Shown one piece after another: positions 1 to 64,000 of a DNA stretch of 64,000 nt. This DNA comes from Thermacetogenium phaeum DSM 12270 (GTDB lineage: Bacteria > Bacillota > DSM-12270 > Thermacetogeniales > Thermacetogeniaceae), in NCBI RefSeq assembly GCF_000305935.1, contig NC_018870.1, forward strand, positions 389,942-453,941, read 5' to 3'. Under the pieces are notes generated by a model. It did no database searches, had not been told where the DNA came from, and saw nothing but the letters and a program-made list of their open reading frames with translations. The first letter of the stretch is position 1. Each line of letters begins with the position of its first letter. The position numbers were made by a program, and so were the translations under genes.

Positions 1-1115
1 TGGTTGGTTTGCCGGCGGATGTTGTCGCCAGGCTGGGCGCAGAAAAAATCCCCTTCAGGGGACGTCAAGCCGGCCGGCGCATGATTGCCGCGCCTGATGG
101 CTCACGCAAGCCCGGGAAAGTTGCAGGGGCAATTATTTCCGACAGAGAGGTGCCGGAGAAAAAAGGGAAGAGCAGAAAGGCGAGAAACAGGTTCGGCTTT
201 GAAGATATCGTCGGCAGAAGCAGGCAGCTGCTGAAGGCCGTGGACCTGGCGAAGAAGATAGCCAACAGCACCTCGGCGGTTCTTCTGCTGGGCGAGAGCG
301 GGACCGGCAAGGAGCTGTTCGCCCGGGCGATCCACAACTCAAGCCCGATGAGTGAAGGTCCTTTTGTTTCTGTCAATTGTGCGGCAATCCCCAGGGAGCT
401 GGTGGGGACGGAGCTGTTCGGCTATGAAGAAGGAGCCTTTACAGGAGCGAAAAAAGGCGGTAATGTTGGCAAGTTCGAATTGGCCAACAACGGGACGCTT
501 TTTTTAGATGAAATTGGGGAGATGCCTCTGGAAATACAGGGTTACTTGCTCAGGGCCCTGGAGGAGAAGGCGATTACCAGGATCGGCGGGAATTGCAGCA
601 TACCGGTCAACGTAAGGGTCATTGCGGCGACCAACAGGCGGCTGCGGGAGGATGCGTTGGCTGGGCATTTTAGGCTCGATCTCTTCTTCCGGCTTAACGT
701 CTTCACCATTTCCTTGCCCCCGCTCAGGGAGCGGCCGGATGATATACCCTTACTCGTCGATCACTTTATTTCCAAGTTTTCCGCAGCGAGCGGGAAAAAC
801 GTCTTGGGGGTCACGCCTGCGGCGATGGAGGCGTTGCGCCGCTATCGGTGGCCGGGCAACGTGCGAGAGCTGAGCAATGTTATCGAAAGGGCCGTCTTTC
901 TGAGCGAGTCTCAGTATATAGACGTCAGCGACCTTCCGGAGGAGATCGTCGGTTGTGACGGTGAGGATGGGGTTCTCACGGTTAAGGATTATGAGAGAAT
1001 AAAGATAAGCGAACTGCTGAGTAAGTTTAAGGGGAACAAGACCAGAGTTGCTGCAACACTGGGCATTTCCAGGGCATCGCTGTACAGGCGGCTGAAGGAG
1101 TATGGAATGATGTGA
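1..1115 (+). CDS. sigma-54-dependent transcriptional activator (AAA+/Fis type), 5' truncated by window edge
   Basis: Bacterial enhancer-binding protein that uses ATP to open promoters bound by sigma-54 RNA polymerase. The reading frame is open to the first base, so the sensory N-terminus (perhaps a PAS domain) lies outside the window; a TTG at 9 is only the first possible start. Counting from that TTG, Walker A GESGTGKE is near residue 95, the sigma-54 contact loop GAFTGA near 142, and a Fis-type helix-turn-helix (GNKTRVAATLGIS) ends the protein. The gene sits about 370 bp upstream of a flavoprotein gene that has a consensus sigma-54 promoter, so I infer that it controls that gene. The family assignment is firm; the inducer is unknown. 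Confidence 0.93.
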   Translation, partial: VGLPADVVARLGAEKIPFRGRQAGRRMIAAPDGSRKPGKVAGAIISDREVPEKKGKSRKARNRFGFEDIVGRSRQLLKAVDLAKKIANSTSAVLLLGESGTGKELFARAIHNSSPMSEGPFVSVNCAAIPRELVGTELFGYEEGAFTGAKKGGNVGKFELANNGTLFLDEIGEMPLEIQGYLLRALEEKAITRIGGNCSIPVNVRVIAATNRRLREDALAGHFRLDLFFRLNVFTISLPPLRERPDDIPLLVDHFISKFSAASGKNVLGVTPAAMEALRRYRWPGNVRELSNVIERAVFLSESQYIDVSDLPEEIVGCDGEDGVLTVKDYERIKISELLSKFKGNKTRVAATLGISRASLYRRLKEYGMM

Positions 1116-1207
1116 AGGCCGCAGAGAGGGTGTTCGATTCGTTCATTATGAAACAGTTAGCGGCGATAGAAAGTTTATGAAAGAAGCGCTGAAACGCTCT
1201 GCACTGT

Positions 1208-1237
1208 TGACAGGTGTCCGTTCTGAGACACCTGTCA
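1208..1237. promoter_or_regulatory. perfect inverted repeat, candidate activator site or terminator
   Basis: GACAGGTGTC and GACACCTGTC form a 10-bp perfect inverted repeat (11 bp with the outer T-A pair) around an 8-bp loop. It lies about 100 bp upstream of the sigma-54 promoter at 1336, the usual distance for an enhancer site. It also lies about 95 bp after the regulator stop and is followed by ATTTTTAT, so a weak terminator is possible. The rest of 1116-1483 holds only this, the promoter and a leader. Confidence 0.5.
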
Positions 1238-1335
1238 TTTTTATGCCGGCTTTTATCATAAATTGCACAGCCTTGAGAGGCCGTCCTGTTGAGGTTTGAG
1301 TGCCGTCGATCTAAAGACCGGTAAAGGCCGGTGTC

Positions 1336-1350
1336 TGGCACGAACCTTGC
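1336..1350 (+). promoter_or_regulatory. sigma-54 (-24/-12) promoter
   Basis: CTGGCACGAACCTTGCT matches the sigma-54 consensus: TGGCAC at 1336-1341, 5-bp spacer, TTGC at 1347-1350. Initiation would fall near 1362, leaving a leader of about 120 nt before the flavoprotein start at 1484. A sigma-54 activator gene is directly upstream. Confidence 0.85.
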
Positions 1351-1483
1351 TATACACCTGGACGTGAGCCGGACTGGCGCCCTGTGCCCTGTAATGAGCG
1401 GAAGTGCCTCTTGAGATGGTGGAAAGGCAGTTCGTTGCGGCTGATTTGCTAGTATTTTTAAAAATTAAGGAGGGTGAATTTGC

Positions 1484-3052
1484 TTGGCTGACAAGATCGG
1501 ACGGAGAAGTTTTATCAAGAAGATGGCTGCTGCTGGCGCAACTGTGGTTGGGGCCGGTGTTCTCGCGGGTTGCGGAAAGGGTTCATCGTCCGATTCGAAG
1601 ATTCCTGCCAATTGGGACAAGGAAGCCGATGTTGTGGTCGTCGGTGGCGGCGGAACCGGTATCGTGGCTGCATTAACCGCCCGCGAGATGGGCTCTTCGG
1701 TAGTGGTTTTGGAAAAGGCAGCCGTTGTTGGAGGTTCTACGGCTCTCTCCGGAGGAGTAATCCAGGCTGCGGGGACGAAGTTTCAGAAAGAATTAACAGA
1801 ATACAAGGACGACACCCCGGAAAAACATTACCAGTATTGGTTGCAGGCTGCAGAGGGGTTGGCGGATCCAGAGCTGGTTAAGGGTATGGCCGATAATGCT
1901 CCGGCGAATATCGATTGGCTTGTAAAACAAGGTTTGACCTATGTATCTGTATACGGGGTGGATCCTATCCCCTACGTTGATCCTGAGTTGATGACGGATC
2001 GCATCCACGTTCCGGGGGGTGCAGGGAAGGCTGCCAAAGCCGGTACCGGGAAGATCCACGTGGACATTCTTTATAAGCAGGCCAAGAATAAGGGCGCAGA
2101 ATTCATGCTGGAAACCGAGGTCGGAGAGTTGATCTACGATCCGAAGAAGGGAGTTGTCGGTGTCAGAGCGCAAAAAGGTGGCAAAGAAATCGCCGTTAAA
2201 GCTAAAAAAGGGGTGATTCTGGCTACAAGTGGTTTTGATCGCAATAAAGATATGGCTAAGGCCTTGTCCCCGCAACAGTACTGGGCACTGGAGACCGGCC
2301 AGGTCTTCACGGCTCCGACGAATACAGGGGACGGTATAAGAATGGCTATGGCCCTGGGTGCGGACCTGGCGGGGGTGGGAGGCACCATCGGGGTACCTTT
2401 CTACAATGTCGCCATTGCTCCTCTCTCTACTAATCTGCCTGAAGTTCCGGGAATATATGTTAATAAATACGGTCTGCGGTTCGTTAATGAGGCCACTCAC
2501 TATGCCTACTGTATGAGGGCAGTCTTTAACCAGGAAGGGCACGAAGCCTGGGCAATCTTCGACGAGGAAACTAAAAACATGGGGGGCGAAGTCATCGGCG
2601 GCATATTCAAGCCTTGGAGCCACGACCTCAGCAAGGAAGTTGCCGATGGGACGATAGTCAGGGCCGGCACCATCAGAGAACTGGCCGAAAAGATCGGCGT
2701 CAATGCCGACAACCTGGAGTACACCGTCAACAGGTGGAACAGCGACACCGCTAAGGGCAGGGATACCCTGTTCAACAAACAGGTGGGCCTTAAACCGCTG
2801 GCCAGGGCACCCTTCTATGCCGCAAAGGTTAAGGAGGGCAACTTAGGCACCTGTGGAGGGCTGAAGATCAATACCAAAGGTCAGGTTGTAAATGTCGATG
2901 GGCAGGTTATCCCCAGGCTGTATGCCGGAGGAATGTGTGCCGGTGGCTTTATCGGGCCGTACTATCCGGGCAGCGGTACCGCCATTGCGGCTACCGTATA
3001 CTTCGGGCGCCTCTGCGCTCAGAACGCCTGCGGGGAGAAGCCCTGGGAGTAG
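1484..3052 (+). CDS. exported FAD-dependent fumarate-reductase-like flavoprotein (Tat lipoprotein)
   Basis: 522-residue flavoprotein of the fumarate reductase/3-ketosteroid dehydrogenase superfamily, which moves electrons to or from a C=C bond. The TTG start follows AAGGAGGG at 1467. The N-terminus has a twin-arginine motif (GRRSFIKK, residues 6-13) and then a lipobox-like LAGC near 30, predicting a folded lipoprotein on the outer face of the membrane. The dinucleotide motif VVVGGGGTG is near 50 and a C-terminal YPGSGTA flavin/substrate loop near 490. No haem motif or cytochrome partner is adjacent, so the electron donor is unknown. The sigma-54 promoter implies strong signal-dependent expression. 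Substrate (fumarate, acrylate, steroid-like or other) cannot be set from sequence. Confidence 0.88.
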   Translation: MADKIGRRSFIKKMAAAGATVVGAGVLAGCGKGSSSDSKIPANWDKEADVVVVGGGGTGIVAALTAREMGSSVVVLEKAAVVGGSTALSGGVIQAAGTKFQKELTEYKDDTPEKHYQYWLQAAEGLADPELVKGMADNAPANIDWLVKQGLTYVSVYGVDPIPYVDPELMTDRIHVPGGAGKAAKAGTGKIHVDILYKQAKNKGAEFMLETEVGELIYDPKKGVVGVRAQKGGKEIAVKAKKGVILATSGFDRNKDMAKALSPQQYWALETGQVFTAPTNTGDGIRMAMALGADLAGVGGTIGVPFYNVAIAPLSTNLPEVPGIYVNKYGLRFVNEATHYAYCMRAVFNQEGHEAWAIFDEETKNMGGEVIGGIFKPWSHDLSKEVADGTIVRAGTIRELAEKIGVNADNLEYTVNRWNSDTAKGRDTLFNKQVGLKPLARAPFYAAKVKEGNLGTCGGLKINTKGQVVNVDGQVIPRLYAGGMCAGGFIGPYYPGSGTAIAATVYFGRLCAQNACGEKPWE

Positions 3053-3108
3053 AAGGGGTATCCTTTCTTTGAAGATTCAGCACCTACGGGATGCTCTGCT
3101 GAAGTGAT

Positions 3109-3149
3109 GAAAGGGGTAGAGGCGGACTGCCGAAGCCCCTTTCTCTTTG
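3109..3149 (+). terminator. probable terminator after flavoprotein gene
   Basis: GAAAGGGG (3109-3116) pairs with CCCCTTTC (3136-3143) and is followed by TCTTT. The loop is long and the T-run weak, so this is a moderate call. Confidence 0.45.
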
Positions 3150-3298
3150 GCCCCTGGTTTGGCGGAGGGCCGTGCCGTTTTGGCAGGAGCCGGCAGTTGG
3201 TGCTTTGTGGATCCGATCGTGCAGCCATCCCTGGGAGCGGCTGCGGCTTGTGCCCGGCAGTTCCCGCACCTCCGTCGAGTTGTCCCTGGACGAAGCGG

Positions 3299-3958
3299 TC
3301 AGAGCGGGAAAACTGCTTCTGACGCCGTAAAGTGGGCGGGGGACTTTTGGCAGGCCTCGATAAAGAGGTCGGCAAGCTCGGGGTCGAACTGGGAGCTTCT
3401 GTTTCTCCTGATTTCCTCCACCGCCTCCTCCGTGGAGAGGGGATCCCGGTAGGCCCTCTTTGTGGTCATGGCGGAGAAGGCATCGGCGATCTGCAGGATG
3501 CGCCCTTCGATCGGGGTCTGCCGACCGTCCAGCCCGTGGGGGTAGCCCTTCCCGTCCCAGCGTTCGTGATGGTACTTGATGGCGTTTACCACCGTCGCCG
3601 AAAGCTGCTGGTAGGAGAGCATCCTGATCCCGTCGTCGACGTGCTGCCTGACGATGGCGTATTCCTCCCCGGTCAGGGCGGCTTCTTTGAGCAGGATGCT
3701 GCGGGGAACGAGTATCTTTCCGAGGTCGTGCAGGAGACCGGCGATGTACAAATCAACCACGGTTTTTTCGGAAAGCTCCAGGGCGGCACCCAGGACGGCC
3801 GCAAGCTGTCCGGTGAAGCAGGAGTGGACGTAGGTGTTGACGTCTTTTTCCGCCAGGTTGTGCAGCAGCAGCCGGCATTTGAGGGTGAGGGGAGCCTTCT
3901 GCCGGATCTCTGTGAGAGAGATTTGAAAACTGCGGGTCTTCTTGTTTATCTCAAACAC
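3299..3958 (-). CDS. HD-GYP domain protein, probable cyclic-di-GMP phosphodiesterase
   Basis: 219 residues, GTG start preceded by GGGGGTTAAGG. The HD-GYP fold is clear: HDLGK in the first half, then YHHERWDGKGYP (the GYP signature) and ILQIADAFSAMTTKRAYR. These metal-binding residues are those of phosphodiesterases that linearise cyclic di-GMP. There is no receiver, membrane or GGDEF domain, so it is a minimal soluble version with a short N-terminal extension. It is transcribed divergently from radA. Family firm; in vivo substrate inferred. Confidence 0.9.
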   Translation of the reverse strand: MFEINKKTRSFQISLTEIRQKAPLTLKCRLLLHNLAEKDVNTYVHSCFTGQLAAVLGAALELSEKTVVDLYIAGLLHDLGKILVPRSILLKEAALTGEEYAIVRQHVDDGIRMLSYQQLSATVVNAIKYHHERWDGKGYPHGLDGRQTPIEGRILQIADAFSAMTTKRAYRDPLSTEEAVEEIRRNRSSQFDPELADLFIEACQKSPAHFTASEAVFPL

Positions 3959-4159
3959 GCGCCTTAACCCCCTGTGTCGGATCTTTGATGTGATTAAACG
4001 GACCGGAATTTTCTATATTGAGCTGAATTTTTTCCGCTCAGGCTGAGAAAATCCTTGCTCTGCCTGCCGTTTGACTTCCCCCCTAGTAGCAGCTGTTTTC
4101 CCGTCTATCTTCTGCAGGATGCGACGCAATCCTTTTGGAAATGACAAAATGACATCGAA

Positions 4160-4190
4160 AGTCCTAACAAAATAGGACTGTCGTCCTATT
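4160..4190. promoter_or_regulatory. hairpin with repeated TCCTA units between HD-GYP and radA genes
   Basis: AGTCCTA (4160-4166), a 6-nt loop and TAGGACT (4173-4179) form a 7-bp stem, followed at once by another TCCTATT. It lies in the 426-bp divergent gap (3959-4384). The arrangement resembles an operator, but no regulator can be named. Confidence 0.35.
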
Positions 4191-4343
4191 ATTCGACACG
4201 TCCCTTGGCAGAGCAGCCGGCCGTGGAGGCGGGGCTCGCCGTTTGGGAGAATAAAAGCATCTTTGAGGGGCGCCTTACCGGGGCGAACCGGGAACTGTTC
4301 GCCGCACTCGGCGGCGGACGAGTTTTTTTAGTATTGTGGAAAT

Positions 4344-4351
4344 GGTATAAT
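4344..4351 (+). promoter_or_regulatory. extended -10 promoter element for radA
   Basis: TATAAT at 4346-4351 is preceded by TG at 4343-4344 (TG-N-TATAAT). No good -35 is visible upstream, consistent with an extended -10 promoter. It lies 34 bp before the preferred radA start. Confidence 0.55.
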
Positions 4352-4384
4352 AATGAAGGACATTCTAGGAAGGAGCATCTATCC

Positions 4385-5755
4385 TTGGGGCGGACGAAAA
4401 CGGTCTTTTTCTGTGGGGAGTGCGGCTATGAGGCCGGAAAGTGGTTGGGACGCTGTCCCGCCTGCGGTGCCTGGAACTCCTTTTGTGAAGCCCCTGGGCG
4501 GCAGAAGAGGCAGGGGTTTTCCTTTTTGCCCGCCGCCCGGCAGGCGCCGGAACCCCTGACCACCGCGGCTCCCGATGCTGTAGAGGAGCGCTTGCCCGGC
4601 CGTTTCGGGGAGCTGGACAGGGTGCTCGGGGGCGGGATCGTGCCCGGCTCGGTGGCACTCCTCGGCGGCGCCCCCGGGATCGGAAAGTCCACCTTGCTCC
4701 TGCAGCTGGCCGCACAGGCGGCGGAAAGGCACGGGATCGTTTTGTACGTCTCCGGGGAGGAGTCGCGGCGGCAGGTTCAGATGCGGGCGCGGCGCTTGAA
4801 GCTCTCCTCCGAGCGCCTTTATTTCCTGGCAGAAACCGATCTCGAGGGGATCTGCCGGGCGGTTGAGGAGCTCTCGCCGGTCCTGTTGATCATCGACTCG
4901 ATTCAGACGACCTTTCACCCCGATCTCCCGCTGGCGGCGGGGAGCGTCGGGCAGCTCTGCCGGTGCACCGCCGAACTCGTTAGGCTGGCCAAGAGCCGTA
5001 ATATTGCCTGCTTTCTCGTCGGCCACGTTACCAAAGAGGGGAACCTGGCCGGCCCCCGGGTGCTGGAGCATATGGTGGACGTTGTTCTTTCCTTCGAGGG
5101 GGAGCGCCACCAGAACCTGCGGCTCCTGCGCGCCGTCAAAAACCGCTTCGGGGCGACGGATGAGGTGGCCGTTTTCGCCATGGGGGAAGGGGGGCTGGAG
5201 GAGGTGGAGAACCCTTCAGCCATTTTTCTGGCCGGACGCAGCGGAGGGGTTCCCGGTTCGGTGGTGGTGGCGGCGCTGGAGGGAACGCGCCCGATCCTGG
5301 TGGAGATCCAGGCTCTGGTCTGCCCGGCCGCCTACGGGTCACCCCGCCGAGCGGCGACCGGGGTCGACTATAACAGGGTTGTGCTCATAGCCGCCGTGCT
5401 GGAGAAGCGCGTCGGGCTCGCCCTTGCCGGTCAGGACATCTACGTCGGCGTGGTGGGCGGTTTGCGGATCGGGGAACCTGCGGCCGATCTGGGGATAGCC
5501 CTCGCTCTGGCCTCCAGCTACCGGAACGCCGCCGTCGACCGGGAAATGGTGGTGGCGGGGGAGATCGGGCTGACAGGTGAGGTGCGGGCGGTGGGCTATA
5601 TGGATCAGAGATTGAAGGAAGCAGCGCGTCTGGGGTTCAGGCGGGTGCTGGTGCCGTGGCGCAACCTGGACCTTCAGAAAAAATACCCGGACCTGGAGTT
5701 TACCGGGGTTAAGACGGTCAGGGACGCGCTCGATCAAGCCATTTGTCAGTGTTAG
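4385..5755 (+). CDS. radA: DNA repair protein RadA
   Basis: RecA-related ATPase that drives branch migration of recombination intermediates. I place the start at TTG 4385 rather than the longer open frame at 4205, because AGGAAGGAG (4367-4375) stands 9 nt upstream, the promoter lies between the two, and the resulting 456 residues match the family. The N-terminal zinc finger CGECGYE...CPACGAW (residues 10-30), Walker A GGAPGIGKST near 98, the RadA-specific KNRFG motif near 250 and a C-terminal Lon-protease-like domain are all present. It is followed 12 bp later by disA, the usual Firmicute order (RadA restrains DisA in Bacillus). Confidence 0.97.
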   Translation: MGRTKTVFFCGECGYEAGKWLGRCPACGAWNSFCEAPGRQKRQGFSFLPAARQAPEPLTTAAPDAVEERLPGRFGELDRVLGGGIVPGSVALLGGAPGIGKSTLLLQLAAQAAERHGIVLYVSGEESRRQVQMRARRLKLSSERLYFLAETDLEGICRAVEELSPVLLIIDSIQTTFHPDLPLAAGSVGQLCRCTAELVRLAKSRNIACFLVGHVTKEGNLAGPRVLEHMVDVVLSFEGERHQNLRLLRAVKNRFGATDEVAVFAMGEGGLEEVENPSAIFLAGRSGGVPGSVVVAALEGTRPILVEIQALVCPAAYGSPRRAATGVDYNRVVLIAAVLEKRVGLALAGQDIYVGVVGGLRIGEPAADLGIALALASSYRNAAVDREMVVAGEIGLTGEVRAVGYMDQRLKEAARLGFRRVLVPWRNLDLQKKYPDLEFTGVKTVRDALDQAICQC

Positions 5756-5767
5756 GGGGCAAATTCT

Positions 5768-7006
5768 TTGAAAGAGGAACGGTTTCAGCTGCTTGAAGAG
5801 GATGTAGCCGTGCTGGATGAGAGGCCGAAGGAGGAGAAGGCGCCGAAAGGGAAGGGGCAGAAGGAAGCCCCGGTGCGGGAGGTGAAGGAGGAAAAGCCGG
5901 ATAAGAAGGAGCCGCGCGAGGAGAAGAAAGAGCCCATAGATGAGAAGGGTGACGGCTTGACCGGGCCCTTGAAGATGGTGGCCCCAGGCACCGCCCTGCG
6001 GGAGGGGCTGGACAGCGTTCTCAGGGCGAAGACAGGGGCTTTGATCGTCGTCGGGGATGCCCCGGAGGTGCTGCGCTTCGTGGAGGGAGGCTTCCACATC
6101 GACACCGAATTCACCCCGGCCGGCCTTTACGAACTGGCCAAGATGGACGGGGCGATCGTCCTCAGCCGCGATGCCCGGCGTATCCTCTACGCCAACGCCC
6201 AGCTCATCCCCGACCCGTCGATCCCATCTGAGGAAACCGGGATCAGGCACCGCACCGCGGAGAGGTTCGCCCGCCAAACGGGAGCCCTGGTGATCGCCAT
6301 CTCTCAGCGGCGCGGCGTGATCACCCTCTACAAGGGTGCCGAACGATACAGCCTGCAGGACATCAGCGTTATCCTGTCCAAGGCGAACCAGGCCGTCCAG
6401 ACCCTGGAAAAGTACAAGGGGGTGCTCGATAAGGCCCTCATCAACCTGACTGCTTTGGAGTTTGAGGACCTGGTCACAGTCTACGACGTTGCCCGCGTCG
6501 TCCAGCGCGGGGTGATGGTTCTGCAGGTGGTGAAAGAGCTGGAGAATTACATCTGCGAACTGGGCACTGAAGGGCGCCTGATCACCATGCAGGTGGAGGA
6601 GCTGCTGGCCAACGTGCGGGAGGAGCTCTGCTGCGTAATCCGGGACTACCTCGACGACGAGGGGAAAAACGCGGAGGATGTGCTTCGGGTTGTCTCCTCC
6701 TGGCCGCCGGACGACCTGCTCGATCTTACCGGCATCAGCAGGATATTAGGCTACGGGGCCTCATCCAGCATCCTTGACCTTTCCGTTTACCCGCGCGGCT
6801 ACCGCATATTGCAGAGAATCCCGCGGCTGCCTGCCCAGATCGTCGAAAACCTGATCCGCACCTTCAAGAACTTGCAGAACATTTTAAAGGCCTCCATTGA
6901 GGAGCTCGACGACGTGGAGGGGATCGGGGAGGTCAGGGCCAAGGCCATTAAAAACGGCCTGCACCGCCTCCAGGAGCAGGTGATGCTGGAGAGGTACATG
7001 GGATAA
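5768..7006 (+). CDS. disA: DNA-integrity-scanning diadenylate cyclase DisA with charged N-terminal extension
   Basis: Makes cyclic di-AMP from two ATP and pauses at branched DNA. The DAC domain has the catalytic DGA (residues 127-129) and RHRTAE (160-165); a helical spine follows and a helix-hairpin-helix DNA-binding domain lies at the C-terminus (DDVEGIGEVRAKAI). The TTG start has AGGGGG 8 nt upstream. The protein is 412 residues against about 355 for typical DisA. The surplus is an N-terminal tail of about 65 residues, almost entirely Lys, Glu, Pro and Asp, before the conserved MVAPGTALREGLD. No ribosome site precedes that methionine, so the tail is probably translated. Confidence 0.95.
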   Translation: MKEERFQLLEEDVAVLDERPKEEKAPKGKGQKEAPVREVKEEKPDKKEPREEKKEPIDEKGDGLTGPLKMVAPGTALREGLDSVLRAKTGALIVVGDAPEVLRFVEGGFHIDTEFTPAGLYELAKMDGAIVLSRDARRILYANAQLIPDPSIPSEETGIRHRTAERFARQTGALVIAISQRRGVITLYKGAERYSLQDISVILSKANQAVQTLEKYKGVLDKALINLTALEFEDLVTVYDVARVVQRGVMVLQVVKELENYICELGTEGRLITMQVEELLANVREELCCVIRDYLDDEGKNAEDVLRVVSSWPPDDLLDLTGISRILGYGASSSILDLSVYPRGYRILQRIPRLPAQIVENLIRTFKNLQNILKASIEELDDVEGIGEVRAKAIKNGLHRLQEQVMLERYMG

Positions 7007-7107
7007 AAAAACCGCCTTCAGGCCGCTCGGCCTCACGACTCGCGCCGGCCTTCCTTTTTGAGATGCCTGTTCCTTTGGGCAGCTTGTATCCGTTAACAGG
7101 AAATCTC

Positions 7108-7509
7108 TCAGGTGAAGTTGAAGATCCTCAGGGTGGAAAGCTTTTTATGCTCTTTGAGGAAGATATCGTACAGGTTGAGGTTGAGAAGGTTGCAGAGTGC
7201 TGCCATGTAGAAAAGGGTTTTTCCTAGTTCGGTTTCCACCATCTCCTGGCAGCTGGGGCAGATTTCACCGTTCAAGTGGCTGCTGAAGTAGTCTTTTAGT
7301 TCGTGGAGGGAGACGTCAGGAGGGATTTGCCTTTTCTTCGCCTCGATGCTGAGACAGCCGCATCCGGTGACCGCTTTGACCGTTGCCCTGTTGGTGCGGG
7401 CGCAGGCCTCCTGGAATTTGGAGAGAACGTCCAGAATGCTGTGATGGCGGATCAAAAGCTCGGAGACGGCATTCTGAAACTCATCGCAAATCAGGTCCTT
7501 CATCAACAA
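7108..7509 (-). CDS. conserved clostridial protein of unknown function with four-cysteine core
   Basis: 133 residues. I recognise it as the kind of short conserved protein found beside disA/carD in Clostridia but know no function. It is mainly helical. Central cysteines GCGCLSI and CPSC, about 47 residues apart, could bind zinc. The C-terminal half (ELGKTLFYMAALCNLLNLNLYDIF) resembles the helical core of MazG-like proteins, which is a weak resemblance only. It is transcribed against its neighbours from its own promoter region near 7530. No signal peptide or membrane segment. Confidence 0.7.
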   Translation of the reverse strand: MLMKDLICDEFQNAVSELLIRHHSILDVLSKFQEACARTNRATVKAVTGCGCLSIEAKKRQIPPDVSLHELKDYFSSHLNGEICPSCQEMVETELGKTLFYMAALCNLLNLNLYDIFLKEHKKLSTLRIFNFT

Positions 7510-7627
7510 GACCTCCTCACACCTTATGTGCGTTAGTTAACTTAATTATAGTCAGGTAAATAAAGCATTGTCAATGCCGTTTGCTGCCGGAAGGCGGAGG
7601 AGAATGGGGATTGGCCGGAGGCTGTTT

Positions 7628-7656
7628 TTGACAGGTCCTGACTGCTCTGGTATAAT
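7628..7656 (+). promoter_or_regulatory. consensus housekeeping promoter for carD
   Basis: TTGACA (7628-7633), 17-bp spacer, TATAAT (7651-7656): a perfect sigma-A promoter. Initiation near 7663 would put the longer carD start (7666) at the very 5' end, which favours the ATG at 7693. Confidence 0.9.
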
Positions 7657-7692
7657 AGGTGTATAATGAATGAAGTTTCAGGAGGCCTTGTA

Positions 7693-8172
7693 ATGTTTCA
7701 GATAGGGGATCGAGTTGTGCACCCGATGCACGGTGCCGGGATTGTCGAGGCTCTGGAAAGGCGGGGGGAGAAGAATGAGGTTTATTACGTTCTCCGTCTT
7801 TTTGCCGGGAATTTAAAGGTGCTGGTCCCGGCGGATAAGGTTGAGACGATCGGAGTGCGGCGGGTTATCAGTGAAGCCGAGATCGCCAAGGTTCTCAGGG
7901 TGCTCGGGAAAAAGGATCAAGGGAAGCCCCTTCTCAACTGGAACCACCGCTACAGGGCGAATCTGGAGAAAATCCGGACGGGGAACGTTTTCGCCGTTGC
8001 CGAAGTCGTCCGCACGCTGATGCGCCAGGAGTTGAAAAAAGGGCTGTCTTCGGGAGAGAAAAGGATGCTGGAAAGCGCCTTTCAGATATTGAGCAGCGAA
8101 CTGGTTCTGGCGGGAAAGCTGGACAAGTCGAAGGTAGAATCGATGATCAAAGATGCTGTTGCTCAAGGGTAG
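7693..8172 (+). CDS. CarD-family transcription regulator
   Basis: 159-residue CarD/TRCF-RID family protein that binds the RNA polymerase beta subunit and stabilises open promoters. The N-terminal Tudor-like domain begins FQIGDRVVHPMHGAGIVEALE; the C-terminal half is a helical DNA-binding bundle. The ATG at 7693 follows CAGGAGG by 8 nt and the perfect promoter at 7628; the upstream ATG at 7666 has no ribosome site. Monocistronic, ended by a strong terminator. In Clostridia this gene commonly lies between disA and the PIN/TRAM gene. Confidence 0.95.
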   Translation: MFQIGDRVVHPMHGAGIVEALERRGEKNEVYYVLRLFAGNLKVLVPADKVETIGVRRVISEAEIAKVLRVLGKKDQGKPLLNWNHRYRANLEKIRTGNVFAVAEVVRTLMRQELKKGLSSGEKRMLESAFQILSSELVLAGKLDKSKVESMIKDAVAQG

Positions 8173-8178
8173 AAAAAC

Positions 8179-8207
8179 GGCGCCCAACAGCTGCGGGCGC
8201 CTTTCTT
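8179..8207 (+). terminator. intrinsic terminator of carD
   Basis: GGCGCCC (8179-8185) and GGGCGCC (8195-8201) pair across a 9-nt loop and are followed by TTTCTTATT. Confidence 0.8.
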
Positions 8208-8247
8208 ATTTTGCGGTTATTTACTATCCTTTGACAAACTCTTCCCC

Positions 8248-8276
8248 TTGCTTGCCCGATGCCGCTTGCGTATAAT
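8248..8276 (+). promoter_or_regulatory. promoter for PIN/TRAM-ispDF operon
   Basis: TTGCTT (8248-8253), 17-bp spacer, TATAAT (8271-8276). A second TATAAT at 8303 has no matching -35. Confidence 0.65.
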
Positions 8277-8326
8277 GGAACGAGAGATTAACCAAAATAA
8301 GGTATAATACCCGGGAAGGGGGTGCA

Positions 8327-9463
8327 GTGATGCTTCAGAAGGTTATCAGAATACTCCTTACGCTGATCGGGGCAGGAATCGGCTTTTCTTTGAATTATCT
8401 GTTGATAAGACTTGATTTTGTGCAGTCGCTGGCTGCGGGGGAGGGCTTCGCCTGGTACGCCTTGGTTGGTCTGCTGACGCTGGTGGCAGGTGCGGTAACT
8501 TATCTCGCAGCCCCCCGCCTGATCGAGCTGACGCTGCAGATGGTTTCTTTCTTCGAAGGGACGCTGCAGCGCACACCGCTGCAGGATTTGCTGGGGGGTG
8601 CTCTCGGACTCATCGTCGGCCTGGTTATCGCTAATCTCCTCGGAGCTCCTTTTTCTAATCTTCCCTGGATAGGCCCCTTCATCCCCATCGTTGCCAGCAT
8701 CATCCTGGGCTATTTGGGCCTGAGCGTGGGCTTGAAGAAGAAGGAGGAGCTGGCCGGCCTCTTTTCCTTCATTAAAATCGGCAGCAAGCAGGGGCGAGGA
8801 GAGGGAGGCAAGAGCACTTATAAGGTACTGGATACCAATGTCATCATTGACGGCCGGATTGCGGACATCTGCAAGACCGGTTTTCTCGAAGGGACGCTGT
8901 TGGTGCCCCGCTTCGTGCTGGAGGAGCTGCAGCACATCGCCGATTCCTCGGATGTGCTCCGCCGCAATAAGGGCAGGCGCGGGCTGGACATCCTCAATCA
9001 GATGCGCAAAGAGCAGGGGATTAAAATCGAAATTCGCGACTTTGAGGGGCTGGACCGGAAGGACGTTGATTCCGGCCTCATCCAGATCTGTAAGCGGCTC
9101 GACTGCCCGGTGGTGACCAATGACTACAACCTGAACAAGGTGGCGGAGCTCGTCGGGATTAAGGTCCTCAACATCAACGACCTCGCCAACGCCGTCAAGC
9201 CTCTCTTTCTCCCCGGTGAGGAGATCGACGGGGTTGACGTGATCAGGGACGGCAAGGAGGCGGGGCAGGGAATTGCCTACCTGGAGGACGGCACCATGAT
9301 CGTCATCGAAGGCGGGAAGAAGTACATCGGGGAGCGCATATCGGTGGTGGTCACCAGCGTTCTGCAGACCTCGGCAGGGCGGATGATCTTCGCCAAGCCG
9401 AAGGTCAACTTGAAGGATACGGCCGCCGGTCGCCACTACCATGAGGTGAAGGTGATTGGATAA
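8327..9463 (+). CDS. membrane-anchored PIN/TRAM-domain protein (YacL type)
   Basis: 378 residues. Four hydrophobic segments fill roughly the first 145 residues. A PIN nuclease-like domain starts at YKVLDTNVIIDGRIADI, with further acidic residues at VTNDYNL; a C-terminal TRAM RNA-binding domain (GIAYLEDGTMIVIEGGKKYIGE) completes the YacL architecture. The acidic centre suggests metal-dependent RNA cleavage, but the cellular target is not established. Start is GTG 8327 or the adjacent ATG 8330, behind GGAAGGGGG. The stop overlaps the ispDF start by 8 bp, so the two are translationally coupled. Confidence 0.92.
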   Translation: MMLQKVIRILLTLIGAGIGFSLNYLLIRLDFVQSLAAGEGFAWYALVGLLTLVAGAVTYLAAPRLIELTLQMVSFFEGTLQRTPLQDLLGGALGLIVGLVIANLLGAPFSNLPWIGPFIPIVASIILGYLGLSVGLKKKEELAGLFSFIKIGSKQGRGEGGKSTYKVLDTNVIIDGRIADICKTGFLEGTLLVPRFVLEELQHIADSSDVLRRNKGRRGLDILNQMRKEQGIKIEIRDFEGLDRKDVDSGLIQICKRLDCPVVTNDYNLNKVAELVGIKVLNINDLANAVKPLFLPGEEIDGVDVIRDGKEAGQGIAYLEDGTMIVIEGGKKYIGERISVVVTSVLQTSAGRMIFAKPKVNLKDTAAGRHYHEVKVIG

Positions 9464-10685
9464 GGTCGGAGGTCTCATCGTTGCTGCCGGGAGGGGGGTG
9501 CGGATGGGCGCCCCCCTCAACAAGGTTTTCCTTCCCTTAGGCGGCCGTCCGCTGCTCCTGTACAGCGTCCGCCTTTTCGAAGAGTCCCCCTTCATCTCCA
9601 CCTACGTGGTGGTTGCCGCACCCGAGGAGGTGGGATTCTGCCGGACGCTACTTTCTTCCTGCAGCCCCGACAAACTGGCCGGGGTCGTCGCGGGAGGGGA
9701 GACCAGGCAGGAGTCGGTGGCCAACGGACTGCGGGCGCTTCCGGAGGACTGTTCCTTCGTGGTCGTCCACGACGGAGCGCGGCCGCTCCTCTCCAGGGAT
9801 GTGCTGGAGGGGGCGGTTCAACGCGCCTTTGACTGCGGCGCCGTTGTGGTCGGCGTGCCGGTGAAGGACACCGTCAAGGTGGTGGAGCAGGGGGGGGTGA
9901 CGGCTACCCCGCCGCGGTCCTCTTTGTGGATCGCCCAGACACCACAGGTCTTCCGCCGCTCCCTGCTCTCTCGGGCGCTGGAGGCCGCCGGGGAGGCCGG
10001 GTTTCAGGGAAGCGACGATTCCTCCCTGGTGGAGCGGCTGGGGGTGCGGGTGGAGATGTTCCGGGGTGGCTACGAGAACATCAAGATAACCACCCCCGGC
10101 GACCTGGTGATCGCCGAGTCTCTTCTGGCCGGGGCTAAGGGGGCGGCCGGGGAGGCGCAGGAGCGAGGGGAAGAGGGGAGGCGCATCGGGCTCGGTTACG
10201 ACGTCCACCCCTTCTGCGCGGGGCGGCCCCTGATCCTGGGTGGGGTGGAGATCCCCGGGGAGACCGGGCTGGCCGGGCATTCCGACGCCGACGTCCTCCT
10301 GCACGCCCTGATGGATGCTTGCCTCGGCGCGGCCGGGCTTCCCGACATCGGCAGCCAGTTTCCCCCCGGGGAACCCCGCTGGAAAGATGCTTCCAGCCTG
10401 GCCCTGCTCGCCGTCGTCGCCGGGCTCCTCGATGAAGCAGGCTACAGGGTGGCTCAGGTCGACCTGGTGGTGGCGGCGGAAAGGCCGCGGCTCGGCCGCT
10501 ACCTGGAGGGGATGAAGGAGCGGATCGCCGCGGTATTGGGTATACCCCGCACGGCGGTCGGCCTCAAAGCGACGACGACCGAAGGTTTGGGCTTCGTAGG
10601 AAGGGGGGAGGGGATTGCCGCCTGGGCAGTGGCCACCGTGATGCCAAAGAAAATCCGCCCTCCCTCGCCAGGAGGGCGGGGTTAG
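9456..10685 (+). CDS. ispDF: bifunctional IspD-IspF isoprenoid enzyme
   Basis: Fusion of MEP cytidylyltransferase (IspD, residues 1 to about 225) and MECDP synthase (IspF, about 240-393) of the non-mevalonate isoprenoid pathway. IspD shows GGLIVAAGRGVRMG and VVVHDGARPLL; IspF shows the metal-binding GYDVHPF and GHSDADVLLHA and the closing GRGEGIAAWAV. Residues 394-409 (PKKIRPPSPGGRG) are not family sequence: they are encoded by the hairpin that serves as minus-strand terminator for the convergent small gene. The TTG start is coupled to the preceding gene. Confidence 0.95.
   Translation: MDKVGGLIVAAGRGVRMGAPLNKVFLPLGGRPLLLYSVRLFEESPFISTYVVVAAPEEVGFCRTLLSSCSPDKLAGVVAGGETRQESVANGLRALPEDCSFVVVHDGARPLLSRDVLEGAVQRAFDCGAVVVGVPVKDTVKVVEQGGVTATPPRSSLWIAQTPQVFRRSLLSRALEAAGEAGFQGSDDSSLVERLGVRVEMFRGGYENIKITTPGDLVIAESLLAGAKGAAGEAQERGEEGRRIGLGYDVHPFCAGRPLILGGVEIPGETGLAGHSDADVLLHALMDACLGAAGLPDIGSQFPPGEPRWKDASSLALLAVVAGLLDEAGYRVAQVDLVVAAERPRLGRYLEGMKERIAAVLGIPRTAVGLKATTTEGLGFVGRGEGIAAWAVATVMPKKIRPPSPGGRG
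10651..10679 (-). terminator. minus-strand terminator overlapping the ispDF 3' end
   Basis: CCGCCCTCC (10655-10663) and GGAGGGCGG (10671-10679) pair across 7 nt. On the minus strand the stem is followed by ATTTTCTTT, fitting termination of the 36-codon gene at 10708-10818. Confidence 0.7.
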
Positions 10686-10707
10686 ACTGCCGTCTTCAGC
10701 AGCGTCA

Positions 10708-10818
10708 TTACTTAACCCTGAAGATGACGAATACGTAGTAGAGAAGACCGGCGAGGACGATGAAGAGAATGCCCAGCGTTCCCCAGAGGGCGGCCTGGCC
10801 GATAAGCGCTTCACCCAT
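10708..10818 (-). CDS. 36-residue single-span membrane protein under sigma-54 control
   Basis: Short gene reading MGEALIGQAALWGTLGILFI and then VLAGLLYYVFVIFRVK: a polar amino end, one hydrophobic span of about 24 residues and a basic RVK end, so probably inserted with the C-terminus inside. AAGGGGG stands 7 nt before the ATG, a consensus sigma-54 promoter starts about 33 bp upstream, and a hairpin terminator follows the stop, so this is a complete transcription unit. It resembles small accessory subunits of membrane transporters in size, but no transporter adjoins. The next gene upstream encodes a PspF-like activator beside pspA. Function unknown; a membrane-stress effector is my inference. 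Confidence 0.8.
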   Translation of the reverse strand: MGEALIGQAALWGTLGILFIVLAGLLYYVFVIFRVK

Positions 10819-10850
10819 CTTACATCCCCCCTTCTAAAAAATAGGATGTC

Positions 10851-10865
10851 GCAAAAATCGTGCCA
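10851..10865 (-). promoter_or_regulatory. sigma-54 promoter for the 36-residue membrane protein
   Basis: Read on the minus strand, CTGGCACGATTTTTGCGA: TGGCAC (10865-10860), 5-bp spacer, TTGC (10854-10851). The core is identical to the promoter at 40571. Expected transcription start is near 10840, about 20 nt before the ATG. Confidence 0.88.
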
Positions 10866-10941
10866 GTAATCATCTGAAACTCTGCAGAAGGGGATGTAAA
10901 ACCAGAAAAAGGGTGTGCCGGGGGGTGAAGCAGAGGCAGGC

Positions 10942-10979
10942 GTTTCGTAGTGAAACATCCTTGTGTTACGTTCTGAAAC
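10942..10979. promoter_or_regulatory. tandem palindromes, probable sigma-54 activator binding sites
   Basis: GTTTCGTAGTGAAAC (10942-10956) and GTTACGTTCTGAAAC (10965-10979) agree at 12 of 15 positions. Their centres are 23 bp apart, about two helical turns, and they lie about 80-115 bp upstream of the minus-strand sigma-54 promoter. This is the classic geometry of a paired enhancer site. I did not find the motif upstream of the other three sigma-54 promoters. Confidence 0.65.
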
Positions 10980-11044
10980 TGACGCAACTGCCGCAGGAAA
11001 AGCCGCCCGGGTCGTCTTGTTTCGGCTGCGGCAGGGGTTCATCG

Positions 11045-12058
11045 TTATTGGTGCTCTCCGCGTTGGAGTTTTTTCAGCCGGCGCCAGAGGGTGGTTCTGC
11101 TGATCCCCAGGAGGGCGGCGGCCTTTTTCTTATTCCCTTTGGCGGCGATCAGAGCCTCTCTGATGGCCTCCTCCTCCAGGCGGGAGATCCTCCGCTGTCC
11201 CGGGGTGACGTCCGGCTGGCCCTGTCTGACCGGTTCCGTCGGGCGCCATTCCGAAGAGGTGTAGAGGGATTCCGCCACCAGTTCCGCAGGTATGTATTCC
11301 CCGTCGCTGAGGATGACCAGGCGCTCCATAATGTTCTTCAGTTCTCTGATGTTCCCCGGCCAGTCGTGGGCAGCTAAGAGCTCCATTCCCCGCCGTTCTA
11401 CGCCTTTGATGTTCTTGCCGAACTTTCTATTGAAGAGGTGGAGAAAGTGGTCAACCAGCACCGGGATGTCCTCGCGCCGCTCCCTGAGTGAAGGGATGAC
11501 CAGCGTCAGCACGTTGATGCGGTAAAAGAGATCCGCCCGGAAGAGTTTTTCCGCAACCATTTTGTGCAGATTGCGGTTGGTGGCGGCGATTACCCGGACG
11601 TCGATCCTGATCACGCGGTTGTCCCCCAGGCGCATGATTTCATATTCCTGGAGCACCCGCAGCAGCCTCGTCTGCAGCTTGTCGGACATTTCGCTGATCT
11701 CGTCGAGGAAGATGGTGCCCCCGTCCGCCGCTTCGAAAAGCCCTCTTTTCCCCCCTTTTTTGGCGCCGGTAAAGGCTCCCTCGGCGTAGCCGAAGAGCTC
11801 GCTTTCCAGAAGGCTTTCCGGCATGGCGGCGCAGTTGACGGCGATGAAGGGGCCGTTTTTCCGGGAGCTGACGTTGTGGATGGCGTGGGCGAAGAATTCC
11901 TTTCCCGTGCCCGTTTCCCCGTAAATAAGGACGGTTGCGTCCACCTTCCCGAAGCGCTTCGCCTTCTCGATGGCGTCCTTGATCTTTTCGCTTTCCCCCA
12001 GGATGTCGCTGAAGTCATACTTGGCCAGATGGCCGCGGGCGCGCAGCCTCTTGCGCAT
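11045..12058 (-). CDS. stand-alone sigma-54 activator lacking a sensor domain (PspF-like)
   Basis: 337-residue enhancer-binding protein made only of an AAA+ domain and a Fis helix-turn-helix. Walker A GETGTGKE is at 47-54, the GAFTGA sigma-54 loop at 94-99, Walker B FLDEIS follows, and the HTH KKAAALLGISRTTLWRRL lies at the C-terminus. Only about 20 residues precede the core, as in enteric PspF, which is held inactive by PspA. It lies downstream of pspA-pspAA on the same strand and upstream of a small membrane-protein gene with a sigma-54 promoter. ATG preceded by AAGGGGGTG. The residue Trp56 used by E. coli PspF to bind PspA is not evident. PspA control is inferred. Confidence 0.92.
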   Translation of the reverse strand: MRKRLRARGHLAKYDFSDILGESEKIKDAIEKAKRFGKVDATVLIYGETGTGKEFFAHAIHNVSSRKNGPFIAVNCAAMPESLLESELFGYAEGAFTGAKKGGKRGLFEAADGGTIFLDEISEMSDKLQTRLLRVLQEYEIMRLGDNRVIRIDVRVIAATNRNLHKMVAEKLFRADLFYRINVLTLVIPSLRERREDIPVLVDHFLHLFNRKFGKNIKGVERRGMELLAAHDWPGNIRELKNIMERLVILSDGEYIPAELVAESLYTSSEWRPTEPVRQGQPDVTPGQRRISRLEEEAIREALIAAKGNKKKAAALLGISRTTLWRRLKKLQRGEHQ

Positions 12059-12100
12059 GCGGTCACCCCCTTGATGTGCCCGGCCCGTGCTCAGGAGCTG

Positions 12101-12136
12101 TAAAAAAAAGCCGCCGGGATGGTCGTCCTTGGCGGC
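12101..12136 (-). terminator. intrinsic terminator between pspAA and the activator gene
   Basis: On the minus strand GCCGCC and GGCGGC pair around a 15-nt loop, followed by TTTTTTTTA. It lies 43 bp before the activator start, leaving little room for a separate promoter. Confidence 0.8.
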
Positions 12137-12222
12137 GTTTTGTGGTCTTATCAGCAGGCAGACACACTATTTTTCGGAAAGTGGGAACGAATTGTCGTCA
12201 ACCCCAAGGTTTAAGAATCCGG

Positions 12223-12501
12223 TCAGCGCAGGTTGCGGGGATATCCGGCGAAGAGCTCTCTTGCTTCCTCCAGGGTGGTGTCGGGGGCAGGGATAACCAG
12301 GTCGGATTCTACGAGTTCATCGTCGGGGATCCTTTTGCCCCTGGTCTGCACCAATTCCACCACCTGCCGCAGGCGCTCCGCAAACTGCTGCTCGTCCCCG
12401 GCGCCGACGGCGTCGAGGAGGGAGTCGTCCATGGCGTCCAGCTCCGCCAGGGCGTTTCCGTCCAGCCGGTACTGCCCTTCTGTCAGAACCCTGATGATCA
12501 T
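12223..12501 (-). CDS. pspAA: PspA-associated protein PspAA
   Basis: 92 residues starting MIIRVLTEGQYRLDGNALAELDAMDD, the compact PspAA domain described as a frequent partner of PspA/IM30 proteins. Acidic, no membrane segment. Its ATG overlaps the pspA stop by 4 bp (ATGA), so translation is coupled. It probably binds PspA and tunes the membrane-stress response; no enzyme activity is known for the family. Confidence 0.82.
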   Translation of the reverse strand: MIIRVLTEGQYRLDGNALAELDAMDDSLLDAVGAGDEQQFAERLRQVVELVQTRGKRIPDDELVESDLVIPAPDTTLEEARELFAGYPRNLR

Positions 12502-13199
12502 CCCTCACTCACTTCCTTCTTCAGGCGGGAGAGCTCGTCTTCGACGCGGCCCGCCGCCTGCATTTTCTTGAGTTCGGCTTCAACGGGGTCCTTCTCTCCC
12601 AGCGGCTCTTCCAGCACCCCGCTGGCGATCAGCTCATCGATGGCGGAGGCCCGGGCCTGCATTTCTTCGGTCCTCCGTTCCGCTCGCTCAATGGCCATGC
12701 CGACGTCGGCCAGCTCCTCCGAGAGGCCGGTCATGGCTTCGCCGATCTTCACCTGGGCCTCGGAGGCGGAATAACGGGCCTTTATGACCTCCTTCTTGGT
12801 GCGGAAGGCCTCTACCTTCGCCCGCAGGCGGTTCTCCACCTGGGTGAGCTTTTCCTGTTCCTTGTTGAGGTCTGCGACCTGTTGCTCGAGATCCTGGATC
12901 TGCTGCTCGATCTGTACCTTGCGCTCCAGGGCCAGCCGGGCGAGGTCTTCCCGCCCCTGCCGCAGGGCCTCCTTCGCCTGCCCATCGAGCTTGTTGAGGT
13001 CACTTTTAAGCTTGACTACCTGCAGTTCCAGCCTTTTCTTGGAAGCGGCGACATTGGTGATGTTCCGCCTCACCTTCTGCAGCAGCTCGACCTGTTTTTC
13101 GTAGGAGTAATCCAGGGTTTCGTGGGGATTTTCCATCTGGTCGAGCACTTTGTTGATCTTGGCCTTGAAAACCGTCGATATGCGCGCCAAAAGTCCCAT
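12498..13199 (-). CDS. pspA: phage-shock protein A (PspA/IM30 family)
   Basis: 233 residues of nearly continuous coiled coil. It starts MGLLARISTVFKAKINKVLDQMENP, the amphipathic helix that binds stressed membranes, followed by the family sequence ETLDYSYEKQVELLQKVRRNI. PspA oligomers repair membranes; in proteobacteria they also repress PspF. Ribosome site AAAGGAG 8 nt upstream. Neighbours pspAB and htpX upstream and pspAA downstream are the reported PspA partners. Most likely cotranscribed from the promoter at 14771. Confidence 0.95.
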   Translation of the reverse strand: MGLLARISTVFKAKINKVLDQMENPHETLDYSYEKQVELLQKVRRNITNVAASKKRLELQVVKLKSDLNKLDGQAKEALRQGREDLARLALERKVQIEQQIQDLEQQVADLNKEQEKLTQVENRLRAKVEAFRTKKEVIKARYSASEAQVKIGEAMTGLSEELADVGMAIERAERRTEEMQARASAIDELIASGVLEEPLGEKDPVEAELKKMQAAGRVEDELSRLKKEVSEG

Positions 13200-13252
13200 T
13201 ATCAGTCTCCTTTCTCACTGCCTGTAGTAATTATTGACATCTCGACGACTTC

Positions 13253-13819
13253 CTATACCGGGCAGTTGCGGATGGGGTACCAGAAGCTGACATCCTTTTC
13301 CCAGGGGAGTTCTTTTTCGAGCAGGGTGAAGAGCCGCAGTTCGGTGTTGTGGTCCCGGCCCTCTTTGCCGGTGGGAAGGTAGGGATAGAAGGAACCCCGC
13401 TTGTAGTTGTAGATGATGTAAAGCTTTTCACCTCCAGGCCCTTTAAAGGGGAAGACCGCCGCCAGGAGCTGGGTGTCGTAGCCGTTATCAGCAAGGGTTT
13501 GGGCGGCCATGTGCACCAGGGCCACCAGGTCGTCCCAGTCCGGGTCTTCGAAGAGCAGCCACCGGTAGCGGTATTCGTCGTCGCGGATCTCCATTCTGGT
13601 CTTAGTCTCCTTCACCGCCAGGTGCAGGAGCTCTTTCAGCTCCTCAGCCGCCGACCGGAAGTCGAGGCTTGTGGCGGGCTTCAGGGTCAGCCCGCACCTG
13701 CCGGCCGGTGTCCAGCCCAGCTCGGCGAAGGGGACGGCGGCGGTGGAGAGGGCGAACAGCTTTTCGAGCCGCGCCTTCGGCGGCCTGCTCTTCCCGAAGA
13801 GGGCGTCCAGGAAACCCAT
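13253..13819 (-). CDS. pspAB: PspA-associated protein PspAB
   Basis: 188 residues beginning MGFLDALFGKSRPPKARLEKLFALSTAAV, the start typical of PspAB proteins that accompany PspA and HtpX. Soluble, alpha/beta, with conserved WLLFEDPDWDDLVALVHMAA and an FYPYLP segment. The gene starts 1 bp after the htpX stop and lies 53 bp before pspA. Biochemical function is not established; a role in PspA signalling is inferred from association. Confidence 0.82.
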   Translation of the reverse strand: MGFLDALFGKSRPPKARLEKLFALSTAAVPFAELGWTPAGRCGLTLKPATSLDFRSAAEELKELLHLAVKETKTRMEIRDDEYRYRWLLFEDPDWDDLVALVHMAAQTLADNGYDTQLLAAVFPFKGPGGEKLYIIYNYKRGSFYPYLPTGKEGRDHNTELRLFTLLEKELPWEKDVSFWYPIRNCPV

Positions 13820-13820
13820 C

Positions 13821-14711
13821 TTATCCCCTCATCTGCCGTTCCAGTTCCTGCAGGTAGGCGATGCGCCGCTCCAGGGAGGGGTGGGTGGAGAACAGTTCGG
13901 CGAAGGATTCCCCTCTCAGGGCGGGGATGATGAAGAAGGCGTTCATGCCCTCCGCCTGGCGCAGGTCGCGCTCCGGGAAGCGCTGCATGATGCCGCTGAT
14001 CTTCATGAGGGCGCTGGAGAGCAGCCCCGGCGAACCGGTCAGAAAGGCCGCCCCCCGGTCGGCCGCGAACTCCCGGTAGCGGGAGAGCGCCCGGATCAGG
14101 AAGAAGCTGATCAGCCAGACCAGAAGAGAGACGAGGTAGACGAGCATCGCCCCGCCGCGGTCCTCCCGGTCGCGGTCGAGGAAGCCGCCGTAGAAGAAGA
14201 AGTTCTGGACGATGAAGGAGGCCACGGTTGCGAAGAAGCTGGCGATGGTCATCACCGCCACGTCTCTGTTTTTGATGTGGCTCATTTCGTGGGCCAGCAC
14301 GGCTTCGACCTCCGGCTCGGTTAGGCGCTGCATGAGCCCCGCAGTTACCGCCACAACGGCGTTGCGGGGGCTCCTCCCGGTGGCGAAGGCATTGGGTATG
14401 GAGGTGGGCATGACTGCCACTCGCGGTTTGGGGACGTCGGCGAGCACCGACAGGCGCTCCACCATGGCGTGCAGCTGCGGCGCCTCCTGCGGGGAGACCT
14501 CTCTGGCTCCCGTGCTCAGGAGCACCAGCCGGTCGGAAAAGTAGTACTGGATGAAGAGCATGATCCCGACGAAGAAGACGATGCCGGTGAAGCCGATGCC
14601 GGCGTACCAGAGGACAAGGCCGAAGAAGAGGTACAGAGCCGCCAGCAGGAACATGGTGAAGATCATCCTGGCAGTCAAACCGTAGTCTACGGGGAAGCGC
14701 TCTCTTTTCAT
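13821..14711 (-). CDS. htpX: membrane zinc metalloprotease HtpX
   Basis: 296-residue M48-family protease that degrades damaged membrane proteins. Two membrane segments near residues 12-55, then the zinc site HEMSH in EAVLAHEMSHIKNRDVAVMT near 140, two further hydrophobic segments, and the third-ligand region ALSRYREFAADRGAAFLTG. First gene of the psp operon, behind AAAGGAGAG and the promoter at 14771. Length and order of segments are normal. Confidence 0.95.
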   Translation of the reverse strand: MKRERFPVDYGLTARMIFTMFLLAALYLFFGLVLWYAGIGFTGIVFFVGIMLFIQYYFSDRLVLLSTGAREVSPQEAPQLHAMVERLSVLADVPKPRVAVMPTSIPNAFATGRSPRNAVVAVTAGLMQRLTEPEVEAVLAHEMSHIKNRDVAVMTIASFFATVASFIVQNFFFYGGFLDRDREDRGGAMLVYLVSLLVWLISFFLIRALSRYREFAADRGAAFLTGSPGLLSSALMKISGIMQRFPERDLRQAEGMNAFFIIPALRGESFAELFSTHPSLERRIAYLQELERQMRG

Positions 14712-14770
14712 CTCTTGGCCTCTCTCCTTTATCTAGAATAATCAGTTTCCGGAAACCTTGTTTTATGCCT

Positions 14771-14799
14771 ATTTTATGGTGCCGCTTCCAGGATGTCAA
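14771..14799 (-). promoter_or_regulatory. promoter of the htpX-pspAB-pspA-pspAA operon
   Basis: Minus strand: TTGACA (14799-14794), 17-bp spacer, TAAAAT (14776-14771). A good sigma-A promoter, 60 bp before the htpX start. The psp operon itself therefore appears not to need sigma-54. Confidence 0.75.
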
Positions 14800-14812
14800 T
14801 ACAAAAGGCCGT

Positions 14813-15433
14813 TTACGGCAGGCTCAGCAGAGCGGCAAAGGCCAGCAGCACCCCGAAGAGGAAGAGGGCGGCGATGAAGAGCAGAATGAAGGGGATGAAG
14901 AATGTGGCTGCCGCCGCTCCGGTGCCGATGCGGTAGTTTTCCCGGATGGCGATGACCCCCAGTACCGCCGTCCAGATGCCGGTTCCGAATTCGATGAGCC
15001 CGCTTAGGAAGGCCAGCCCTCCGGCCAGGGAGGTCAGGGCAGCCAGGGGGATGCCGATGAAGTCGGGGGAGCCGGCGAAGGCGGTGGCCGCCAGCACCCC
15101 TCCCAGGGTGCCCTGCCCCTTAAAGAGCCTGGCGAACAGGTGAAAGAGGACGCCCGCCAGTACCCACTGCAGGGCCCTCAGGAAAAAGGCGGCTGCGGTC
15201 AGGAAGTAGGGGGACTGCAGGACGGCCACCGTAACCTCTATACCGGGAGTGCCCGTTATCCCTTCCAGATAGGGAAGGATGTTTTCGTTGCTCATGGCAG
15301 AGGCCAGGGAAACCCCCTGGAGGAGAGAGAGCAGGACCACTACGAGCAGCCCTTCTTTCCACAGCTTCCTTTCGGCGACGGTGCGCAGGGTCTGCACAGG
15401 AGCCGTCAGCGTAGCGGGAATGTATTCCCACAT
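14813..15433 (-). CDS. Yip1-type multispan membrane protein
   Basis: 206 residues with about five hydrophobic segments. The N-terminal amphipathic stretch VQTLRTVAERKLWKEG precedes the first segment, and the family-like ALQWVLAGVLFHLFARLFKGQG and TLGGVLAATAFAGSPDFIG follow. This is the pattern of bacterial Yip1/YIF1-domain proteins, whose function is unknown. It ends 14 bp before the psp promoter and starts 12 bp after sppA, so it probably belongs to the sppA transcript. Confidence 0.72.
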   Translation of the reverse strand: MWEYIPATLTAPVQTLRTVAERKLWKEGLLVVVLLSLLQGVSLASAMSNENILPYLEGITGTPGIEVTVAVLQSPYFLTAAAFFLRALQWVLAGVLFHLFARLFKGQGTLGGVLAATAFAGSPDFIGIPLAALTSLAGGLAFLSGLIEFGTGIWTAVLGVIAIRENYRIGTGAAAATFFIPFILLFIAALFLFGVLLAFAALLSLP

Positions 15434-15445
15434 CTCTGTTCCCTC

Positions 15446-16357
15446 CTAATAGCGCAGTGTGGTGTAGGCAGGTGGCAGGGGGAAGGGAAGAAGGTTGTCC
15501 GTGAAGAGGGATCTTATCCCCCCCAGCAGGCTCAGCAGTCCGGCTACCCGTCGGTACTCCACCACCTGCGGTTCTCCTTTGATTCCCGCCAGTTCTGCCG
15601 CCAGGGCGATGGCCTCCCTTTTCCCTCCCAGTTCGTCCACCAGGCCCAGCTCCTTGGCCTGGGAGCCGGTATAAATCCTGCCGTCGGCGAGCCGGCGGAC
15701 GCTCTCTACGGGCAGGTTCCGCCCTTGGGCGACGACGCCGACGAACTGGTTGTAGGTTTCCTCAATGATCCCCTGCATGATCTGTTCCTCCTCCGGCGTC
15801 AGGGGGCGGGACGGGGAGAGCATATCCTTGTGGGCACCGCTTTTAAAGACGTACTCTCGGTAACCGATCTTGCGGTAGAGCTCCTGGAGGTTGGGAACGG
15901 TGGAGATCACGCCGATGCTGCCGGTTATCGTGGAGGGGAGGGCCACGATTTTGTCGGCCGCGGCGGCTACGTAGTAGCCCCCGGAGGCCGCAGTGTCTCC
16001 TAAAGAGGCCACAACCTTTTTCCCGGAGCGCTTGACGCGCAAGACCTGCTCGTACAGCTCGTGGGAGGCTGCGGCGCTTCCGCCGGGGGAGTCGATCCTC
16101 AGGACGACCGCCTTCAGGGAGGCGTCCTTTTCGGCGCGCTCGAGGTCTCGCATGGTCTGGGAGGCGCCGGATATTCCTGCGAAGGGTGATGATTCCTGGG
16201 CTCCGGTGATGGTTCCTGTGAGATAGATCACCGCAACCTTGCCTCCAAAGACGGGCGGCTGCCGTTTTCCCGCCTTCCCCATGCTCACGAAGAAGGCGGC
16301 AAAGGTCAGGGCGATGCTCGCCGCGATGAGAATTATCCCGGCTTTTCTGGAATCCAA
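15446..16357 (-). CDS. sppA: signal peptide peptidase SppA
   Basis: 303-residue S49-family serine protease, N-terminally anchored (residues 7-27), that digests remnant signal peptides and membrane fragments. The catalytic serine lies in SLGDTAASGGYYVAAAADKI and the companion LRIDSPGGSAAASHELYE is conserved; the lysine of the Ser/Lys dyad follows the GSIGVI strand in this short form. Starts behind a GGAGGAA-type site. Membership of the membrane-stress island agrees with B. subtilis, where sppA responds to envelope stress. Confidence 0.93.
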   Translation of the reverse strand: MDSRKAGIILIAASIALTFAAFFVSMGKAGKRQPPVFGGKVAVIYLTGTITGAQESSPFAGISGASQTMRDLERAEKDASLKAVVLRIDSPGGSAAASHELYEQVLRVKRSGKKVVASLGDTAASGGYYVAAAADKIVALPSTITGSIGVISTVPNLQELYRKIGYREYVFKSGAHKDMLSPSRPLTPEEEQIMQGIIEETYNQFVGVVAQGRNLPVESVRRLADGRIYTGSQAKELGLVDELGGKREAIALAAELAGIKGEPQVVEYRRVAGLLSLLGGIRSLFTDNLLPFPLPPAYTTLRY

Positions 16358-16434
16358 GGCTTTTTCCTCCTTACCCGCGTTTCTTAAATATTATTAACCG
16401 GCTGGCGGTTCTGATACCTCCAATTATGCCCGGA

Positions 16435-17016
16435 TCAGGGGCGTTCCGGCGGGGAAAAGTTGCGGATGAGCTGCGATCGCGACATCCAGATGACCTTCGG
16501 AACGAGGGATTGGTGCCCCTTTTGAAACCTCCTGAAACCTAGTGGATGGTAGGTGGCGAGGAGTAAAAGCTGACCGCAGCGGAAGCAGAAACGCCAGAAG
16601 CGTGACCTGATCTCTTCGACTTCAAAACCCAGCAGGCGTGCGCCCTGATGGAAGATGGTGATCCCGAAGAAGGCCTTGACCTGCGGGTCCACTTTTTCTT
16701 GGGCAACCAGGGCGGCCAGTTCGGTGAGGCTCTGTTTCAGCTCTTTTTTGACGCACATCACGGCCTGGATCTGATTCCCGCACTTCTGCTGAAGTTCTAG
16801 AAGCTGCCTGTTGGCCAGGTGCAGTTCTCCAACCTTGTCACCTGGATGCAACGCCGTGCCGTCGCGCAGCGTCAGGGCAGGCCCCCGGTACTCCCTGAGG
16901 TTGAGCCGGAAGAGGCTCCCCGGTTGGACCTTCCGGACGTGGAAGAGAAGTGAGTAAATTCTTTCCCAGACGTCCCAGAAGGCAAGGGTGAACTCCCGCC
17001 AGATCGTCTGCCTCAT
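16435..17016 (-). CDS. YkoP-like protein of unknown function
   Basis: 193 residues if started at the ATG at 17016, which has AGAGGGTG 7 nt upstream. An open frame continues to 17247 without a ribosome site. Core sequence VQPGSLFRLNLREYRGPALTLRDGTALHPGDKVGELHLAN resembles B. subtilis YkoP. The middle is helical and the C-terminus FRRFQKGHQSLVPKVIWMSRSQLI is basic. No catalytic motif or membrane span is evident. The function of the family is unknown. Confidence 0.65.
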   Translation of the reverse strand: MRQTIWREFTLAFWDVWERIYSLLFHVRKVQPGSLFRLNLREYRGPALTLRDGTALHPGDKVGELHLANRQLLELQQKCGNQIQAVMCVKKELKQSLTELAALVAQEKVDPQVKAFFGITIFHQGARLLGFEVEEIRSRFWRFCFRCGQLLLLATYHPLGFRRFQKGHQSLVPKVIWMSRSQLIRNFSPPERP

Positions 17017-17258
17017 GTCTAGGCACCCTCTTTTAAAGTAATAAGGGAAAAGCGATCTCATAATTTCCACTATTCGGTATGTAGGGGATAATTCCTGCCT
17101 GCTGTTATACCTGTACGGGAAAAAACGAAGGCGAAGAATCTCCATAAGAGTGCTCAGGGGGAGCCGCCTTGCCTGGAGCCGATTTGTGAATTCTTTCCGA
17201 ATCCGGCTGCAGTTTATCGTCGGCCTCTCGGTTTCAAAGGCGGCCACCGGAGTAAGAA

Positions 17259-17300
17259 GGCCGGAAATCCCCTTTGTGAGGAGATTTCCGGCCGGGGAGG
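17259..17300 (-). terminator. terminator after the slipin gene
   Basis: GGCCGGAAATC (17259-17269) and GATTTCCGGCC (17283-17293) form an 11-bp perfect stem 34 bp past the slipin stop. Minus-strand continuation is TTCTTACT. The gap 17017-17326 otherwise holds only the in-frame upstream extension of the YkoP-like gene. Confidence 0.6.
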
Positions 17301-17326
17301 TGATTTCTGAGGTTTTTTGTTGCCCT

Positions 17327-18130
17327 TTAGCTCTGAGGCGGCTCCGTCCGGTTTTCCTCCCCCTGCCGCAGGTTGGTGTTCGAGAAAACGCCTGCCATGT
17401 TCACGAAGGGCTGGATTAGGTCGATGGGGAGAGGGAAGATGATGGTGCTCGACTGATTGGCGGCGATCTCTTTCAGGGTCTGCAGGTAGCGAAGCTGGAT
17501 GGTGGCCGGATTGCTGGAGATGATATTCGCCGCCTCTGTGAGCGTCTTGGCCGCCTGAAACTCGCCGTCGGCGTGGATCAGCTTCGCCCGGCGCTCGCGT
17601 TCCGCTTCGGCCTGGGCGGCCATCGCCCGCTGCATGGTGGGCGGGAGCTCCACGTCCTTCACTTCCACGTTGCTGACCTTGATTCCCCAGGGCTCGGTGC
17701 CTTCGTCGATGATGTGCTGGAGGCGCTGGTTGATGGCGTCGCGCTTGGATAGAAGTTCGTCGAGCTCGGACTGGCCGAGGACGCTCCTCAGGGTGGTCTG
17801 AGAGAGCTGGGAGGTGGCCTTGACGAAGTCGAGGACCTTGATCACCGAGTCTACCGGGTTGACGACCCGGAAGTAGACGACGGCGTTGACCTTGACGGTG
17901 ACGTTATCTTTGGTTATGACCTCCTGGGTGGGGACGTCCATGGTGATCACGCGCAGGTCAACCTTCTGCATCCTCTCGATCCCCGGGATGAGGAAGATGA
18001 TCCCCGGCCCCCTGGCTCCGACGCAGCGCCCGAGGCGGAAGATGACACCCCTCTCGTATTCCTGGACGATGCGCAGGGAGGAGGCAATCAGCAGCAGAAT
18101 AAGTATAACCAGTGGAAAATAACCCGGCAT
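17327..18130 (-). CDS. slipin (SPFH/band 7 membrane scaffold protein)
   Basis: 267-residue stomatin-like protein. One N-terminal membrane segment (residues 4-20), then the SPFH domain starting [16 protein letters not shown] and including [21 protein letters not shown], a coiled-coil [21 protein letters not shown] and a short hydrophilic tail. Slipins organise lipid microdomains and are nearly always encoded beside an NfeD protease-like protein, as here. The 310-bp gap from nfeD is unusually long and filled with repeats. Confidence 0.94.
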
Positions 18131-18194
18131 TGTGTTTTCCCGGCAGGCAGATATGCCCCCGGGATGGTCACCCCTTTCGTTTGTTTTATTATTA

Positions 18195-18440
18195 TATTGC
18201 CTTGAAAATGCGTCGGCCTTCCATAGGTCGCTCGCCGGTTGAGCCGGCGGTTTGGTTTTTAACGTGCCGCCTGAGGGGCGGCGGTCTATGTCGGGTTCTC
18301 CGCCGGTCTACCGCTTCGCTCTTGATTGCAGGCCGGACAGGACGACGGCTCGCCTGCTGCGTTCGCCTTTTCACGCGGCGAAGGGAGGCAGCCCGCCGTC
18401 GGAAAAAAGGCTGCCTTGATCCCGGTGGCCGGATGTCACC
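18195..18440. repeat. repeat-filled gap between nfeD and slipin genes
   Basis: Contains a 54-bp copy (18300-18353) of a sequence found inverted at 22217-22270, preceded by CCTTCCATAGGTCGCT and two GC-rich hairpins (CGCCGGT/CCGGCG and GCCGCC/GGCGGC) that recur at 21364-21435. No gene is visible. Confidence 0.75.
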
Positions 18441-19778
18441 CTAGGCTCGCCGCACCCGCAGGTTCAGTCCCTCCATGGCGGTGATCACCACCTTTTCGCC
18501 TGCCTTGATGGGGCCCTCTTCGGATACTGCCCGCCAGAGTTCGCCTTCGACGAAGACCAGGCCCTCCGGGAGCAGGTCCGAGCGGGCCGTTCCCATGCGC
18601 CCGATCAATCCTTCGCTTCCTGTGGTCACGGCTCTTTTCTGCCCCCGGACTACGGCTGTGACCAACAGCGCCACCAGGGCGGCGAACACCAGGGCGGTGG
18701 TGACGATCAGGGAGATGTTGATCCCTATTCCGGGAGGGCCGCCGCTGAAGAGAAGCAGCGATCCGGTGACGAAGGAAATCACTCCTCCGGCACCCAAGAT
18801 CCCGTGGCTGGGCACGAAGGCCTCGGCGATGAAGAGCCCGAAAGCCAGAATGATCAAGAGCACTCCCCCCCAGTATGCGTCGAGTGTTCCCAGAGAATAG
18901 AGGCCGAGCAGCAGGGAAATGGCGCCGGCAACTCCGGGAAAGATCAGGCCGGGGTTGTAGATTTCCACCATCAGGCCGGCCATGCCTACCGTCATCAGGA
19001 TGTAGGCCAGGTCCGGATTGCTCAGGGCGAGCAGGGTCTTTTCAACGGGGTTCATCGAGAGGTTGACGATGGGGGCGCCTTTCGTCCGGAGCTCCACCCG
19101 GGCGCCGCTGCTTAAGGTAACCGTCTTGCCGTCCAGCTGCCGGAGCAGGTCCTCGAGGTCTTGCGCTCGCAGGTCGATGAGGTTGAGCTTCAAGGCTTCG
19201 GCATCGGAGTAGGATTTGCTCTCCCGCACCGCCTGCTCCACGGCATCGGCGTTCTTCCCGCGCAGCTGGGCGATGGAGCGCGCCCAGGCGGCGGCGTCCT
19301 CGGTGATCTTTTGGCTGGGAATGTCCTGCTGCTGACCGTCGGAGGGGCCGATCCCGACCGGATGGGCGGCGCCGATCCGGCTTCCGGGGGCCATGGCGGC
19401 TACGTGGGCGGAAATGGTGATGAAGGTCCCTGCCGATCCCGCCCATCCCCCGGCCGGAGAGACGTAGACGATAACCGGGACCCGGGCGTTGAGGATGGTG
19501 GTGACAATCTCCTGGGTGGTGGTGTAGAGGCCGCCCGGGGTGCTGAGTTGAATGACGCAGGCCGTTGCCCCGAGGTTTTCGGCGTGGCGGATGACCCTTT
19601 CCAGGTACTTGGCGGTGATGGGAACGACAGCTCCATCGTAACCGGCTACCACCACGGGCGGGTTTCCCTCTACCGCCCGGACGGAAGGGAGCGGCGTCCC
19701 CAGGTTCAACAGAAGGGCCAGGAGGAGAATGCTGCCCAGGAGCGCTGCTCCCCGCTTTGCGGCGCGCAAATCGTTCAT
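18441..19778 (-). CDS. nfeD: NfeD-family protein with ClpP-like serine protease domain
   Basis: 445 residues: signal/anchor (14-35), ClpP-like protease domain (about 40-230) with the serine in GGWAGSAGTFITISAHVA and a lysine in PSQKITEDAAAWARS, four membrane segments (about 255-375), and a C-terminal OB-fold NfeD domain (LIGRMGTARSDLLPEGLVFVEGELWRAV). This long form cleaves stomatin-type substrates in archaea, and the slipin gene lies downstream. Ribosome site AGGAGAGGAA. No base-level defect seen. Confidence 0.94.
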   Translation of the reverse strand: MNDLRAAKRGAALLGSILLLALLLNLGTPLPSVRAVEGNPPVVVAGYDGAVVPITAKYLERVIRHAENLGATACVIQLSTPGGLYTTTQEIVTTILNARVPVIVYVSPAGGWAGSAGTFITISAHVAAMAPGSRIGAAHPVGIGPSDGQQQDIPSQKITEDAAAWARSIAQLRGKNADAVEQAVRESKSYSDAEALKLNLIDLRAQDLEDLLRQLDGKTVTLSSGARVELRTKGAPIVNLSMNPVEKTLLALSNPDLAYILMTVGMAGLMVEIYNPGLIFPGVAGAISLLLGLYSLGTLDAYWGGVLLIILAFGLFIAEAFVPSHGILGAGGVISFVTGSLLLFSGGPPGIGINISLIVTTALVFAALVALLVTAVVRGQKRAVTTGSEGLIGRMGTARSDLLPEGLVFVEGELWRAVSEEGPIKAGEKVVITAMEGLNLRVRRA

Positions 19779-20053
19779 CTTTCCTCTCCTTTTCCAAGGT
19801 GATGAGCTTTTAAATTCTAAGAAGCGCTCATCTATTTTTATTCTACAATATCCTATTCTACAAGGCGAAGATGAACTCCTTTTATCTAAAGGCGGCGGAA
19901 ATAAGTAACAGCCTTTCCGCCGCCGTGCTCCGGGATCAGCCGCCGCTGCCGGCTTTTCCGCTCCGCCCGGGATTTCTTCTTCGTATCCGGCCCTACCTCC
20001 ACCGCCATGGGAGGTAAAAGGCCGGCGCTTAAAGAGGGCTTACCGCAATTCGT
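19779..20053. other. intergenic region upstream of nfeD, no gene
   Basis: Holds the nfeD promoter region (a possible minus-strand TTGTAG then TAAAAA with a 17-bp spacer near 19830-19862) and GC-rich sequence of no recognised type. Confidence 0.4.
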
Positions 20054-20089
20054 TTAAAAAAAGTGGTGATCGGGAGGCGATCACCACTT
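20054..20089 (-). terminator. intrinsic terminator of tupA
   Basis: AAGTGGTGATCG (20061-20072) and CGATCACCACTT (20078-20089) form a 12-bp perfect stem; the minus strand continues TTTTTTTAAACG. Confidence 0.9.
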
Positions 20090-20096
20090 GAGCTTT

Positions 20097-20972
20097 TTAC
20101 TGCATTCCGATTTCCTCTTCGCTCTTCCCGGCATCGGGGATGAAGAGCGGCTGGCCGTATTTGTCTACTCCGAAATCACCGATGATTCGCTGGGTTTCGG
20201 GGCTGATCATGAATTCCACAAACGCCTTGGCACCAGCGGCATTGACCTTGGGGAACTTTTCCGGGTTGACCTGCATCACGTGATAGATGTTGAGGAGCAT
20301 CGGGTCCCCTTCCATCAGACTCGCCAGCTTGAGGTTGTCCTTCTGAGCGAGATAGGTTCCTCTGTCGGTGAGGGTGTAGGCGTTCTTCTCGGAGGCCAGG
20401 CGCAGGGTGTCCGCCATTCCGCTGCCGGCTTCCAGATACCAGTCGCCGGCGGGGGTCACACCTAATTTATCCCAGATGGCCTTTTCCTTCTTATGAGTGC
20501 CGGAGTCATCCCCCCGGGACACGAAGGTGAACCGGCCGTTCATGATCTTCTTAAAGGCCTCAGTTGCGTCCTTCTCTCCCTTGATCTGCGCCGGGTCGTC
20601 TGGCGGCCCCACGATGATGAAGTCGTTGTGCATCACCAGTTGGTAGTTGATCACGTCCCCGTTCTCGACCAGAGGCCGTTCCGATGCCGGAGCGTGGGTG
20701 AGGAGGACGTCCGCTTCGCCTTTTTTGCCCATTTCCAGGGCCTCTCCTGTGCCCCTGTCGATGGGCTTGACCCTGTACCCGGTTTTCTCCTCGAAGATGG
20801 GGATGAGTTCGTCCAGCAAGCCGGTGTCGACGGTGCTGGTGGTTGTGGCCAGGATGACATCCTTCTTTGCAGCGGCCTGTTCCTGCTGTTCACCGCAGCC
20901 GGCGGCAAAGGCCAGGATGGAGCAGAGGAACAGAAAAAGGATGCCGGTGGACAATCTTCTGTTCGGCTTCAT
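20097..20972 (-). CDS. tupA: tungstate-binding lipoprotein TupA
   Basis: 291-residue periplasmic-type binding protein for tungstate. Lipoprotein signal ending FAAGC, then the family sequence VILATTTSTVDTGLLDELIPIFEEKTGY, RGTGEALEMGKKGEADVLLTHAP and FVSRGDDSGTHKKE, whose T-T-S-T and S-R-D-S residues form the oxyanion site. Start at ATG 20972 with AAAGGAG 9 nt upstream; the frame extends to 21011 without a ribosome site. No TupB permease or TupC ATPase is adjacent. A riboswitch-like leader precedes it. Supplies the metal for the AOR at 41.3 kb. Confidence 0.93.
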   Translation of the reverse strand: MKPNRRLSTGILFLFLCSILAFAAGCGEQQEQAAAKKDVILATTTSTVDTGLLDELIPIFEEKTGYRVKPIDRGTGEALEMGKKGEADVLLTHAPASERPLVENGDVINYQLVMHNDFIIVGPPDDPAQIKGEKDATEAFKKIMNGRFTFVSRGDDSGTHKKEKAIWDKLGVTPAGDWYLEAGSGMADTLRLASEKNAYTLTDRGTYLAQKDNLKLASLMEGDPMLLNIYHVMQVNPEKFPKVNAAGAKAFVEFMISPETQRIIGDFGVDKYGQPLFIPDAGKSEEEIGMQ

Positions 20973-21110
20973 TATCCAAAACTCCTTTCTTCTCCGGTGT
21001 GTTTTCCTCAATCAACTTTTTTGATTCTTCCTTTTGCGGGCGATGTCGTGCTTTAGTCTGTCTTTTTACCATACCCCCTTTTCTTTCTCTCCCGGAGGGG
21101 GAAGGAGCAG

Positions 21111-21255
21111 ATAAAAAAAGCCAGGTACGGAAAGTACTCTGGCCCTGTCTTCGCTCTCCTTTCCGTGCCGGGAGGCGCGCTCGTTTCCGAAGCGCACCCA
21201 GTGGTCCTGCTGCCATAGCCCAAGAGGCCTTAGGAGGGAGGACTCGGAGAATGTC
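21111..21255 (-). promoter_or_regulatory. probable Moco/Tuco riboswitch with attenuator upstream of tupA
   Basis: On the minus strand the leader reads CTCCGAGTC (21249-21241), GGACCAC (21207-21201), GCGCGCCTCCCGG (21180-21168) and ACGGAAAGG (21166-21158). It is followed by a stem GCCAGAGTAC/GTACCTGGC and seven Ts (21143-21111). The conserved-looking blocks and their order resemble, from memory, the Moco/Tuco RNA. The aptamer-then-terminator layout about 140 bp before a tungstate transporter gene fits a riboswitch. A covariance-model search would decide. Confidence 0.58.
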
Positions 21256-21335
21256 GTTTTTTCTTTATATTCGCCGTTGGATAAGGAAACCCTTTTTTTT
21301 GTCCAGGATGCGGTATCTGCTGAGAGGCGACCTGT

Positions 21336-21720
21336 CATCCTCGCTTCGCCTGTCCCGTTAGCCGGCCTTCCATAGGTCGCTGGTCGCTCGCCGGTCGACC
21401 GGCGGTTTTTTCATGCTCTGTTGGTGCCGCCGGAGGCGGCGTGAGGGTCTGCCCTGAAAATGCGTTTATCCTTGCGCTTGCCCCCGGACTTTCGGTTTAA
21501 ATTGCCCTAAGACTTGTCGATAGATAAGCAGCCGACCGGCTCCTATGCGCCTTCCCTGCCGCAGAGTCGCCTATCTCGAGATCATATCTCGATTCGGCTG
21601 CTCGCTCTGCTCCTTCGTCATGGGCGGGTAACAACCTCCGTCAGGTCGCTGCGCCGGCAAGGATAAATCCTTTTTTCGTTCCTCTGTTAGGGCAGCCGCT
21701 GGCGGCATGGTAGTCTGCTG
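21336..21720. repeat. cluster of mosaic GC-rich intergenic repeats
   Basis: 21364-21435 repeats the CCTTCCATAGGTCGCT block and both hairpins of 18215-18290. 21595-21705 matches 26240-26365 (CTCCTTCGTC, GTAACAACCTCCGT, AGGTCGCT, GCGCCG, GATAAA). No coding sequence is convincing between the tupA leader and the spore-protein gene. Confidence 0.65.
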
Positions 21721-21880
21721 AGAATATTGCCATCTGTTCCGACCGGCAGGCAATCATGACGGCTGATACCGGCGGCCTTGCCGCCATTTTTCGTCAGATA
21801 TTCTGGAGGTACATCGCCGGAAGGCCGGCCTCTCATATTTCCCATTCCCTTGCGAAAGAATAATGTAAGGGGTGATGCAG

Positions 21881-22138
21881 ATGCCGGAAAAAAAGACAGT
21901 AAAAAAGAAAAAGGCAAAGAAGCCCGGGCCGCACGAACGGCTGAAGTGGGAAACCGCCCGGGAGCTCGGCCTCGACGATGACCTGGCCAAAGCCGGGGAC
22001 GAACTTACCGTCAGAGAAGCGGGAAAGATCGGCGGCCAGATGGTGAGAAAGCTGATCAGGGCCGGCCAGAAGGCGCTGGCCGATGAACAACGAAAACAGA
22101 CAGCAGCCGAAACGACCCCGGACAGCCCAGAAAAATAA
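21881..22138 (+). CDS. small acid-soluble spore protein, alpha/beta type
   Basis: 85 residues. The SASP core LKWETARELGLDDDLAKAGDELTVREAGKIGGQMVRKLI contains the germination-protease region (ELTVREAGKIGG) and the DNA-binding helices that protect spore DNA. A lysine-rich head (KKTVKKKKAKKPG) adds about 15 residues to the usual N-terminus. ATG 21881 is 8 nt after AAGGGG; GTG 21872 and ATG 21875 are too close to it. A terminator follows. Direct evidence for endospore formation. Confidence 0.9.
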   Translation: MPEKKTVKKKKAKKPGPHERLKWETARELGLDDDLAKAGDELTVREAGKIGGQMVRKLIRAGQKALADEQRKQTAAETTPDSPEK

Positions 22139-22147
22139 ATCAGACAG

Positions 22148-22180
22148 ACCTGATGGCAGCCGCCTTCAGGTTATTTTTTA
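22148..22180 (+). terminator. terminator of the spore-protein gene
   Basis: ACCTGA (22148-22153) pairs with TCAGGT (22166-22171), followed by TATTTTTTAT. Confidence 0.7.
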
Positions 22181-22216
22181 TAAGCCCCATACCACTGCCC
22201 CCAGAGCTGTCCCGAA

Positions 22217-22270
22217 GCGAGCCGTCGTCCTGTCCGGCCTGGAATCAAGAGCGAAGCGGTAGACCGGCGG
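22217..22270. repeat. 54-bp repeat, inverted copy of 18300-18353
   Basis: Reverse complement of 18300-18353 with a single mismatch that I can see (CTGCAATC versus CTGGAATC). Non-coding, between the spore-protein terminator and the groEL terminator. Confidence 0.85.
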
Positions 22271-22359
22271 GTGAACTTGACGTATTTTCATGACAGGTAT
22301 TCTAACGGTTAGCGGGTAGATGCCGGGAAGGGGGATGCGACTCTTGGTCTGTGATGGGA

Positions 22360-22392
22360 CATAAAAAGGCCCTCCTTTTTACGGAGGGCCTT
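22360..22392 (-). terminator. intrinsic terminator of groESL
   Basis: AAGGCCCTCC (22366-22375) and GGAGGGCCTT (22383-22392) form a 10-bp stem; minus-strand continuation TTTATG. Confidence 0.85.
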
Positions 22393-22408
22393 GTGGTTGG
22401 TTTCCGTA

Positions 22409-24043
<1,635 letters not shown>

Positions 24044-24078
24044 TCAACCTCCTTGTTGATGGGATTTGATGTCGAGGC

Positions 24079-24363
24079 CTAGTCTTTGATGGCCAGGATG
24101 TCGCTTTCACGCATGATCAGGTACTCGACATCACCGAGTTTGATTTCGGTTCCGCCGTACTTGGCGTAGATAACCTTGTCGCCGACCTTAACCTCAGGCT
24201 GCACGCGGGTGCCGTTTTCCAGGAGCCGGCCCGGTCCCACCGCGATTACTTCTCCTTCCTGAGGCTTTTCCTTCGCGGTGTCGGGAAGGTAGATGCCTCC
24301 TTCGGTTTTTTCCTCTTTGGAGAGAGGTTTCACCAGTACGTGGTCACCAAGTGGCTTCAGCAT
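24079..24363 (-). CDS. groES: 10-kDa co-chaperonin GroES
   Basis: 94 residues: starts [27 protein letters not shown], which contains the mobile loop that docks on GroEL, and includes [19 protein letters not shown]. First gene of groESL; AGGAGG 7 nt before the ATG. Standard in every respect. Confidence 0.99.
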
Positions 24364-24406
24364 TTACAACCCTCCTCAGTGTGATGTGAATGTTATGCGG
24401 GGGTTA

Positions 24407-24433
24407 TTAGCACTCATTGAATGTGAGTGCTAA
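24407..24433 (-). promoter_or_regulatory. CIRCE operator (HrcA-binding site)
   Basis: TTAGCACTC-N9-GAGTGCTAA, a perfect match to the CIRCE inverted repeat bound by the heat-shock repressor HrcA, lying between the promoter and groES. hrcA is not in the window. Confidence 0.98.
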
Positions 24434-24447
24434 TAAATCTATGATAA

Positions 24448-24476
24448 ATAATACAAATCCAGGTGTGGATTGTCAA
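24448..24476 (-). promoter_or_regulatory. groESL promoter
   Basis: Minus strand: TTGACA (24476-24471), 17-bp spacer, TATTAT (24453-24448), directly upstream of CIRCE. The stretch 24477-24725 beyond it holds no recognisable gene. Confidence 0.9.
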
Positions 24477-24725
24477 TACTTTTGTTTAAAGTATTCCCAA
24501 CTTTTTTGGAAAATAAGTCTTGCTTTTTGAAAAAAACGGTCACTTCGATCGACCGCCTGCGGCAGCCGCGCTGCTGCGTGGGAAGCTGCCCCTTTCCTGC
24601 CTTTTTCACACGGCCGCAAGGCCAGTGATAACGGCGGGGGTTGTCCCGACAGCTCTTCATCGCATGAACCTGCCGGGCGCCGAATAATATTTAGTAACAA
24701 AAAGCGGGGAAGGGGTGGGCCTGTC

Positions 24726-25508
24726 GTGCCGATGGTTCTCTTGAGGAGAAGGCGTTTGCTGTGCTGGGGCGCGCTGGCAACTCTGCTGCTGGCGGGCGTC
24801 ATCTGTTTCTCCGGCCTTTGCGGGGGGGTTGGAGGGGTCTTCAACGCCGCCGACCGGGAGGTGCCCATTTATGCGGTGGACATCAGGGAAAAGAAGCTGG
24901 CCATCTCTTTCGATGCCGCCTGGGGTGCCGATTATACCCCGACGCTGCTGAAGATCCTCGAGGAGAACGACATCAAGACCACCTTTTTTCTAACGGGCAT
25001 CTGGGTCAAGAAGTACCCGGAAATGGTGAAGGCCATTGCCGCCGCCGGGCACGAGCTGGGGAACCACACCTCGACCCACCCTCACTGCAACGAGCTCTCG
25101 GAGGAAGAGTTCATCGAAGAGCTGAAGGACAACGAGGAGATGATCTTCAAGCTCACGGGGAAGCGCACCCGCCTTTTTCGACCCCCTTTTGGTGAATACA
25201 ACAATACCAACATCAGGGCCGCCCGGAAGCTCGGTTATGAGGTGATCCAGTGGAGCGTCGATTCCCTCGACTGGCAGGAGCTCGGGGTGGAGGCGGTGGT
25301 CGACCGGGTCTTAAAAAACGCCCATCCGGGGGCGATCGTCCTCTTCCACAACAACGCCAAGTACACTCCCGAGGCGCTCCCTGTGATTTTGAAGAGCCTT
25401 AGAGACCAGGGGTATAAGATTGTGCCGGTTTCCGAGCTCTTGATCAAGGGGGATTACTACATCGAGAGGCACAGCGGGCTGCAGAAAAGGAAGCCCGGGA
25501 GCCGCTAG
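24726..25508 (+). CDS. PdaB-like polysaccharide deacetylase (sporulation)
   Basis: 260 residues with an N-terminal membrane anchor (about 8-32) and a NodB-homology deacetylase domain facing outside. Motif 1 SFDAAWGADYT has Ala-Ala where classic enzymes have DDG, as in PdaB; motif 2 is GNHTSTHPH, motif 3 RPPFGEYN, followed by SVDSLDWQ and VLFHNN. B. subtilis PdaB is needed for spore cortex stability. GTG start at 24726, or ATG 24732, behind AAGGGGTGG. The stop overlaps the stop region of the convergent gene. Confidence 0.9.
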   Translation: MPMVLLRRRRLLCWGALATLLLAGVICFSGLCGGVGGVFNAADREVPIYAVDIREKKLAISFDAAWGADYTPTLLKILEENDIKTTFFLTGIWVKKYPEMVKAIAAAGHELGNHTSTHPHCNELSEEEFIEELKDNEEMIFKLTGKRTRLFRPPFGEYNNTNIRAARKLGYEVIQWSVDSLDWQELGVEAVVDRVLKNAHPGAIVLFHNNAKYTPEALPVILKSLRDQGYKIVPVSELLIKGDYYIERHSGLQKRKPGSR

Positions 25509-26050
25509 AACTCCCGGGGCTTGCAGATGATTTCCTTGATCTTGGTGTCGAAGATGTTGTTGGAGTGGGCCGGGACGATGACGACGGCGGTATCGGCGCC
25601 GGTCCCCGATCCGCCTACTGCGATGACCTCCTGGCCGTAAGGGATGAGGCCGGCGTCGAGGGCCATCCCCGCTACCTCCACGCAGACTTTGACCCCCTGT
25701 CCGAACATTCTCAGCGTCTGGGCGATGATTTCCGCGGGATAGACGCCGCCGAATTTGTTGCGCAGGGCTCTGTCGACGCCCGCCAGGAGGTGGGTCGTCG
25801 TCAGGATGCGCACCCCCTTGGCGGCGAGCTTTTCCCTTACGGCGGGTGGCATCTCATCCTCTCCGGGGCTCGTGAAGCCGACGTGATGGGTGACGCAGAC
25901 CACCTCCAGCCCTTTATCCAGGAAGTGCTCCACCGTGGAGCCGCTGCAGGAGGCCACCACTACGTGGCGGATCCCCAGCTCCTGCGCCCTTTTGACGGCG
26001 GCCTCCGCCGTAGCGGCGGTATTCGCCGCCCCCTTATTCTTCCAGTACAT
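25505..26050 (-). CDS. stand-alone pyruvate-kinase C-terminal-domain-like protein
   Basis: 181 residues resembling the alpha/beta C-terminal domain of pyruvate kinase found as a free-standing protein in Clostridia and archaea: NTAATAEAAVKRAQELGIRHVVVASCSGSTVEHFLD and the closing AVGGSGTGADTAVVIVPAHSNNIFDTKIKEII. In pyruvate kinase this domain binds the allosteric effector. Here no catalytic barrel is present, so it may act as a small-molecule sensor. Convergent with and touching the pdaB-like gene. Confidence 0.8.
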   Translation of the reverse strand: MYWKNKGAANTAATAEAAVKRAQELGIRHVVVASCSGSTVEHFLDKGLEVVCVTHHVGFTSPGEDEMPPAVREKLAAKGVRILTTTHLLAGVDRALRNKFGGVYPAEIIAQTLRMFGQGVKVCVEVAGMALDAGLIPYGQEVIAVGGSGTGADTAVVIVPAHSNNIFDTKIKEIICKPREF

Positions 26051-26224
26051 CCTTGTTCACTCCTTTGACGATGGCTTCTTTAAGGAAATCCCGTTAGCCC
26101 GGGCAGAACGAGAAAGCGTTTCCAGAGTTTATCGGAAACGGCTGCGTCTCGCCGCGCCTTATACTGCGGTTCCCGGGTCAGATTTATTCTACCAGAAAAA
26201 GCCGTTGCGGGCAAAAGGCGCCCA

Positions 26225-26440
26225 TCTCGACGTCCCGTCTCACTTCGGCCTCTCGCCAGGCTCCTTCGTCAAAGGCGAGTAACAACCTCCGTGAGGTCGC
26301 TCGTAAGGTCGCTGCGCCGACGAAGATAAACCCTTTTCGTTTCCCTGTTGGTGCCGCCGATGAGGGCGGCCGTTTCCTCTGCCGGAGGGGAGCCTGGTTT
26401 TGAGAAAAGCGCCGGCCTTGAGGCCGGCAGCGCTCACCTT
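26225..26440. repeat. mosaic intergenic repeat copy
   Basis: 26240-26365 repeats 21595-21705 (CTCCTTCGTC, GTAACAACCTCCGT, AGGTCGCT, GCGCCG, GATAAA) with a 9-bp insertion, and then carries GTTGGTGCCGCC and a GCCGCC/GGGCGGC hairpin like 21420. A GCCGGCC/GGCCGGC stem lies at 26415-26432. The 558-bp gap 26051-26608 otherwise shows no gene. Confidence 0.6.
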
Positions 26441-26608
26441 CATGCGGCTTTGGGCTGTGAAGAGGAGATGCAGGGCCGGGGGAGAATAAAGGAGAATATA
26501 TGAAAATATATGCCTTCTGCCTCTTGGGCCTTATTGATGGCAGGTACAGGAGAGGCGAAAGGGACGCAGAAGCCATTGCGGTGAAACAGCCTTCAGGAGC
26601 TCAAGCTT

Positions 26609-27937
26609 ATGATCAGACGCAGGATCTTCAACCTGGCCTGGCCCGCGGTTTGCGAAATGCTCCTTTACATGCTGCTGGATTTCGTGGACGTGGCCTTTGT
26701 CGGGCGGCTCGGCGCCCGGCCACTGGCAGCGGTAGGGTTAGGCGCCCAGATTTTCTTCTCAGTAATCTTTATCTTTTCCGCCATGTCGGCTGGGGCCACC
26801 GCGCTGATCGCCAGGGCGATCGGCGCCGGGGATATGCGGCGCGCCGGGAGGGTGGCGGGGCATGCCCTTATCCTGGCCTTCCTGGCGGGAGGGGTAGTTA
26901 CCTTTGTCATCTACCGTTTCGCCGGGGATGTGGCCGCACTTTTTCGATTTGAGCCGGCTGTGCAGCACCTCGCCGCCGTCTACATTAGGATCACCGGGCT
27001 GAGCGCAGCCTTTTCTCTGGTCTACTTCATCGGGAACGGGATCTTCCGGGGGGCGGGGATGACCAGGATCCCCCTCCTGGTTGCCGCCCTTGCCAATGTC
27101 GTGCACATCGGGATCGAGTACGTCCTGATCTTCGGCAAGCTGGGTTTTCCGGCCCTGGGGATGCGGGGTGCGGCTATAGCCACTGCCTGCACCCAGGTAT
27201 TCTGCTGCTGCGTCGTCCTTTCTCTGCTGTTTTCAGGAGTGACCGGGCTGCGGGTTTCCTTAAAAGAGGTGTTGCGCAGCTGTGACTTTGCTCTCATCAA
27301 GAGCATTGTCAGGCTGAGTCTTCCCGCCGGGTGTGAGCAGGCGCTGATGGATCTGGGCTGGATCATCGGCAGTTTCATGTTGGCCGGCCTGGGGACCGTT
27401 CCCTTTGCCGCCCATCAGGTAGTCCTGACGGCCGAATCCCTCTCCTACATGCCCGGCTACGGCTTTGCGGTGGCCGCCACCACCCTGGTCGGACAAAACC
27501 TGGGCGCCCGTAACCCGGACGGCGCCTCTGCCAACGCAGTGACGGCTGCCCGTATGGCTCTGCTGGTAATGGGCGGATTTGCCTTTCTGTTCCTGGCCCT
27601 CCCCGGACCGGTGGTGGGCATTTTTACGAGCGATCCTCAGGTCGCTTCCCTCGGTGCCCTCTGCCTGCGTATCGCCGCTCTGGAACAGCCGTCGATCGCT
27701 TTGGAGATGGTTTTTGCGGGTGCCCTGCGCGGGGCCGGGGATACCAGGACCCCGGCGATGGTTACCGTGCTCAGCACCTGGCTTCTCAGAATACCTCTGC
27801 TCTATCTATCCGTCTATGTGCTGCGCTTCGGGCTTCCCGCCGTCTGGGTGATTACCGCTCTGGACTGGTCGGTGCGCGCCGCCTCCCTCACCCTGCTGTT
27901 TAGAATGGGGCATTGGAAACAGATCGAGTACGCCTGA
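26609..27937 (+). CDS. MATE-family multidrug/metabolite exporter
   Basis: 442 residues with twelve hydrophobic segments in two six-helix halves. Family signatures are LAWPAVCEMLLYMLLDFVDVAFVGRLG, GNGIFRGAGMTRIPL and, in the second half, VGQNLGARNPDGA and GALRGAGDTRTPAMV. Exports cationic or other small molecules using a Na+ or H+ gradient; the substrate cannot be read from sequence. ATG with GGAG 9 nt upstream. Single gene ended by a bidirectional terminator. Confidence 0.93.
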   Translation: MIRRRIFNLAWPAVCEMLLYMLLDFVDVAFVGRLGARPLAAVGLGAQIFFSVIFIFSAMSAGATALIARAIGAGDMRRAGRVAGHALILAFLAGGVVTFVIYRFAGDVAALFRFEPAVQHLAAVYIRITGLSAAFSLVYFIGNGIFRGAGMTRIPLLVAALANVVHIGIEYVLIFGKLGFPALGMRGAAIATACTQVFCCCVVLSLLFSGVTGLRVSLKEVLRSCDFALIKSIVRLSLPAGCEQALMDLGWIIGSFMLAGLGTVPFAAHQVVLTAESLSYMPGYGFAVAATTLVGQNLGARNPDGASANAVTAARMALLVMGGFAFLFLALPGPVVGIFTSDPQVASLGALCLRIAALEQPSIALEMVFAGALRGAGDTRTPAMVTVLSTWLLRIPLLYLSVYVLRFGLPAVWVITALDWSVRAASLTLLFRMGHWKQIEYA

Positions 27938-28013
27938 TCTCCCTGCAGAGGTTCTATTGGCTCGGCTGTTCTGATGCCCGGGAAGGAAGGAGCGCCCAGC
28001 TGTCTTATAAAGA

Positions 28014-28037
28014 AAAAACCCTCCTGAGAGGGTTTTT
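28014..28037. terminator. bidirectional terminator between MATE and radical SAM genes
   Basis: AAAAACCCTC (28014-28023), loop CTGA, GAGGGTTTTT (28028-28037): symmetrical A- and T-runs serve both convergent genes. Confidence 0.9.
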
Positions 28038-28067
28038 GGCTGTTCTCCTCATCTGCTGCCCGTCTGC

Positions 28068-29582
28068 TTACCCGTATTTGCCTCCTTCCAGGTGGGGCTG
28101 GTACTTGCTGAAGATCTTCCGGAAGTGGTGCCCGTAGATGGCAAAGGTCACCGCCTCCGGGAAGAAGCGCGGGTATTTTACCAGGGTGTTCAGCAGGAGC
28201 TTCCAGTAGTGGCGGCGCCCCTTTTCCAGGAACCCGAGGATCACCATTGCCCGGAAGAGGGCCTTGACGTAGCAGAAGCGCAGCATGGTGATGCTCTTCT
28301 TTCTGGCCGGCCGGAATTCCTTGAAGAACTCCATGATGCGCTCGTAGTAGCGCGCCGGGTCGTAGATGGTGGTGACGATTTTCTGATAGCCTTCGATCAG
28401 CTTCTTCAGATCCATCTTGGGTATAAAGTTGATCGCCAGGTCGGTGTTGTTTCCCGTGAAATCCGTCGGCAGCAGGCGGTTTTCTCTTTTCAGTCGTTTG
28501 AAGAGCTTCGTTCCCACCGGGGCGTGGAGAAGCCCCACCATGGCGGTGACGATTCCGCTCTGCTGGATAAAACTGATCTGCCTCTCGAAGATCGAGGGGG
28601 TGTCGCTGTCGAAGCCGACGATAAACCCGCCGCTCACCTGCATCCCGTATCGCTGTATCTTCTTGACCGAGGCAATGAGGTCGCGGTTGACGTTGTTGAA
28701 CTTGTTGCACTCTTTTAGACTCTCCTCGCTCGGGGTTTCGATGCCGATAAAGACGGAGGTGAAGCCCGCCTTCTGCATCATGAGCATCAGCTCTTCGTCG
28801 TCGGCGAGGTTGATAGAAGCCTCGGTGATGAACCAGAAGGGATTTTTGCGCTTCTCCATCCAGGTGATCAGGGAGGGCAGGATCTCCTTCTTCAGCAGCA
28901 CCTTGTTGCCGATGAAGTTGTCGTCAACGATGAAGACTCCGCCCCGCCAGCCGTGTTCGTAGAGGGCATCGAGCTCTTTGATGAACTGTGGAGCCGACTT
29001 CAGGCGCGGCTTGCGCCCGAAGAGGGTGGTGATGTCGCAGAACTCGCAGTCGTAGGGGCAGCCGCGGGAAAGCTGGACGCTCATCGTGGAGTAGTCCTTC
29101 ATGTTGATCAGTTCCCACAGGGGAACCGGCGTCCGGTCGAGTGGAGGCAGCTCCTCCGTCGTGTAGATGCGCTTTGGGCAGCCCTTCTCCAGGTCTTCCA
29201 GAAAGGCCTGCAGGGTGATTTCCGCTTCGTTGAGGATGAGGTGATCCACTTCGGGGAACTTTTCCGGCTCCGACGTGAAGAGGGGGCCGCCGGCGATGAC
29301 CTTCACGCCCAGCTGCCGGCAGCGGTTCAGAACCTCCCTCACCGAATTCTGCTGAATGGACATGGCGCTGATCAGGACGTAGTCCGCCCAGAGCAGATCC
29401 TCTTCCCGCAGTTTTCGGACGTTCATGTCCACCAGCCTCTTCTCCCAATCCTCCGGCAGCATGGCCGCCACCGTCAGGAGGCCCAGAGGTGGGTGGGCGG
29501 CCTTGATTCCGATGAACTTGAGGGCGTGCTTGAAGCTCCAGAAGCTCTCGGGGTACTGAGGGTAAACGAACAGTACTTTCAT
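28068..29582 (-). CDS. B12-binding radical SAM protein (DUF4070 type)
   Basis: 504 residues. N-terminal cobalamin-binding-like domain (MKVLFVYPQYPESFW...PPLGLLTVAAMLP), then a radical SAM barrel with the [4Fe-4S] motif CPYDCEFC and the neighbouring DITTLFGRKPRLKS, and a C-terminal DUF4070-like domain. Related proteins are radical methylases or cyclases of lipids or hopanoids, but this subgroup has no assigned reaction. The start MKVLF at 29582 has AAAGGAGTG upstream; the frame opens to 29648 without a site. Single gene. Confidence 0.88.
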   Translation of the reverse strand: MKVLFVYPQYPESFWSFKHALKFIGIKAAHPPLGLLTVAAMLPEDWEKRLVDMNVRKLREEDLLWADYVLISAMSIQQNSVREVLNRCRQLGVKVIAGGPLFTSEPEKFPEVDHLILNEAEITLQAFLEDLEKGCPKRIYTTEELPPLDRTPVPLWELINMKDYSTMSVQLSRGCPYDCEFCDITTLFGRKPRLKSAPQFIKELDALYEHGWRGGVFIVDDNFIGNKVLLKKEILPSLITWMEKRKNPFWFITEASINLADDEELMLMMQKAGFTSVFIGIETPSEESLKECNKFNNVNRDLIASVKKIQRYGMQVSGGFIVGFDSDTPSIFERQISFIQQSGIVTAMVGLLHAPVGTKLFKRLKRENRLLPTDFTGNNTDLAINFIPKMDLKKLIEGYQKIVTTIYDPARYYERIMEFFKEFRPARKKSITMLRFCYVKALFRAMVILGFLEKGRRHYWKLLLNTLVKYPRFFPEAVTFAIYGHHFRKIFSKYQPHLEGGKYG

Positions 29583-29861
29583 GTTCTCACTCCTTTGTAC
29601 CATCTTAGCACACATTACCAGGACCGCAAAGGTGTCTGCTGAAAACATTTTCCCTTGCCGGTGGGATTATTATGCATTACCACCACCCCCACGAAGGCGC
29701 CGCAACGGCCGTTCTTCCGGAATTTTTTCACCACCCGTTTTTCCTCGCAGAGCCCGGTGCTGAATGGCCGGAACGCTTTCCCGGCCGATCAGGCGGGAGA
29801 ACGGAGTGGGATGCCGCTTATCGCCGCTGCCTGCCCGTTTGACGGACGAGGTCTTTGTCCG

Positions 29862-30698
29862 TCAGAGCCCCAGGAAGCGGGCGGCATTTTCCCCCCAGAT
29901 CCCCCTTTTCTCCTCCTCGGTGAGATCGGTAGCCGCCCATTCCTTGTAGTAGCGCGCCGGTGAGAGCAGGGGGAAGTCGCTTCCCAGTAGCACTTTCGGC
30001 AGCACCCCTGCTAGGCGGGCGGCGGCGTAGACCTGGGGACGGAAGAGGAAGGGGGATGCTGCGTTGTCGTAATAGACGTGCCGCAGGGACTCGTGCACCT
30101 CCGGCATCAGCTCATAGCAGAAAAGGCCGCCTCCCCAGTGGGCGAAGATGATTTTGTTATCGGGGTTGTTGATGGCGAAGAGGTAAGCCTGTTCGGGACC
30201 GATCTTCCCTTTGCCGGGGTAGTAGTGCCCCACCTGTTCGTTGGTGTGCATCAGGATCGGCAGATCGAGTTCCCGGCAGACGGCGGTGAACCGCTCTACC
30301 TGCTGCTGGTCGGAGATGTCGGTGTGGACGGCGGCGGGGATCACCTCCCCTACTCCCTTGAGCCCCGCTTCCCGGCAGCGCCGGAGCTCCTTCTCCATCC
30401 CCGGGTCCTGCGGGGGAACGATGGCAAAGCCGATGAAGCGGTCGGGGTAGCGCCTGACCGTTTCGATGACGTAGTCGTTGGCCTCCCGGGCCATCCCCAG
30501 ATCGAGGCAGGAGAAGCCGAAGACTACCGATCTGTCGATCCCCGTTTTCTCCATGTTTTCCAGGACATCTTCGGCTGTGGCAAACCTGGCCTTAGGGTTG
30601 TCGTGCAGCAGCTTGAAGTGGGCGTCTCTGTCGAGGTTTTTCTTGATGTCCTTGATGAAATCGGGCGACAGGATGTGGACGTGGACGTCGATTTTCAT
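29862..30698 (-). CDS. amidohydrolase-2 family protein
   Basis: 278-residue metal-dependent TIM barrel. The HVH metal motif is at the start (MKIDVHVHILSP), further histidines occur in LPILMHTNEQVGHYY and IIFAHWGGG, and the aspartate in KVLLGSDFPLLSP. Relatives are decarboxylases and lactone or amide hydrolases; the substrate is unknown. The start at 30698 is preceded by GGGGGATC, and the upstream in-frame ATG (30713) is part of that ribosome site. No operon partner. Confidence 0.87.
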   Translation of the reverse strand: MKIDVHVHILSPDFIKDIKKNLDRDAHFKLLHDNPKARFATAEDVLENMEKTGIDRSVVFGFSCLDLGMAREANDYVIETVRRYPDRFIGFAIVPPQDPGMEKELRRCREAGLKGVGEVIPAAVHTDISDQQQVERFTAVCRELDLPILMHTNEQVGHYYPGKGKIGPEQAYLFAINNPDNKIIFAHWGGGLFCYELMPEVHESLRHVYYDNAASPFLFRPQVYAAARLAGVLPKVLLGSDFPLLSPARYYKEWAATDLTEEEKRGIWGENAARFLGL

Positions 30699-30713
30699 CT
30701 TTGATCCCCCCAT

Positions 30714-31140
30714 GGAATTTGCGGGCTCCTCACCCTGAAGGACACGAGAATAAGGTTTGAACGCCGCCTCAGGATAAGGGCAGCTGGTCGTCAGTTGCCG
30801 GCTGTTGGAATATAATTAATGGGGCGGTTGCGAGCGGCCTGCAGGGGACGGGGACCCTCTACGCCGCCTCTCTACTGCGGGGTGAGCGCCTTAATCTCAG
30901 TAATTCGGCTCCTCTGCTGCCGATTCCTTCTTGGAGCAGCACATTTTTGGAAAAGCGCGGGAGATCGGGTGTGCACTTCACATTTTGCTTGCAAATTGAG
31001 GATTGTGTCTGCTATGCTAACCGTAGCTCTTGTAGATTCTTTGCGGATTGATTTTTTTGAGGAAAGCTTCTTCTGTTAATAGTTTAATGAAGAAATTTTT
31101 TGGGAAAGGATTTTTTTTGAGCGGGCCGAAAAGAAAGGAC
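30714..31140. other. intergenic region upstream of corA-like gene
   Basis: No gene seen. A possible promoter is TTGCAA with TATGCT 18 bp downstream around 30989-31018; the last 100 bp are AT-rich leader. Confidence 0.35.
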
Positions 31141-31150
31141 GGTGAGAAAG

Positions 31151-32122
31151 ATGCTGAAGGTCTACCGTACAGTGGAAGAGCAGCTGCTGGAAATCGACGA
31201 GGGCGATCATCTTTACGAAAAAGGCGCCTGGATCTGTCTCATCAACCCCACGGATGAGGAGCTCAACAGGGTGAGCACGCATACGGGGATCAACCGCGAC
31301 CTCCTCAGGCATCCCCTGGACGATGAGGAAAGGCCGCGGATCGAGGTGGATACGGGACAGATCCTGATCATCATCAAGATACCCGTTACCAGGCAGCACG
31401 GGGAGGCCGAGTTCTACGACGCCATCCCGCTGGGGATCATCGTAACCAAGGACCACCTGGTGACGGTCTGCCTTGACGACAACCCCCTCTTTCAGGAGCT
31501 GATGCACGACAGCATGCTCTACACCTTCATGAAAACGCGTTTTTTGCTGATCGTTCTGATCAAGACGGCAGCGCTTTACCTGCGCTACCTGCGCCGGCTC
31601 GACAAGCGCAGCACGGAACTCCAACAGCGTCTTTCTCGCTCCATGAGGAATGAAGCGCTCTTGGAGATGCTGGAGATTCAGAAGAGCCTTGTTTACTTCA
31701 CCACCTCCTTGAGGGCTAACGGGATCGTGATGGAGAAGCTCACCCGTACCCAGCTGATCAACGCGGAGGAAGCCCCGGCATCGATGCTGATTAAGATGTA
31801 TCCCGAGGATCAGGACCTTCTGGAGGATGCCATTACGGAGAATAAGCAGGCCATTGAGATGAGCACCATCTACAGCTCGATTCTGACCGGGGCGATGGAT
31901 GCTTATGCCTCCATCATCTCCAACAACCTGAACGCGGTGATGAAGTTCTTGACGTCGGTGACCATTGTGCTTTCCCTGCCGACCATTGTTGCGAGCATTT
32001 ACGGGATGAACGTGGCTCTGCCCTTCCAGCACTCCCCTTTGGCCTTTGCGGGAATCATGGGGGTAACGCTGGGGTTGTGCGGAATGGCCGCCTATGCCCT
32101 GGCGCGCTGGCGGATGTTTTGA
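31151..32122 (+). CDS. CorA-family magnesium/divalent-cation channel
   Basis: 323 residues. A cytoplasmic alpha/beta N-terminal domain and long helix precede two C-terminal membrane segments (about 265-285 and 297-318) joined by the signature loop YGMNVALP, which forms the selectivity filter. The ATG at 31151 has AAGGAC 10 nt upstream; an in-frame GTG at 31142 is too close. Single gene. Mg2+ is the default substrate; other divalent ions are possible. Confidence 0.93.
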   Translation: MLKVYRTVEEQLLEIDEGDHLYEKGAWICLINPTDEELNRVSTHTGINRDLLRHPLDDEERPRIEVDTGQILIIIKIPVTRQHGEAEFYDAIPLGIIVTKDHLVTVCLDDNPLFQELMHDSMLYTFMKTRFLLIVLIKTAALYLRYLRRLDKRSTELQQRLSRSMRNEALLEMLEIQKSLVYFTTSLRANGIVMEKLTRTQLINAEEAPASMLIKMYPEDQDLLEDAITENKQAIEMSTIYSSILTGAMDAYASIISNNLNAVMKFLTSVTIVLSLPTIVASIYGMNVALPFQHSPLAFAGIMGVTLGLCGMAAYALARWRMF

Positions 32123-32240
32123 CATAGTAGTGTGAGGTCTCGTCTGAATGCTCGCCATCTAGTGGAAAAGATAGCGCTCCCCGCCCCCGGCAGGTTATAA
32201 TGAATTAAAGGCCGCTTTCGAGCGGGAGAAAGGGGGAGGG

Positions 32241-32375
32241 GGTCATGGCAGGTGGGGAGCAAAGGGCAGCGCCTTGACGCTCGGAAGTATCGCCGAGTAC
32301 ATTGTCCACAACGCACCGTGTGACGTTCTGCTGGTGAGAGAGCAGGGTGACAGAGAAGGGAGCAAAGAGGGATAA
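32241..32375 (+). pseudogene. C-terminal remnant of a universal stress protein gene
   Basis: The frame ending at TAA 32375 encodes HGRWGAKGS and then LGSIAEYIVHNAPCDVLLVR, which is the phosphate-binding C-terminus of UspA-type proteins. No start, ribosome site or N-terminal two thirds exist upstream, so this is a decayed fragment. A TATAAT-like sequence lies at 32198. Confidence 0.7.
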
Positions 32376-32477
32376 AATTACCTTAATTACGACAGCGTAA
32401 CGCTGCGGCAGCAGATGCCGTAACCGGGACAGGGGCCTCTTGCTCCTGTCACTTCACGTCTGCAGGTGGGGGTTGCG

Positions 32478-32759
32478 ATGGTTGTAGGACTCTGTACTAT
32501 GGAGCTTTTCCTGGGGGAAGCGGATTCCCTGAAGGGCAAGAGGCGTATTTTAAAGAGCATGCTGGACAGGGTGAAGGCGCACCACAACGTTTCCATTGCC
32601 GAAGTGGGGCAGCAGGACCTCTGGCAGCGGTCGACGATCGCCTTTGCCTGTGTGAGCAATGAGAGGAACCACGCTTATCAAGTTTTGAACTCCGTGATTA
32701 GGTTTCTGGAGAGGCAGAAGCAGTCGCAGGTGATCGACTACAATATTGAGATCATCTGA
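32478..32759 (+). CDS. DUF503 family protein (YlxP-like)
   Basis: 93 residues, MVVGLCTMELFLGEADSLKGKRRILKSMLDRVKAHHNVSIAEVGQQDLWQRSTIAFACVSN, the whole DUF503 signature. Small ferredoxin-like fold. In other Firmicutes the gene lies beside rbfA and infB and may act in ribosome assembly; here it is isolated. ATG 32478 preferred over GTG 32466. Confidence 0.9.
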   Translation: MVVGLCTMELFLGEADSLKGKRRILKSMLDRVKAHHNVSIAEVGQQDLWQRSTIAFACVSNERNHAYQVLNSVIRFLERQKQSQVIDYNIEII

Positions 32760-32787
32760 CCCTTTTATTGATGCAGACGGCATAATT

Positions 32788-32843
32788 CCCTCCTTCCTCT
32801 CATAGGTTTAATAAGGAACAAAATCCATTAAAAGGAAGGAGGG
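32788..32843 (+). promoter_or_regulatory. leader hairpin that can mask the ribosome site of the GerMN gene
   Basis: CCCTCCTTCCT (32788-32798) is exactly complementary to AGGAAGGAGGG (32833-32843), which is the ribosome-binding site of the gene starting at 32849. The 34-nt loop is AT-rich. Pairing would block translation, so this may be an RNA switch or a thermosensor-like control. No known riboswitch is recognisable. Confidence 0.55.
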
Positions 32844-32848
32844 TTATC

Positions 32849-33481
32849 ATGGCATGGGACTTTCGAAGGATTGAAGAGGAGATCAACGAGCAACGCCGCA
32901 GGAGCCTCTATTACCTGATCCTTATGGTGCTGGTTTTGGCGCTGATGGTCATGGGGGGGTGCACTCTCCGGGAAAGGTTGGGCGCCGGCGAACAGCTGGA
33001 GGAGCCGGTGCAGGAAGAGTTCGAGGATCCCCTGGCCGCGGATGTGACCGTTCCGCCGGAGCAGGAGATGGTAAAGGTGGTTCTCTACTTCCTGGACGCT
33101 GATGGCCGCTATCTGGTGGCGGAGGCCAGGGAGATACCTAAGGTGGAGGGCATTGCCAGGGCGGCGCTGGATGCCCTCTGCGAGGGGGAAACGGAAGGGG
33201 AGCTCTCTTCGGCACTGCCGCCGGGGGCGGAGGTGCTCGACCTCAACATCAAGCCTGACGGCTCCTGCGTCGTCGACCTGAATCTGGAGGCCACCAAAAT
33301 CCCCGGGGACGACCCGCGGGCGGAGGCCCTGGCCGTTTACTCCGTCGTCAATACCCTGACCGAGTTTCCAACGGTCAAGAGCGTCCAGATCCTGGTCGAG
33401 GGGCAGAACCGCAAGACCTTTGCCAAGCACATTCCGGTGGACACCCCCCTCTTGAGGAACCTCTCTTTTGTCAAAAGCTGA
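32849..33481 (+). CDS. GerMN-domain lipoprotein-like protein
   Basis: 210 residues: a membrane segment (about 20-36) ending VMGGC, which could be a lipobox, an acidic linker, and one GerMN domain (VKVVLYFLDADGRYLVAEAREIP... SVVNTLTEFPTVKSVQILVEGQ). GerM proteins act in spore cortex synthesis and germination. The strong site GGAAGGAGGG lies 5 nt before the ATG and may be masked by a leader hairpin. Followed 100 bp later by a cell-wall amidase gene. Confidence 0.9.
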   Translation: MAWDFRRIEEEINEQRRRSLYYLILMVLVLALMVMGGCTLRERLGAGEQLEEPVQEEFEDPLAADVTVPPEQEMVKVVLYFLDADGRYLVAEAREIPKVEGIARAALDALCEGETEGELSSALPPGAEVLDLNIKPDGSCVVDLNLEATKIPGDDPRAEALAVYSVVNTLTEFPTVKSVQILVEGQNRKTFAKHIPVDTPLLRNLSFVKS

Positions 33482-33580
33482 TCTGGTTGAAATTACCACC
33501 CTCCCACCAGGCAGGTCTGCTGGCAATTGGTGTCGAATTATCCAGCAGAGCAGCAGCAATGGTGAAAAGAGGGTGGTTCT

Positions 33581-35671
33581 ATGTCGGTGTTTGTCTGCAG
33601 AAAAGGCTGCCGGTCAGGAAGTCAGCATCCTGGGAGGGGCCTTTTCGCTTCTTTGCTGCTGGGGCTTCTGGCTATAGGTTTGGTCTTCTTTTCGCCTCCA
33701 GCGGAAGCGGGGGAGTTCGCCGACGTCCGGGGGCACTGGGCGCAGGGGGAGATCGAAAAGGCCCTTGCGCAGGGTTATGTCAGCGGTTACCCTGACGGCA
33801 CCTTTCAGCCCGACCGGGGAATCACCCGCGCCGAATTCGTCGCCATGGTGAACGGTGCCTTTGGGATCTCCGGAACGGGGCCGGCCTTTTCCGACGTTCG
33901 CCCTGACGACTGGTTCGCCGGGGCGGTGCGGGCGGCGGCCGGCTACGGTTACATCAAGGGCTACCCCGACGGCACCTTTCGGCCGCACCAACGGATTAAC
34001 CGGCAGGAGGCCGCCGGCGTTTTAAAGGGGGTTCTCGGGACGGAGAAAACGGCGCCCTTGAAGTTTGCCGATGCCTGGCAGATCGCCTCGTGGGCGCGCC
34101 CCGCGGTGGCCTCCCTGGTGGCGGAAGGGGTGATCAGCGGGTTTCCGGACGGCACGTTCCGGCCGCTCGGCGCCATAACCCGGGCTGAGGCGGTCGTTAT
34201 GATCAACGGCGGGCTCCGGGTAAAGAACGGGGAGGAGCCCGGGATAACCCCGGTGAGGCTTTACCTCACCGTAACGGGAAGTGTCGTCAACATCAGGTCG
34301 GGGCCCGGTACCGAGTACGGCATCCTGGGACAGGTGCGCGCCGGGGATCTCCTGCAGGCTTCGGCGCGCAGCACCAACAACTGGTACCGGGTTGAATACC
34401 AGGGGAAAACGGGCTGGATCTGCGGTGATTACGTCGAGGCTCACGAGACGCGCCCGCCGCAGCGGGGGGACCCGGGCACCCTGGAAGTGCAGGCCGTTTC
34501 GCAGGCAGGGGGCGTCCTCATCACCCTTATCGGGCACAGTGATACTGTGTACTCGTGGGAGGAAGATGACGGAAACCTCGTGGTGACGGTGCCCGGAGTA
34601 ACCCTTATCCGCACCCCGCAGAGTATTGCCGTCGGCAAGGCCGGGGTGGACAGAGTCGTCACTAAGTTCTCGTCCGCCCAGCCGGGGACCGCTCTGGTGG
34701 AGGTCAGATTCACCGATGAGCCTTTGCCCGTCTACTACCGGGTGCAGAAGGGCCCCCCGGGAGAGCTGAGGATCGAGGTCCCCAATCAGATCAACCGGAT
34801 TGAGGCCGACGTCGAGGGTGAGGAGTTGGTTTTGAGACTTGCCGGTACGGCGCCTCTCGACTATCAGGCCTTTACCCTGCTTAACCCCAGGCGGCTGGTC
34901 TTCGACTTTAGCGGCTTAGTCATTCACCCGTTCCTCCTCGGGTGGGAGAAGAGCATCGGGCTGGAAGGGTTCACCGAAGCCAGGATCGGGCAGTTTCAGG
35001 CCGATGTCGCCCGGCTGGTTGTGGAGACGAAGTGCAGGGTGTCCTATGCTGCGGCAAGGGAGGACGGCGGCCGCTGCCTGACCCTGCGGCTGGAGGCAGC
35101 GGGGGCGGCAGGCAGTTTGGTCGTCATTGACCCCGGGCATGGGGGAAGCGATCCCGGTGCCGTGGGGCCGACCGGCCTCAGGGAAAAGGATGTTAATTTA
35201 GCGATTTCCCAAATAGTCGCCGAGATCCTGCGGGGGCAGGGCTACCAGGTGGTCCTGACGCGGGATGGGGATTACACCGTCGACCTCCTGCCGCGGGCGC
35301 AGCTGGCGAACGGCATGGGTGCTGCGGTCTTCGTGAGCATTCACTGCAACGCCTCAATCAACCGGAGTATGGGGGGCACGGCTACCTACACCTATGCGCC
35401 GATCGGTACCACTTTGGGGCAGCAGCGGGATGAACGCCTCTACCTGGCGGAGCTGCTCCAGGAGGAGATGGTGAGTGCTCTGGGGCTGCGGAATGCAGGA
35501 ATCTTTGAGGAGAACTTCTCGGTTTTGAGGAATACCCAGATGCCTGCTGCTCTCTGCGAGGTGGCCTTCATCAGCAACTACAACGAGGAGCAGCTGCTGG
35601 CGAGCGACGACTTCCGGCGCCGGGTCGCCGAGGCTATAGCCCGCGCCATTGCCAGGTTTTTAGCCGGCTAG
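33581..35671 (+). CDS. S-layer-anchored N-acetylmuramoyl-L-alanine amidase
   Basis: 696 residues. Signal peptide (1-43), three SLH repeats (about 46-212, each with GYPDGTFxP or GFPDGTFRP), an SH3b domain (228-285, NIRSGPGTEYGILGQV), an AMIN domain (about 310-480), and an Amidase_3 catalytic domain (515-694). The zinc ligands lie in VIDPGHGG, REKDVNL and SIHCNAS, and the catalytic glutamate in CEVAFISN. It cleaves the stem peptide from muramic acid while held in the wall through its SLH domains. The order of four domain types is intact. Confidence 0.95.
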   Translation: MSVFVCRKGCRSGSQHPGRGLFASLLLGLLAIGLVFFSPPAEAGEFADVRGHWAQGEIEKALAQGYVSGYPDGTFQPDRGITRAEFVAMVNGAFGISGTGPAFSDVRPDDWFAGAVRAAAGYGYIKGYPDGTFRPHQRINRQEAAGVLKGVLGTEKTAPLKFADAWQIASWARPAVASLVAEGVISGFPDGTFRPLGAITRAEAVVMINGGLRVKNGEEPGITPVRLYLTVTGSVVNIRSGPGTEYGILGQVRAGDLLQASARSTNNWYRVEYQGKTGWICGDYVEAHETRPPQRGDPGTLEVQAVSQAGGVLITLIGHSDTVYSWEEDDGNLVVTVPGVTLIRTPQSIAVGKAGVDRVVTKFSSAQPGTALVEVRFTDEPLPVYYRVQKGPPGELRIEVPNQINRIEADVEGEELVLRLAGTAPLDYQAFTLLNPRRLVFDFSGLVIHPFLLGWEKSIGLEGFTEARIGQFQADVARLVVETKCRVSYAAAREDGGRCLTLRLEAAGAAGSLVVIDPGHGGSDPGAVGPTGLREKDVNLAISQIVAEILRGQGYQVVLTRDGDYTVDLLPRAQLANGMGAAVFVSIHCNASINRSMGGTATYTYAPIGTTLGQQRDERLYLAELLQEEMVSALGLRNAGIFEENFSVLRNTQMPAALCEVAFISNYNEEQLLASDDFRRRVAEAIARAIARFLAG

Positions 35672-35720
35672 TCCAACGGCCTCCTTTGGGATGAGGCCGG
35701 AAAGTCGAGCGGATACTCAG

Positions 35721-35763
35721 CAAAAGGAAGAGGCCTGCTGCCCGTTGTCCGGCAGCAGGCCTC
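35721..35763 (-). terminator. strong terminator of the acetate-transporter gene
   Basis: GAGGCCTGCTGCC (35730-35742) and GGCAGCAGGCCTC (35751-35763) form a 13-bp stem; minus-strand continuation TTCCTTTTG. Confidence 0.85.
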
Positions 35764-35783
35764 AGTTTGGCTAGGATGGCCTA

Positions 35784-36389
35784 TTATTTTTTCAGCGGCC
35801 AGACGGGAAGTACGATGCGCCCGCAGACCGAGTTGATAACACCTGCAGCCGAGGCGTACCAGGCGATGAGGGCTGTGATGATACCCATGATTCCTCCGGG
35901 AACGCTGGAGATAAAGCCGAATTCCGCCAGTACCAGCAGAATGAAGGTGATCTCCAATGTGGTGAAGACGCCGCAGACGGCAGCATTAACCCTGAATGAA
36001 GCCAGCCACATGTAGGTGTTGAAGATGGTGAATCCGAGCAGGAAGACCCCGAGTGCCTGGCCGGCGAATCCCTGCCAGTTGATCACACCCAGCGCTTCCA
36101 GGAGCACCAGGGTGGCGAGGGAGAGCCAGAAGGCGCCGTAGGTCGAGAAAGCTGTGGCCCCGAAAACGTTGTTCTTCTTGAACTCCTGCATCCCTGCCAG
36201 CAGCTGGGCGAGGCCGCCGTAGAAGAAGGCCAGGCCGAGGAAGGCCGCTTTGGCGGCAGGGGCAATGAGCTGAGCGTTGGCTACGCTGAGCACGAATGTG
36301 GTCAAGGCGAATCCGCCGAGCCCGAGTGGGGAGGGATCTGCGGTAGCCGCAACCTGGCTCACTTCCGTCGGGAGTTTGTTTTCGGACAT
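35784..36389 (-). CDS. GPR1/FUN34/YaaH-family acetate/succinate transporter
   Basis: 201 residues with six membrane segments. The family N-terminal motif NPAPLGL appears as DPSPLGLGGFALTTFVLSVANAQ, and the second signature FFYGGLAQLLAGMQEFKKNNVFGATAFSTYGAFW is complete. Such proteins carry acetate or related short acids across the membrane, which suits a bacterium making or using acetate. Start at ATG 36389 with GGGGGGAAT upstream; the longer frame to 36635 has no site. Single gene. Confidence 0.93.
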   Translation of the reverse strand: MSENKLPTEVSQVAATADPSPLGLGGFALTTFVLSVANAQLIAPAAKAAFLGLAFFYGGLAQLLAGMQEFKKNNVFGATAFSTYGAFWLSLATLVLLEALGVINWQGFAGQALGVFLLGFTIFNTYMWLASFRVNAAVCGVFTTLEITFILLVLAEFGFISSVPGGIMGIITALIAWYASAAGVINSVCGRIVLPVWPLKK

Positions 36390-36840
36390 CTTAATTCCCC
36401 CCTTTGTATTCTCCCATTGTTTTGGAAGGAGAAAAGTTCTGTGAGCTTGTTGTGTCAGGGTAAGGCCATTCTCACCCCCTCTGAGGGCTCTCTCCCTACA
36501 GGGAGTGTATTTTATTATGAAATTTATGAATAAAACACCTGCTTCATCACATGGAAATTTTTCTCGGCGCAGTGCTGAAAGGGTAGGGAGGTGAATAATG
36601 TTATACGAGGTCTTTTTATGGGAGTGCGTGTCCAAATCGAACGGTTGGTTTGGAAGGAAAGTACTGAATATTTCCAGGGTTGGGTAAATTATATTGTGAA
36701 TGAAGGGTATTGTTCAACCCGGTCTAAAAATAGAGATCCAGGTGTTTTCCGCCAAAATGGCGCATTATTGCCCCAATACAAGCCCGGGCTCATCCGCTGT
36801 TGGTAGCTTTCGGCTCTGAATTCCTTCCGCCGGAGCTCTG
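36390..36840. other. AT-rich intergenic region with one hairpin
   Basis: No gene. GGGTTG (36677-36682) and CAACCC (36715-36720) could pair around an AT-rich loop; no riboswitch class recognised. Confidence 0.35.
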
Positions 36841-36849
36841 TGATATAAT
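36841..36849 (+). promoter_or_regulatory. extended -10 promoter for the DUF2179-murI-rph-rdgB operon
   Basis: TGATATAAT: TG one base before TATAAT (36844-36849), with a weak TTCCTT -35 at 36821. Confidence 0.6.
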
Positions 36850-36879
36850 CTAATAGAATTCGGAAGATCCGGGCAGCGG

Positions 36880-37419
36880 ATGAGGTGGAAATTGGTGGAA
36901 TCCCTTTGGCTCGGCTGGCTGTTCATTTTTGTCGCCCGCGTTGCCGATATGTCCCTGGCGACGGTGCGAACGCTCTTCCTGGTGCGGGGGTGCGCCTGGG
37001 AGGCGGGGGGTATCGGTTTTGTCGAGGCCCTGCTTTATATCGTTGCTCTGCAGATGGTGTTTCAGAATCTCAACAGCGTTGGGAGTTTCTTTTTTTACGC
37101 TTCGGGTTTTGCCTGCGGCAATATTCTGGGTGCCTTTATCGAGGAGAAGCTTGCCATCGGCTTTCTGACGGTGCAGATCATCCCCCGCAGTTACCCGACC
37201 CGGATTGCCGAGATGCTTCGGGATGCCGGGTTCGGGGTTACCGTCTGGGACGCCGATGGAGTGGAGGGAAGGCACCAGGTGATCCTCGTCGTCATCAGGC
37301 GCCGCGACCGTGAGAGGCTATTCTCTCTGCTCAATGAGACGGGTGAGCATCCCTTTATATCTGTGAGTGAGGCGCGCGCGAAAATGGGAGGGGTTTTCGG
37401 GCGCAGAAAAGCAAAGTGA
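36880..37419 (+). CDS. DUF2179/UPF0316 membrane protein
   Basis: 179 residues: three hydrophobic segments in the first 90 residues (WLFIFVARVADMSLATVRTLFLVRG, FVEALLYIVALQMVFQNL, SFFFYASGFACGNILGAFIEEKLA), then a C-terminal ferredoxin-like DUF2179 domain (RIAEMLRDAGFGVTVWDADG). Family UPF0316, function unknown. The start may instead be TTG 36892 or GTG 36895, which are better placed behind GAGGTGG. The stop overlaps the next gene's possible GTG by 4 bp. Confidence 0.87.
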   Translation: MRWKLVESLWLGWLFIFVARVADMSLATVRTLFLVRGCAWEAGGIGFVEALLYIVALQMVFQNLNSVGSFFFYASGFACGNILGAFIEEKLAIGFLTVQIIPRSYPTRIAEMLRDAGFGVTVWDADGVEGRHQVILVVIRRRDRERLFSLLNETGEHPFISVSEARAKMGGVFGRRKAK

Positions 37420-37436
37420 ACGGAGATGAAGGTTGC

Positions 37437-38297
37437 TTGAATAAGACGCAGCCCATTGGGATCTTTGATTCCGGGGTGGGCGGCCTGACGGTAGTACACT
37501 GCCTTTGGAAGCGCTTTCCGCAGGAGCAGGTCATTTATTTCGGGGATACCGCTCATCTCCCCTACGGTTCCCGCCGCCCCGAGGAAATCATCGCCTTTGG
37601 AACGGAGATAGTCAGTTTTTTGCTGCAGTTTGCCGTGAAGGCGGTCGTCGCAGCCTGCAACACCAGTTCCTCACTGTCGCTGCCTTATTTGAGGGAAAGG
37701 TTTCCCGTTCCCATTATCGGAATGATCGGCCCCGGTGTGCGGGCGGCCGCCAGGGTCACCAGGAATAAGAGGGTCGGCGTCATCGCCACTAAGGCCACCG
37801 TGGAAAGCGGGGCCTACGAGAAGGCATTCCAGGAGTGCGCCCCCGACATTCGGGTCTACTCTCAGCCCTGCCCCCTTTTCGTTCCCCTTATCGAGAACGG
37901 ATGCATTGAGGAGAAGGAGACGTACCAGGTCGCCCGCACTTATCTCCGGCCGCTTCGGGAGGCGGGAATCGACACTCTGGTTTTCGGCTGCACCCACTAT
38001 CCCTTCCTCGCTCCGGTGATCAGGCAGATCCTGGGTGACGGGGTCAGGTTGGTGGACCCGGCGCAGGAGGCGGTGAAAGAGCTGGCCGACATGTTGAAGC
38101 TAAAGGAGGGGAAAGCCCCGGCAGGTGAGGGGCCGCGCCACCTCTTCTTCGCCAGTGGGCCGGTGACCTCTTTCTACATGGTGGGCAGCAGGCTGCTGGG
38201 AGGGTTTCCCTATTCCGTCGAGCACATTAGCCTCGACGGCCGGGTAGAGGATCATTGCCGGCGGCTGTCTCTGGGCCGGCCGCAGGTCGGGGGTTAG
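37437..38297 (+). CDS. murI: glutamate racemase MurI
   Basis: 286 residues. Makes D-glutamate for peptidoglycan. The two catalytic cysteines lie in VVAACNTSSSLSLPYL and FGCTHYPFLAPV; the N-terminal IGIFDSGVGGLTV and YFGDTAHLPYGSR are typical. TTG 37437 follows GATGAAGG; a GTG at 37416 overlapping the previous stop is possible. In an operon with an unknown membrane protein, rph and rdgB, an order common in Firmicutes. Confidence 0.97.
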   Translation: MNKTQPIGIFDSGVGGLTVVHCLWKRFPQEQVIYFGDTAHLPYGSRRPEEIIAFGTEIVSFLLQFAVKAVVAACNTSSSLSLPYLRERFPVPIIGMIGPGVRAAARVTRNKRVGVIATKATVESGAYEKAFQECAPDIRVYSQPCPLFVPLIENGCIEEKETYQVARTYLRPLREAGIDTLVFGCTHYPFLAPVIRQILGDGVRLVDPAQEAVKELADMLKLKEGKAPAGEGPRHLFFASGPVTSFYMVGSRLLGGFPYSVEHISLDGRVEDHCRRLSLGRPQVGG

Positions 38298-38457
38298 TAG
38301 GTTGGGGATCACCCGGAGTGCGTCGCCGGCGTGCCTGTCGCCAGAGGCGGTCTGTAGTTCTGAGGTCCGTTTCCCGGGGGAGCCGCCCGGGGCGATTGCG
38401 GGGTTTCGTTTTACCCCCGCCGCCTATTTTTAAGAATATCCAGGGAGATGGTTGAAG

Positions 38458-39183
38458 ATGCGCCCTGATGGCAGAAAACCGGAAGAACTGCGCCCGGTCA
38501 GGATTCACCGCAACTATTTGAAGTACGCCGAAGGCTCGGTCCTCATCGAAATCGGAGATACGAAGCTGGTTTGCTCTGCAAGCGTCGAGGACAAGGTCCC
38601 CCCGTTTTTAAAGGGGCAGGAAAAGGGTTGGGTGACCGCAGAGTACAGCATGCTGCCCCGCTCCACAGAGGTCCGCACGCCACGGGACAGCACCAGGGGG
38701 AGGATCAACGGGAGATCCTGCGAGATCCAGCGTCTCATCGGCAGATCTCTGAGATCTGTCGTCGACCTGAGCGTTCTGGGGGAGCGGACCATCTGGGTCG
38801 ACTGCGACGTCATCCAGGCGGACGGGGGCACCCGCACCGCCGCCATCACGGGAGCTTTCGTGGCCCTGGTGGATGCCCTGCGGAAGTTGAAGGAGCAGGA
38901 GGGTTGGGAGAGGCTGCCTGTGAGCGACTACGTGGCTGCGGTGAGCGTGGGGAAGGTGGAAGACAGCCTGCGGCTGGACCTCTGTTATGCCGAGGATTCC
39001 CGGGCCGCAGTGGACATGAACGTGGTCATGACCGGGGATGGCCGATTCATCGAGGTCCAGGGGACTGCTGAGGGTGCCCCTTTTACGGAAGAGGAACTGT
39101 ACGATCTTCTCAGCCTGGCCTCTGCAGGTATCAGACGGCTTGTTGCCTACCAGAAGGAAGTGCTGGGGAATCTCCATGAATAA
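38458..39183 (+). CDS. rph: ribonuclease PH
   Basis: 241 residues. Phosphorolytic 3'-5' exoribonuclease that trims tRNA 3' ends. [30 protein letters not shown] at the start, the active-site stretch [34 protein letters not shown], and [19 protein letters not shown] are all present. ATG 38458 is preferred over TTG 38452, given GGGAG 10 nt upstream. The stop overlaps the rdgB start by 8 bp. Confidence 0.97.
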
Positions 39184-39769
39184 ACTGGTAATCGCTAGCA
39201 GGAACAGGGGTAAAATTGCCGAGTACGGGGAAATGCTCCGCGATCTGCCGGTGGAGATCCTTTCACTGGCGGACTTCCCGGATCTCCCCGAAGTCCGGGA
39301 AACCGGCCGGACGTTCCGAGAGAACGCCCTCATCAAGGCGCGCGCCGCCGCAGCGGCTACCGGGCTTATTGCCCTGGCCGACGACTCCGGCCTGGAGGTG
39401 GACTACCTCAACGGCGCTCCCGGGGTCTACAGCTCGCGCTACGCCGGACCCGAACAGAATGACGAAGCCAACAACCGCAAGCTCCTTGCCGCCCTGGAGG
39501 GTGTACCCATGGCCCGGCGGGGGGCGCGCTTCCGCTGCGTGATCGCCATCGTCACTCCGGAGGGGCGGGAATTCTTAAGTGAAGGGGTTTGTGATGGGAG
39601 GATCTCCCTTGCTCCGCGGGGGAGGGCGGGCTTCGGCTACGACCCGCTTTTCTTGGTCCCCTCCCTGGGGAAGACCTTTGCTGAGCTGGGCCCCGAGGTG
39701 AAAAACCGGATCAGCCACCGCGCTCAGGCTCTGCGGGCAGCGCGGGATATGCTGAGACGGCTGATTTAA
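39176..39769 (+). CDS. rdgB: dITP/XTP pyrophosphatase RdgB (HAM1)
   Basis: 197-residue house-cleaning enzyme that hydrolyses ITP, dITP and XTP. Signatures: [53 protein letters not shown] and the closing [20 protein letters not shown]...[10 protein letters not shown]. The ATG at 39176 lies within the last codons of rph, an 8-bp overlap indicating coupled translation. Confidence 0.97.
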
Positions 39770-39784
39770 GGGTGAGAGGGGACA

Positions 39785-40258
39785 ATGCGGGTCGGCATCC
39801 TGAGCGATTCGCACGGCAACCTGAAAAGGGCCGAGCAGGCCGTCCGCAGGATGGGGCAGCTGGACCTGCTGCTCCATGCCGGGGATTATTATGAGGACGC
39901 CCTCTTGCTTGCCGACGGCTGTGGGGTGGAGGTCAAGGGGGTTGCGGGGAACTGCGACCGCTTTGCACCCGGTCCGGAGGAACAGATCCTGGAGGTTGAG
40001 GGTTACCGCATCTACCTCACCCACGGGCACCTTTTCGGGGTGAAGCGGGGCTTGGAGCGCCTTGCCGAGCGTGCGGGAAAGGTGGGAGCTTCAATTGTCA
40101 TTTACGGGCACACTCACGTCCCCCTGAAAAAGGTGGCAAACGGCGTCCTCTATCTGAACCCGGGGAGCATTGCCTGGCCGCGGATTACCGGGCGGCCCGG
40201 CTTTGCCGTGCTGGAATTCCGGCGCTCAGGATTTTCGGCTGAGATTTATGAGCTGTAA
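39785..40258 (+). CDS. YfcE/MJ0936-type metallophosphoesterase
   Basis: 157 residues with the calcineurin-like metal motifs in order: SDSHGN, HAGDYY, GNCD, LTHGH and YGHTHVP. Proteins of this size hydrolyse phosphodiesters in vitro; the physiological substrate is unknown. It starts 15 bp after rdgB and ends the operon. The same order (rph-rdgB-phosphoesterase) occurs in Bacillus. Confidence 0.93.
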   Translation: MRVGILSDSHGNLKRAEQAVRRMGQLDLLLHAGDYYEDALLLADGCGVEVKGVAGNCDRFAPGPEEQILEVEGYRIYLTHGHLFGVKRGLERLAERAGKVGASIVIYGHTHVPLKKVANGVLYLNPGSIAWPRITGRPGFAVLEFRRSGFSAEIYEL

Positions 40259-40421
40259 GCTTTTTGGGCCGCCGTACCGCCGCCGGCGGCACCGGGAGGG
40301 ACGAAGTCGCCGGCTTCAGGCTGCTGAATGGCTGGGGGCCGTACCCAGGGCGGCGTTATTTAGATTAAAAAGAATAATAGGGAACAAAATTCCGTTAATG
40401 TGCCGATAATTCGATAGAAGT

Positions 40422-40452
40422 TGCCGCATTTGCGGCATTTTTCTTTTTTAAT
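40422..40452 (+). terminator. intrinsic terminator of the murI-rph operon
   Basis: TGCCGCATTTGCGGCA is a perfect hairpin (40422-40437) followed by TTTTTCTTTTTTAAT. Confidence 0.88.
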
Positions 40453-40570
40453 AAATTTTGTTAATAGAAAGCAGACAAGGGGATCCCTGTTCCACTGCTG
40501 CTGAGTGCAAAGAAGGTTGTTTCTACCAGGGCAGAGCTCTCGATGATTATTGTTATTGCATTGCGATAAC

Positions 40571-40585
40571 TGGCACGATTTTTGC
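40571..40585 (+). promoter_or_regulatory. sigma-54 promoter of the aldehyde oxidoreductase operon
   Basis: CTGGCACGATTTTTGCGA: TGGCAC (40571-40576), 5-bp spacer, TTGC (40582-40585). Same core as the promoter at 10851. An imperfect palindrome GTTATTGC-ATT-GCGATAAC ends directly upstream at 40570. The leader to the first gene is about 215 nt and contains two extra AGGAGG-like sites and very short reading frames. 40259-40421 holds nothing else. Confidence 0.88.
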
Positions 40586-40808
40586 GAAAAGAAATGCCGA
40601 GATAAATTAAGATAAAGTTTGTCAGAAGGCATAAGGCAATGAAAAAAGAGGAAAGGAGGGTTTTTAGGGAGGAGAGCTTCTGATAGCGAAAATCACAAAG
40701 GATGTAACAAAAAGCTGAAAAGGCGTACAGGGTGACAAAGTGAATGCCCTTGGTATGCCAAATATTAAAGAGGGAGGTGAAGCGTCTGGCCGGAGTTGAA
40801 GGCCGGAC

Positions 40809-41297
40809 TTGCGGATGGCAAAGGTACTGATGCTCAATCCTGAGAAGTGTATATCCTGCCGCACCTGCGAACTGGCGTGTTCATTTAAACATGACAAAGA
40901 GTTTCGCCCCAGTGCGGCGCGGGTCAATGTGGTGCAGTTTGAGAAAGAGGGGATTTCTGTACCACTGATGTGTCTGCAGTGTGACACTGCAGCGTGTGAA
41001 AAGGTCTGCCCCACGGGGGCGCTTAAGCGCAATATAGCGACAGGTGCCCTGGAGGTAGATGACAATAAGTGCATCCGCTGCAAGATGTGCATTCAGGCCT
41101 GTCCCTTTGGCAATGCCTCCTATGATTCCGTGAAGAACCGGGTTCTCCGCTGCGACCTCTGTGGTGGCGATCCGCAGTGCGCCCGGTTCTGTCCCGGTGG
41201 AGCCATCACTTACGTTGAGGCGACGGCGGGGGCGCTGGCCAAGAAACGGGCGTACGCTGCAAAATTCAAAGAGGTGCTGCAGGAGGTGAGCAAATAA
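40809..41297 (+). CDS. polyferredoxin subunit with four [4Fe-4S] sites (AorA/HycB type)
   Basis: 162 residues (or 160 from ATG 40815) with sixteen cysteines in four clusters: [37 protein letters not shown] and [15 protein letters not shown]. This is the HycB/DmsB fold used as an electron-transfer subunit. It corresponds to the small subunit paired with tungsten AOR in bacteria such as Aromatoleum. The stop overlaps the aor start (TAATG), so the two subunits are co-translated. First gene behind the sigma-54 promoter. Confidence 0.93.
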
Positions 41298-43102
41298 TGT
41301 ACGGCTGGGTAGGTCGGATTCTGCGTGTGAACTTAAGCGACGGAACCATTAAAAAAGAGCCCTTGGACCCGATAGAGGCCAGGAATTATATCGGTGCCCG
41401 GGGATTGGGGACTCGCTTCTGGGTCAAGGAATGTGACGCCGAGATCGATCCCCTTAGTGAAGCAAACAATTTAATCTTTATGACCGGTCCTCTGACCGGT
41501 ACACTGGCAACTAATGCCGGTCGCTACAATGTTATCTGCAAGGCGCCGCTCACCGGGGCTATGGCGGCATCAAACTCAGGAGGCTATTGGGGGCCCGAAC
41601 TGAAATACGCCGGATATGACGGGATCATCATTGAAGGCAAAGCTGAGAAGCCGGTTTATCTCTGGATCAACGACGATCAGGTGGAGATCCGGAGTGCAGA
41701 GCATCTCTGGGGCAAAGACGTCAATGAGACGACCGATACCCTGCGCAATGAAACCGACTTCGATGCCCGGGTGGCGTGCATCGGGCCGGCAGGGGAGAAC
41801 CTGGTTAAATTCGCCTGCGTCGTCAACGACTATACCCGTGCTGCCGGGCGTTCCGGCGTCGGAGCGGTTATGGGCTCCAAAAACCTGAAAGCGGTAGTGG
41901 TCAAGGGAACTGGAGCGGTCAGGGTAGCGGATCCCGATGCCTTCATGGAAGCGCTGGCGAAGGCGAGAGAAATGGTCAAGAACCATCCGGTGACCGGTCA
42001 GGGGCTGCCTGCCTATGGCACCGGAATACTGGTAAACATCCTTGATCAATCCGGTGGTTACCCGGTCAACAACTTCCGCGATTCCGGGCAGTTTCAGTTC
42101 GCCGAGGAAACCAGCGGTGAAACCCTGGCCAAGACCTATCTGGTTCGCAACAAGGGCTGCATGGGCTGCGGCATTGGCTGTGGGCGGATCACCCGTGTAC
42201 CCGAAGGGCCTTATAAGGGATTCGGAGAGGGCCCCGAGTACGAAGCCCAGTGGTCGCTGGGGGCAGACTGTGGGGTTGGTGACCTGGCGGCGATCCTCAA
42301 GGCCAACAACTACTGCAACGAGCTGGGGATGGATCCTATTACACTGGGTAGCACTATTGCTTGTGCTTTTGAACTCTACGAAATTGGAGCCATTACTGAG
42401 AAGGAAACCGGGATACCGTTGGGATTCGGGAATGCGGCAGCAATGGTTGAGCTTTCCAGAAAAGCTGCTTACAGAGAAGGTTTCGGCAATGATATAGCTG
42501 AAGGTTCTTACCGTCTGGCCAGCAAGTACGGGCATCCGGAACTGTCGATGAGTTGCAAGAAACAGGAAATGGCCGCCTACGACCCGCGCGTCCTGCAGGG
42601 GATGGGCCTCAACTACGCCACCAACAACCGCGGCGGCTGCCATGTCCGCGGCTATATGACCGCTCCGGAGATATTGGGAATTCCGGAGAAGCTGGACAAC
42701 CTGGCAACCGAAGGGAAGGCTCAGTGGACGAAGATCTTCCAGGATCTCACCGCGGCCGTAGACTCTTCCGGGATCTGCCTCTTCCTGACATTTGCCATCG
42801 GAGCACCGGAACTTTCCGAACAACTCACAGCTGCAACAGGGATTGACTTTACCGTTGAAGAAATAATGAAGATCGGCGAGAGGATCTGGAACATGGAGCG
42901 ACTCTTCCTCCTGGCGAACGGCTTTACCAAAGCGGACGATACGCTGCCGCCGCGCATTTTAAAAGAGCCGGTCAAGGTCGGCCCCTGCAAGGGAGCGGTC
43001 AGCAAACTGGATGTCATGCTTCCGGAGTACTACGAGGTGCGCGGATGGGACGCTGAGGGCAGGCCGACCCCAGAGAAGCTACAAGAGCTAGGCCTCCAAT
43101 AA
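41297..43102 (+). CDS. aor: tungsten-containing aldehyde:ferredoxin oxidoreductase
   Basis: 601-residue AOR-family enzyme that oxidises aldehydes to acids, or reduces acids, using a tungsten bis-pterin and one [4Fe-4S] cluster. Starts [22 protein letters not shown]; pterin-binding blocks include [25 protein letters not shown] and [23 protein letters not shown]. Cluster cysteines lie in [14 protein letters not shown]. Length is normal. Partners are the polyferredoxin upstream and a MoaD-like protein downstream. The substrate aldehyde is not fixed by sequence; adjacent alcohol dehydrogenases suggest short-chain aldehydes. Confidence 0.95.
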
Positions 43103-43125
43103 CGCATGAATGGGGGTGATCCCCT

Positions 43126-43413
43126 TTGAAAGTGAAGTTCTTTGCTCTCCTCCGGGACATTACAGGTGTAAAAGAAACCGCGGATTTTACGGCGACTGTA
43201 TTGGTAGAACTGCTGGAAAAACTATCCGAGCATTACGGAAAGGAGCTGACCCGGTGGCTCTTTGCTCCCACAGATTCCGTTCAGGAGAAACAGCTCAGTT
43301 CTGACGTGATCATTCTGGTCAACGGGAGGGCAATAGAACATCTGGCAGGTCTGGCAACACCTTTAAAGGAAGAGGATGAGGTGGCGATTTTCCCCAGACT
43401 GGCAGGGGGGTGA
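43126..43413 (+). CDS. MoaD/ThiS-type sulfur carrier for the pterin cofactor
   Basis: 95-residue ubiquitin-fold protein ending RLAGG; the Gly-Gly end carries the thiocarboxylate that provides the dithiolene sulfur of molybdopterin or tungstopterin. VKFFALLRDITGVKE is the typical first strand. TTG start behind GGGGGTGATCC. Located 23 bp after aor, it is probably a dedicated sulfur donor for the tungsten cofactor (AorD-like). Followed by a terminator. Confidence 0.88.
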   Translation: MKVKFFALLRDITGVKETADFTATVLVELLEKLSEHYGKELTRWLFAPTDSVQEKQLSSDVIILVNGRAIEHLAGLATPLKEEDEVAIFPRLAGG

Positions 43414-43420
43414 TCACCAG

Positions 43421-43457
43421 GAGGGGGCGGAAAAAGCAGTTCCGCCCCTCTTTATTC
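43421..43457 (+). terminator. terminator after the MoaD-like gene
   Basis: GAGGGGGCGGAA (43421-43432) pairs with TTCCGCCCCTC (43440-43450) with one bulged G, then TTTATTCTG. It separates the aor genes from the nuoEFG-like genes, perhaps partially. Confidence 0.75.
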
Positions 43458-43541
43458 TGAAAAGATTTTATTGCGAAAAATTAGGAAAGAGCGGCTGTTA
43501 TTATGAGGTCAATCGAAGAGATAAGGAGGAAGGTATCGGTT

Positions 43542-44057
43542 ATGGCAGTTAACAGCCAGCAAGCTGCTGATAGAGAAGCCATGAGGAAGATCGTTAACAG
43601 TTATCCTCCTGAGAGAAGGCATATCCTGGCGATCATGCAGGATCTGCAAAAGCATTTCTATTATCTACCCAAAGAGGCCCTGCAAATGACCGCCGAACAT
43701 GTCAACGTCCCCATGACTGTTGTTTTCAGTATGGCTACATTTTACAAGGCTTTTAGTCTGGTTCCCAAGGGTCGCGTAGTACTCAAGACCTGTGATGGGA
43801 CTGCCTGCCATATCAAAGGCTCTAATATAGTGATCGACGAAATCTACAAAATCCTCGGGATCAAGCCGGGGGAAACTACCCCTGACGGCCAGTTTTCACT
43901 GGAAACTGTAAACTGTTTGGGCTGCTGCAGCCTGGCTCCTGTGATGATGGTCAATGACCAGGTCTATGGTCACCTCACACCAGATAAAACAGCCGAAGTT
44001 ATCAAGAAGTTCAGCAAAACAGAGGGAAGTGGCAGCAGAGGGGGTGTGGAAGAGTGA
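43542..44057 (+). CDS. NuoE/HndA-like [2Fe-2S] subunit
   Basis: 171 residues. The thioredoxin-like 24-kDa subunit of NADH-dependent complexes. Cysteine ligands: CDGTACHIKGS and NCLGCCSLAPVMMVND; the helical start includes YPPERRHILAIMQDLQKHFYYLPKEAL. ATG 43542 follows AAGGAGGAAGG (43524-43534); an earlier ATG at 43503 lacks a site. Overlaps the next gene by 4 bp. Base composition is lower in G+C than upstream genes. Confidence 0.92.
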   Translation: MAVNSQQAADREAMRKIVNSYPPERRHILAIMQDLQKHFYYLPKEALQMTAEHVNVPMTVVFSMATFYKAFSLVPKGRVVLKTCDGTACHIKGSNIVIDEIYKILGIKPGETTPDGQFSLETVNCLGCCSLAPVMMVNDQVYGHLTPDKTAEVIKKFSKTEGSGSRGGVEE

Positions 44058-45808
44058 GGGTCAGAGTAGGTATGGGAAGCTGCGGCCTCGCTGCCGGAGC
44101 TCGTGAAGTTATGGAGCAGGTGAAAGAGGAGATCACCAGCCGCGGTCTGAATATCCAGGTGCAGCCTACGGGTTGTATAGGGATGTGTCATCATGAACCC
44201 TTGCTTGACGTGGTTACAGATGATGGAGTTTATACGTATGGTCATGTGACTCCAGAAGTGGTCAAAGCCATTTTTGACGAACATATTGTCGGGAAGAAGC
44301 CGTTAGAGAAGTATCTGGTAAATTCGCCAGAGCACCAGAATGAGTTTTTGGCCGGCCAGGTGCGAATCGCTCTGCGTGATTGCGGGATCATCAACCTCTG
44401 GCAGATCGCAGATTATGAGGAACATGGAGGTTATCAGGGCCTCCGTAAAGCAATTACTACCATGACCCCAGAAGAGGTAATTAATGAGATCAAGGAAGCC
44501 GGGCTGCGCGGCCGTGGTGGCGGTGGTTTTCCTACCTGGTTCAAGTGGCAAGCTGCCCGCCAGAATGAGGGGGCTCAAAAATATGTGGTCTGTAACGCTG
44601 ATGAGGGGGACCCAGGAGCTTTTATGGATCGCAGTATCTTGGAGGGGGACCCCCATACAGTCATCGAAGGAATGATTATCTGTGCCTATGCCATTGGTGC
44701 TACGGCAGGATTCATTTATGTGCGGGATGAGTATGATCTAGCCGTTAAAAATCTTACCAATGCCATCATGGAGGCCCGCCGGCACGGTTATCTAGGAAAA
44801 AATATCCTGGGCAGTGAGCTGAGCTTCGACATTGAAATCGTCCGCGGTGGGGGTGCCTTTGTCTGTGGTGAGGAAACGGCCCTGATCAACTCGATTCAGG
44901 GCAATGTAGGAGAACCCTGGGACAAGTATGTTTTTCCCACAGAGAAAGGCCTCTGGGGTCAGCCGACCGTGATCAATAATGTGGAGACCTGGGCGAATGT
45001 GCCTGTGATTATCAGGGAAGGAGCGGCAAAGTTTGCCTCCATCGGAACAGAAGGAAGTAAGGGCACAAAGGTGTTCTCACTGGTTGGTAAGGTCGTTAAG
45101 GCCGGTTTAGTAGAGGTCCCTATGGGCACTACGCTTCGTGAGATTATTTTCGATATCGGTGGCGGTATTCAGAATGGACGGAAGTTCAAGGCTGTGCAAA
45201 CAGGAGGTCCTTCGGGAGGCTGTATTCCGGAAAGCCTACTCGATCTGCCGGTTGACTTCGATACCTTGACTCAGGCCGGTTCAATGATGGGTTCAGGCGG
45301 TATGATTGTTATGGATGACCGCACCTGCATGGTGGAAGTCGCCCGTTACTATGTTAATTTCCTGGCCGGAGAGTCCTGCGGTAAGTGTGTCCCATGTAGA
45401 GAAGGAATCAGTTTATTGCTGGAAACTCTGACCCGCATCTGTGAGGGCAAAGGTAAGCTCGAGGACCTGGATCTCCTGGAGAGTATGAGTTCAACTATTC
45501 AGAAGGCAGCTTTATGCGCCCTGGGCAGAACGGCACCCAATCCCGTGCTCTCCACGCTGAAGTATTTCCGTGATGAGTATTTAGAGCACATTAATAATCA
45601 CAGATGTCCGGCGGGAATCTGCAAGGAATTAACCGAGTTTTATATTGATGAGGAACTTTGTACTGGTTGCGGTCGCTGCCGCAGAAACTGCCCTGCTGAT
45701 GCCATTACCGGAGAGAAGAAAAAAGCGCACACAATCGATCCGGAGAAGTGCATCAAGTGTGGGGAGTGTATCGATAACTGCAGATTCCAGGCCGTCAAGG
45801 TGAAATAG
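44054..45808 (+). CDS. NuoF/HndC-like NAD- and FMN-binding Fe-S subunit
   Basis: 584 residues. N-terminal [2Fe-2S] thioredoxin-like domain (GMGSCGLAAGA, PTGCIGMCHHEP), the 51-kDa core with FMN/NADH sites (GLRGRGGGGFPTWFKWQ, CNADEGDPGAFMDR, RGGGAFVCGEETALI), the [4Fe-4S] motif ESCGKCVPCREG, and a C-terminal two-cluster ferredoxin (CTGCGRCRRNCP, CIKCGECIDNC). This three-part form is that of the HydB/HndC flavin subunits of electron-bifurcating enzymes. No hydrogenase gene is near; AOR is the closest redox enzyme. Confidence 0.94.
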   Translation: MRVRVGMGSCGLAAGAREVMEQVKEEITSRGLNIQVQPTGCIGMCHHEPLLDVVTDDGVYTYGHVTPEVVKAIFDEHIVGKKPLEKYLVNSPEHQNEFLAGQVRIALRDCGIINLWQIADYEEHGGYQGLRKAITTMTPEEVINEIKEAGLRGRGGGGFPTWFKWQAARQNEGAQKYVVCNADEGDPGAFMDRSILEGDPHTVIEGMIICAYAIGATAGFIYVRDEYDLAVKNLTNAIMEARRHGYLGKNILGSELSFDIEIVRGGGAFVCGEETALINSIQGNVGEPWDKYVFPTEKGLWGQPTVINNVETWANVPVIIREGAAKFASIGTEGSKGTKVFSLVGKVVKAGLVEVPMGTTLREIIFDIGGGIQNGRKFKAVQTGGPSGGCIPESLLDLPVDFDTLTQAGSMMGSGGMIVMDDRTCMVEVARYYVNFLAGESCGKCVPCREGISLLLETLTRICEGKGKLEDLDLLESMSSTIQKAALCALGRTAPNPVLSTLKYFRDEYLEHINNHRCPAGICKELTEFYIDEELCTGCGRCRRNCPADAITGEKKKAHTIDPEKCIKCGECIDNCRFQAVKVK

Positions 45809-45819
45809 GGGGTGGGGAG

Positions 45820-46563
45820 ATGAAGGTAAGAATTGACGGAAAGAAAATAGAAGCCAATTTGGGGGAAACCATACTGGAAGCCGCCAAAAGGGCGGGGGTA
45901 GAAATTCCCACTCTTTGCTACAACGAGGCATTTGGCGGCCAGGGTGTTTGCCGGATGTGTATGGTGGAAGTCAAAGAGGGTGATCGGAAGCGTTTGGTTG
46001 CTTCCTGCACTTACCCCATTACCGGGGAGATTGAGGTGCAGACCAACACTCCTGAGCTTCGGGAGATCAGGCGCAACATAGTGACACTGCTCTACAGGCG
46101 AGCCCCGAACAGCGATTTTATGAAAAAATTATATCAGGAATATGAGGGCACCGCTGTTGAACCTGTTGATCCTGAGGAGAGCTGTATTATGTGCAGGCTT
46201 TGTGTGAAAGCCTGTGAAAAGGTGGGGGCTTATGCCATTTCCACCATTATGAGGGGTACAGAGAAAAGGGTGGCTACACCCTTTGATGAAGCATCTCCTG
46301 CTTGTATTGGCTGCAGTGCCTGTGCTGATATCTGCCCTACCAGGTCGATAGCTGTAAGAAAAGAGAATGGGCGTCTGGAGATCTGGCATAAATCATTTGA
46401 AATGTACCGCTGCGAGGTTTGTGGGAATTGTTTCAGTACACTTCCTGTTAAAGAACACGTAAGGGAACAGCTGGATTTTGTTGTGTCAGGCGAAAATCTG
46501 TGCCCGAATTGCAGGAGAAAGAAACTTGCAGGTGATGTTGCAGAGGTAAGTAAAAACAAGTAA
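45820..46563 (+). CDS. NuoG-like Fe-S subunit without catalytic domain
   Basis: 247 residues. N-terminal [2Fe-2S] plant-type ferredoxin domain (PTLCYNEAFGGQGVCRMCMVEV...ASCTYP), then two [4Fe-4S] motifs (CIMCRLCVKACEK, CIGCSACADICP), and an unusual C-terminal CEVCGNC...CPNC pair that could hold another metal centre. The His-Cys cluster of classic NuoG, the hydrogenase H-cluster domain and a molybdopterin domain are all missing. It would therefore be a pure electron conduit completing a NuoEFG-like trimer. Starts 12 bp after the NuoF-like gene. Confidence 0.9.
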   Translation: MKVRIDGKKIEANLGETILEAAKRAGVEIPTLCYNEAFGGQGVCRMCMVEVKEGDRKRLVASCTYPITGEIEVQTNTPELREIRRNIVTLLYRRAPNSDFMKKLYQEYEGTAVEPVDPEESCIMCRLCVKACEKVGAYAISTIMRGTEKRVATPFDEASPACIGCSACADICPTRSIAVRKENGRLEIWHKSFEMYRCEVCGNCFSTLPVKEHVREQLDFVVSGENLCPNCRRKKLAGDVAEVSKNK

Positions 46564-46630
46564 ATACTAATGACTAAAATAAGCGGATTACGAGAATTTG
46601 GTACGTTTATTACGTTATTTCGTTAAAGAC

Positions 46631-46662
46631 CTGCCGGATTGGCGGCAGATCTTTCTTTTTTT
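46631..46662 (+). terminator. terminator of the NuoEFG-like operon
   Basis: CTGCCG (46631-46636) and CGGCAG (46643-46648) pair around GATTGG, followed by ATCTTTCTTTTTTT. Confidence 0.8.
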
Positions 46663-46719
46663 GCACAAAAACGCGGCAAGAAAAGCTTATTTAGCTTAGT
46701 TTTTTTGCTTTTTACTAAT

Positions 46720-46734
46720 TGGCACGTAATTTGC
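46720..46734 (+). promoter_or_regulatory. sigma-54 promoter of the alcohol dehydrogenase gene
   Basis: TTGGCACGTAATTTGCGAA: TGGCAC (46720-46725), 5-bp spacer, TTGC (46731-46734). Direct repeats ACGTTTATT and ACGTTATTT at 46602-46619, about 100 bp upstream, may be activator sites. Leader about 115 nt. Confidence 0.88.
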
Positions 46735-46859
46735 GAATATTTTAAGTAAGAAGAGTTAAATAAAAAGGATTACGGAGGTGATTGGTTAGAGAAAGGTCAG
46801 AGGATGTTGGGGAATATACGGAAGAGACAACAAAAAATTAGAAGGAGGAGAGAGATTTT

Positions 46860-48077
46860 ATGTGGGAAACAAAAATGAACATTAACCAGGTTGTGGAAAT
46901 ACGCGCCCGTACCCTTTGCTATTTTGGGGTTGGAGCTCTCCAGAAAGTTAACGACATTTGTGACTGGCTGAAAAAAGAAGAAATCGACAAGGTTCTTATC
47001 TGCACCGACAAAACCGTCTACAAAGTTACCGGTGTCTGGGATGTCTTAGAGCCTGCTATGAAGAAACGCGGGATTACCTGGACCATGTTTGATGAAGTTG
47101 TTCCAAACCCCACCGTTGACGGTATCGACACCGCAGTTAAAATGGGTAAAGAGCTGGGGGCCGGGGCGGTTATCGGTATCGGCGGCGGCAGCCCAATTGA
47201 CACCTGCAAGAGTGCTGCTGTACTTCTTCATCCTGAAAACGCCCAGTATAACGCCCGCGACTTGTATACATTCAAATTCAATGCGGAGAAAGCGGTTCCC
47301 ATCATTGCCATCAATACTACCCACGGAACAGGTACTGAAGTCGACAGATTTGCTGTAGCCAGCATACCAGAGAAAGAATACAAACCGGCGCTGGCTGTAG
47401 ACTGCATTTATCCGGTATTTGCTATCGATGATCCGGCCGTCATGACTGGACTGCCTGCTAACCAGACACGCTACACAGCAGTCGATGCTGTCAACCACGT
47501 CAATGAGGCCGCAACCTCTTTAGTAACCAGCCCATATACAGTACTGATGGCGAAGGAAACTGTGCGCCTGATCGCCCGCTACCTGCCTCAGGCAGTTGCG
47601 CACCCGGATGATCTCACAGCCAGGTACTACTTGCTTTATGCCTCCATGATCGCAGGTATTGGCTTTGACAACGGATTGCTGCACTTCACCCATGCTATGG
47701 AACATCCATTGAGTGCCGTAAAACCCGACCTGCCCCATGGTCTTGGTTTAGCAATGCTGCTTCCTGCGGTAATTAAACACACTTATCCTGCAGTTCCGGA
47801 AATCTTGGCTGCGATTTATGAACCTATTGTGCCTGGTCTCCAGGGAGTACCTGGTGAGGCAGAAGAGTGTGCAGTTGGTGTCGAGCATTGGCTGTTTAAT
47901 GTAGGGGTCACGGAAAAACTTGAGGATATGGGATATACAGAAAAGGATATTGACAAACTGGTGCATTTGGCCTTTAATACCCCATCTCTTGGTCTCCTGT
48001 TGAGCATGGCTCCCATCAAGGCTGACGAAAGAGTTGTGAGGGCTATATTCGAAGACAGCATGAAGCCCCTTGCATAA
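46860..48077 (+). CDS. iron-type (group III) alcohol dehydrogenase
   Basis: 405-residue NAD(P)-dependent alcohol dehydrogenase. The nucleotide site is GIGGGSPIDTCKSAA. Metal ligands are the aspartate and histidine of AVDAVNHVNEA and the histidines of THAMEHPL and LPHGLGLAMLLP. Sequence style resembles clostridial methanol/1-propanol-type enzymes, but the substrate is unproved. The ATG follows GGAGGAG; a second in-frame ATG lies 15 bp on. The sigma-54 promoter and proximity to AOR suggest an alcohol-aldehyde-acid pathway. Confidence 0.94.
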   Translation: MWETKMNINQVVEIRARTLCYFGVGALQKVNDICDWLKKEEIDKVLICTDKTVYKVTGVWDVLEPAMKKRGITWTMFDEVVPNPTVDGIDTAVKMGKELGAGAVIGIGGGSPIDTCKSAAVLLHPENAQYNARDLYTFKFNAEKAVPIIAINTTHGTGTEVDRFAVASIPEKEYKPALAVDCIYPVFAIDDPAVMTGLPANQTRYTAVDAVNHVNEAATSLVTSPYTVLMAKETVRLIARYLPQAVAHPDDLTARYYLLYASMIAGIGFDNGLLHFTHAMEHPLSAVKPDLPHGLGLAMLLPAVIKHTYPAVPEILAAIYEPIVPGLQGVPGEAEECAVGVEHWLFNVGVTEKLEDMGYTEKDIDKLVHLAFNTPSLGLLLSMAPIKADERVVRAIFEDSMKPLA

Positions 48078-48250
48078 GTGTAGCGTAAATAGTCTTTAAT
48101 AATATTCAAAAGGACGACCAGGTGAAAACACTTGGTCGTTTTCTCTTCGCTGTCAAAAAGTGTATACAAATAGAAAAAACATGATTCCGTAAATAACAAA
48201 AACCGGCTTAAGTTTGTATTAACAATGAATGATATGACTAGTTATATTTA

Positions 48251-48640
48251 ATGTCTGTCGGTACATGAAATTGGGGTTCTCAATTTTACCTGCAGGGCCT
48301 GATGAACCAACCGGGAAGCTATGGTAATCAGGTTTTGAATAACGGTGCGCAACCGGCGGCGTTGGGCCTTCTTCCGCAGCGGTACTACCCTTAGCGGCAG
48401 GCTAAATTGCCCAACCAGCCGCAAGATATTATAGGCCAAAACATCCAGGTGCAGCACAGGTCATTGGTGGCAAATTTGCCGCTGGGTAGCCGTTCCAGGC
48501 CTAAATCGTTTTTAATTTCGCTGTGGAATTGCTCAGCTTTTTGCCATGGTCGTGGTGGAGAGCAATGATATCCTCGGTCGAGTAAAGTAGTCCAGTAGGT
48601 TTCGACCTCAATTTCAGGGATCAAAAGAAGCTGGTGGCTC
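48251..48640 (-). pseudogene. IS1380-family transposase remnant
   Basis: Minus-strand fragments encode EQFHSEIKNDLGLERLPSGK and, after a frameshift near 48455, LDVLAYNILRLVGQFSLP: the C-terminal part of an IS1380-type transposase. The frame is broken and the catalytic N-terminal two thirds are absent, so it is dead. Confidence 0.75.
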
Positions 48641-48841
48641 GTTTGTCAAGGATTTAGGAAAAAATATTTTTTTATAGAATTAGATAAGGAGATGCACCTT
48701 TCCAATGGAGGGTGTAAATGATAATCTTAAATTGATCCAAAAATTAAAGGAATGATCACGACAAAGTGATCCACCCGAATCAAAATATCCTGTATCCTTG
48801 AGGTGCAGAAAACTCAGGGAGACAGGAGGAAGTGATTCGAG

Positions 48842-49380
48842 TGGATCTATATCAGGATATCAGAAAATATGGGCGGTAGAAGGACTTTCGAAGCGAGAAA
48901 TAGCTCGGCGTTTGGGAGTATCAAGGAACACCGTCAAAAGGTACTGCGAAGGAGGCCACGTACCCTGGGAAAGGAAAAAATCCCCACACAAATCACCGGT
49001 AATCACAGAAGAAGTCATTGAATTTGTCCGCAACTGCCTGGAAGGAGATAGCAAAGCTCCCAGAAAACAACGATACACAAGCCACAGGATCTTTAAGCCC
49101 ACTATGCATTCAACTCCGAGTTTTGCAATCCTGGTGCCGGCCACGAGAAAGGGTTAGTAGAAAATCTTATTGGATGGGTGGGGCGTAATTTTCTGCCCCC
49201 TGTGCCCCGGGTTGAAAGCTGGGAAGAATTGAACAGCATACTTTTAACAGCATGCCAGAATTTACAAGGAGCACCGGATCCGTGACCGCAGCCAGACAGT
49301 TGGTGAGGCCTTCGCAGTGGAACAACAAGCCCTTACGGTGCTCCCCAAATATCAGATGGATTATGCCGATGTAGAGATCC
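48842..49380 (+). pseudogene. istA: istA transposase pseudogene
   Basis: VDLYQDIRK from the start at 48842 continues, after a one-base loss, as WAVEGLSKREIARRLGVSRN, the helix-turn-helix of IstA. The catalytic DDE region is deleted. The C-terminal pieces GAGHEKGLVENLIGWVGRNF and VEQQALTVLPKYQMDYADVE follow in two other frames. Confidence 0.78.
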
Positions 49381-49383
49381 TGG

Positions 49384-49800
49384 ATGTTGACCCTTTTTCC
49401 ATCGTCCGTTTTGACCGAAATCGCTACTCAAAACGTCATTATGGTTGGCAACCTCAGTACAGGCAAAATGCATCTATCTATCGATTTAGGTGTTGCTGCC
49501 TGCAGGGATGCCACCGGGTCTGCTTATTACAGCGCCCCGGCTCTGGCACCGGAGTTGGCCGAAGCCCAGGATAAATACCAACTGCGCCGCATCGAGCAGG
49601 GGATCAACAAAGCGGCTCTTTTAATCATTGATGACCTCTCATACATTACTTTCAACCGCAGACACTCAGAGTTACTATTCAAGCTCATTGCGGAGCGGGC
49701 GGAGAGGGCAAGCATCATCATCAGCACAAACCTTGAATTTTCCCGCTGGACGGAACTATTTGAAGACCCGATGTTAAGAGCGGCATTAGTCGACCGCTAA
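49384..49800 (+). pseudogene. istB: istB helper ATPase pseudogene
   Basis: The frame carries AEAQDKYQLRRIEQGINKAA, LLIIDDLSYITFNRRHSELL (Walker B) and IIISTNLEFSRWTELFEDPM, all IstB. The N-terminus is lost and the Walker A that should read GPTGTGKTHL is GNLSTGKMHL. A premature stop after LVDR removes the tail, remnants of which follow. Not functional. Confidence 0.78.
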
Positions 49801-50023
49801 AACATAAGCGCACATCTTGAACATGAATGGGGAATCGTACCGGATGAAACACCGTCAGCCTTCAAAGGAATAACAGGCCAAGACCCTTTAGTTAGTCTTC
49901 GCAAACAAAGATCTATCTCCTTTGCACTGGATGGTTCAGTTTCAAAAGATCAGGGTGGATCACATTCGGAAGATCATGGGTGGATCACTTTTTAGTTGAC
50001 GATCACAGGGGGGGTATTTTGCC

Positions 50024-51172
50024 ATGGAAATATTCAAGTTTATGGTTCCTGAAATCATATTCGGCAGGGGTACATTGAAGTTGGTTGGGGAGAGTGCCAA
50101 ACGCCTGGGAGCGACAAGAATTTTCTTAGTCAGTGATGAAGGTGTGCTCAGTGCCGGTTGGGTTGATGAGGCTGTTAAGCATTTAAAAGATATTGGCTTG
50201 GAGTACCAGGTGTGGACCGAACCAACAGAAAACCCCAAGGATTTCGAAATAGACCACGGGAAGGAACTCTACCTGGAAACAGGATATGATGCTGTTGTTG
50301 GGTTGGGCGGTGGTAGTGCTATTGATGCGGCAAAGGCAGTTGCCATTCTGGCAACTAATGGTGGTAAGATTCATGATTATGTCGGTGTGGATAAGATAGA
50401 AAAACCTCTCCCTCCGCTGATCTGCGTGGCTACTACGGCGGGAGCAGCGGCAGAGGTAACGCAGTTTGCTATTATTGTTGACAGTCACAGGAAGGTAAAA
50501 ATGACCATCGGATCAAAATCCCTGGTGCCCGATATTGCTATTGTCGATCCTATCCTGCTGAGCACCAAAGATGCCAGGTTGACGGCTAATACCGGTATTG
50601 ATGCTCTGACCCATGCCATTGAGGCCTATGTTTCAGTGGCCGCTACACCTGTTACAGATGTGAATGCCCTGAAGGCCATCGGGATTATCAGCACAGCTTT
50701 AAGGGCCTCTGTGGCTTCCCGCACAAATATAAAGGCCAAGACTGAGATGGCCATGGCCAGCCTGCTTGCCGGTGTTGCCATGTCCAATGCCATTTTGGGG
50801 GCTGTACACGCCATGGCCCATCCGCTAGGGGGACTTCTGAACCTCCCTCACGGGGAGGTTAACTCGATTTTGCTTCCCCATGTAATGCGCTACAACCTGA
50901 TCGCCTGCATGGATCGCTATGCTGATATCGCCAGAGCATTGGGAGAGAAAATTGATGGGATGAGCACCAGGGAAGCTGCGGAAAGAGCGGTACAGGCTGT
51001 GGAACAGCTTTGTCAGGATATAGGAGCGAAAAGAAGGCTTTCCGAAATCGGGCTTCAAGAGGAGTATATTCCTGAGCTGAGCAAAGCGGCAGCGGAAGAT
51101 GTCTGCTTGATCACCAATCCACGGGATGCTAGTGTGGATGATATAGCGGCGATATATAGAGCAGCATTGTAA
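50024..51172 (+). CDS. second iron-type alcohol dehydrogenase
   Basis: 382 residues, full length, only distantly similar to the first. NAD site GLGGGSAIDAAKAVA; metal ligands in TGIDALTHAIEAY, VHAMAHPLGG and LPHGEVNSILLP. ATTAGAAAEVTQFAII is typical of group III enzymes. Ribosome site AGGGGGGG 11 nt upstream. No sigma-54 promoter is visible because IS debris ends 18 bp upstream; expression may depend on that debris or on read-through. Probably oxidises or forms short-chain alcohols. Confidence 0.94.
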   Translation: MEIFKFMVPEIIFGRGTLKLVGESAKRLGATRIFLVSDEGVLSAGWVDEAVKHLKDIGLEYQVWTEPTENPKDFEIDHGKELYLETGYDAVVGLGGGSAIDAAKAVAILATNGGKIHDYVGVDKIEKPLPPLICVATTAGAAAEVTQFAIIVDSHRKVKMTIGSKSLVPDIAIVDPILLSTKDARLTANTGIDALTHAIEAYVSVAATPVTDVNALKAIGIISTALRASVASRTNIKAKTEMAMASLLAGVAMSNAILGAVHAMAHPLGGLLNLPHGEVNSILLPHVMRYNLIACMDRYADIARALGEKIDGMSTREAAERAVQAVEQLCQDIGAKRRLSEIGLQEEYIPELSKAAAEDVCLITNPRDASVDDIAAIYRAAL

Positions 51173-51268
51173 CTTTTTTGTCTTGTGGTTCAAGTGTTTG
51201 ACGCCCCAATTAGCGCAAGTTATTGAAAGAGACCGGCAAACGTGCTATACTAAATTCTGCGAAAAGGG

Positions 51269-51345
51269 CGGGGTGTGGCGCAGTTTGGTAGCGCGCTTGG
51301 TTTGGGACCAAGAGGCCGGGAGTTCAAGTCTCCCCACCCCGACCA
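51269..51345 (+). tRNA. tRNA-Pro (TGG anticodon)
   Basis: 77-nt cloverleaf: acceptor CGGGGTG/CACCCCG, anticodon arm CTTGGT-TTGGGA-CCAAG with TGG, T-arm GTTCAAGTC, and encoded CCA. Confidence 0.95.
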
Positions 51346-51408
51346 CCGACATCCTGGATCTTGTAGACCTTCAAAACTTGTGTTAAAATACCAGCAGAAT
51401 TGATGCAT

Positions 51409-51482
51409 GCGGGTGTAGCTCAGTGGTAGAGCCCTGGCCTTCCAAGCCAGTCGGGTGGGTTCGATTCCCATCACCCGCTCCA
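51409..51482 (+). tRNA. tRNA-Gly (TCC anticodon)
   Basis: 74-nt cloverleaf: acceptor GCGGGTG/CACCCGC, anticodon arm CTGGCCTTCCAAGCCAG, T-arm GGTTCGATTCC, encoded CCA. Confidence 0.95.
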
Positions 51483-51492
51483 TTTTATTTAT

Positions 51493-51569
<77 letters not shown>

Positions 51570-51581
51570 TGAGAAAAGAGA

Positions 51582-51615
51582 ATGGCAAGGGCAAGTTAAT
51601 CGCCCTTGCCATTTA
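51582..51615 (+). terminator. terminator of the tRNA operon and intron target
   Basis: ATGGCAAGGGC (51582-51592) and GCCCTTGCCAT (51602-51612) form an 11-bp stem. The expected T-run is cut short after TTA by the group II intron. Confidence 0.85.
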
Positions 51616-51617
51616 GT

Positions 51618-52279
<662 letters not shown>

Positions 52280-52302
52280 TGGCCAGAGATTGTTTTTTGT
52301 TG

Positions 52303-52497
52303 CATGCAGATAGCTCACAACTACTATGTTAGCGGAGAGTACCCCAGACACGGGCGATCAGTTAAGTTGATTAACACTTACCTGGAGTTGATTCAGGAAT
52401 ACTCCGGCCCCGAATATACTTTCCGGCTACACCACCTGCGTAAAGTTTTTTTGCCCGAGGACGAGCTAAAAAAAGCCTGCGGGGTGTCAAGCGATGA
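52303..52497 (+). CDS. probable prophage-derived fragment of unknown function
   Basis: Begins MQIAHNYYVSGEYPRHGRSV and continues NTYLELIQEYSGPEYTFRLHHLRKVFLPEDELKKACG before running into the next gene in another frame. The exact end is uncertain; the frame stays open past 52497, but the later sequence looks like a shadow. It follows the intron 3' junction directly. Not recognised; placed with phage genes because an HNH gene follows. Confidence 0.4.
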
Positions 52498-52694
52498 ACC
52501 GCCACGAGTTCTACCGGCCGCTGGCGGAAAGAACTCTCCTCAACTACCAGGTGCAGTACCTGGCCCACAGGTACTTCGGCAAGGAGTCGCCGGTCGCCCG
52601 GCTCCTGGTAGAAGAGATCAACCGCCGCATGGAAGAGAGGGCGGCCGGGGCGACCTCTGCGCATCATCGACCCCTGAGAAGAAACGAGGGGTAG
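52494..52694 (+). CDS. small prophage-like protein
   Basis: 66 residues, MNRHEFYRPLAERTLLNYQV and QYLAHRYFGKESPVARLLVE, then a basic tail. Helical, no known domain. Directly upstream of an HNH endonuclease remnant, as in small phage packaging regions. The family is not recognised. Confidence 0.45.
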   Translation: MNRHEFYRPLAERTLLNYQVQYLAHRYFGKESPVARLLVEEINRRMEERAAGATSAHHRPLRRNEG

Positions 52695-52697
52695 AAC

Positions 52698-53047
52698 ATG
52701 CCAGGAAGACCCAAACGCCCCTGCAGCTACCTAGGCTGCCAGGAACTGACGGAAGGAAGGTATTGTGTCAGGCACAAAAAGAAACTTAAAAGTTAATATA
52801 ACCGAAAACGTGGTTCTTATTCAAAGCAGGGATATAACGCTCCGTGGCGTGCGGGCAGGAAACGTTACTTTGCAGAGCACCCACTTTGCGTTCAGTGTTT
52901 AAAGCAGGGAAAGTTGACACCGGCCACCGTAGTGTGCCTCACAAGGGTGACCGGCAGCTGTTTTGGGATGAAAGCAACTGGCAGGCCCTCTGCAAGCCCT
53001 GCCATGATTCAAAAACTGCCAGAGAAGACGGAGGGTGGGGAAAATAA
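52698..53047 (+). pseudogene. phage-type HNH endonuclease pseudogene
   Basis: MPGRPKRPCSYLGCQELTEG (zinc-knuckle start) stops at TAA 52795; the next in-frame sequence YFAEHPLCVQCLKQGKLTPA carries the first CxxC of an HNH domain. After a frameshift near 52932, where the central DH residues should be, it continues as HKGDRQLFWDESNWQALCKP with CKPCHDSK. The pieces in order make one endonuclease with a stop and a deletion. Confidence 0.75.
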
Positions 53048-53072
53048 GAAAGCCCCGCGAGCAGGCTGATGG

Positions 53073-53372
53073 TTAAAGGTTTTTCATATACCGTTTCAAT
53101 TCCTCATAAAAATTTTCACGGGTGCCGGCAAGAATTACAACAATGGTTGAATCGTCTTCTTCGATGATTGTATAGGCCAGCTCATAGTTTGTTTCGTTGT
53201 AATAGATGTCATAACAAAATATACCGGAAAGATCGCCCGTTTTAGGTTCACCTATATAAGGATTCTTGAGGATTTCATCAACGGCTTTTTGAAAAGCTGC
53301 TTTAAGCGGTTTTTCTTTCAGCTTTTTTAAAAAACGGGCGGCGGGAGGCAGAATAATAACCTTATACATCAT
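53073..53372 (-). CDS. RelE/ParE-family toxin
   Basis: 99 residues: YKVIILPPAARFLKKLKEKPLKAAFQKAVDEILKNPYIGEPKTGDLSGIFCYDIYYNETNYELAYTI is the compact RelE/ParE fold. Members cut ribosome-bound mRNA or poison gyrase; which applies is not clear. Its ATG overlaps the antitoxin stop by 4 bp, the usual coupling. Confidence 0.85.
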   Translation of the reverse strand: MMYKVIILPPAARFLKKLKEKPLKAAFQKAVDEILKNPYIGEPKTGDLSGIFCYDIYYNETNYELAYTIIEEDDSTIVVILAGTRENFYEELKRYMKNL

Positions 53373-53710
53373 TCGTTTTCCTCGCCGAAAACATCTTCGT
53401 ACGTGAAAAATCTGGCTTTACCGGCAGCAGCAAGGTGGGCTTCATCAAGCAAGCGTTCAACAGCAGGACGGACCTTGCGCCGCATTTCCTTGAACTTTTC
53501 GAGAAGCTCAGTCCCGGAAAGACCTTGAGATATTAAGTCGGCAAGGATTTGTTCATCGAATTCTCCGGTGTTCTCACGCACAGGGCGGATAACAATGGCA
53601 TTGTTTTGGAGATAGCACTCAACTTCCTTTTCAATGCCGAGACGATTGAAAAATTCTATAGGAATAGTTATCTGTCGTTTCTTTGATACGGAAATACGTT
53701 TTTTCAACAT
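53369..53710 (-). CDS. AbrB-like antitoxin
   Basis: 113 residues. N-terminal swapped-hairpin DNA-binding domain (LKKRISVSKKRQITIPIEFFNRLGIEKEVECYLQNNAIVIRP) and an acidic helical tail that would wrap the toxin. The ATG at 53710 follows GAGGGGTG; the open frame to 53752 has no better site. Probably represses its own operon. It pairs an AbrB-type antitoxin with a RelE-type toxin rather than the usual RelB. Confidence 0.82.
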   Translation of the reverse strand: MLKKRISVSKKRQITIPIEFFNRLGIEKEVECYLQNNAIVIRPVRENTGEFDEQILADLISQGLSGTELLEKFKEMRRKVRPAVERLLDEAHLAAAGKARFFTYEDVFGEENE

Positions 53711-53889
53711 AGAATTAACACCCCTCGATTGGGTTGTTTGTAACACAATCATTCATTTTTTTAGTATATGCTGAGCAATAATATGATATACAAATTTTCT
53801 TTGATTTAATTATAACAAAGAAACAAATACAACTTAAGGTGGTGAGGAATGACCCAAGCAGACCGGAAATGTTGTTGGAAGCCACCAGA

Positions 53890-54048
53890 GGTTAAAAATT
53901 GTAAAAGAACAGAGGCTTAAAGAAGTGGACTGTGTCATTGTGGTCATGGATGAGAAGCGGGAAAAGTACTTAAATATTGCGCTGAACAAAGTGCAGGGCG
54001 ATTGTGACAAAAGATTTATTGCGGGAACCGGACAAGTCCATATTTGAT
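53890..54048 (+). pseudogene. unidentified coding fragment beside the IS element
   Basis: An open frame reads LKIVKEQRLKEVDCVIVVMD and EKREKYLNIALNKVQGDCDK and ends VHI-stop at 54048, with no start or ribosome site. It looks like the tail of a broken gene, family not recognised. Confidence 0.35.
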
Positions 54049-54170
54049 GTTTACCTTACGATCCCCCGCCGGGAAAGCCCACCCTTTCAAGGGTGGGATG
54101 AAAGGCGGGCATCCTGGCTTAGACTGTTAGATATGATGCAGAGAACTAATATTTGGAGTATAATAAAAAC

Positions 54171-54572
54171 ATGAACGGCAAACGATGGAAACGATCGGCC
54201 ACAACAGTATACAACATCGGCTACCACCTCATCTGGTGCTCTAAGTACCGGCGCAAAGTCCTGGTAAGTGAAGTAGCTGAGCGGCTGAAGGAGCTGCTGC
54301 TCCAAAAAGCCCGGGGAATTGGAGTGGAAATCGTTCAGATGGAGGTCATGCCGGATCATGTGCATCTCTTCGTAAAAACCGATCCTACCAATAGTCCTCA
54401 TTTTATCGTCCATCAGTTGAAAGCCTATACCTCCAGGGTGCTGAGAAAAGAGTTTCCTTTCCTGAAAAGCCGGCTTCCGTCCCTGTGGACGCGCTCGTAC
54501 TACTGTGAGTCGGTCGGACACATATCGGAAGAGACCATCAGGAAGTACATTGAGGACCAGAAAGGAAAGTAA
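54171..54572 (+). CDS. tnpA: Y1 transposase TnpA (IS200 type)
   Basis: 133 residues counted from ATG 54171 (a TTG at 54153 is also open). Single-strand transposase of the HUH family: VMPDHVHLFV holds the HUH pair, and the catalytic tyrosine is in SEETIRKYIEDQ. NIGYHLIWCSKYRRKVL is the standard first strand. A TATAAT lies just upstream at 54158. Appears intact. Confidence 0.93.
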   Translation: MNGKRWKRSATTVYNIGYHLIWCSKYRRKVLVSEVAERLKELLLQKARGIGVEIVQMEVMPDHVHLFVKTDPTNSPHFIVHQLKAYTSRVLRKEFPFLKSRLPSLWTRSYYCESVGHISEETIRKYIEDQKGK

Positions 54573-54577
54573 CCGGT

Positions 54578-55816
54578 ATGACCAAGGCGGAACAGATAAA
54601 AAATACTCTCCAGGAGACAAGGCAACGCAGAGAAACCCAAAAACCCGCTGTGTACGAGTTGAAGCTCCAGAACCTTTCCAAAAGGAAATCTGAGGTGCTC
54701 AGGAAAGCATTTCTAGAAGCAAAGTGGCTGTACAACTGGCTGGTATCGGACACGGAGCGGCTGGATACTCCCGCCAACAAGGTAAGCGCGGTTGAAGTCA
54801 AAGCGGGAGATAGTTATGAGGAGAGGGAGCTGACCGTCCTCGGCTCCCAAATAAAGCAGGAGATAGCAGACCGGCTCAAAGACAACCTCCGGGTGCTCGG
54901 GAAACTGAAGAAAAACGGCCAGAAGGTCGGAGCTCTTAAATGTAAAAGGTTCGTCAATTCGATACCGCTCAAGCAGTACGGCGTGACGTACAGCTTAAAC
55001 TTTGCCCGGAACAGGGTTAGGATTCAGAAGCTGGGGAAGTTCCGCGTGCTGGGTCTGCACCAGATACCTGCTGATGCGGAGATAGCGAACGCCGTGCTGG
55101 TGCGAAAGCCTAGCGGCTACTACCTGCACGTGACGTGCTACCTCCCGAAAGACAGTCGTACTTCCCCGAATCCGGTCGGCAAAGACATCGGGATAGACTT
55201 TGGCGTCGGCTCGAAGCTGACGTTATCCAACGGGATCAGGATGGACTTTGAAGTTCACGAAACGCCGAGGTTGAAGCAACTCCAGAGGAAGCTGGCCGGA
55301 ACACAAAAAGGCTCCAGAAACAGAGAAAGGATCCGGTTTCTTCTGAGGAAGGAATACGAAAAGCTGAACAACAGGCGTAAAGATGCTCAAAACAAGGCCC
55401 TGGCGTTTCTGAAGATATACCGGAAGGTAGTATTTCAGGACGACTGTGTGAAGGGGTGGTCGGTGCTTTTCGGCAGGCAGGTCTACTCCTCGGGGATAGG
55501 CGGACTGAAGTCAAGGTTGAGGACCAGCCTTGAGACGCCTGTCGTTGTGGAGAGAACGGAGACCACCACCGGAGAGTGTTTTGCCTGTGGGAAAAGGCGC
55601 GATCTCTCCCTGTCGGACAGGGTAATTGAGTGCGAGTGCGGCTGGAAGTGCGACAGGGACGTGAACGCCGCACTTGTCATTCTGAGAAAGGGGCTTGGCC
55701 TGGGTCCTGAACAGGCCGTAGGGCTGGACCGGCCCGAACTCAAGCCTCCGGAGAGGGAGGCCGCTGCGCGGATACTGGGGAGCAACCCCTACATCCGCGT
55801 AAGCTTTCCTCGGTGA
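54578..55816 (+). CDS. tnpB: TnpB RNA-guided nuclease with Gln in place of the RuvC-II Glu
   Basis: 412 residues, full length. RuvC-I aspartate in GKDIGIDFGVGSK; zinc finger CFACGKRRDLS...CECGWKC; RuvC-III aspartate in CDRDVNAALVIL. The RuvC-II motif, usually VVxEDL or IVxENL, reads VVFQDDCV, with Gln near residue 287 at the catalytic position and an extra Asp two residues on. The nuclease may be inactive or compensated. The 3' end and the right hairpin would encode the guide RNA. It starts 5 bp after tnpA. Confidence 0.9.
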   Translation: MTKAEQIKNTLQETRQRRETQKPAVYELKLQNLSKRKSEVLRKAFLEAKWLYNWLVSDTERLDTPANKVSAVEVKAGDSYEERELTVLGSQIKQEIADRLKDNLRVLGKLKKNGQKVGALKCKRFVNSIPLKQYGVTYSLNFARNRVRIQKLGKFRVLGLHQIPADAEIANAVLVRKPSGYYLHVTCYLPKDSRTSPNPVGKDIGIDFGVGSKLTLSNGIRMDFEVHETPRLKQLQRKLAGTQKGSRNRERIRFLLRKEYEKLNNRRKDAQNKALAFLKIYRKVVFQDDCVKGWSVLFGRQVYSSGIGGLKSRLRTSLETPVVVERTETTTGECFACGKRRDLSLSDRVIECECGWKCDRDVNAALVILRKGLGLGPEQAVGLDRPELKPPEREAAARILGSNPYIRVSFPR

Positions 55817-55840
55817 AAGAGGAAGCCCACCCCTTTAGGG

Positions 55841-57355
55841 GTGGGAGGAGGTCACGATGGTTCAACTTCTCCGGCGCTGGAAGGGATCAACCTCAAAGTG
55901 TACCCTGGTGAGTTACTGGCGATAACCGGCCCCAGCGGGTGCGGCAAATCGACGCTGGCCCTCTGCCTGGCAGGTTTTATCCCCCACGCCTACGGTGGGA
56001 AAATGGAGGGGGTTGTGCGTATCCAGGGCAGAGACACCAGGGACTACCCTGCCGGAGGGCTCTCCGGCATCGTCGGCCTGGTACAGCAGGACCCTGATGC
56101 CCAGCTCTGTACCCTGACGGTGAGCGATGAGGTGGCCTTTGGGCCGGAGAATCTGTGCATACCTCCGGAGGAGATACGGGAACGCGTTCACTTTGCCCTG
56201 CAGGCCGTGGGAGCGCTGGATTTAAAGGACAGGAAAGTTCACACTCTTTCCGGGGGTGAAAAACAGCGGGTGGCCATTGCCTCCGTGCTGGCGATGACTC
56301 CGGTGCTCCTGATCCTGGATGAACCTACGGCCAACCTCGATCCTTCCTGTACCAGGGAGGTGCTCCGGACTATGGAAAAGCTGCGAGAGGAACAGGGAAT
56401 CTCGATTATCGTGATCGAGCACCGCCTGGAGAGGCTTGTACCCATTTCCGACCGCCTGCTGCTCATGGAGAAGGGGAGGATCGTTGAGGAGAGCACCGAC
56501 AGGAAGCTTCACAGAAGGTATCTTCCGGCCGCCGGATGGACTGACTCCGGAACCGACTTGCGGCAGGGGGAACCGGCGGGCCTCGAAAAGAAGGGGGAGA
56601 AGCAGCCCCTGCTCTCCGTGGAGAATCTTCAAGCCGGTTACGAGGGAAGAGAGGTCCTCAAGGGAATAAGTTTTTGCGCCTATCCGGGGGAAACCCTGGC
56701 CATTATGGGGGACAACGGCAGCGGCAAGACCACCCTTTTGCTCGCCCTCCTGGGGGTTCTCAAGCCCGGGGAGGGAAGGATTTTTCTCAACGGAAAAGAT
56801 ATCACCGGGATGCGGGTGGCGCGCCGGGCTCGGGATCTGGGGCTCGTCTTTCAAAACCCCAACCATCAGATTTTTGAGAATACCGTTTTTAAAGAGGCCG
56901 TGCTCCCCTCACTTTTTTTGAGCAAAGAGGCGCCTCGGGAAATTGAGCAGAAGGTTGAGCGGCTGCTGGAAGAGTTCGGGCTGCGCAGGTTTCGAGATAA
57001 TAACCCCTTTGCCTTAAGCCTGGGGGAGAAAAAGAGGCTGACTCTGGTTTCGGTTCTGGCCTACTCCCCCGGGGTCTTAATCCTGGACGAGCCCCTCGTG
57101 GGGCAGGACGGCGACCGGCTTAAACTCCTTATCTCCGCTCTGGAGGAGCACCGTGCGCAGGGAGGGGTAACCCTGATGGTTTGCCATGAACCGGCCGTGG
57201 TCGTGGCCTGCTGTCAAAGGGTTCTTTTCCTGTCGGAGGGAAAGCTGATCGTCGACGCACCTGTGAAGGAGGCGCTGCTGAGGCTGGCAGAGCTGGGGAG
57301 GGAGGAGTACCTGCCCTCCGGGTATCGATTAACTTCAGCGGGTGAAAGAGGGTAA
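55841..57355 (+). CDS. double ABC ATPase of an ECF-type vitamin/metal transporter, 5' end truncated by IS605
   Basis: Two fused EcfA-like ATPases. Domain 1: Walker A GPSGCGKST, signature LSGGEKQR, Walker B LLILDEPTANLD. Domain 2: GDNGSGKTT, LSLGEKKR, LILDEPLVGQD. The open frame starts at GTG inside the right hairpin of the IS element and reads DGSTSPALEGINLKVYPGE, so the first beta strand and the aromatic A-loop residue that stacks on adenine are gone. No good ribosome site exists. It is cotranscribed with EcfT, but may be crippled. The substrate is unknown because no S-component is present. Confidence 0.88.
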   Translation: MGGGHDGSTSPALEGINLKVYPGELLAITGPSGCGKSTLALCLAGFIPHAYGGKMEGVVRIQGRDTRDYPAGGLSGIVGLVQQDPDAQLCTLTVSDEVAFGPENLCIPPEEIRERVHFALQAVGALDLKDRKVHTLSGGEKQRVAIASVLAMTPVLLILDEPTANLDPSCTREVLRTMEKLREEQGISIIVIEHRLERLVPISDRLLLMEKGRIVEESTDRKLHRRYLPAAGWTDSGTDLRQGEPAGLEKKGEKQPLLSVENLQAGYEGREVLKGISFCAYPGETLAIMGDNGSGKTTLLLALLGVLKPGEGRIFLNGKDITGMRVARRARDLGLVFQNPNHQIFENTVFKEAVLPSLFLSKEAPREIEQKVERLLEEFGLRRFRDNNPFALSLGEKKRLTLVSVLAYSPGVLILDEPLVGQDGDRLKLLISALEEHRAQGGVTLMVCHEPAVVVACCQRVLFLSEGKLIVDAPVKEALLRLAELGREEYLPSGYRLTSAGERG

Positions 57356-57361
57356 CAAAAG

Positions 57362-58195
57362 GTGAACTTTAACCGTAATACCGCATCCGGTCGGACATCA
57401 TCTCTGGTCAAGGGGTTTTTCCCGGGGCTGACCTATGTTGATAAGCGCTCCCCGGTGCACCGCATTCACCCCCTGGTCAAACTGGTGATGCTCTTTTGCT
57501 TCAGCTTAACCGTTATTGCCACGCCATCCTGGGCGGGGGAAACGATTCTCTTCTGCCTGCTGATGATCTTTTACGCCCTGGCCGGGCTGGGCCCGGTTTT
57601 TATTTCTCGCAAGCTGCGCTTTATTTTTATCTTCGGTTTGTTGATCTTCCTCGTTCAGATCCTGGCGGTGAAGGAGGGCATCTTGCTCTGGGATATTCAG
57701 CTGGGGCCGGTACACCTTTCGGCCTGGTCGAAGGGGCTTTTAGGTGGCTTGAGTATGATGCTGCGCTTTGTCAATATTATCGGTTCCAGCTATCTTTTCG
57801 TGGCGACGACGGATCCCAACAGGCTGGCCTATGCCCTGATGCAGGCCGGACTGCCGTACAGGTTCGGCTTCATGCTCGTAACTGCCCTGCGCTTTATTCC
57901 CGTTTTTTATCTGGAACTGGAGCAGGTGAAGAATGCCCAGATGGCCAAGGGGATTGAAATGGAGGGGCTTTCGCCGCGAAATCTCTTAAGGGCGGTCAGG
58001 TATCTTCTGGTGCCGCTGGTGATTTCGGCGTTAAGCAAGGTGGACGTTCTTGCCATTTCTATGGAGAGCCGCGCCTTTGGCCTTTATCCCACAAGGACCT
58101 ACATGCATCCGCAGGATCTGTCCGGAAGCGATAGGGTAGCCATCATTGCAGTTCCCCTTATTTTCCTGCTTTTTTACCTTCTTTTCGCTTCTTAG
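57362..58195 (+). CDS. EcfT transmembrane component of the ECF transporter
   Basis: 277 residues with about five to six membrane segments and the EcfT coupling motifs in ARG-like form: MAKGIEMEGLSPRNLLRA and a second at SMESRAFGLYPTRTYMH, which contact the two ATPases. N-terminal sequence SPVHRIHPLVKLVMLFCFS is the family start. GTG start 7 bp after the ATPase stop; the stop overlaps the next gene's start. Confidence 0.9.
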   Translation: MNFNRNTASGRTSSLVKGFFPGLTYVDKRSPVHRIHPLVKLVMLFCFSLTVIATPSWAGETILFCLLMIFYALAGLGPVFISRKLRFIFIFGLLIFLVQILAVKEGILLWDIQLGPVHLSAWSKGLLGGLSMMLRFVNIIGSSYLFVATTDPNRLAYALMQAGLPYRFGFMLVTALRFIPVFYLELEQVKNAQMAKGIEMEGLSPRNLLRAVRYLLVPLVISALSKVDVLAISMESRAFGLYPTRTYMHPQDLSGSDRVAIIAVPLIFLLFYLLFAS

Positions 58196-59004
58196 TGGAA
58201 ACCGGACGGTCTTTTTCGGAAGGAATTGTAAGGAGAATGGTAGCTGATAAGGGGGTTGTTTGGATGCCGGAGAGCCCCGCAGCGATCGGTTATGATTTCT
58301 CGTGTTTTTCAGTAGAGAAAAAGTTTATCAGCAGAAAAAACAGCGTTTTTCTGGTCAAAGCGGGTGGGCCGGGCGCCACGGAGCGATATCTGGTCTGTAA
58401 AAAATACTCCCGCCCCGAGAGAATGGCCGGAGAAGCGGAAATGCTCCGCTTGCTGAAGGAAAAAGGGGTTTCCGTTCCTCAAATTTACGGTACGGGCAAG
58501 GACTACATTTTAACGGAATACCTGGAAGGGACTTTATTGCTCGACCGCTATTGCCTGCTGGAGAGCAGCGGCTCCGACGGCGGTTCTCCGGGGGAGCCCG
58601 CCTCCCGGCTTCTGCGCGACCTGTGCCGCTGGTTTAAGGGTTTTTATCAGGCGTCACGGGAAATCGCCGGAAGGCAGCTGATCATGGGCGACGTCAATTT
58701 CAGGAATTTTATCGTCAGGGAAAAAATCTACGGGATCGATCTGGAAGAGTGCCGGGAGGGGGAGATTGAGGAGGATGTCGGAAGCCTCTGCGCCTACGCC
58801 CTTACCTATACTCCTTCCTTTACGTTATGGAAGATGGCGCTGGTAAGGGAAATGCTTTGGCTGTTCGCCGCTGAGCTCGGTCTGGATCAAGAATTTTTAA
58901 AAAGGGAAGTAAAAAAAGAGCTCCTCGTTCTCGCCGGGAGAAGAGGGGCTCTCGCTGAAATGAAAAAGCTTCTGGCAGGCAACCTGCTGGAAAAAAGTCT
59001 TTGA
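58195..59004 (+). CDS. aminoglycoside/choline-kinase-like protein next to the ECF genes
   Basis: 269 residues with a protein-kinase-like fold: nucleotide-binding KYSRPERMAGEAEMLRLLKEKGVSVPQIYGTG, hinge ILTEYLEGTLLL, catalytic loop IMGDVNFRNFIV, and metal-binding IDLEECREGEIEEDVGSLCAY (D in place of DFG). Relatives phosphorylate small alcohols, vitamins or proteins. Cotranscribed with the transporter (GTG overlaps the EcfT stop), so it may trap the imported compound as a phosphate. Substrate unknown. Confidence 0.75.
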   Translation: METGRSFSEGIVRRMVADKGVVWMPESPAAIGYDFSCFSVEKKFISRKNSVFLVKAGGPGATERYLVCKKYSRPERMAGEAEMLRLLKEKGVSVPQIYGTGKDYILTEYLEGTLLLDRYCLLESSGSDGGSPGEPASRLLRDLCRWFKGFYQASREIAGRQLIMGDVNFRNFIVREKIYGIDLEECREGEIEEDVGSLCAYALTYTPSFTLWKMALVREMLWLFAAELGLDQEFLKREVKKELLVLAGRRGALAEMKKLLAGNLLEKSL

Positions 59005-59118
59005 TACTCCTTTTCGGTATTATCGGAGAAGAACATCGGTAAAGTCGGGATCGGGGAGAGCATCTTCAAGAAGCCCGGGGCATTGACAGGGATACACAAC
59101 CCGTCTTGACTTTTTTCG

Positions 59119-60354
59119 TTATACCAGGGCTTCCTGCTCCAGTTTGATGCCCGCCTGCAGCATGAAGTTGATGACCTCGAAAAAGACGGCATATTCCTCC
59201 TGTTTTAAAAGCTGCTCCAGCCGCTTCCGGTATTTATCGTCGAAAGTGTCGGCAAACCGGGCGTTCTCCCTTAATGTTGCCACATCCATGTGAAGCGGTT
59301 GCAGCTCGGGGATGAGGTTTTTCAGGTAAACGAAGATCTGAAAACCGCCCAGGTCCAGATCCCCCCAGTGGTAATAAGCGGCCTGGGGGGTATGCTTCCG
59401 CAGATGGTTATAGATTTTTTCTAAAAACAGGCGCTTCAGCGGACTATAGAAACCGGCCAGGTAGACCACCAGTTCCCGCTCCGGCCGGGTGTTTTTGATG
59501 TATTCCAGGTATGCCGCCTTGTTCTCGATGGTGACCACCCGGTTCACCGGCAGCCTGGATACCTCGAAATTTCTGATCATTTCCGCGTTCATCGATGCCC
59601 CATAACAGAAGGGGGAAAAATCGATCACCTGCCCGTGCAGATCGATCACCAGCGGGCCGAAAAAGGAGAGTTCCTCCGATGTTTTGAGCAGGCCGATGTG
59701 TTCCAGAACCTCTTCGTCATCCATGTCCCGGCCTGGGAGCAGATAGTTTTTGACAATGGTAATAAGGCGGCTCCGGATCTTTCTTTCAAATTCCTTGCTT
59801 CCACCCAGGTAACGGCGGCTGAAGATCCGTTCTAAAAGCTCATCTTCCCCTTTCTGCTCTATCCCTTGCAGCGCCCTCACCAGGAGGTCGAACTTTTCCT
59901 CTTCTCTGGGCAGGTATCTGGGCATTTCCTTCTTTTCCTCGATTTCCTGCAGCATCTCTCTACAAAAATCTTTGATCCAGGGTGTGGTAACTTGCTCCCT
60001 GAGCCTTTCCAGCTTGCGCCGTGCTTCTACCAGAATGTCCTTTTTCCCTTTCCGGTTGACGAGGGCATAGGCTTCGGCGACCATCTCCAGGTTCAGAAAC
60101 ACCCGGGAGATGATATTGCCCACCTCGAACTTCATCCATTCCACGGTGATCAGCCCCCGCTGCTGCAGCTCAAGGGCGGCGTGGTGGATGGCCTCTTTGA
60201 CATCGACCCTCTCGATGTCGTAGAGGGGAAAGTTCTTCTTATCGAACTTCAGCGCCACCCGCCTGTTTACGCGAGCGTTGCCCCGGAAGTGCCGGCTCTG
60301 CTCGTATTTATCGAGCAGCAGGTTGATGATAACGTTCTGGTAGTTCATCTTCAT
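59119..60354 (-). CDS. jetD: Wadjet defence protein JetD
   Basis: 411 residues. Topoisomerase-VI-like nuclease subunit of the Wadjet plasmid-restriction system. N-terminal DUF3322-like arm, C-terminal Toprim (DUF2220) with the glutamate in VVTIENKAAYLEYI and the DxD in YYHWGDLDLGGFQIF, which coordinate metal for cutting. It starts 47 bp inside the end of jetC. Last gene of the operon; 59005-59118 before the convergent kinase gene is empty. Confidence 0.92.
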   Translation of the reverse strand: MKMNYQNVIINLLLDKYEQSRHFRGNARVNRRVALKFDKKNFPLYDIERVDVKEAIHHAALELQQRGLITVEWMKFEVGNIISRVFLNLEMVAEAYALVNRKGKKDILVEARRKLERLREQVTTPWIKDFCREMLQEIEEKKEMPRYLPREEEKFDLLVRALQGIEQKGEDELLERIFSRRYLGGSKEFERKIRSRLITIVKNYLLPGRDMDDEEVLEHIGLLKTSEELSFFGPLVIDLHGQVIDFSPFCYGASMNAEMIRNFEVSRLPVNRVVTIENKAAYLEYIKNTRPERELVVYLAGFYSPLKRLFLEKIYNHLRKHTPQAAYYHWGDLDLGGFQIFVYLKNLIPELQPLHMDVATLRENARFADTFDDKYRKRLEQLLKQEEYAVFFEVINFMLQAGIKLEQEALV

Positions 60355-63300
60355 CCTCCAGTTTTCTGGGGTCGAAGGCGCGGACCACGGTGATATTATT
60401 CAGCCTGGTGACGCAGAGCGTCCGGTCCACCAGAGGGGCGATGTCACCGATCTTTTCTGTGGGGGCGCAGATCACCGCCTGCAGGCCGAAGCTGCGCAGC
60501 AGTTTGATGCTTTCCTGGATGCGCTGGTGGTCCATCTTGTTGAAGGCCTCGTCAAAAACGATCAGTCTCAATGTATTGTTTTTGTTTCTGTAGCGCTGCT
60601 GGAGCCGGTAAACCCGGACGAAGGAGGCCAGCACCGAGATGTAGAAGGGCGTCTGGGTCTCCCCTCCGGATTTCTTGGTGATGGTTTTGGAAAGGCGGGA
60701 CTCCCGCCCCGATTCATCTTTCGAAATCAGATCGAACTGCAGGTAGGTGCGGTAATCCGTGAACTTCTCGATGTTCCTTTCCAGTTCCGCCCTCTGATCG
60801 GCGCTGAGATCCCCTTCACCCACATCCACGATCTGTTTGAACAGTTCGTCGATGGCGTCTCTGTGTTTTGCCTGGAAGGCCTGAGAAAAGAGGTTGTACC
60901 CCTCAAGGAGCATGCTGTCGGTGATCATGTCGTAGAACCTTTTGTAGTTGGGGTTCGGCTTGATCTCGAAACGGTAGCTCTCCCTGCCGAAGGCAACGTT
61001 TTTCAGGGCGTCATTGAGTTCTTCGATCTGCCCCCTGACCGTATCGATATTCTGTTTCAGTTTGCTGATGAAGTCCTCCTGGAACTGTTTTTGGGCCTTT
61101 TCCCTGGCGTCCTTGATCTTGGCTTCGTACTCGGCCAGGTGGGTATCCCTTAGTTCCGTCAGTTCCTCGTCAAAGGGGGTGTTCTCCGGAAGGTTGATGT
61201 CGTAGGACATCTTGTAGTCCCGGTTGTAATCGGAGCGCGCCCTGACCAGCTCCTGCCATTTCCTTTCCGCCTGGTTTTTGGTTCTCTCCAGCTGGGAATG
61301 AAAGGCCTCTATGATCTTGCGGGGGGAGCCTCTCTTTTCCATTTCCTTCAGGAAGCGCGGCTCACCGGTTTCCCGGATCCACCCGGCGTCGTATTTTTCG
61401 TCGATCCTCTGCTTGCAGTCGGCCCGCCGGGACTCTTCCGCGGGGATTTTTTCTTCTCTGATGGCGTTGTTTTCGTACTCCAGCTTGTTATTCTCCCTTT
61501 TCAACTGCTCCCGCTGCTCTTCAACAGCTGTTCTTCGTTTTTCTACCTCTTCAATTTCCCGGTCCAGTTTCTCCAGATAGCTGAGGTCGATCCTTTCCAG
61601 AGCCTCCTGCACCTGCCGGCGTTCCCCGACCAGGTCCTGGTAGGTTCTCAGCTGCTGCAGGCTGCCGGTGATGTGGGCGATGGTATCATCTCCAAGGGGA
61701 TCTATCTCTTTCAGCCCTTCCAGCACCTCGAACCTAAACTCGCCTTTTCTTATCTCCTGGTTGAGCCCGGCCAGCTCCTGTTCCTTGATTTCGATCTGTT
61801 TTTTCACCGCCTGTTTCCCGATGTAGGGGACCTTCCACCGGTCGGGGTTGATCTGTCTGGCTGTAAAGTTATGGTAGAGCATGCCGGTGGGGGTGATGGC
61901 CGTCCGGTATTGGCGCAGGTCCTCCACCCGCTCGCATTTTATCACCCGGCCCAACAGGTAGTCGGCGAAAACCCTTGCGTATGGATTGTCTGTAACCACC
62001 TCTTCGGCGAGGCTGCCCTGCTTCACCTTGGGGTTCAATTCCTGCAGCTTTCCTATGTCCACGAGGCCGATATCGTAAAACTGGCGCTCGAATTTCAGCC
62101 GGTCGTAGACCTTCAAAGCGGCGACGAAATACTCCGGCGGTACCAGCAGGTAGAATTTTTGGGTGTGCAGGTAGCCCTCCAGGGCGTCCTGCCACCTTTT
62201 GTCGCGAACCTCGATCAGCTCGCAGAAGATCTCCACCGGCACCTCTCGACCGTACTGTTGTTGCAGTTGATTTTTGATTTCCCGGCGCAGCTCCAGGAGT
62301 TTCGCGTCATAGGGTTTGATGCCCTTTTTTAAATTGGCGATTTCACTTGCCAGTTCTGCCGCCCGATTTCTGGCGGCTTCCAGCCGTGATCTGGTGTCAA
62401 AGTAGAGGGCATCGACCTCATTGCGGAAGGCCTTCATCCGGGATCTGATCTCCTGCAACCGCTCGGCATCAAGTTCTCCTTGAGTTTCCGGACAAATCAG
62501 GCCGTCCGGTTTGATGCCGGACAGATACGCCGCTTCCCTTTGCAATGAGGCATAGGCATGGGCCTTCTCCGGGGCGATATGTTTGGCGTAATCCTTGAGC
62601 GCCCTTTTCCAGGTATTGCCTGTACGTGTTATCAGCTCGGCCAGCCGCTGGCGGACCCCGTCGAGCTGTTTCAGCTGCGCGGTCAGGTCGTCCAGCTGTT
62701 TTTTCAGGCTTTCTGTTTTCTTGTACAGGTCGGACTCGAATTTTTCCTTGAGAAGGCGATCCCTTTTTTCGTCCAGCTTTTTTATTTCCTGTTCCTTTTT
62801 CTCTAGTTGGGCGGCAAGGCTGACCATTTTTTCGTTATTTTGCCTGATTGCTTCCCGCAGGGCGTCGATCCTGTCGACCGACTCCTGCAGCTGTGCCCTG
62901 TCCATGAGATAGGACTGCTGCAGCAGGCGTTCCTTTTCAATAAGGTAGTCCTGGTACTTCGCTGAGATAACGGTCAGGCGCTCGATCCGTTCCTTGACGA
63001 ACCCCGCTTCTAGTTCCAACTGTTTATAATGGCGGATGTTGGCCTGCATGTCGGAAATATCGATTCTGTTGCTGACATCACAGACGAATTCACAGATAAA
63101 CTTTTCGATGTCCATAATCGGGGAAAAGGGAACGGCTTTCTTGAAAAGGGTGAAGAATTTGTTGTTCAGGCCACCCATCTTCCCTAGAAAGGACTCCCTG
63201 TAGCTCCTGTTGCTGTCGAAAAACTGGTATTTGATCTTTCCGGTGCTGTTGAGGTGATTCCTCAGTGTATGGTAGTCCATTGGGGTGTTGTTGAGGATGA

Positions 63301-63715
63301 ACTGGTGCTCGGGAAGCGGAGCCTCCAGGAGGAAGAACTTGTGAGTGGGGTTGTCCTCTCCGTAGACATCAAAAACCACACCGAAGCAGAAGCTCTTTTT
63401 TTTGATGGTGTCGAAGAATTCCGCCACAATGTAGCTGGAAAAGACTCCGTCTCTCAGGTAGATAAACCCCGTCCCTCCATCATCGGCCACTTCTCCCCGC
63501 AGATAGCCTTTCAGGGTTCGCTGGGAGTAGTCGTTCGCCGCTTTGTTAAAGAAGTTTCCGCTGGTGTCCCCCAAGAACAGCAGCTGGAGGGCATCGATGA
63601 TGGTGGACTTCCCTGAGGCGTTTTTCCCCGTTAAAAAGTTGATGCCGGAGAACTCGATCAGTTCCCGCTCGATGTAGTGCCAGTTGATGAGAAGCAGTTT
63701 TTGCAGCAGCTTCAT
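60308..63715 (-). CDS. jetC: Wadjet SMC-like ATPase JetC
   Basis: 1135-residue SMC/MukB-type ATPase that extrudes loops on circular plasmid DNA. Walker A GKNASGKST at 30-38, two long coiled-coil arms around a hinge (about 450-600), the ABC signature KKSGGETQTPFY and Walker B LRLIVFDEAFNKMD near the C-terminus. NWHYIERELIEFSGINFLTG is the JetC start. Full length. The stop of the upstream partial jetB is 4 bp before the start. Confidence 0.94.
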   Translation of the reverse strand: MKLLQKLLLINWHYIERELIEFSGINFLTGKNASGKSTIIDALQLLFLGDTSGNFFNKAANDYSQRTLKGYLRGEVADDGGTGFIYLRDGVFSSYIVAEFFDTIKKKSFCFGVVFDVYGEDNPTHKFFLLEAPLPEHQFILNNTPMDYHTLRNHLNSTGKIKYQFFDSNRSYRESFLGKMGGLNNKFFTLFKKAVPFSPIMDIEKFICEFVCDVSNRIDISDMQANIRHYKQLELEAGFVKERIERLTVISAKYQDYLIEKERLLQQSYLMDRAQLQESVDRIDALREAIRQNNEKMVSLAAQLEKKEQEIKKLDEKRDRLLKEKFESDLYKKTESLKKQLDDLTAQLKQLDGVRQRLAELITRTGNTWKRALKDYAKHIAPEKAHAYASLQREAAYLSGIKPDGLICPETQGELDAERLQEIRSRMKAFRNEVDALYFDTRSRLEAARNRAAELASEIANLKKGIKPYDAKLLELRREIKNQLQQQYGREVPVEIFCELIEVRDKRWQDALEGYLHTQKFYLLVPPEYFVAALKVYDRLKFERQFYDIGLVDIGKLQELNPKVKQGSLAEEVVTDNPYARVFADYLLGRVIKCERVEDLRQYRTAITPTGMLYHNFTARQINPDRWKVPYIGKQAVKKQIEIKEQELAGLNQEIRKGEFRFEVLEGLKEIDPLGDDTIAHITGSLQQLRTYQDLVGERRQVQEALERIDLSYLEKLDREIEEVEKRRTAVEEQREQLKRENNKLEYENNAIREEKIPAEESRRADCKQRIDEKYDAGWIRETGEPRFLKEMEKRGSPRKIIEAFHSQLERTKNQAERKWQELVRARSDYNRDYKMSYDINLPENTPFDEELTELRDTHLAEYEAKIKDAREKAQKQFQEDFISKLKQNIDTVRGQIEELNDALKNVAFGRESYRFEIKPNPNYKRFYDMITDSMLLEGYNLFSQAFQAKHRDAIDELFKQIVDVGEGDLSADQRAELERNIEKFTDYRTYLQFDLISKDESGRESRLSKTITKKSGGETQTPFYISVLASFVRVYRLQQRYRNKNNTLRLIVFDEAFNKMDHQRIQESIKLLRSFGLQAVICAPTEKIGDIAPLVDRTLCVTRLNNITVVRAFDPRKLEDEDELPERYHQPAAR

Positions 63716-63718
63716 CCC

Positions 63719-64000
63719 TTATTCCTCCGCCTCCGGAAGTATTTCTTCCGTGTTCTCCTCTTCATCATTTGCATCTGCCCCTGCCAGCTCGTAGATTTCG
63801 CTGATTTTTTCGTTGGTGACCACGAACAGGATGGAAGGGTAGATGATGATTCCCGTCTCCGGTTGGGTGACATCGCTTTCCAGGCGTTCGATAATCTGAT
63901 ACCTGCTCAATGCCCCAAAGGCGTTGAGCAGATCCCTGTTGGGCGGTTTTTTGTCGATCAGACCGAGGTTGATCATCTTTTCGACGACCTCTCCTACCGA
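63719..64000 (-). CDS. jetB: Wadjet kite-like subunit JetB, partial
   Basis: C-terminal 93 residues of a DUF4194-type MukE-like protein: MINLGLIDKKPPNRDLLNAFGALSRYQIIERLE, IIIYPSILFVVTNEKISEIYELAG and an acidic tail. The frame runs off the window (S-V-G-E-V-V-E-K precedes the first Met), so the true start and jetA lie to the right. Family call rests on position before jetC and on the winged-helix-like sequence. Confidence 0.85.
   Translation of the reverse strand, partial: SVGEVVEKMINLGLIDKKPPNRDLLNAFGALSRYQIIERLESDVTQPETGIIIYPSILFVVTNEKISEIYELAGADANDEEENTEEILPEAEE

Follow-up and report, generated by a model that had tools for sequence, protein, structure and literature searches.

A Candidate Sigma-54 Enhancer Pair Next to a Sensor-less PrpR-Lineage Activator and a Small Membrane-Peptide Gene in Thermacetogenium phaeum

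Introduction

Two 15-bp palindromes lie upstream of a minus-strand sigma-54 promoter in the 64-kb stretch of the Thermacetogenium phaeum genome that we analyzed (the window), and the locus raises the question of whether these palindromes are the enhancer of that promoter, which protein would bind them, and which gene they would serve. The initial annotation of this DNA described an enhancer layout and left out the lineage of the activator, the target gene, and the psp neighborhood. The new elements are a sensor-less activator of the PrpR lineage, a single small membrane-peptide target, and a link to the psp locus. From the evidence below, we consider it highly probable that the two palindromes form the upstream activating sequence (UAS) of the sigma-54 activator (bEBP) encoded at 11045-12058 and serve the promoter at 10851-10865 (Table 1). 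For a thermophile with a syntrophic way of life, the locus would thus provide a concrete sigma-54 circuit with one target, composed of a sensor-less PrpR-lineage activator, a defined enhancer, and a peptide family, and it makes a case for asking if sensor-less activators repeatedly get recruited beside pspA.

Table 1. Features of the locus, with positions in the window
Feature	Position	Strand	Remarks
Putative promoter-proximal enhancer site GTTTCGTAGTGAAAC (GTTTC-N5-GAAAC)	10942..10956	.	center at -84 bp from the -24 box; site type recurs in orthologous loci
Putative promoter-distal enhancer site GTTACGTTCTGAAAC	10965..10979	.	center at -107 bp from the -24 box; pair unique in the genome
Additional single half-site TGAAAC adjoining the sigma-54 promoter	10875..10880	.	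weaker evidence
Sigma-54 promoter TGGCAC-N5-TTGC (TGGCACGATTTTTGC)	10851..10865	minus	exact match; 0-3 mismatches in orthologues; one sigma-54 factor encoded in the genome
36-codon gene for a predicted single-span membrane peptide, MGEALIGQAALWGTLGILFIVLAGLLYYVFVIFRVK	10708..10818	minus	strong Shine-Dalgarno GGGGGGA; conserved 35-36 aa family; codon-position bias; hydropathy peak 2.73
Intrinsic terminator-like hairpin behind the peptide gene	10655..10679	minus	
Sensor-less sigma-54 activator (bEBP) of the PrpR lineage; AAA+ with GAFTGA and Fis-type HTH (helix SRTTLWRRLKK)	11045..12058	minus	Pfam, NCBIfam, tree, HTH comparison, motif alignment
Hairpin with T8 between pspAA and the activator gene, candidate terminator or attenuator	12102..12136	minus	fold z-score -3.2; comparable hairpins at the orthologous loci of g7 and g8
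pspAA	12223..12501	minus	PF22743
pspA	12498..13199	minus	PF04012
pspAB	13253..13819	minus	PF22742
htpX	13821..14711	minus	

Paired Sites and Their Conservation

Both palindromes are present where the initial annotation had placed them and have 12 of their 15 bases in common, and their centers (10949 and 10972) are separated by 23 bp, as it had claimed, or ∼2.2 helical turns. The arms of GTTTCGTAGTGAAAC are perfect, with 5 bp in each and 5 bp between them, while those of GTTACGTTCTGAAAC carry one mismatch. A distance of 80-115 bp to the promoter had also been given, and this figure is right because the centers lie at -84 and -107 and the sites together span -77 to -114 relative to the first T of the promoter. 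The pair therefore falls within the range expected of a UAS, ∼70-250 bp ahead of a -24/-12 promoter, and the promoter is exact.

How readily would such sites arise by accident? With one mismatch allowed, GTTTC-N5-GAAAC was seen 3 times in the window against 2.3 expected, so that one such palindrome is unremarkable in 64 kb, and this is what speaks for a fortuitous likeness between two sites that have no function. The pair, however, is unique: GTTNC-N5-GNAAC occurs twice within 7-9 bp at exactly one place in the 2.94-Mb T. phaeum genome (2,939,057 bp in a single contig), where the reversed-pattern control gives no occurrence. We also compared the regions between activator and promoter in 13 genomes of the Thermacetogeniaceae and counted 6-mers in one genome per genus. 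The half-site TGAAAC/GTTTCA is the most enriched 6-mer of these orthologous regions (13 seen versus 0.86 expected). GTTNC-N4/5-GNAAC is present 6 times, versus 0.03 in shuffles, and none of 2000 shuffles reaches 6. A chance origin of the paired sites is, on these counts, extremely improbable.

The layout with two sites is also found in four relatives (G016, G007, G011, and G005), where the centers lie at -76 to -80 and -97 to -102; in the last three, one of the two sites carries one mismatch. The 23-bp spacing in T. phaeum is slightly unlike the ∼21 bp of these relatives. The rest of the spacer between activator and promoter has diverged, and the spacing and orientation of the sites vary between genera: the half-sites are arranged as direct repeats instead of palindromes in the g7 orthologues, and the sites lie further upstream in the g5 orthologues. 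Palindromy is therefore not essential, and the conserved element is the half-site and its clustering rather than the exact palindrome.

The sigma-54 enhancer layout proposed in the initial annotation is thus borne out: the bEBP gene adjoins the sites, all three elements (sites, exact promoter, and bEBP gene) fall within 1.2 kb, and in every genus that has retained the activator, sites and promoter recur at the orthologous locus together with the cognate bEBP. We regard the enhancer reading of the paired sites as well supported computationally.

Lineage of the Activator

In a maximum-likelihood tree, the 13 orthologues of the activator form a 100/100 clade that is joined with Escherichia coli PrpR at 98/89, a grouping that comes from one tree in which few PrpR sequences were sampled; PspF, a long branch, does not group with them. 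The recognition helix SRTTLWRRLKK is nearly identical to that of E. coli PrpR (SRTTFWRRLKS) and unlike those of E. coli PspF and of the ten other bEBPs of T. phaeum, and the AAA+ domain is 50% identical to that of PrpR versus 43% to that of PspF. The half-sites agree as well. TGAAAC/GTTTCA half-sites upstream of a TGGCAC-N5-TTGC promoter are common to the T. phaeum locus and to the PrpR/prpBCDE systems of E. coli and Salmonella; the E. coli prpR-prpB intergenic region contains TGAAAC four times and GTTTCA and GTTGCA once each, and the enhancer consensus of Salmonella PrpR is CGTTTCATGAAACG (review, PMC4987338). Given the tree, the recognition helix, and the TGAAAC-type operator, we take the activator to be a relative of PrpR, which would have descended from a PrpR-type regulator with the architecture PrpR_N-PAS-AAA+-HTH.

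The differences from PrpR are equally clear. The T. phaeum activator lacks PAS and the ligand-binding domain PrpR_N (PF06506, present in the G010 orthologue), and it scores 349.1 bits against the cutoff of 499.2 bits of the NCBIfam PrpR equivalog TIGR02329. Its sites are two spaced palindromes, unlike the half-site cluster of E. coli prp, and its target is a membrane peptide rather than propionate catabolism. From this comparison, operator recognition of the PrpR type seems to have been retained across phyla, even as the sensor and the target of the regulator changed. The sites of close relatives (TGTTNCA...TGNAACA) can also be written as TGT-N10/11-ACA and in this form resemble the TGT-N10-12-ACA enhancers of Clostridiales bEBPs of the NifA/FhlA-like class, as given in the main text of PMC6615313, but neither T. 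phaeum site has both the TGT and the ACA end, and the TGAAAC motif is absent from that main text.

Repressors too use paired palindromes, and with ten other bEBPs encoded in the genome, the palindromes could be operators of an unrelated repressor or other regulator while a different activator serves the sigma-54 promoter. Against this stand the match between the activator helix and that of PrpR, whose half-site is likewise TGAAAC, the different recognition helices of the other T. phaeum bEBPs, and the joint occurrence of sites, activator, and peptide in the genera carrying them. We hold such an arrangement to be very unlikely.

The shortness of the activator frame is found in just one of the 11 bEBPs of the T. 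phaeum genome, namely this one. Orthologues with at least 65% identity are encoded in 13 of 20 family genomes. Those of G010 and G004 (∼640 aa) have ∼300 extra N-terminal residues, which in G010 match PrpR_N and PAS, whereas the activators of T. phaeum and of genera g6, g7, and g8 begin just ahead of the AAA+ domain; the sensor was therefore probably lost, once or more, in T. phaeum and these three other genera, while the orthologues of one genus retain PrpR_N and PAS. We considered a gain of the sensor in g5 in place of losses elsewhere, which is less likely because PrpR itself has a sensor. Within the orthologue clade, the placement of T. phaeum has weak support (88/42), so that one loss and several losses are both compatible with the tree.

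Two orthologous loci are irregular. In G009, the activator and the whole activator-peptide locus (L147, contig C113), which lies away from psp, are almost identical to those of G010, a member of another genus; given this near identity, the locus may stem from misbinning of the contig or from recent transfer, a caveat to the count of 13 genomes. In the draft genome G018 (L043, 4543-4724), the activator frame is broken ahead of the HTH, which is encoded further on, and this is a frameshift or an assembly error.

A Probable Membrane-Peptide Target

The peptide gene lies downstream of the promoter, with the bEBP gene on one flank and, on the other, the convergent plus-strand ispDF gene, which ends at 10685. 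Ten homologous peptides were aligned. Positions with W, G, L, F, and K are invariant, and nucleotide differences fall mostly at third and first codon positions; the open reading frame at 10708-10818 is therefore very probably a real gene. Its single hydrophobic stretch, with an acidic N-terminal part and a basic C-terminus, suggests that the encoded peptide spans the membrane once and has the C-terminus inside. It is found in 12 of the 13 genomes with an orthologue of the bEBP and in none of the seven genomes without one; in the single genome with activator and without peptide (G006), the contig stops right after the sigma-54 site. In a set of 398 genomes from the phylum, the peptide has strong matches within the family alone, and two weak partial matches outside it are probably due to chance. 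No family in Pfam or NCBIfam matches the small protein, and these membrane peptides of 35-36 aa are an undescribed family. The position of the T. phaeum peptide gene behind the membrane-stress genes htpX-pspAB-pspA-pspAA suggests a role in the envelope.

Sites, promoter, activator-peptide pairing, PrpR kinship, and absence of the sensor are direct results of the computation, and from them we infer all functional steps of the circuit, including DNA binding, looping, activation, and membrane insertion. Dimers of the bEBP would bind both palindromes through the Fis-type HTH, with TGAAAC/GTTTCA as the half-site, and the bound dimers would assemble an AAA+ hexamer. By looping of the DNA, the hexamer would contact sigma-54 polymerase at 10851-10865 and open the promoter through ATP hydrolysis, and the output would be the 36-residue membrane peptide, the sole evident target. 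Since the sensor is gone, control would have to come from the amount of activator that is made or from a partner acting in trans.

Control of the Activator

A candidate for such a partner is encoded nearby. At most orthologous loci, pspA-pspAA precede the gene of the activator, either directly or, in g5, with a gap of 1-2 kb in between, and a phage-shock circuit like that of PspF would be compatible with the enhancer reading, to which it would supply the input: PspA (with PspAA) would restrain the activator, and membrane stress would free it to turn on the peptide. The parallels with PspF and its UAS I/II at E. coli pspA are a sensor-less bEBP adjoining pspA, two sites in tandem ahead of a sigma-54 promoter, and a small membrane-protein target comparable to PspG; E. 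coli pspG is the orphan target of PspF (PMC9239133). The activator also shares the general PspF architecture, with AAA+ carrying GAFTGA and a Fis HTH and with no N-terminal sensor.

Other observations point away from PspF. The activator belongs to another bEBP lineage, with another recognition helix, and reaches 275.9 bits against the cutoff of 443.55 bits of the PspF equivalog TIGR02974. W56 of PspF is the patch contacted by PspA, and the aligned residue is K or R in 13 of 13 orthologues. By this cutoff, the tree, and the K/R at the W56 column, we rejected orthology with PspF. The T. phaeum sites have no sequence in common with UAS I/II, no sigma-54 site or palindrome was found before the psp genes within the window, and the activator gene lies downstream of pspA, whereas E. 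coli pspF is divergent from pspA. In G012, the interval between htpX and the gene of the activator (L148, 4612-4754) is cleanly devoid of pspAB-pspA-pspAA, yet the activator-peptide module and its sites are intact, and no PspA was found elsewhere in this genome (89% complete). Furthermore, the terminator-like hairpin at 12102-12136 parts pspAA from the activator gene. Control of the activator by PspA is therefore possible but unproven, and we judge a PspF-like circuit rather unlikely.

The hairpin may act as a terminator or attenuator and argues against simple cotranscription of the activator with psp. A consensus terminator scan misses it on the minus strand because its loop exceeds the length that the scan permits. 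A hairpin with a T-tract between pspAA and the activator gene is also seen in L038, L041, L042, and L049.

Control by dosage would likewise be compatible with the enhancer reading. The sensor-less activator would be always active, its amount being set by weak translation starts and by read-through of the hairpin. In T. phaeum, g7, and g8, a hairpin with a T-tract precedes the activator gene. In several relatives, the in-frame codon that stands where a start is expected behind a strong Shine-Dalgarno sequence is ATT, GTA, or GTT, not ATG, and these starts might reflect deliberately weak translation. The T. phaeum gene, however, has a normal ATG start, most such relatives have a downstream ATG and their starts are predicted from sequence, and a search for a promoter at the activator gene identified none. 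We put dosage control forward tentatively, as a possibility a little short of even. A non-ATG codon occurs at the activator start in L038, L039, L041, L042, L049, L050, and L148.

In a further-reaching scenario, an activator of the PrpR type would have lost its ligand sensor next to pspA and then been placed under membrane-stress control by PspA. This would be an independent reinvention of the PspF arrangement in Firmicutes, and its output would be a membrane peptide of a new class. We consider this scenario unlikely.

Search for a Wider Regulon

The initial annotation had offered the motif as a means of finding the rest of a regulon, and this expectation did not hold. Of 17 exact sigma-54 sites in the T. 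phaeum genome, only the promoter studied here has the palindrome pair nearby. Other half-sites near sigma-54 sites are isolated or of the GTTGCA type. Pattern searches, on which the genome-wide statistics rest, gave nothing above background beyond the cognate locus in T. phaeum and 20 family genomes. For the combined pattern of palindrome plus promoter, whose spacing limit the T. phaeum cognate site just exceeds, off-locus matches in the 20 family genomes are about as frequent as those of the reversed control. The two tests that had been named for the motif thus came apart, with conservation found in orthologous loci and enrichment not found near the other sigma-54 promoters. Because the pair is unique in the genome and absent near the other 16 sites, the enhancer pair and its activator look like a one-target circuit.

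One match to the pair, in G061, was rejected as a related locus, as none of the locus proteins match there. A conserved palindrome, TGTTGCAATATGCAACA, lies upstream of a sigma-54-like site at another locus in two g7 genomes (L185 and L186, in G012 and G019); in G012, it adjoins a different bEBP and precedes a gene for a CooC-like ATPase, and it is probably the enhancer of another bEBP. We note three further exact sigma-54 sites on the plus strand of the window. The site at 1336-1350 precedes the gene for an FAD-binding oxidoreductase adjoining another bEBP (9-1115), that at 40571-40585 precedes genes for a 4Fe-4S protein and an aldehyde:ferredoxin oxidoreductase, and that at 46720-46734 precedes an iron-containing alcohol dehydrogenase gene.

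Follow-up and report, generated by a model that had tools for sequence, protein, structure and literature searches.

The locus examined here raises the question of how tupA of the thermophile Thermacetogenium phaeum, a gene for a putative tungstate-binding protein, is controlled, and where the rest of the transporter that it would serve is encoded. The window, i.e., the whole stretch of 64,000 nucleotides that was analysed (NC_018870.1, positions 389,942 to 453,941), had been described in an earlier note as carrying a probable Moco/Tuco riboswitch upstream of an orphan tupA. We propose, with good confidence, that the tupA leader is a P3-lacking Wco/Tuco riboswitch that would repress by transcription termination, and that TupA would serve a distant but co-regulated TupBC.

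The covariance-model run that the earlier note had recommended for the reverse strand gives a significant RF01055 match by cmscan at window positions 21261-21140(-), which spans the full length of the model (positions 1-135). Its score of 65.5 bits is above the curated gathering score of 36 bits, and its E value is 1.6e-13 in the 64-kb window, by which a chance match upstream of tupA is ruled out, and 1.8e-15 in the whole genome. The four ordered blocks that had been pointed out all lie on the minus strand (CTCCGAG, 21249-21243; GGACCAC, 21207-21201; CGCCTCC, 21177-21171; ACGGAAAGG, 21166-21158); the location first given for the element, 21111-21255, holds, while its extent is widened slightly to 21261-21113. 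The P4 GAAA tetraloop and the conserved core CTCCGAG / CCTCCC / GGAAAGG are present and the invariant core positions of the class are unbroken, while the model positions of P3 are deleted in the alignment, so that there is no P3 stem. The pairing was assessed in an alignment of 20 P3-lacking RNAs (8 from T. phaeum and 12 that precede tupA in relatives), which leans towards RF01055 because the Rfam model itself was used to collect the rows. Pairing holds in 86.9% of the pair cells and compensatory change is both-sided in 22 of the 34 aptamer pairs, neither value being reached in any of 500 shuffles, and pairing falls to 36-49% when the partners are slid by 1-3 columns. Because RF01055 is well above threshold and two-sided changes are found in these pairs, the outcome that the earlier note had named as refuting its proposal, i.e., no model match and no conserved pairing, was not encountered, and the riboswitch is supported. 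The tupA leader is a new member of the Moco/W-cofactor riboswitch class and is ordinary in kind. A consensus scan gave no sigma-70 promoter match upstream of the riboswitch. In the long gap that precedes it, two terminator-like hairpins lie on the opposite strand, at window 21388-21405 and 21771-21785 (+).

Table 1. Features of the tupA locus and of the tungsten enzyme gene in the window (window coordinates).
Feature	Position	Strand	Evidence
Moco/W-cofactor riboswitch aptamer (RF01055), P3-lacking: P1, P2, P4 (GAAA tetraloop), P5	21140..21261	-	cmscan and covariation
Aptamer 3' segment ACGGAAAG: in the folded aptamer a part of P5/J/P1, otherwise predicted 5' strand of the antiterminator	21159..21166	-	complementarity
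Predicted antiterminator 3' strand CTTTCCGT, within the terminator's 5' arm and loop	21127..21134	-	complementarity
Intrinsic terminator: hairpin 21144-21120 and T7 21119-21113	21113..21144	-	fold and sequence
tupA, 291 aa tungstate-binding-like protein; Shine-Dalgarno-like GGAG 20985-20982	20097..20972	-	profiles, PDB relatives
Hairpin and T7 right after the tupA stop; stem GTGGTGATC/GATCACCAC	20063..20087	-	-15.2 kcal/mol
Aldehyde ferredoxin oxidoreductase (tungsten enzyme)	41297..43102	+	PF01314, E 2e-152 at 41948-43096

A terminator had been claimed to follow the blocks and to precede tupA, and it is found there (Table 1). Its hairpin has a folding energy of -14.1 kcal/mol (z -4.0), none of 200 shuffles being equally stable; it is not among the calls of a simple consensus scan, and its stem contains an unpaired base. 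ACGGAAAG is an exact 8-nt complement of CTTTCCGT, and the terminator is predicted to be exclusive of an antiterminator built from aptamer bases. In several relatives the corresponding sequences are GCGGAAA and TTTCCGC, in which a G-C pair replaces the A-U pair of the tupA leader by a change in each strand. A terminator is recognised in 65 of the 70 leaders compared, and in these the aptamer-terminator complementarity averages 6.77, against 5.92 in 300 terminator swaps (maximum 6.26) and 5.09 in 300 shuffles (maximum 5.45), with weak complementarity in some single leaders, including those of modABC, moe and the hydrogenase of T. phaeum. A cruder whole-platform duplex test gives p <0.05 in three of the eight T. 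phaeum leaders scored, and the best duplex that it finds for the tupA leader is a pairing other than ACGGAAAG/CTTTCCGT. When the tupA leader is folded as a growing transcript, the aptamer is predicted at 102-114 nt and other folds at 120-126 nt, the minimum free energy structure being the antiterminator at 132 nt and the aptamer plus terminator from 138 nt. As modelled in this way, the leader is most likely an OFF switch acting via transcription termination: bound cofactor would keep P1 and P5 in place, so that the terminator would form and tupA would be off, and without cofactor ACGGAAAG would be free to pair with CTTTCCGT, so that the terminator would be blocked and tupA would be made. The leader could instead be a relic or a constitutive element whose terminator has stopped switching, as might be suggested by its long end branch in a weakly supported RNA tree (1.32 versus a median of 0.34) and by another RNA of the same genome (locus L018) that leads no gene, but this is very unlikely, given that the invariant core of the leader is intact, that matching changes maintain the antiterminator pairing and that the tupA reading frame is intact.

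Between the riboswitch terminator and the start of tupA are about 140 bases of leader. The predicted protein matches Pfam PBP_like_2 (1e-48) and has the tungstate-binding proteins 3LR1 and 5MY5 as relatives in PDB; it scores 229.7 bits with NCBIfam TupA NF041772, under the equivalog cut-off of 400. The putative name TupA is based on likeness to solved tungstate-binding proteins, not on NF041772 equivalog membership. Given the terminator hairpin directly after its stop codon, tupA appears monocistronic. The next open reading frames are an NfeD-like one (18441-19778, from reading its translation) and a short one, in agreement with the claim that the tungstate permease and ATPase are not adjacent. 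The tungsten enzyme that had been placed 20 kb away is likewise confirmed, its PF01314 domain being about 21 kb from tupA. By whole-genome positions, no RF01055 match precedes this aldehyde ferredoxin oxidoreductase gene, and a tungsten enzyme operon as the direct target of the riboswitch was rejected, as none of the genome's 12 RF01055 matches has one of the six AFOR_C matches a short way downstream. The gene has a near-identical copy at G000:847646-848794 (2643 bases, 99.77%).

The description of TupA as an orphan is true only locally, because a tupBC pair that lacks tupA is found on the circular chromosome at a distance of about 594 kb, preceded by a P3-lacking RNA of its own (RF01055, 80.1 bits). 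This tupB (G000:2755043-2755732(-)) adjoins a gene for an ABC ATPase, and its product is fitted better by the TupB model (153 bits) than by that of ModB (107 bits). Two further, weaker TupB matches (29-31% identity) are to permeases of other kinds, ModB among them; no second TupA was found in the genome at E 0.001, and T. phaeum has no contiguous tupA-tupB-tupC. By sequence and genome layout, this tupBC is a plausible partner of the lone tupA. TupA would thus work with a permease and ATPase encoded far off, and a ligand shared by the two riboswitches would co-regulate both halves of one tungstate importer, such that the two switches together appear to do the job of a single operon. TupA might otherwise be a true loner that uses another permease, such as ModBC, or that does no more than bind or buffer tungstate, with TupBC otherwise employed. 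We regard this as unlikely. TupA and TupB fall into separate transporter lineages and TupA-only loci recur, as described below, but the two proteins are each other's sole good candidate in the T. phaeum genome, most of the genomes without a tup operon that were searched have TupB elsewhere, and one relative (G018) keeps both halves on one contig about 2.5 kb apart, each led by its own RNA.

Among 20 related genomes, for which the class and order searches gave the same set, the RNA is found upstream of all 13 clear tupA genes (that of T. phaeum and those of 12 relatives, whose TupA proteins are 61-73% identical to it), two genomes with only a weak or contig-edge match being left out of this count. 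TupB of the T. phaeum type occurs in six genomes of the family (75-100% identity), and in four of them (T. phaeum, G002, G018 and G019) the RNA is directly upstream of tupBC; no RNA was found within 1.5 kb of the distant tupBC of G008 and G009. In seven relatives tupA and tupB adjoin each other, as is usual, and TupB is only 45-47% identical to that of T. phaeum.

A wider, named set comprised the best 80 of 397 relatives and overlaps the family genomes, L106 being from the same organism as G019. TupB is close by at 53 of these 80 tupA loci (24 with the RNA, 27 without and two with too little upstream sequence) and absent nearby at 22 (17 with and five without), the remaining five (three with and two without) not being judged for a nearby TupB. 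The RNA is commoner at the loci without a nearby TupB (Fisher p 0.021, uncorrected for relatedness), of which the five without RNA (L126, L130, L161, L167 and L179) belong to Desulfarculales, Desulfobacteraceae, Desulforhabdus or Syntrophobacteraceae. Of 25 genomes with no TupB near tupA, 22 have one elsewhere, which in G021, G023 and G024 is on the contig of tupA, some kilobases off. Five of these 22 genomes have an RNA within 1.5 kb of the distant TupB and 17 have none, and wider flanks, available for 12 of the 17, still contain no RNA. Tandem RNAs, two or three in number, precede tupA at L183, L141, L136, L129, L158, L153, L177 and L112.

The two halves of the T. phaeum system differ in their kinship. 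In a further sample of 299 genomes of the phylum, with loci for 12 of 25 matches, TupB of the T. phaeum type is found at lower identity in nine genomes in which tupA adjoins tupBC (some partly seen at the edge of the locus). An R1 match is present at eight of these nine loci, L241 giving weak ones only. As aligned, the TupA proteins of these genomes are only about 44-48% identical to that of T. phaeum, versus 56-68% for those of classic operons. In phylogenetic trees, T. phaeum TupA and its split kin are inside the classic lineage (SH-aLRT 95), and T. phaeum TupB is inside the other lineage (98-99). AU tests, from which the TupA row L159_A1 was left out for its great branch length and seven TupB rows for duplicating sites already represented, reject forcing TupA to the sister group given by the TupB tree (p 0.002); they reject neither joining TupA of the split group with all TupA of the other lineage (p 0.144) nor agreement for TupB (p 0.093). 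These sequences suggest an exchange of the binding protein between two tungstate-transporter lineages, which we grade only as likely because two of the three AU tests are compatible with agreement.

The genome assembly, one contig of 2,939,057 bases in agreement with the single circular chromosome reported in the available portion of PMC3551663, has 12 RF01055 matches over the cut-off, eight without P3 and four with P3. Of the P3-lacking RNAs, three precede transport genes (tupA, tupBC and modABC), and four others precede a formate-dehydrogenase-like gene and the genes for a sigma-54 regulator, an aldehyde dehydrogenase and a NiFe hydrogenase (L016). The eighth, at L018:7878-8001(-) (G000:341221-341344), looks intact and has a terminator, with no same-direction gene of at least 150 aa close downstream. 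At L013:2690-2845(+), a TwoAYGGAY RNA (RF01731, 46.2 bits vs 43) lies between the P3-lacking RNA and the formate-dehydrogenase-like gene. The four P3-bearing RNAs lead mobA/mobB/moeA, moeA/moaA/moaC, an XdhC-like operon and an ABC/NTPase operon with a molybdopterin oxidoreductase. The aptamer, the terminator, their complementarity, their conservation and this genome layout are read directly from the sequence; we infer from it the ligand, the direction and kinetics of switching and the partnership of TupA with TupBC. RNAs without P3 have been proposed to be tungsten-cofactor (Tuco) sensors (Regulski 2008, PMC2408646). By its missing P3, the tupA leader fits this Tuco (Wco) subclass, the tungsten cofactor being its most likely ligand.

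The absence of P3 is not a clean rule for the ligand, as modABC of T. phaeum is also led by a P3-lacking RNA. Among the 44 RNA-led tupA loci of the named set, 40 are without a recognised P3 (L107, L116, L118, L180 and L132 being judged by alignment and the rest by match length), and P3-bearing RNAs lead tupA operons at L107, L116, L118 and L180, contrary to the published P3 rule. The same riboswitch and mechanism might therefore respond to Moco, or to both cofactors, instead of Wco alone. In addition to the modABC leader and the four P3-bearing tupA leaders, this alternative is favoured by the finding of Regulski 2008 (PMC2408646) that in E. coli regulation was lost on deletion of P3, with no conversion of specificity. 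The two types nevertheless segregate in the T. phaeum genome: the P3-bearing RNAs all lead mob, moe, moa, XdhC-like or molybdopterin oxidoreductase operons, and both tup loci are led by RNAs of the P3-lacking type. We consider a ligand other than Wco alone rather improbable, and continue to favour the tungsten cofactor. With both aptamer types and a split importer in one genome, the claim that P3 decides between Mo and W becomes directly testable, and the P3-bearing RNAs at four tupA loci elsewhere offer natural exceptions with which to test it.

Much of this has known counterparts. The aptamer resembles the Moco/Tuco riboswitch RF01055 in sequence and structure, in the P3-lacking variant and in its position upstream of Mo/W transport genes, and the accessible portion of the same paper (Regulski 2008, PMC2408646) already describes terminator-type platforms and genomes with many copies (eight in D. 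hafniense and at least 15 in S. wolfei). The association of these riboswitches with transporters is also known, a review (PMC9971707) describing molybdate or tungstate transporters as frequent partners of MoCo/WCo riboswitches. Unlike the cases in the sections of Regulski 2008 that were covered, the T. phaeum copy leads a monocistronic tupA, with the permease and ATPase elsewhere behind another copy. As in TupABC of Eubacterium acidaminophilum, which is named there, TupA, TupB and an ABC ATPase are recognisable, but the T. phaeum system is split into tupA and tupBC, whose products group with different lineages. Tandem Wco riboswitches, reviewed in PMC9481103, are of the same class; that review names hydrogenase genes as targets, and a hydrogenase of T. 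phaeum is likewise RNA-led, but the tup loci of T. phaeum have single copies at separate genes. We recognised no description of a split tupA/tupBC under separate copies in the Moco/Wco riboswitch literature, mostly represented by less than full text, and the word riboswitch is absent from the available parts of three T. phaeum papers (PMC3551663, PMC6436200 and PMC6895022). What stands out is a split transporter of mixed lineage that is placed under two switches.

More tentatively, and with somewhat more doubt than conviction, the W-cofactor riboswitch may be seen as portable glue of a tungsten regulon, in which lineages swapped the binding protein, far-apart halves keep their switches and tungsten-free substitutes are also led by the RNA. 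If so, low cofactor would raise tungstate uptake and turn on the NAD-type aldehyde dehydrogenase, with its divergent sigma-54 regulator, and the NiFe hydrogenase. The NAD-type aldehyde dehydrogenase may be a tungsten-free substitute that is turned on at low cofactor. This tungsten-independent enzyme and the sigma-54 regulator are led by a divergent pair of P3-lacking RNAs (L014:7882-8001(-) and 8302-8419(+); G000:2190043-2190580). Such a pair is again flanked by sigma-54 regulator and aldehyde dehydrogenase genes in G006 and G008, and likewise occurs in G019, where the dehydrogenase is only a contig-edge piece. Elsewhere in the window, at 51269-52279(+), three tRNA genes are directly followed by group II intron parts (RF02001, RF01998 and RF00029).
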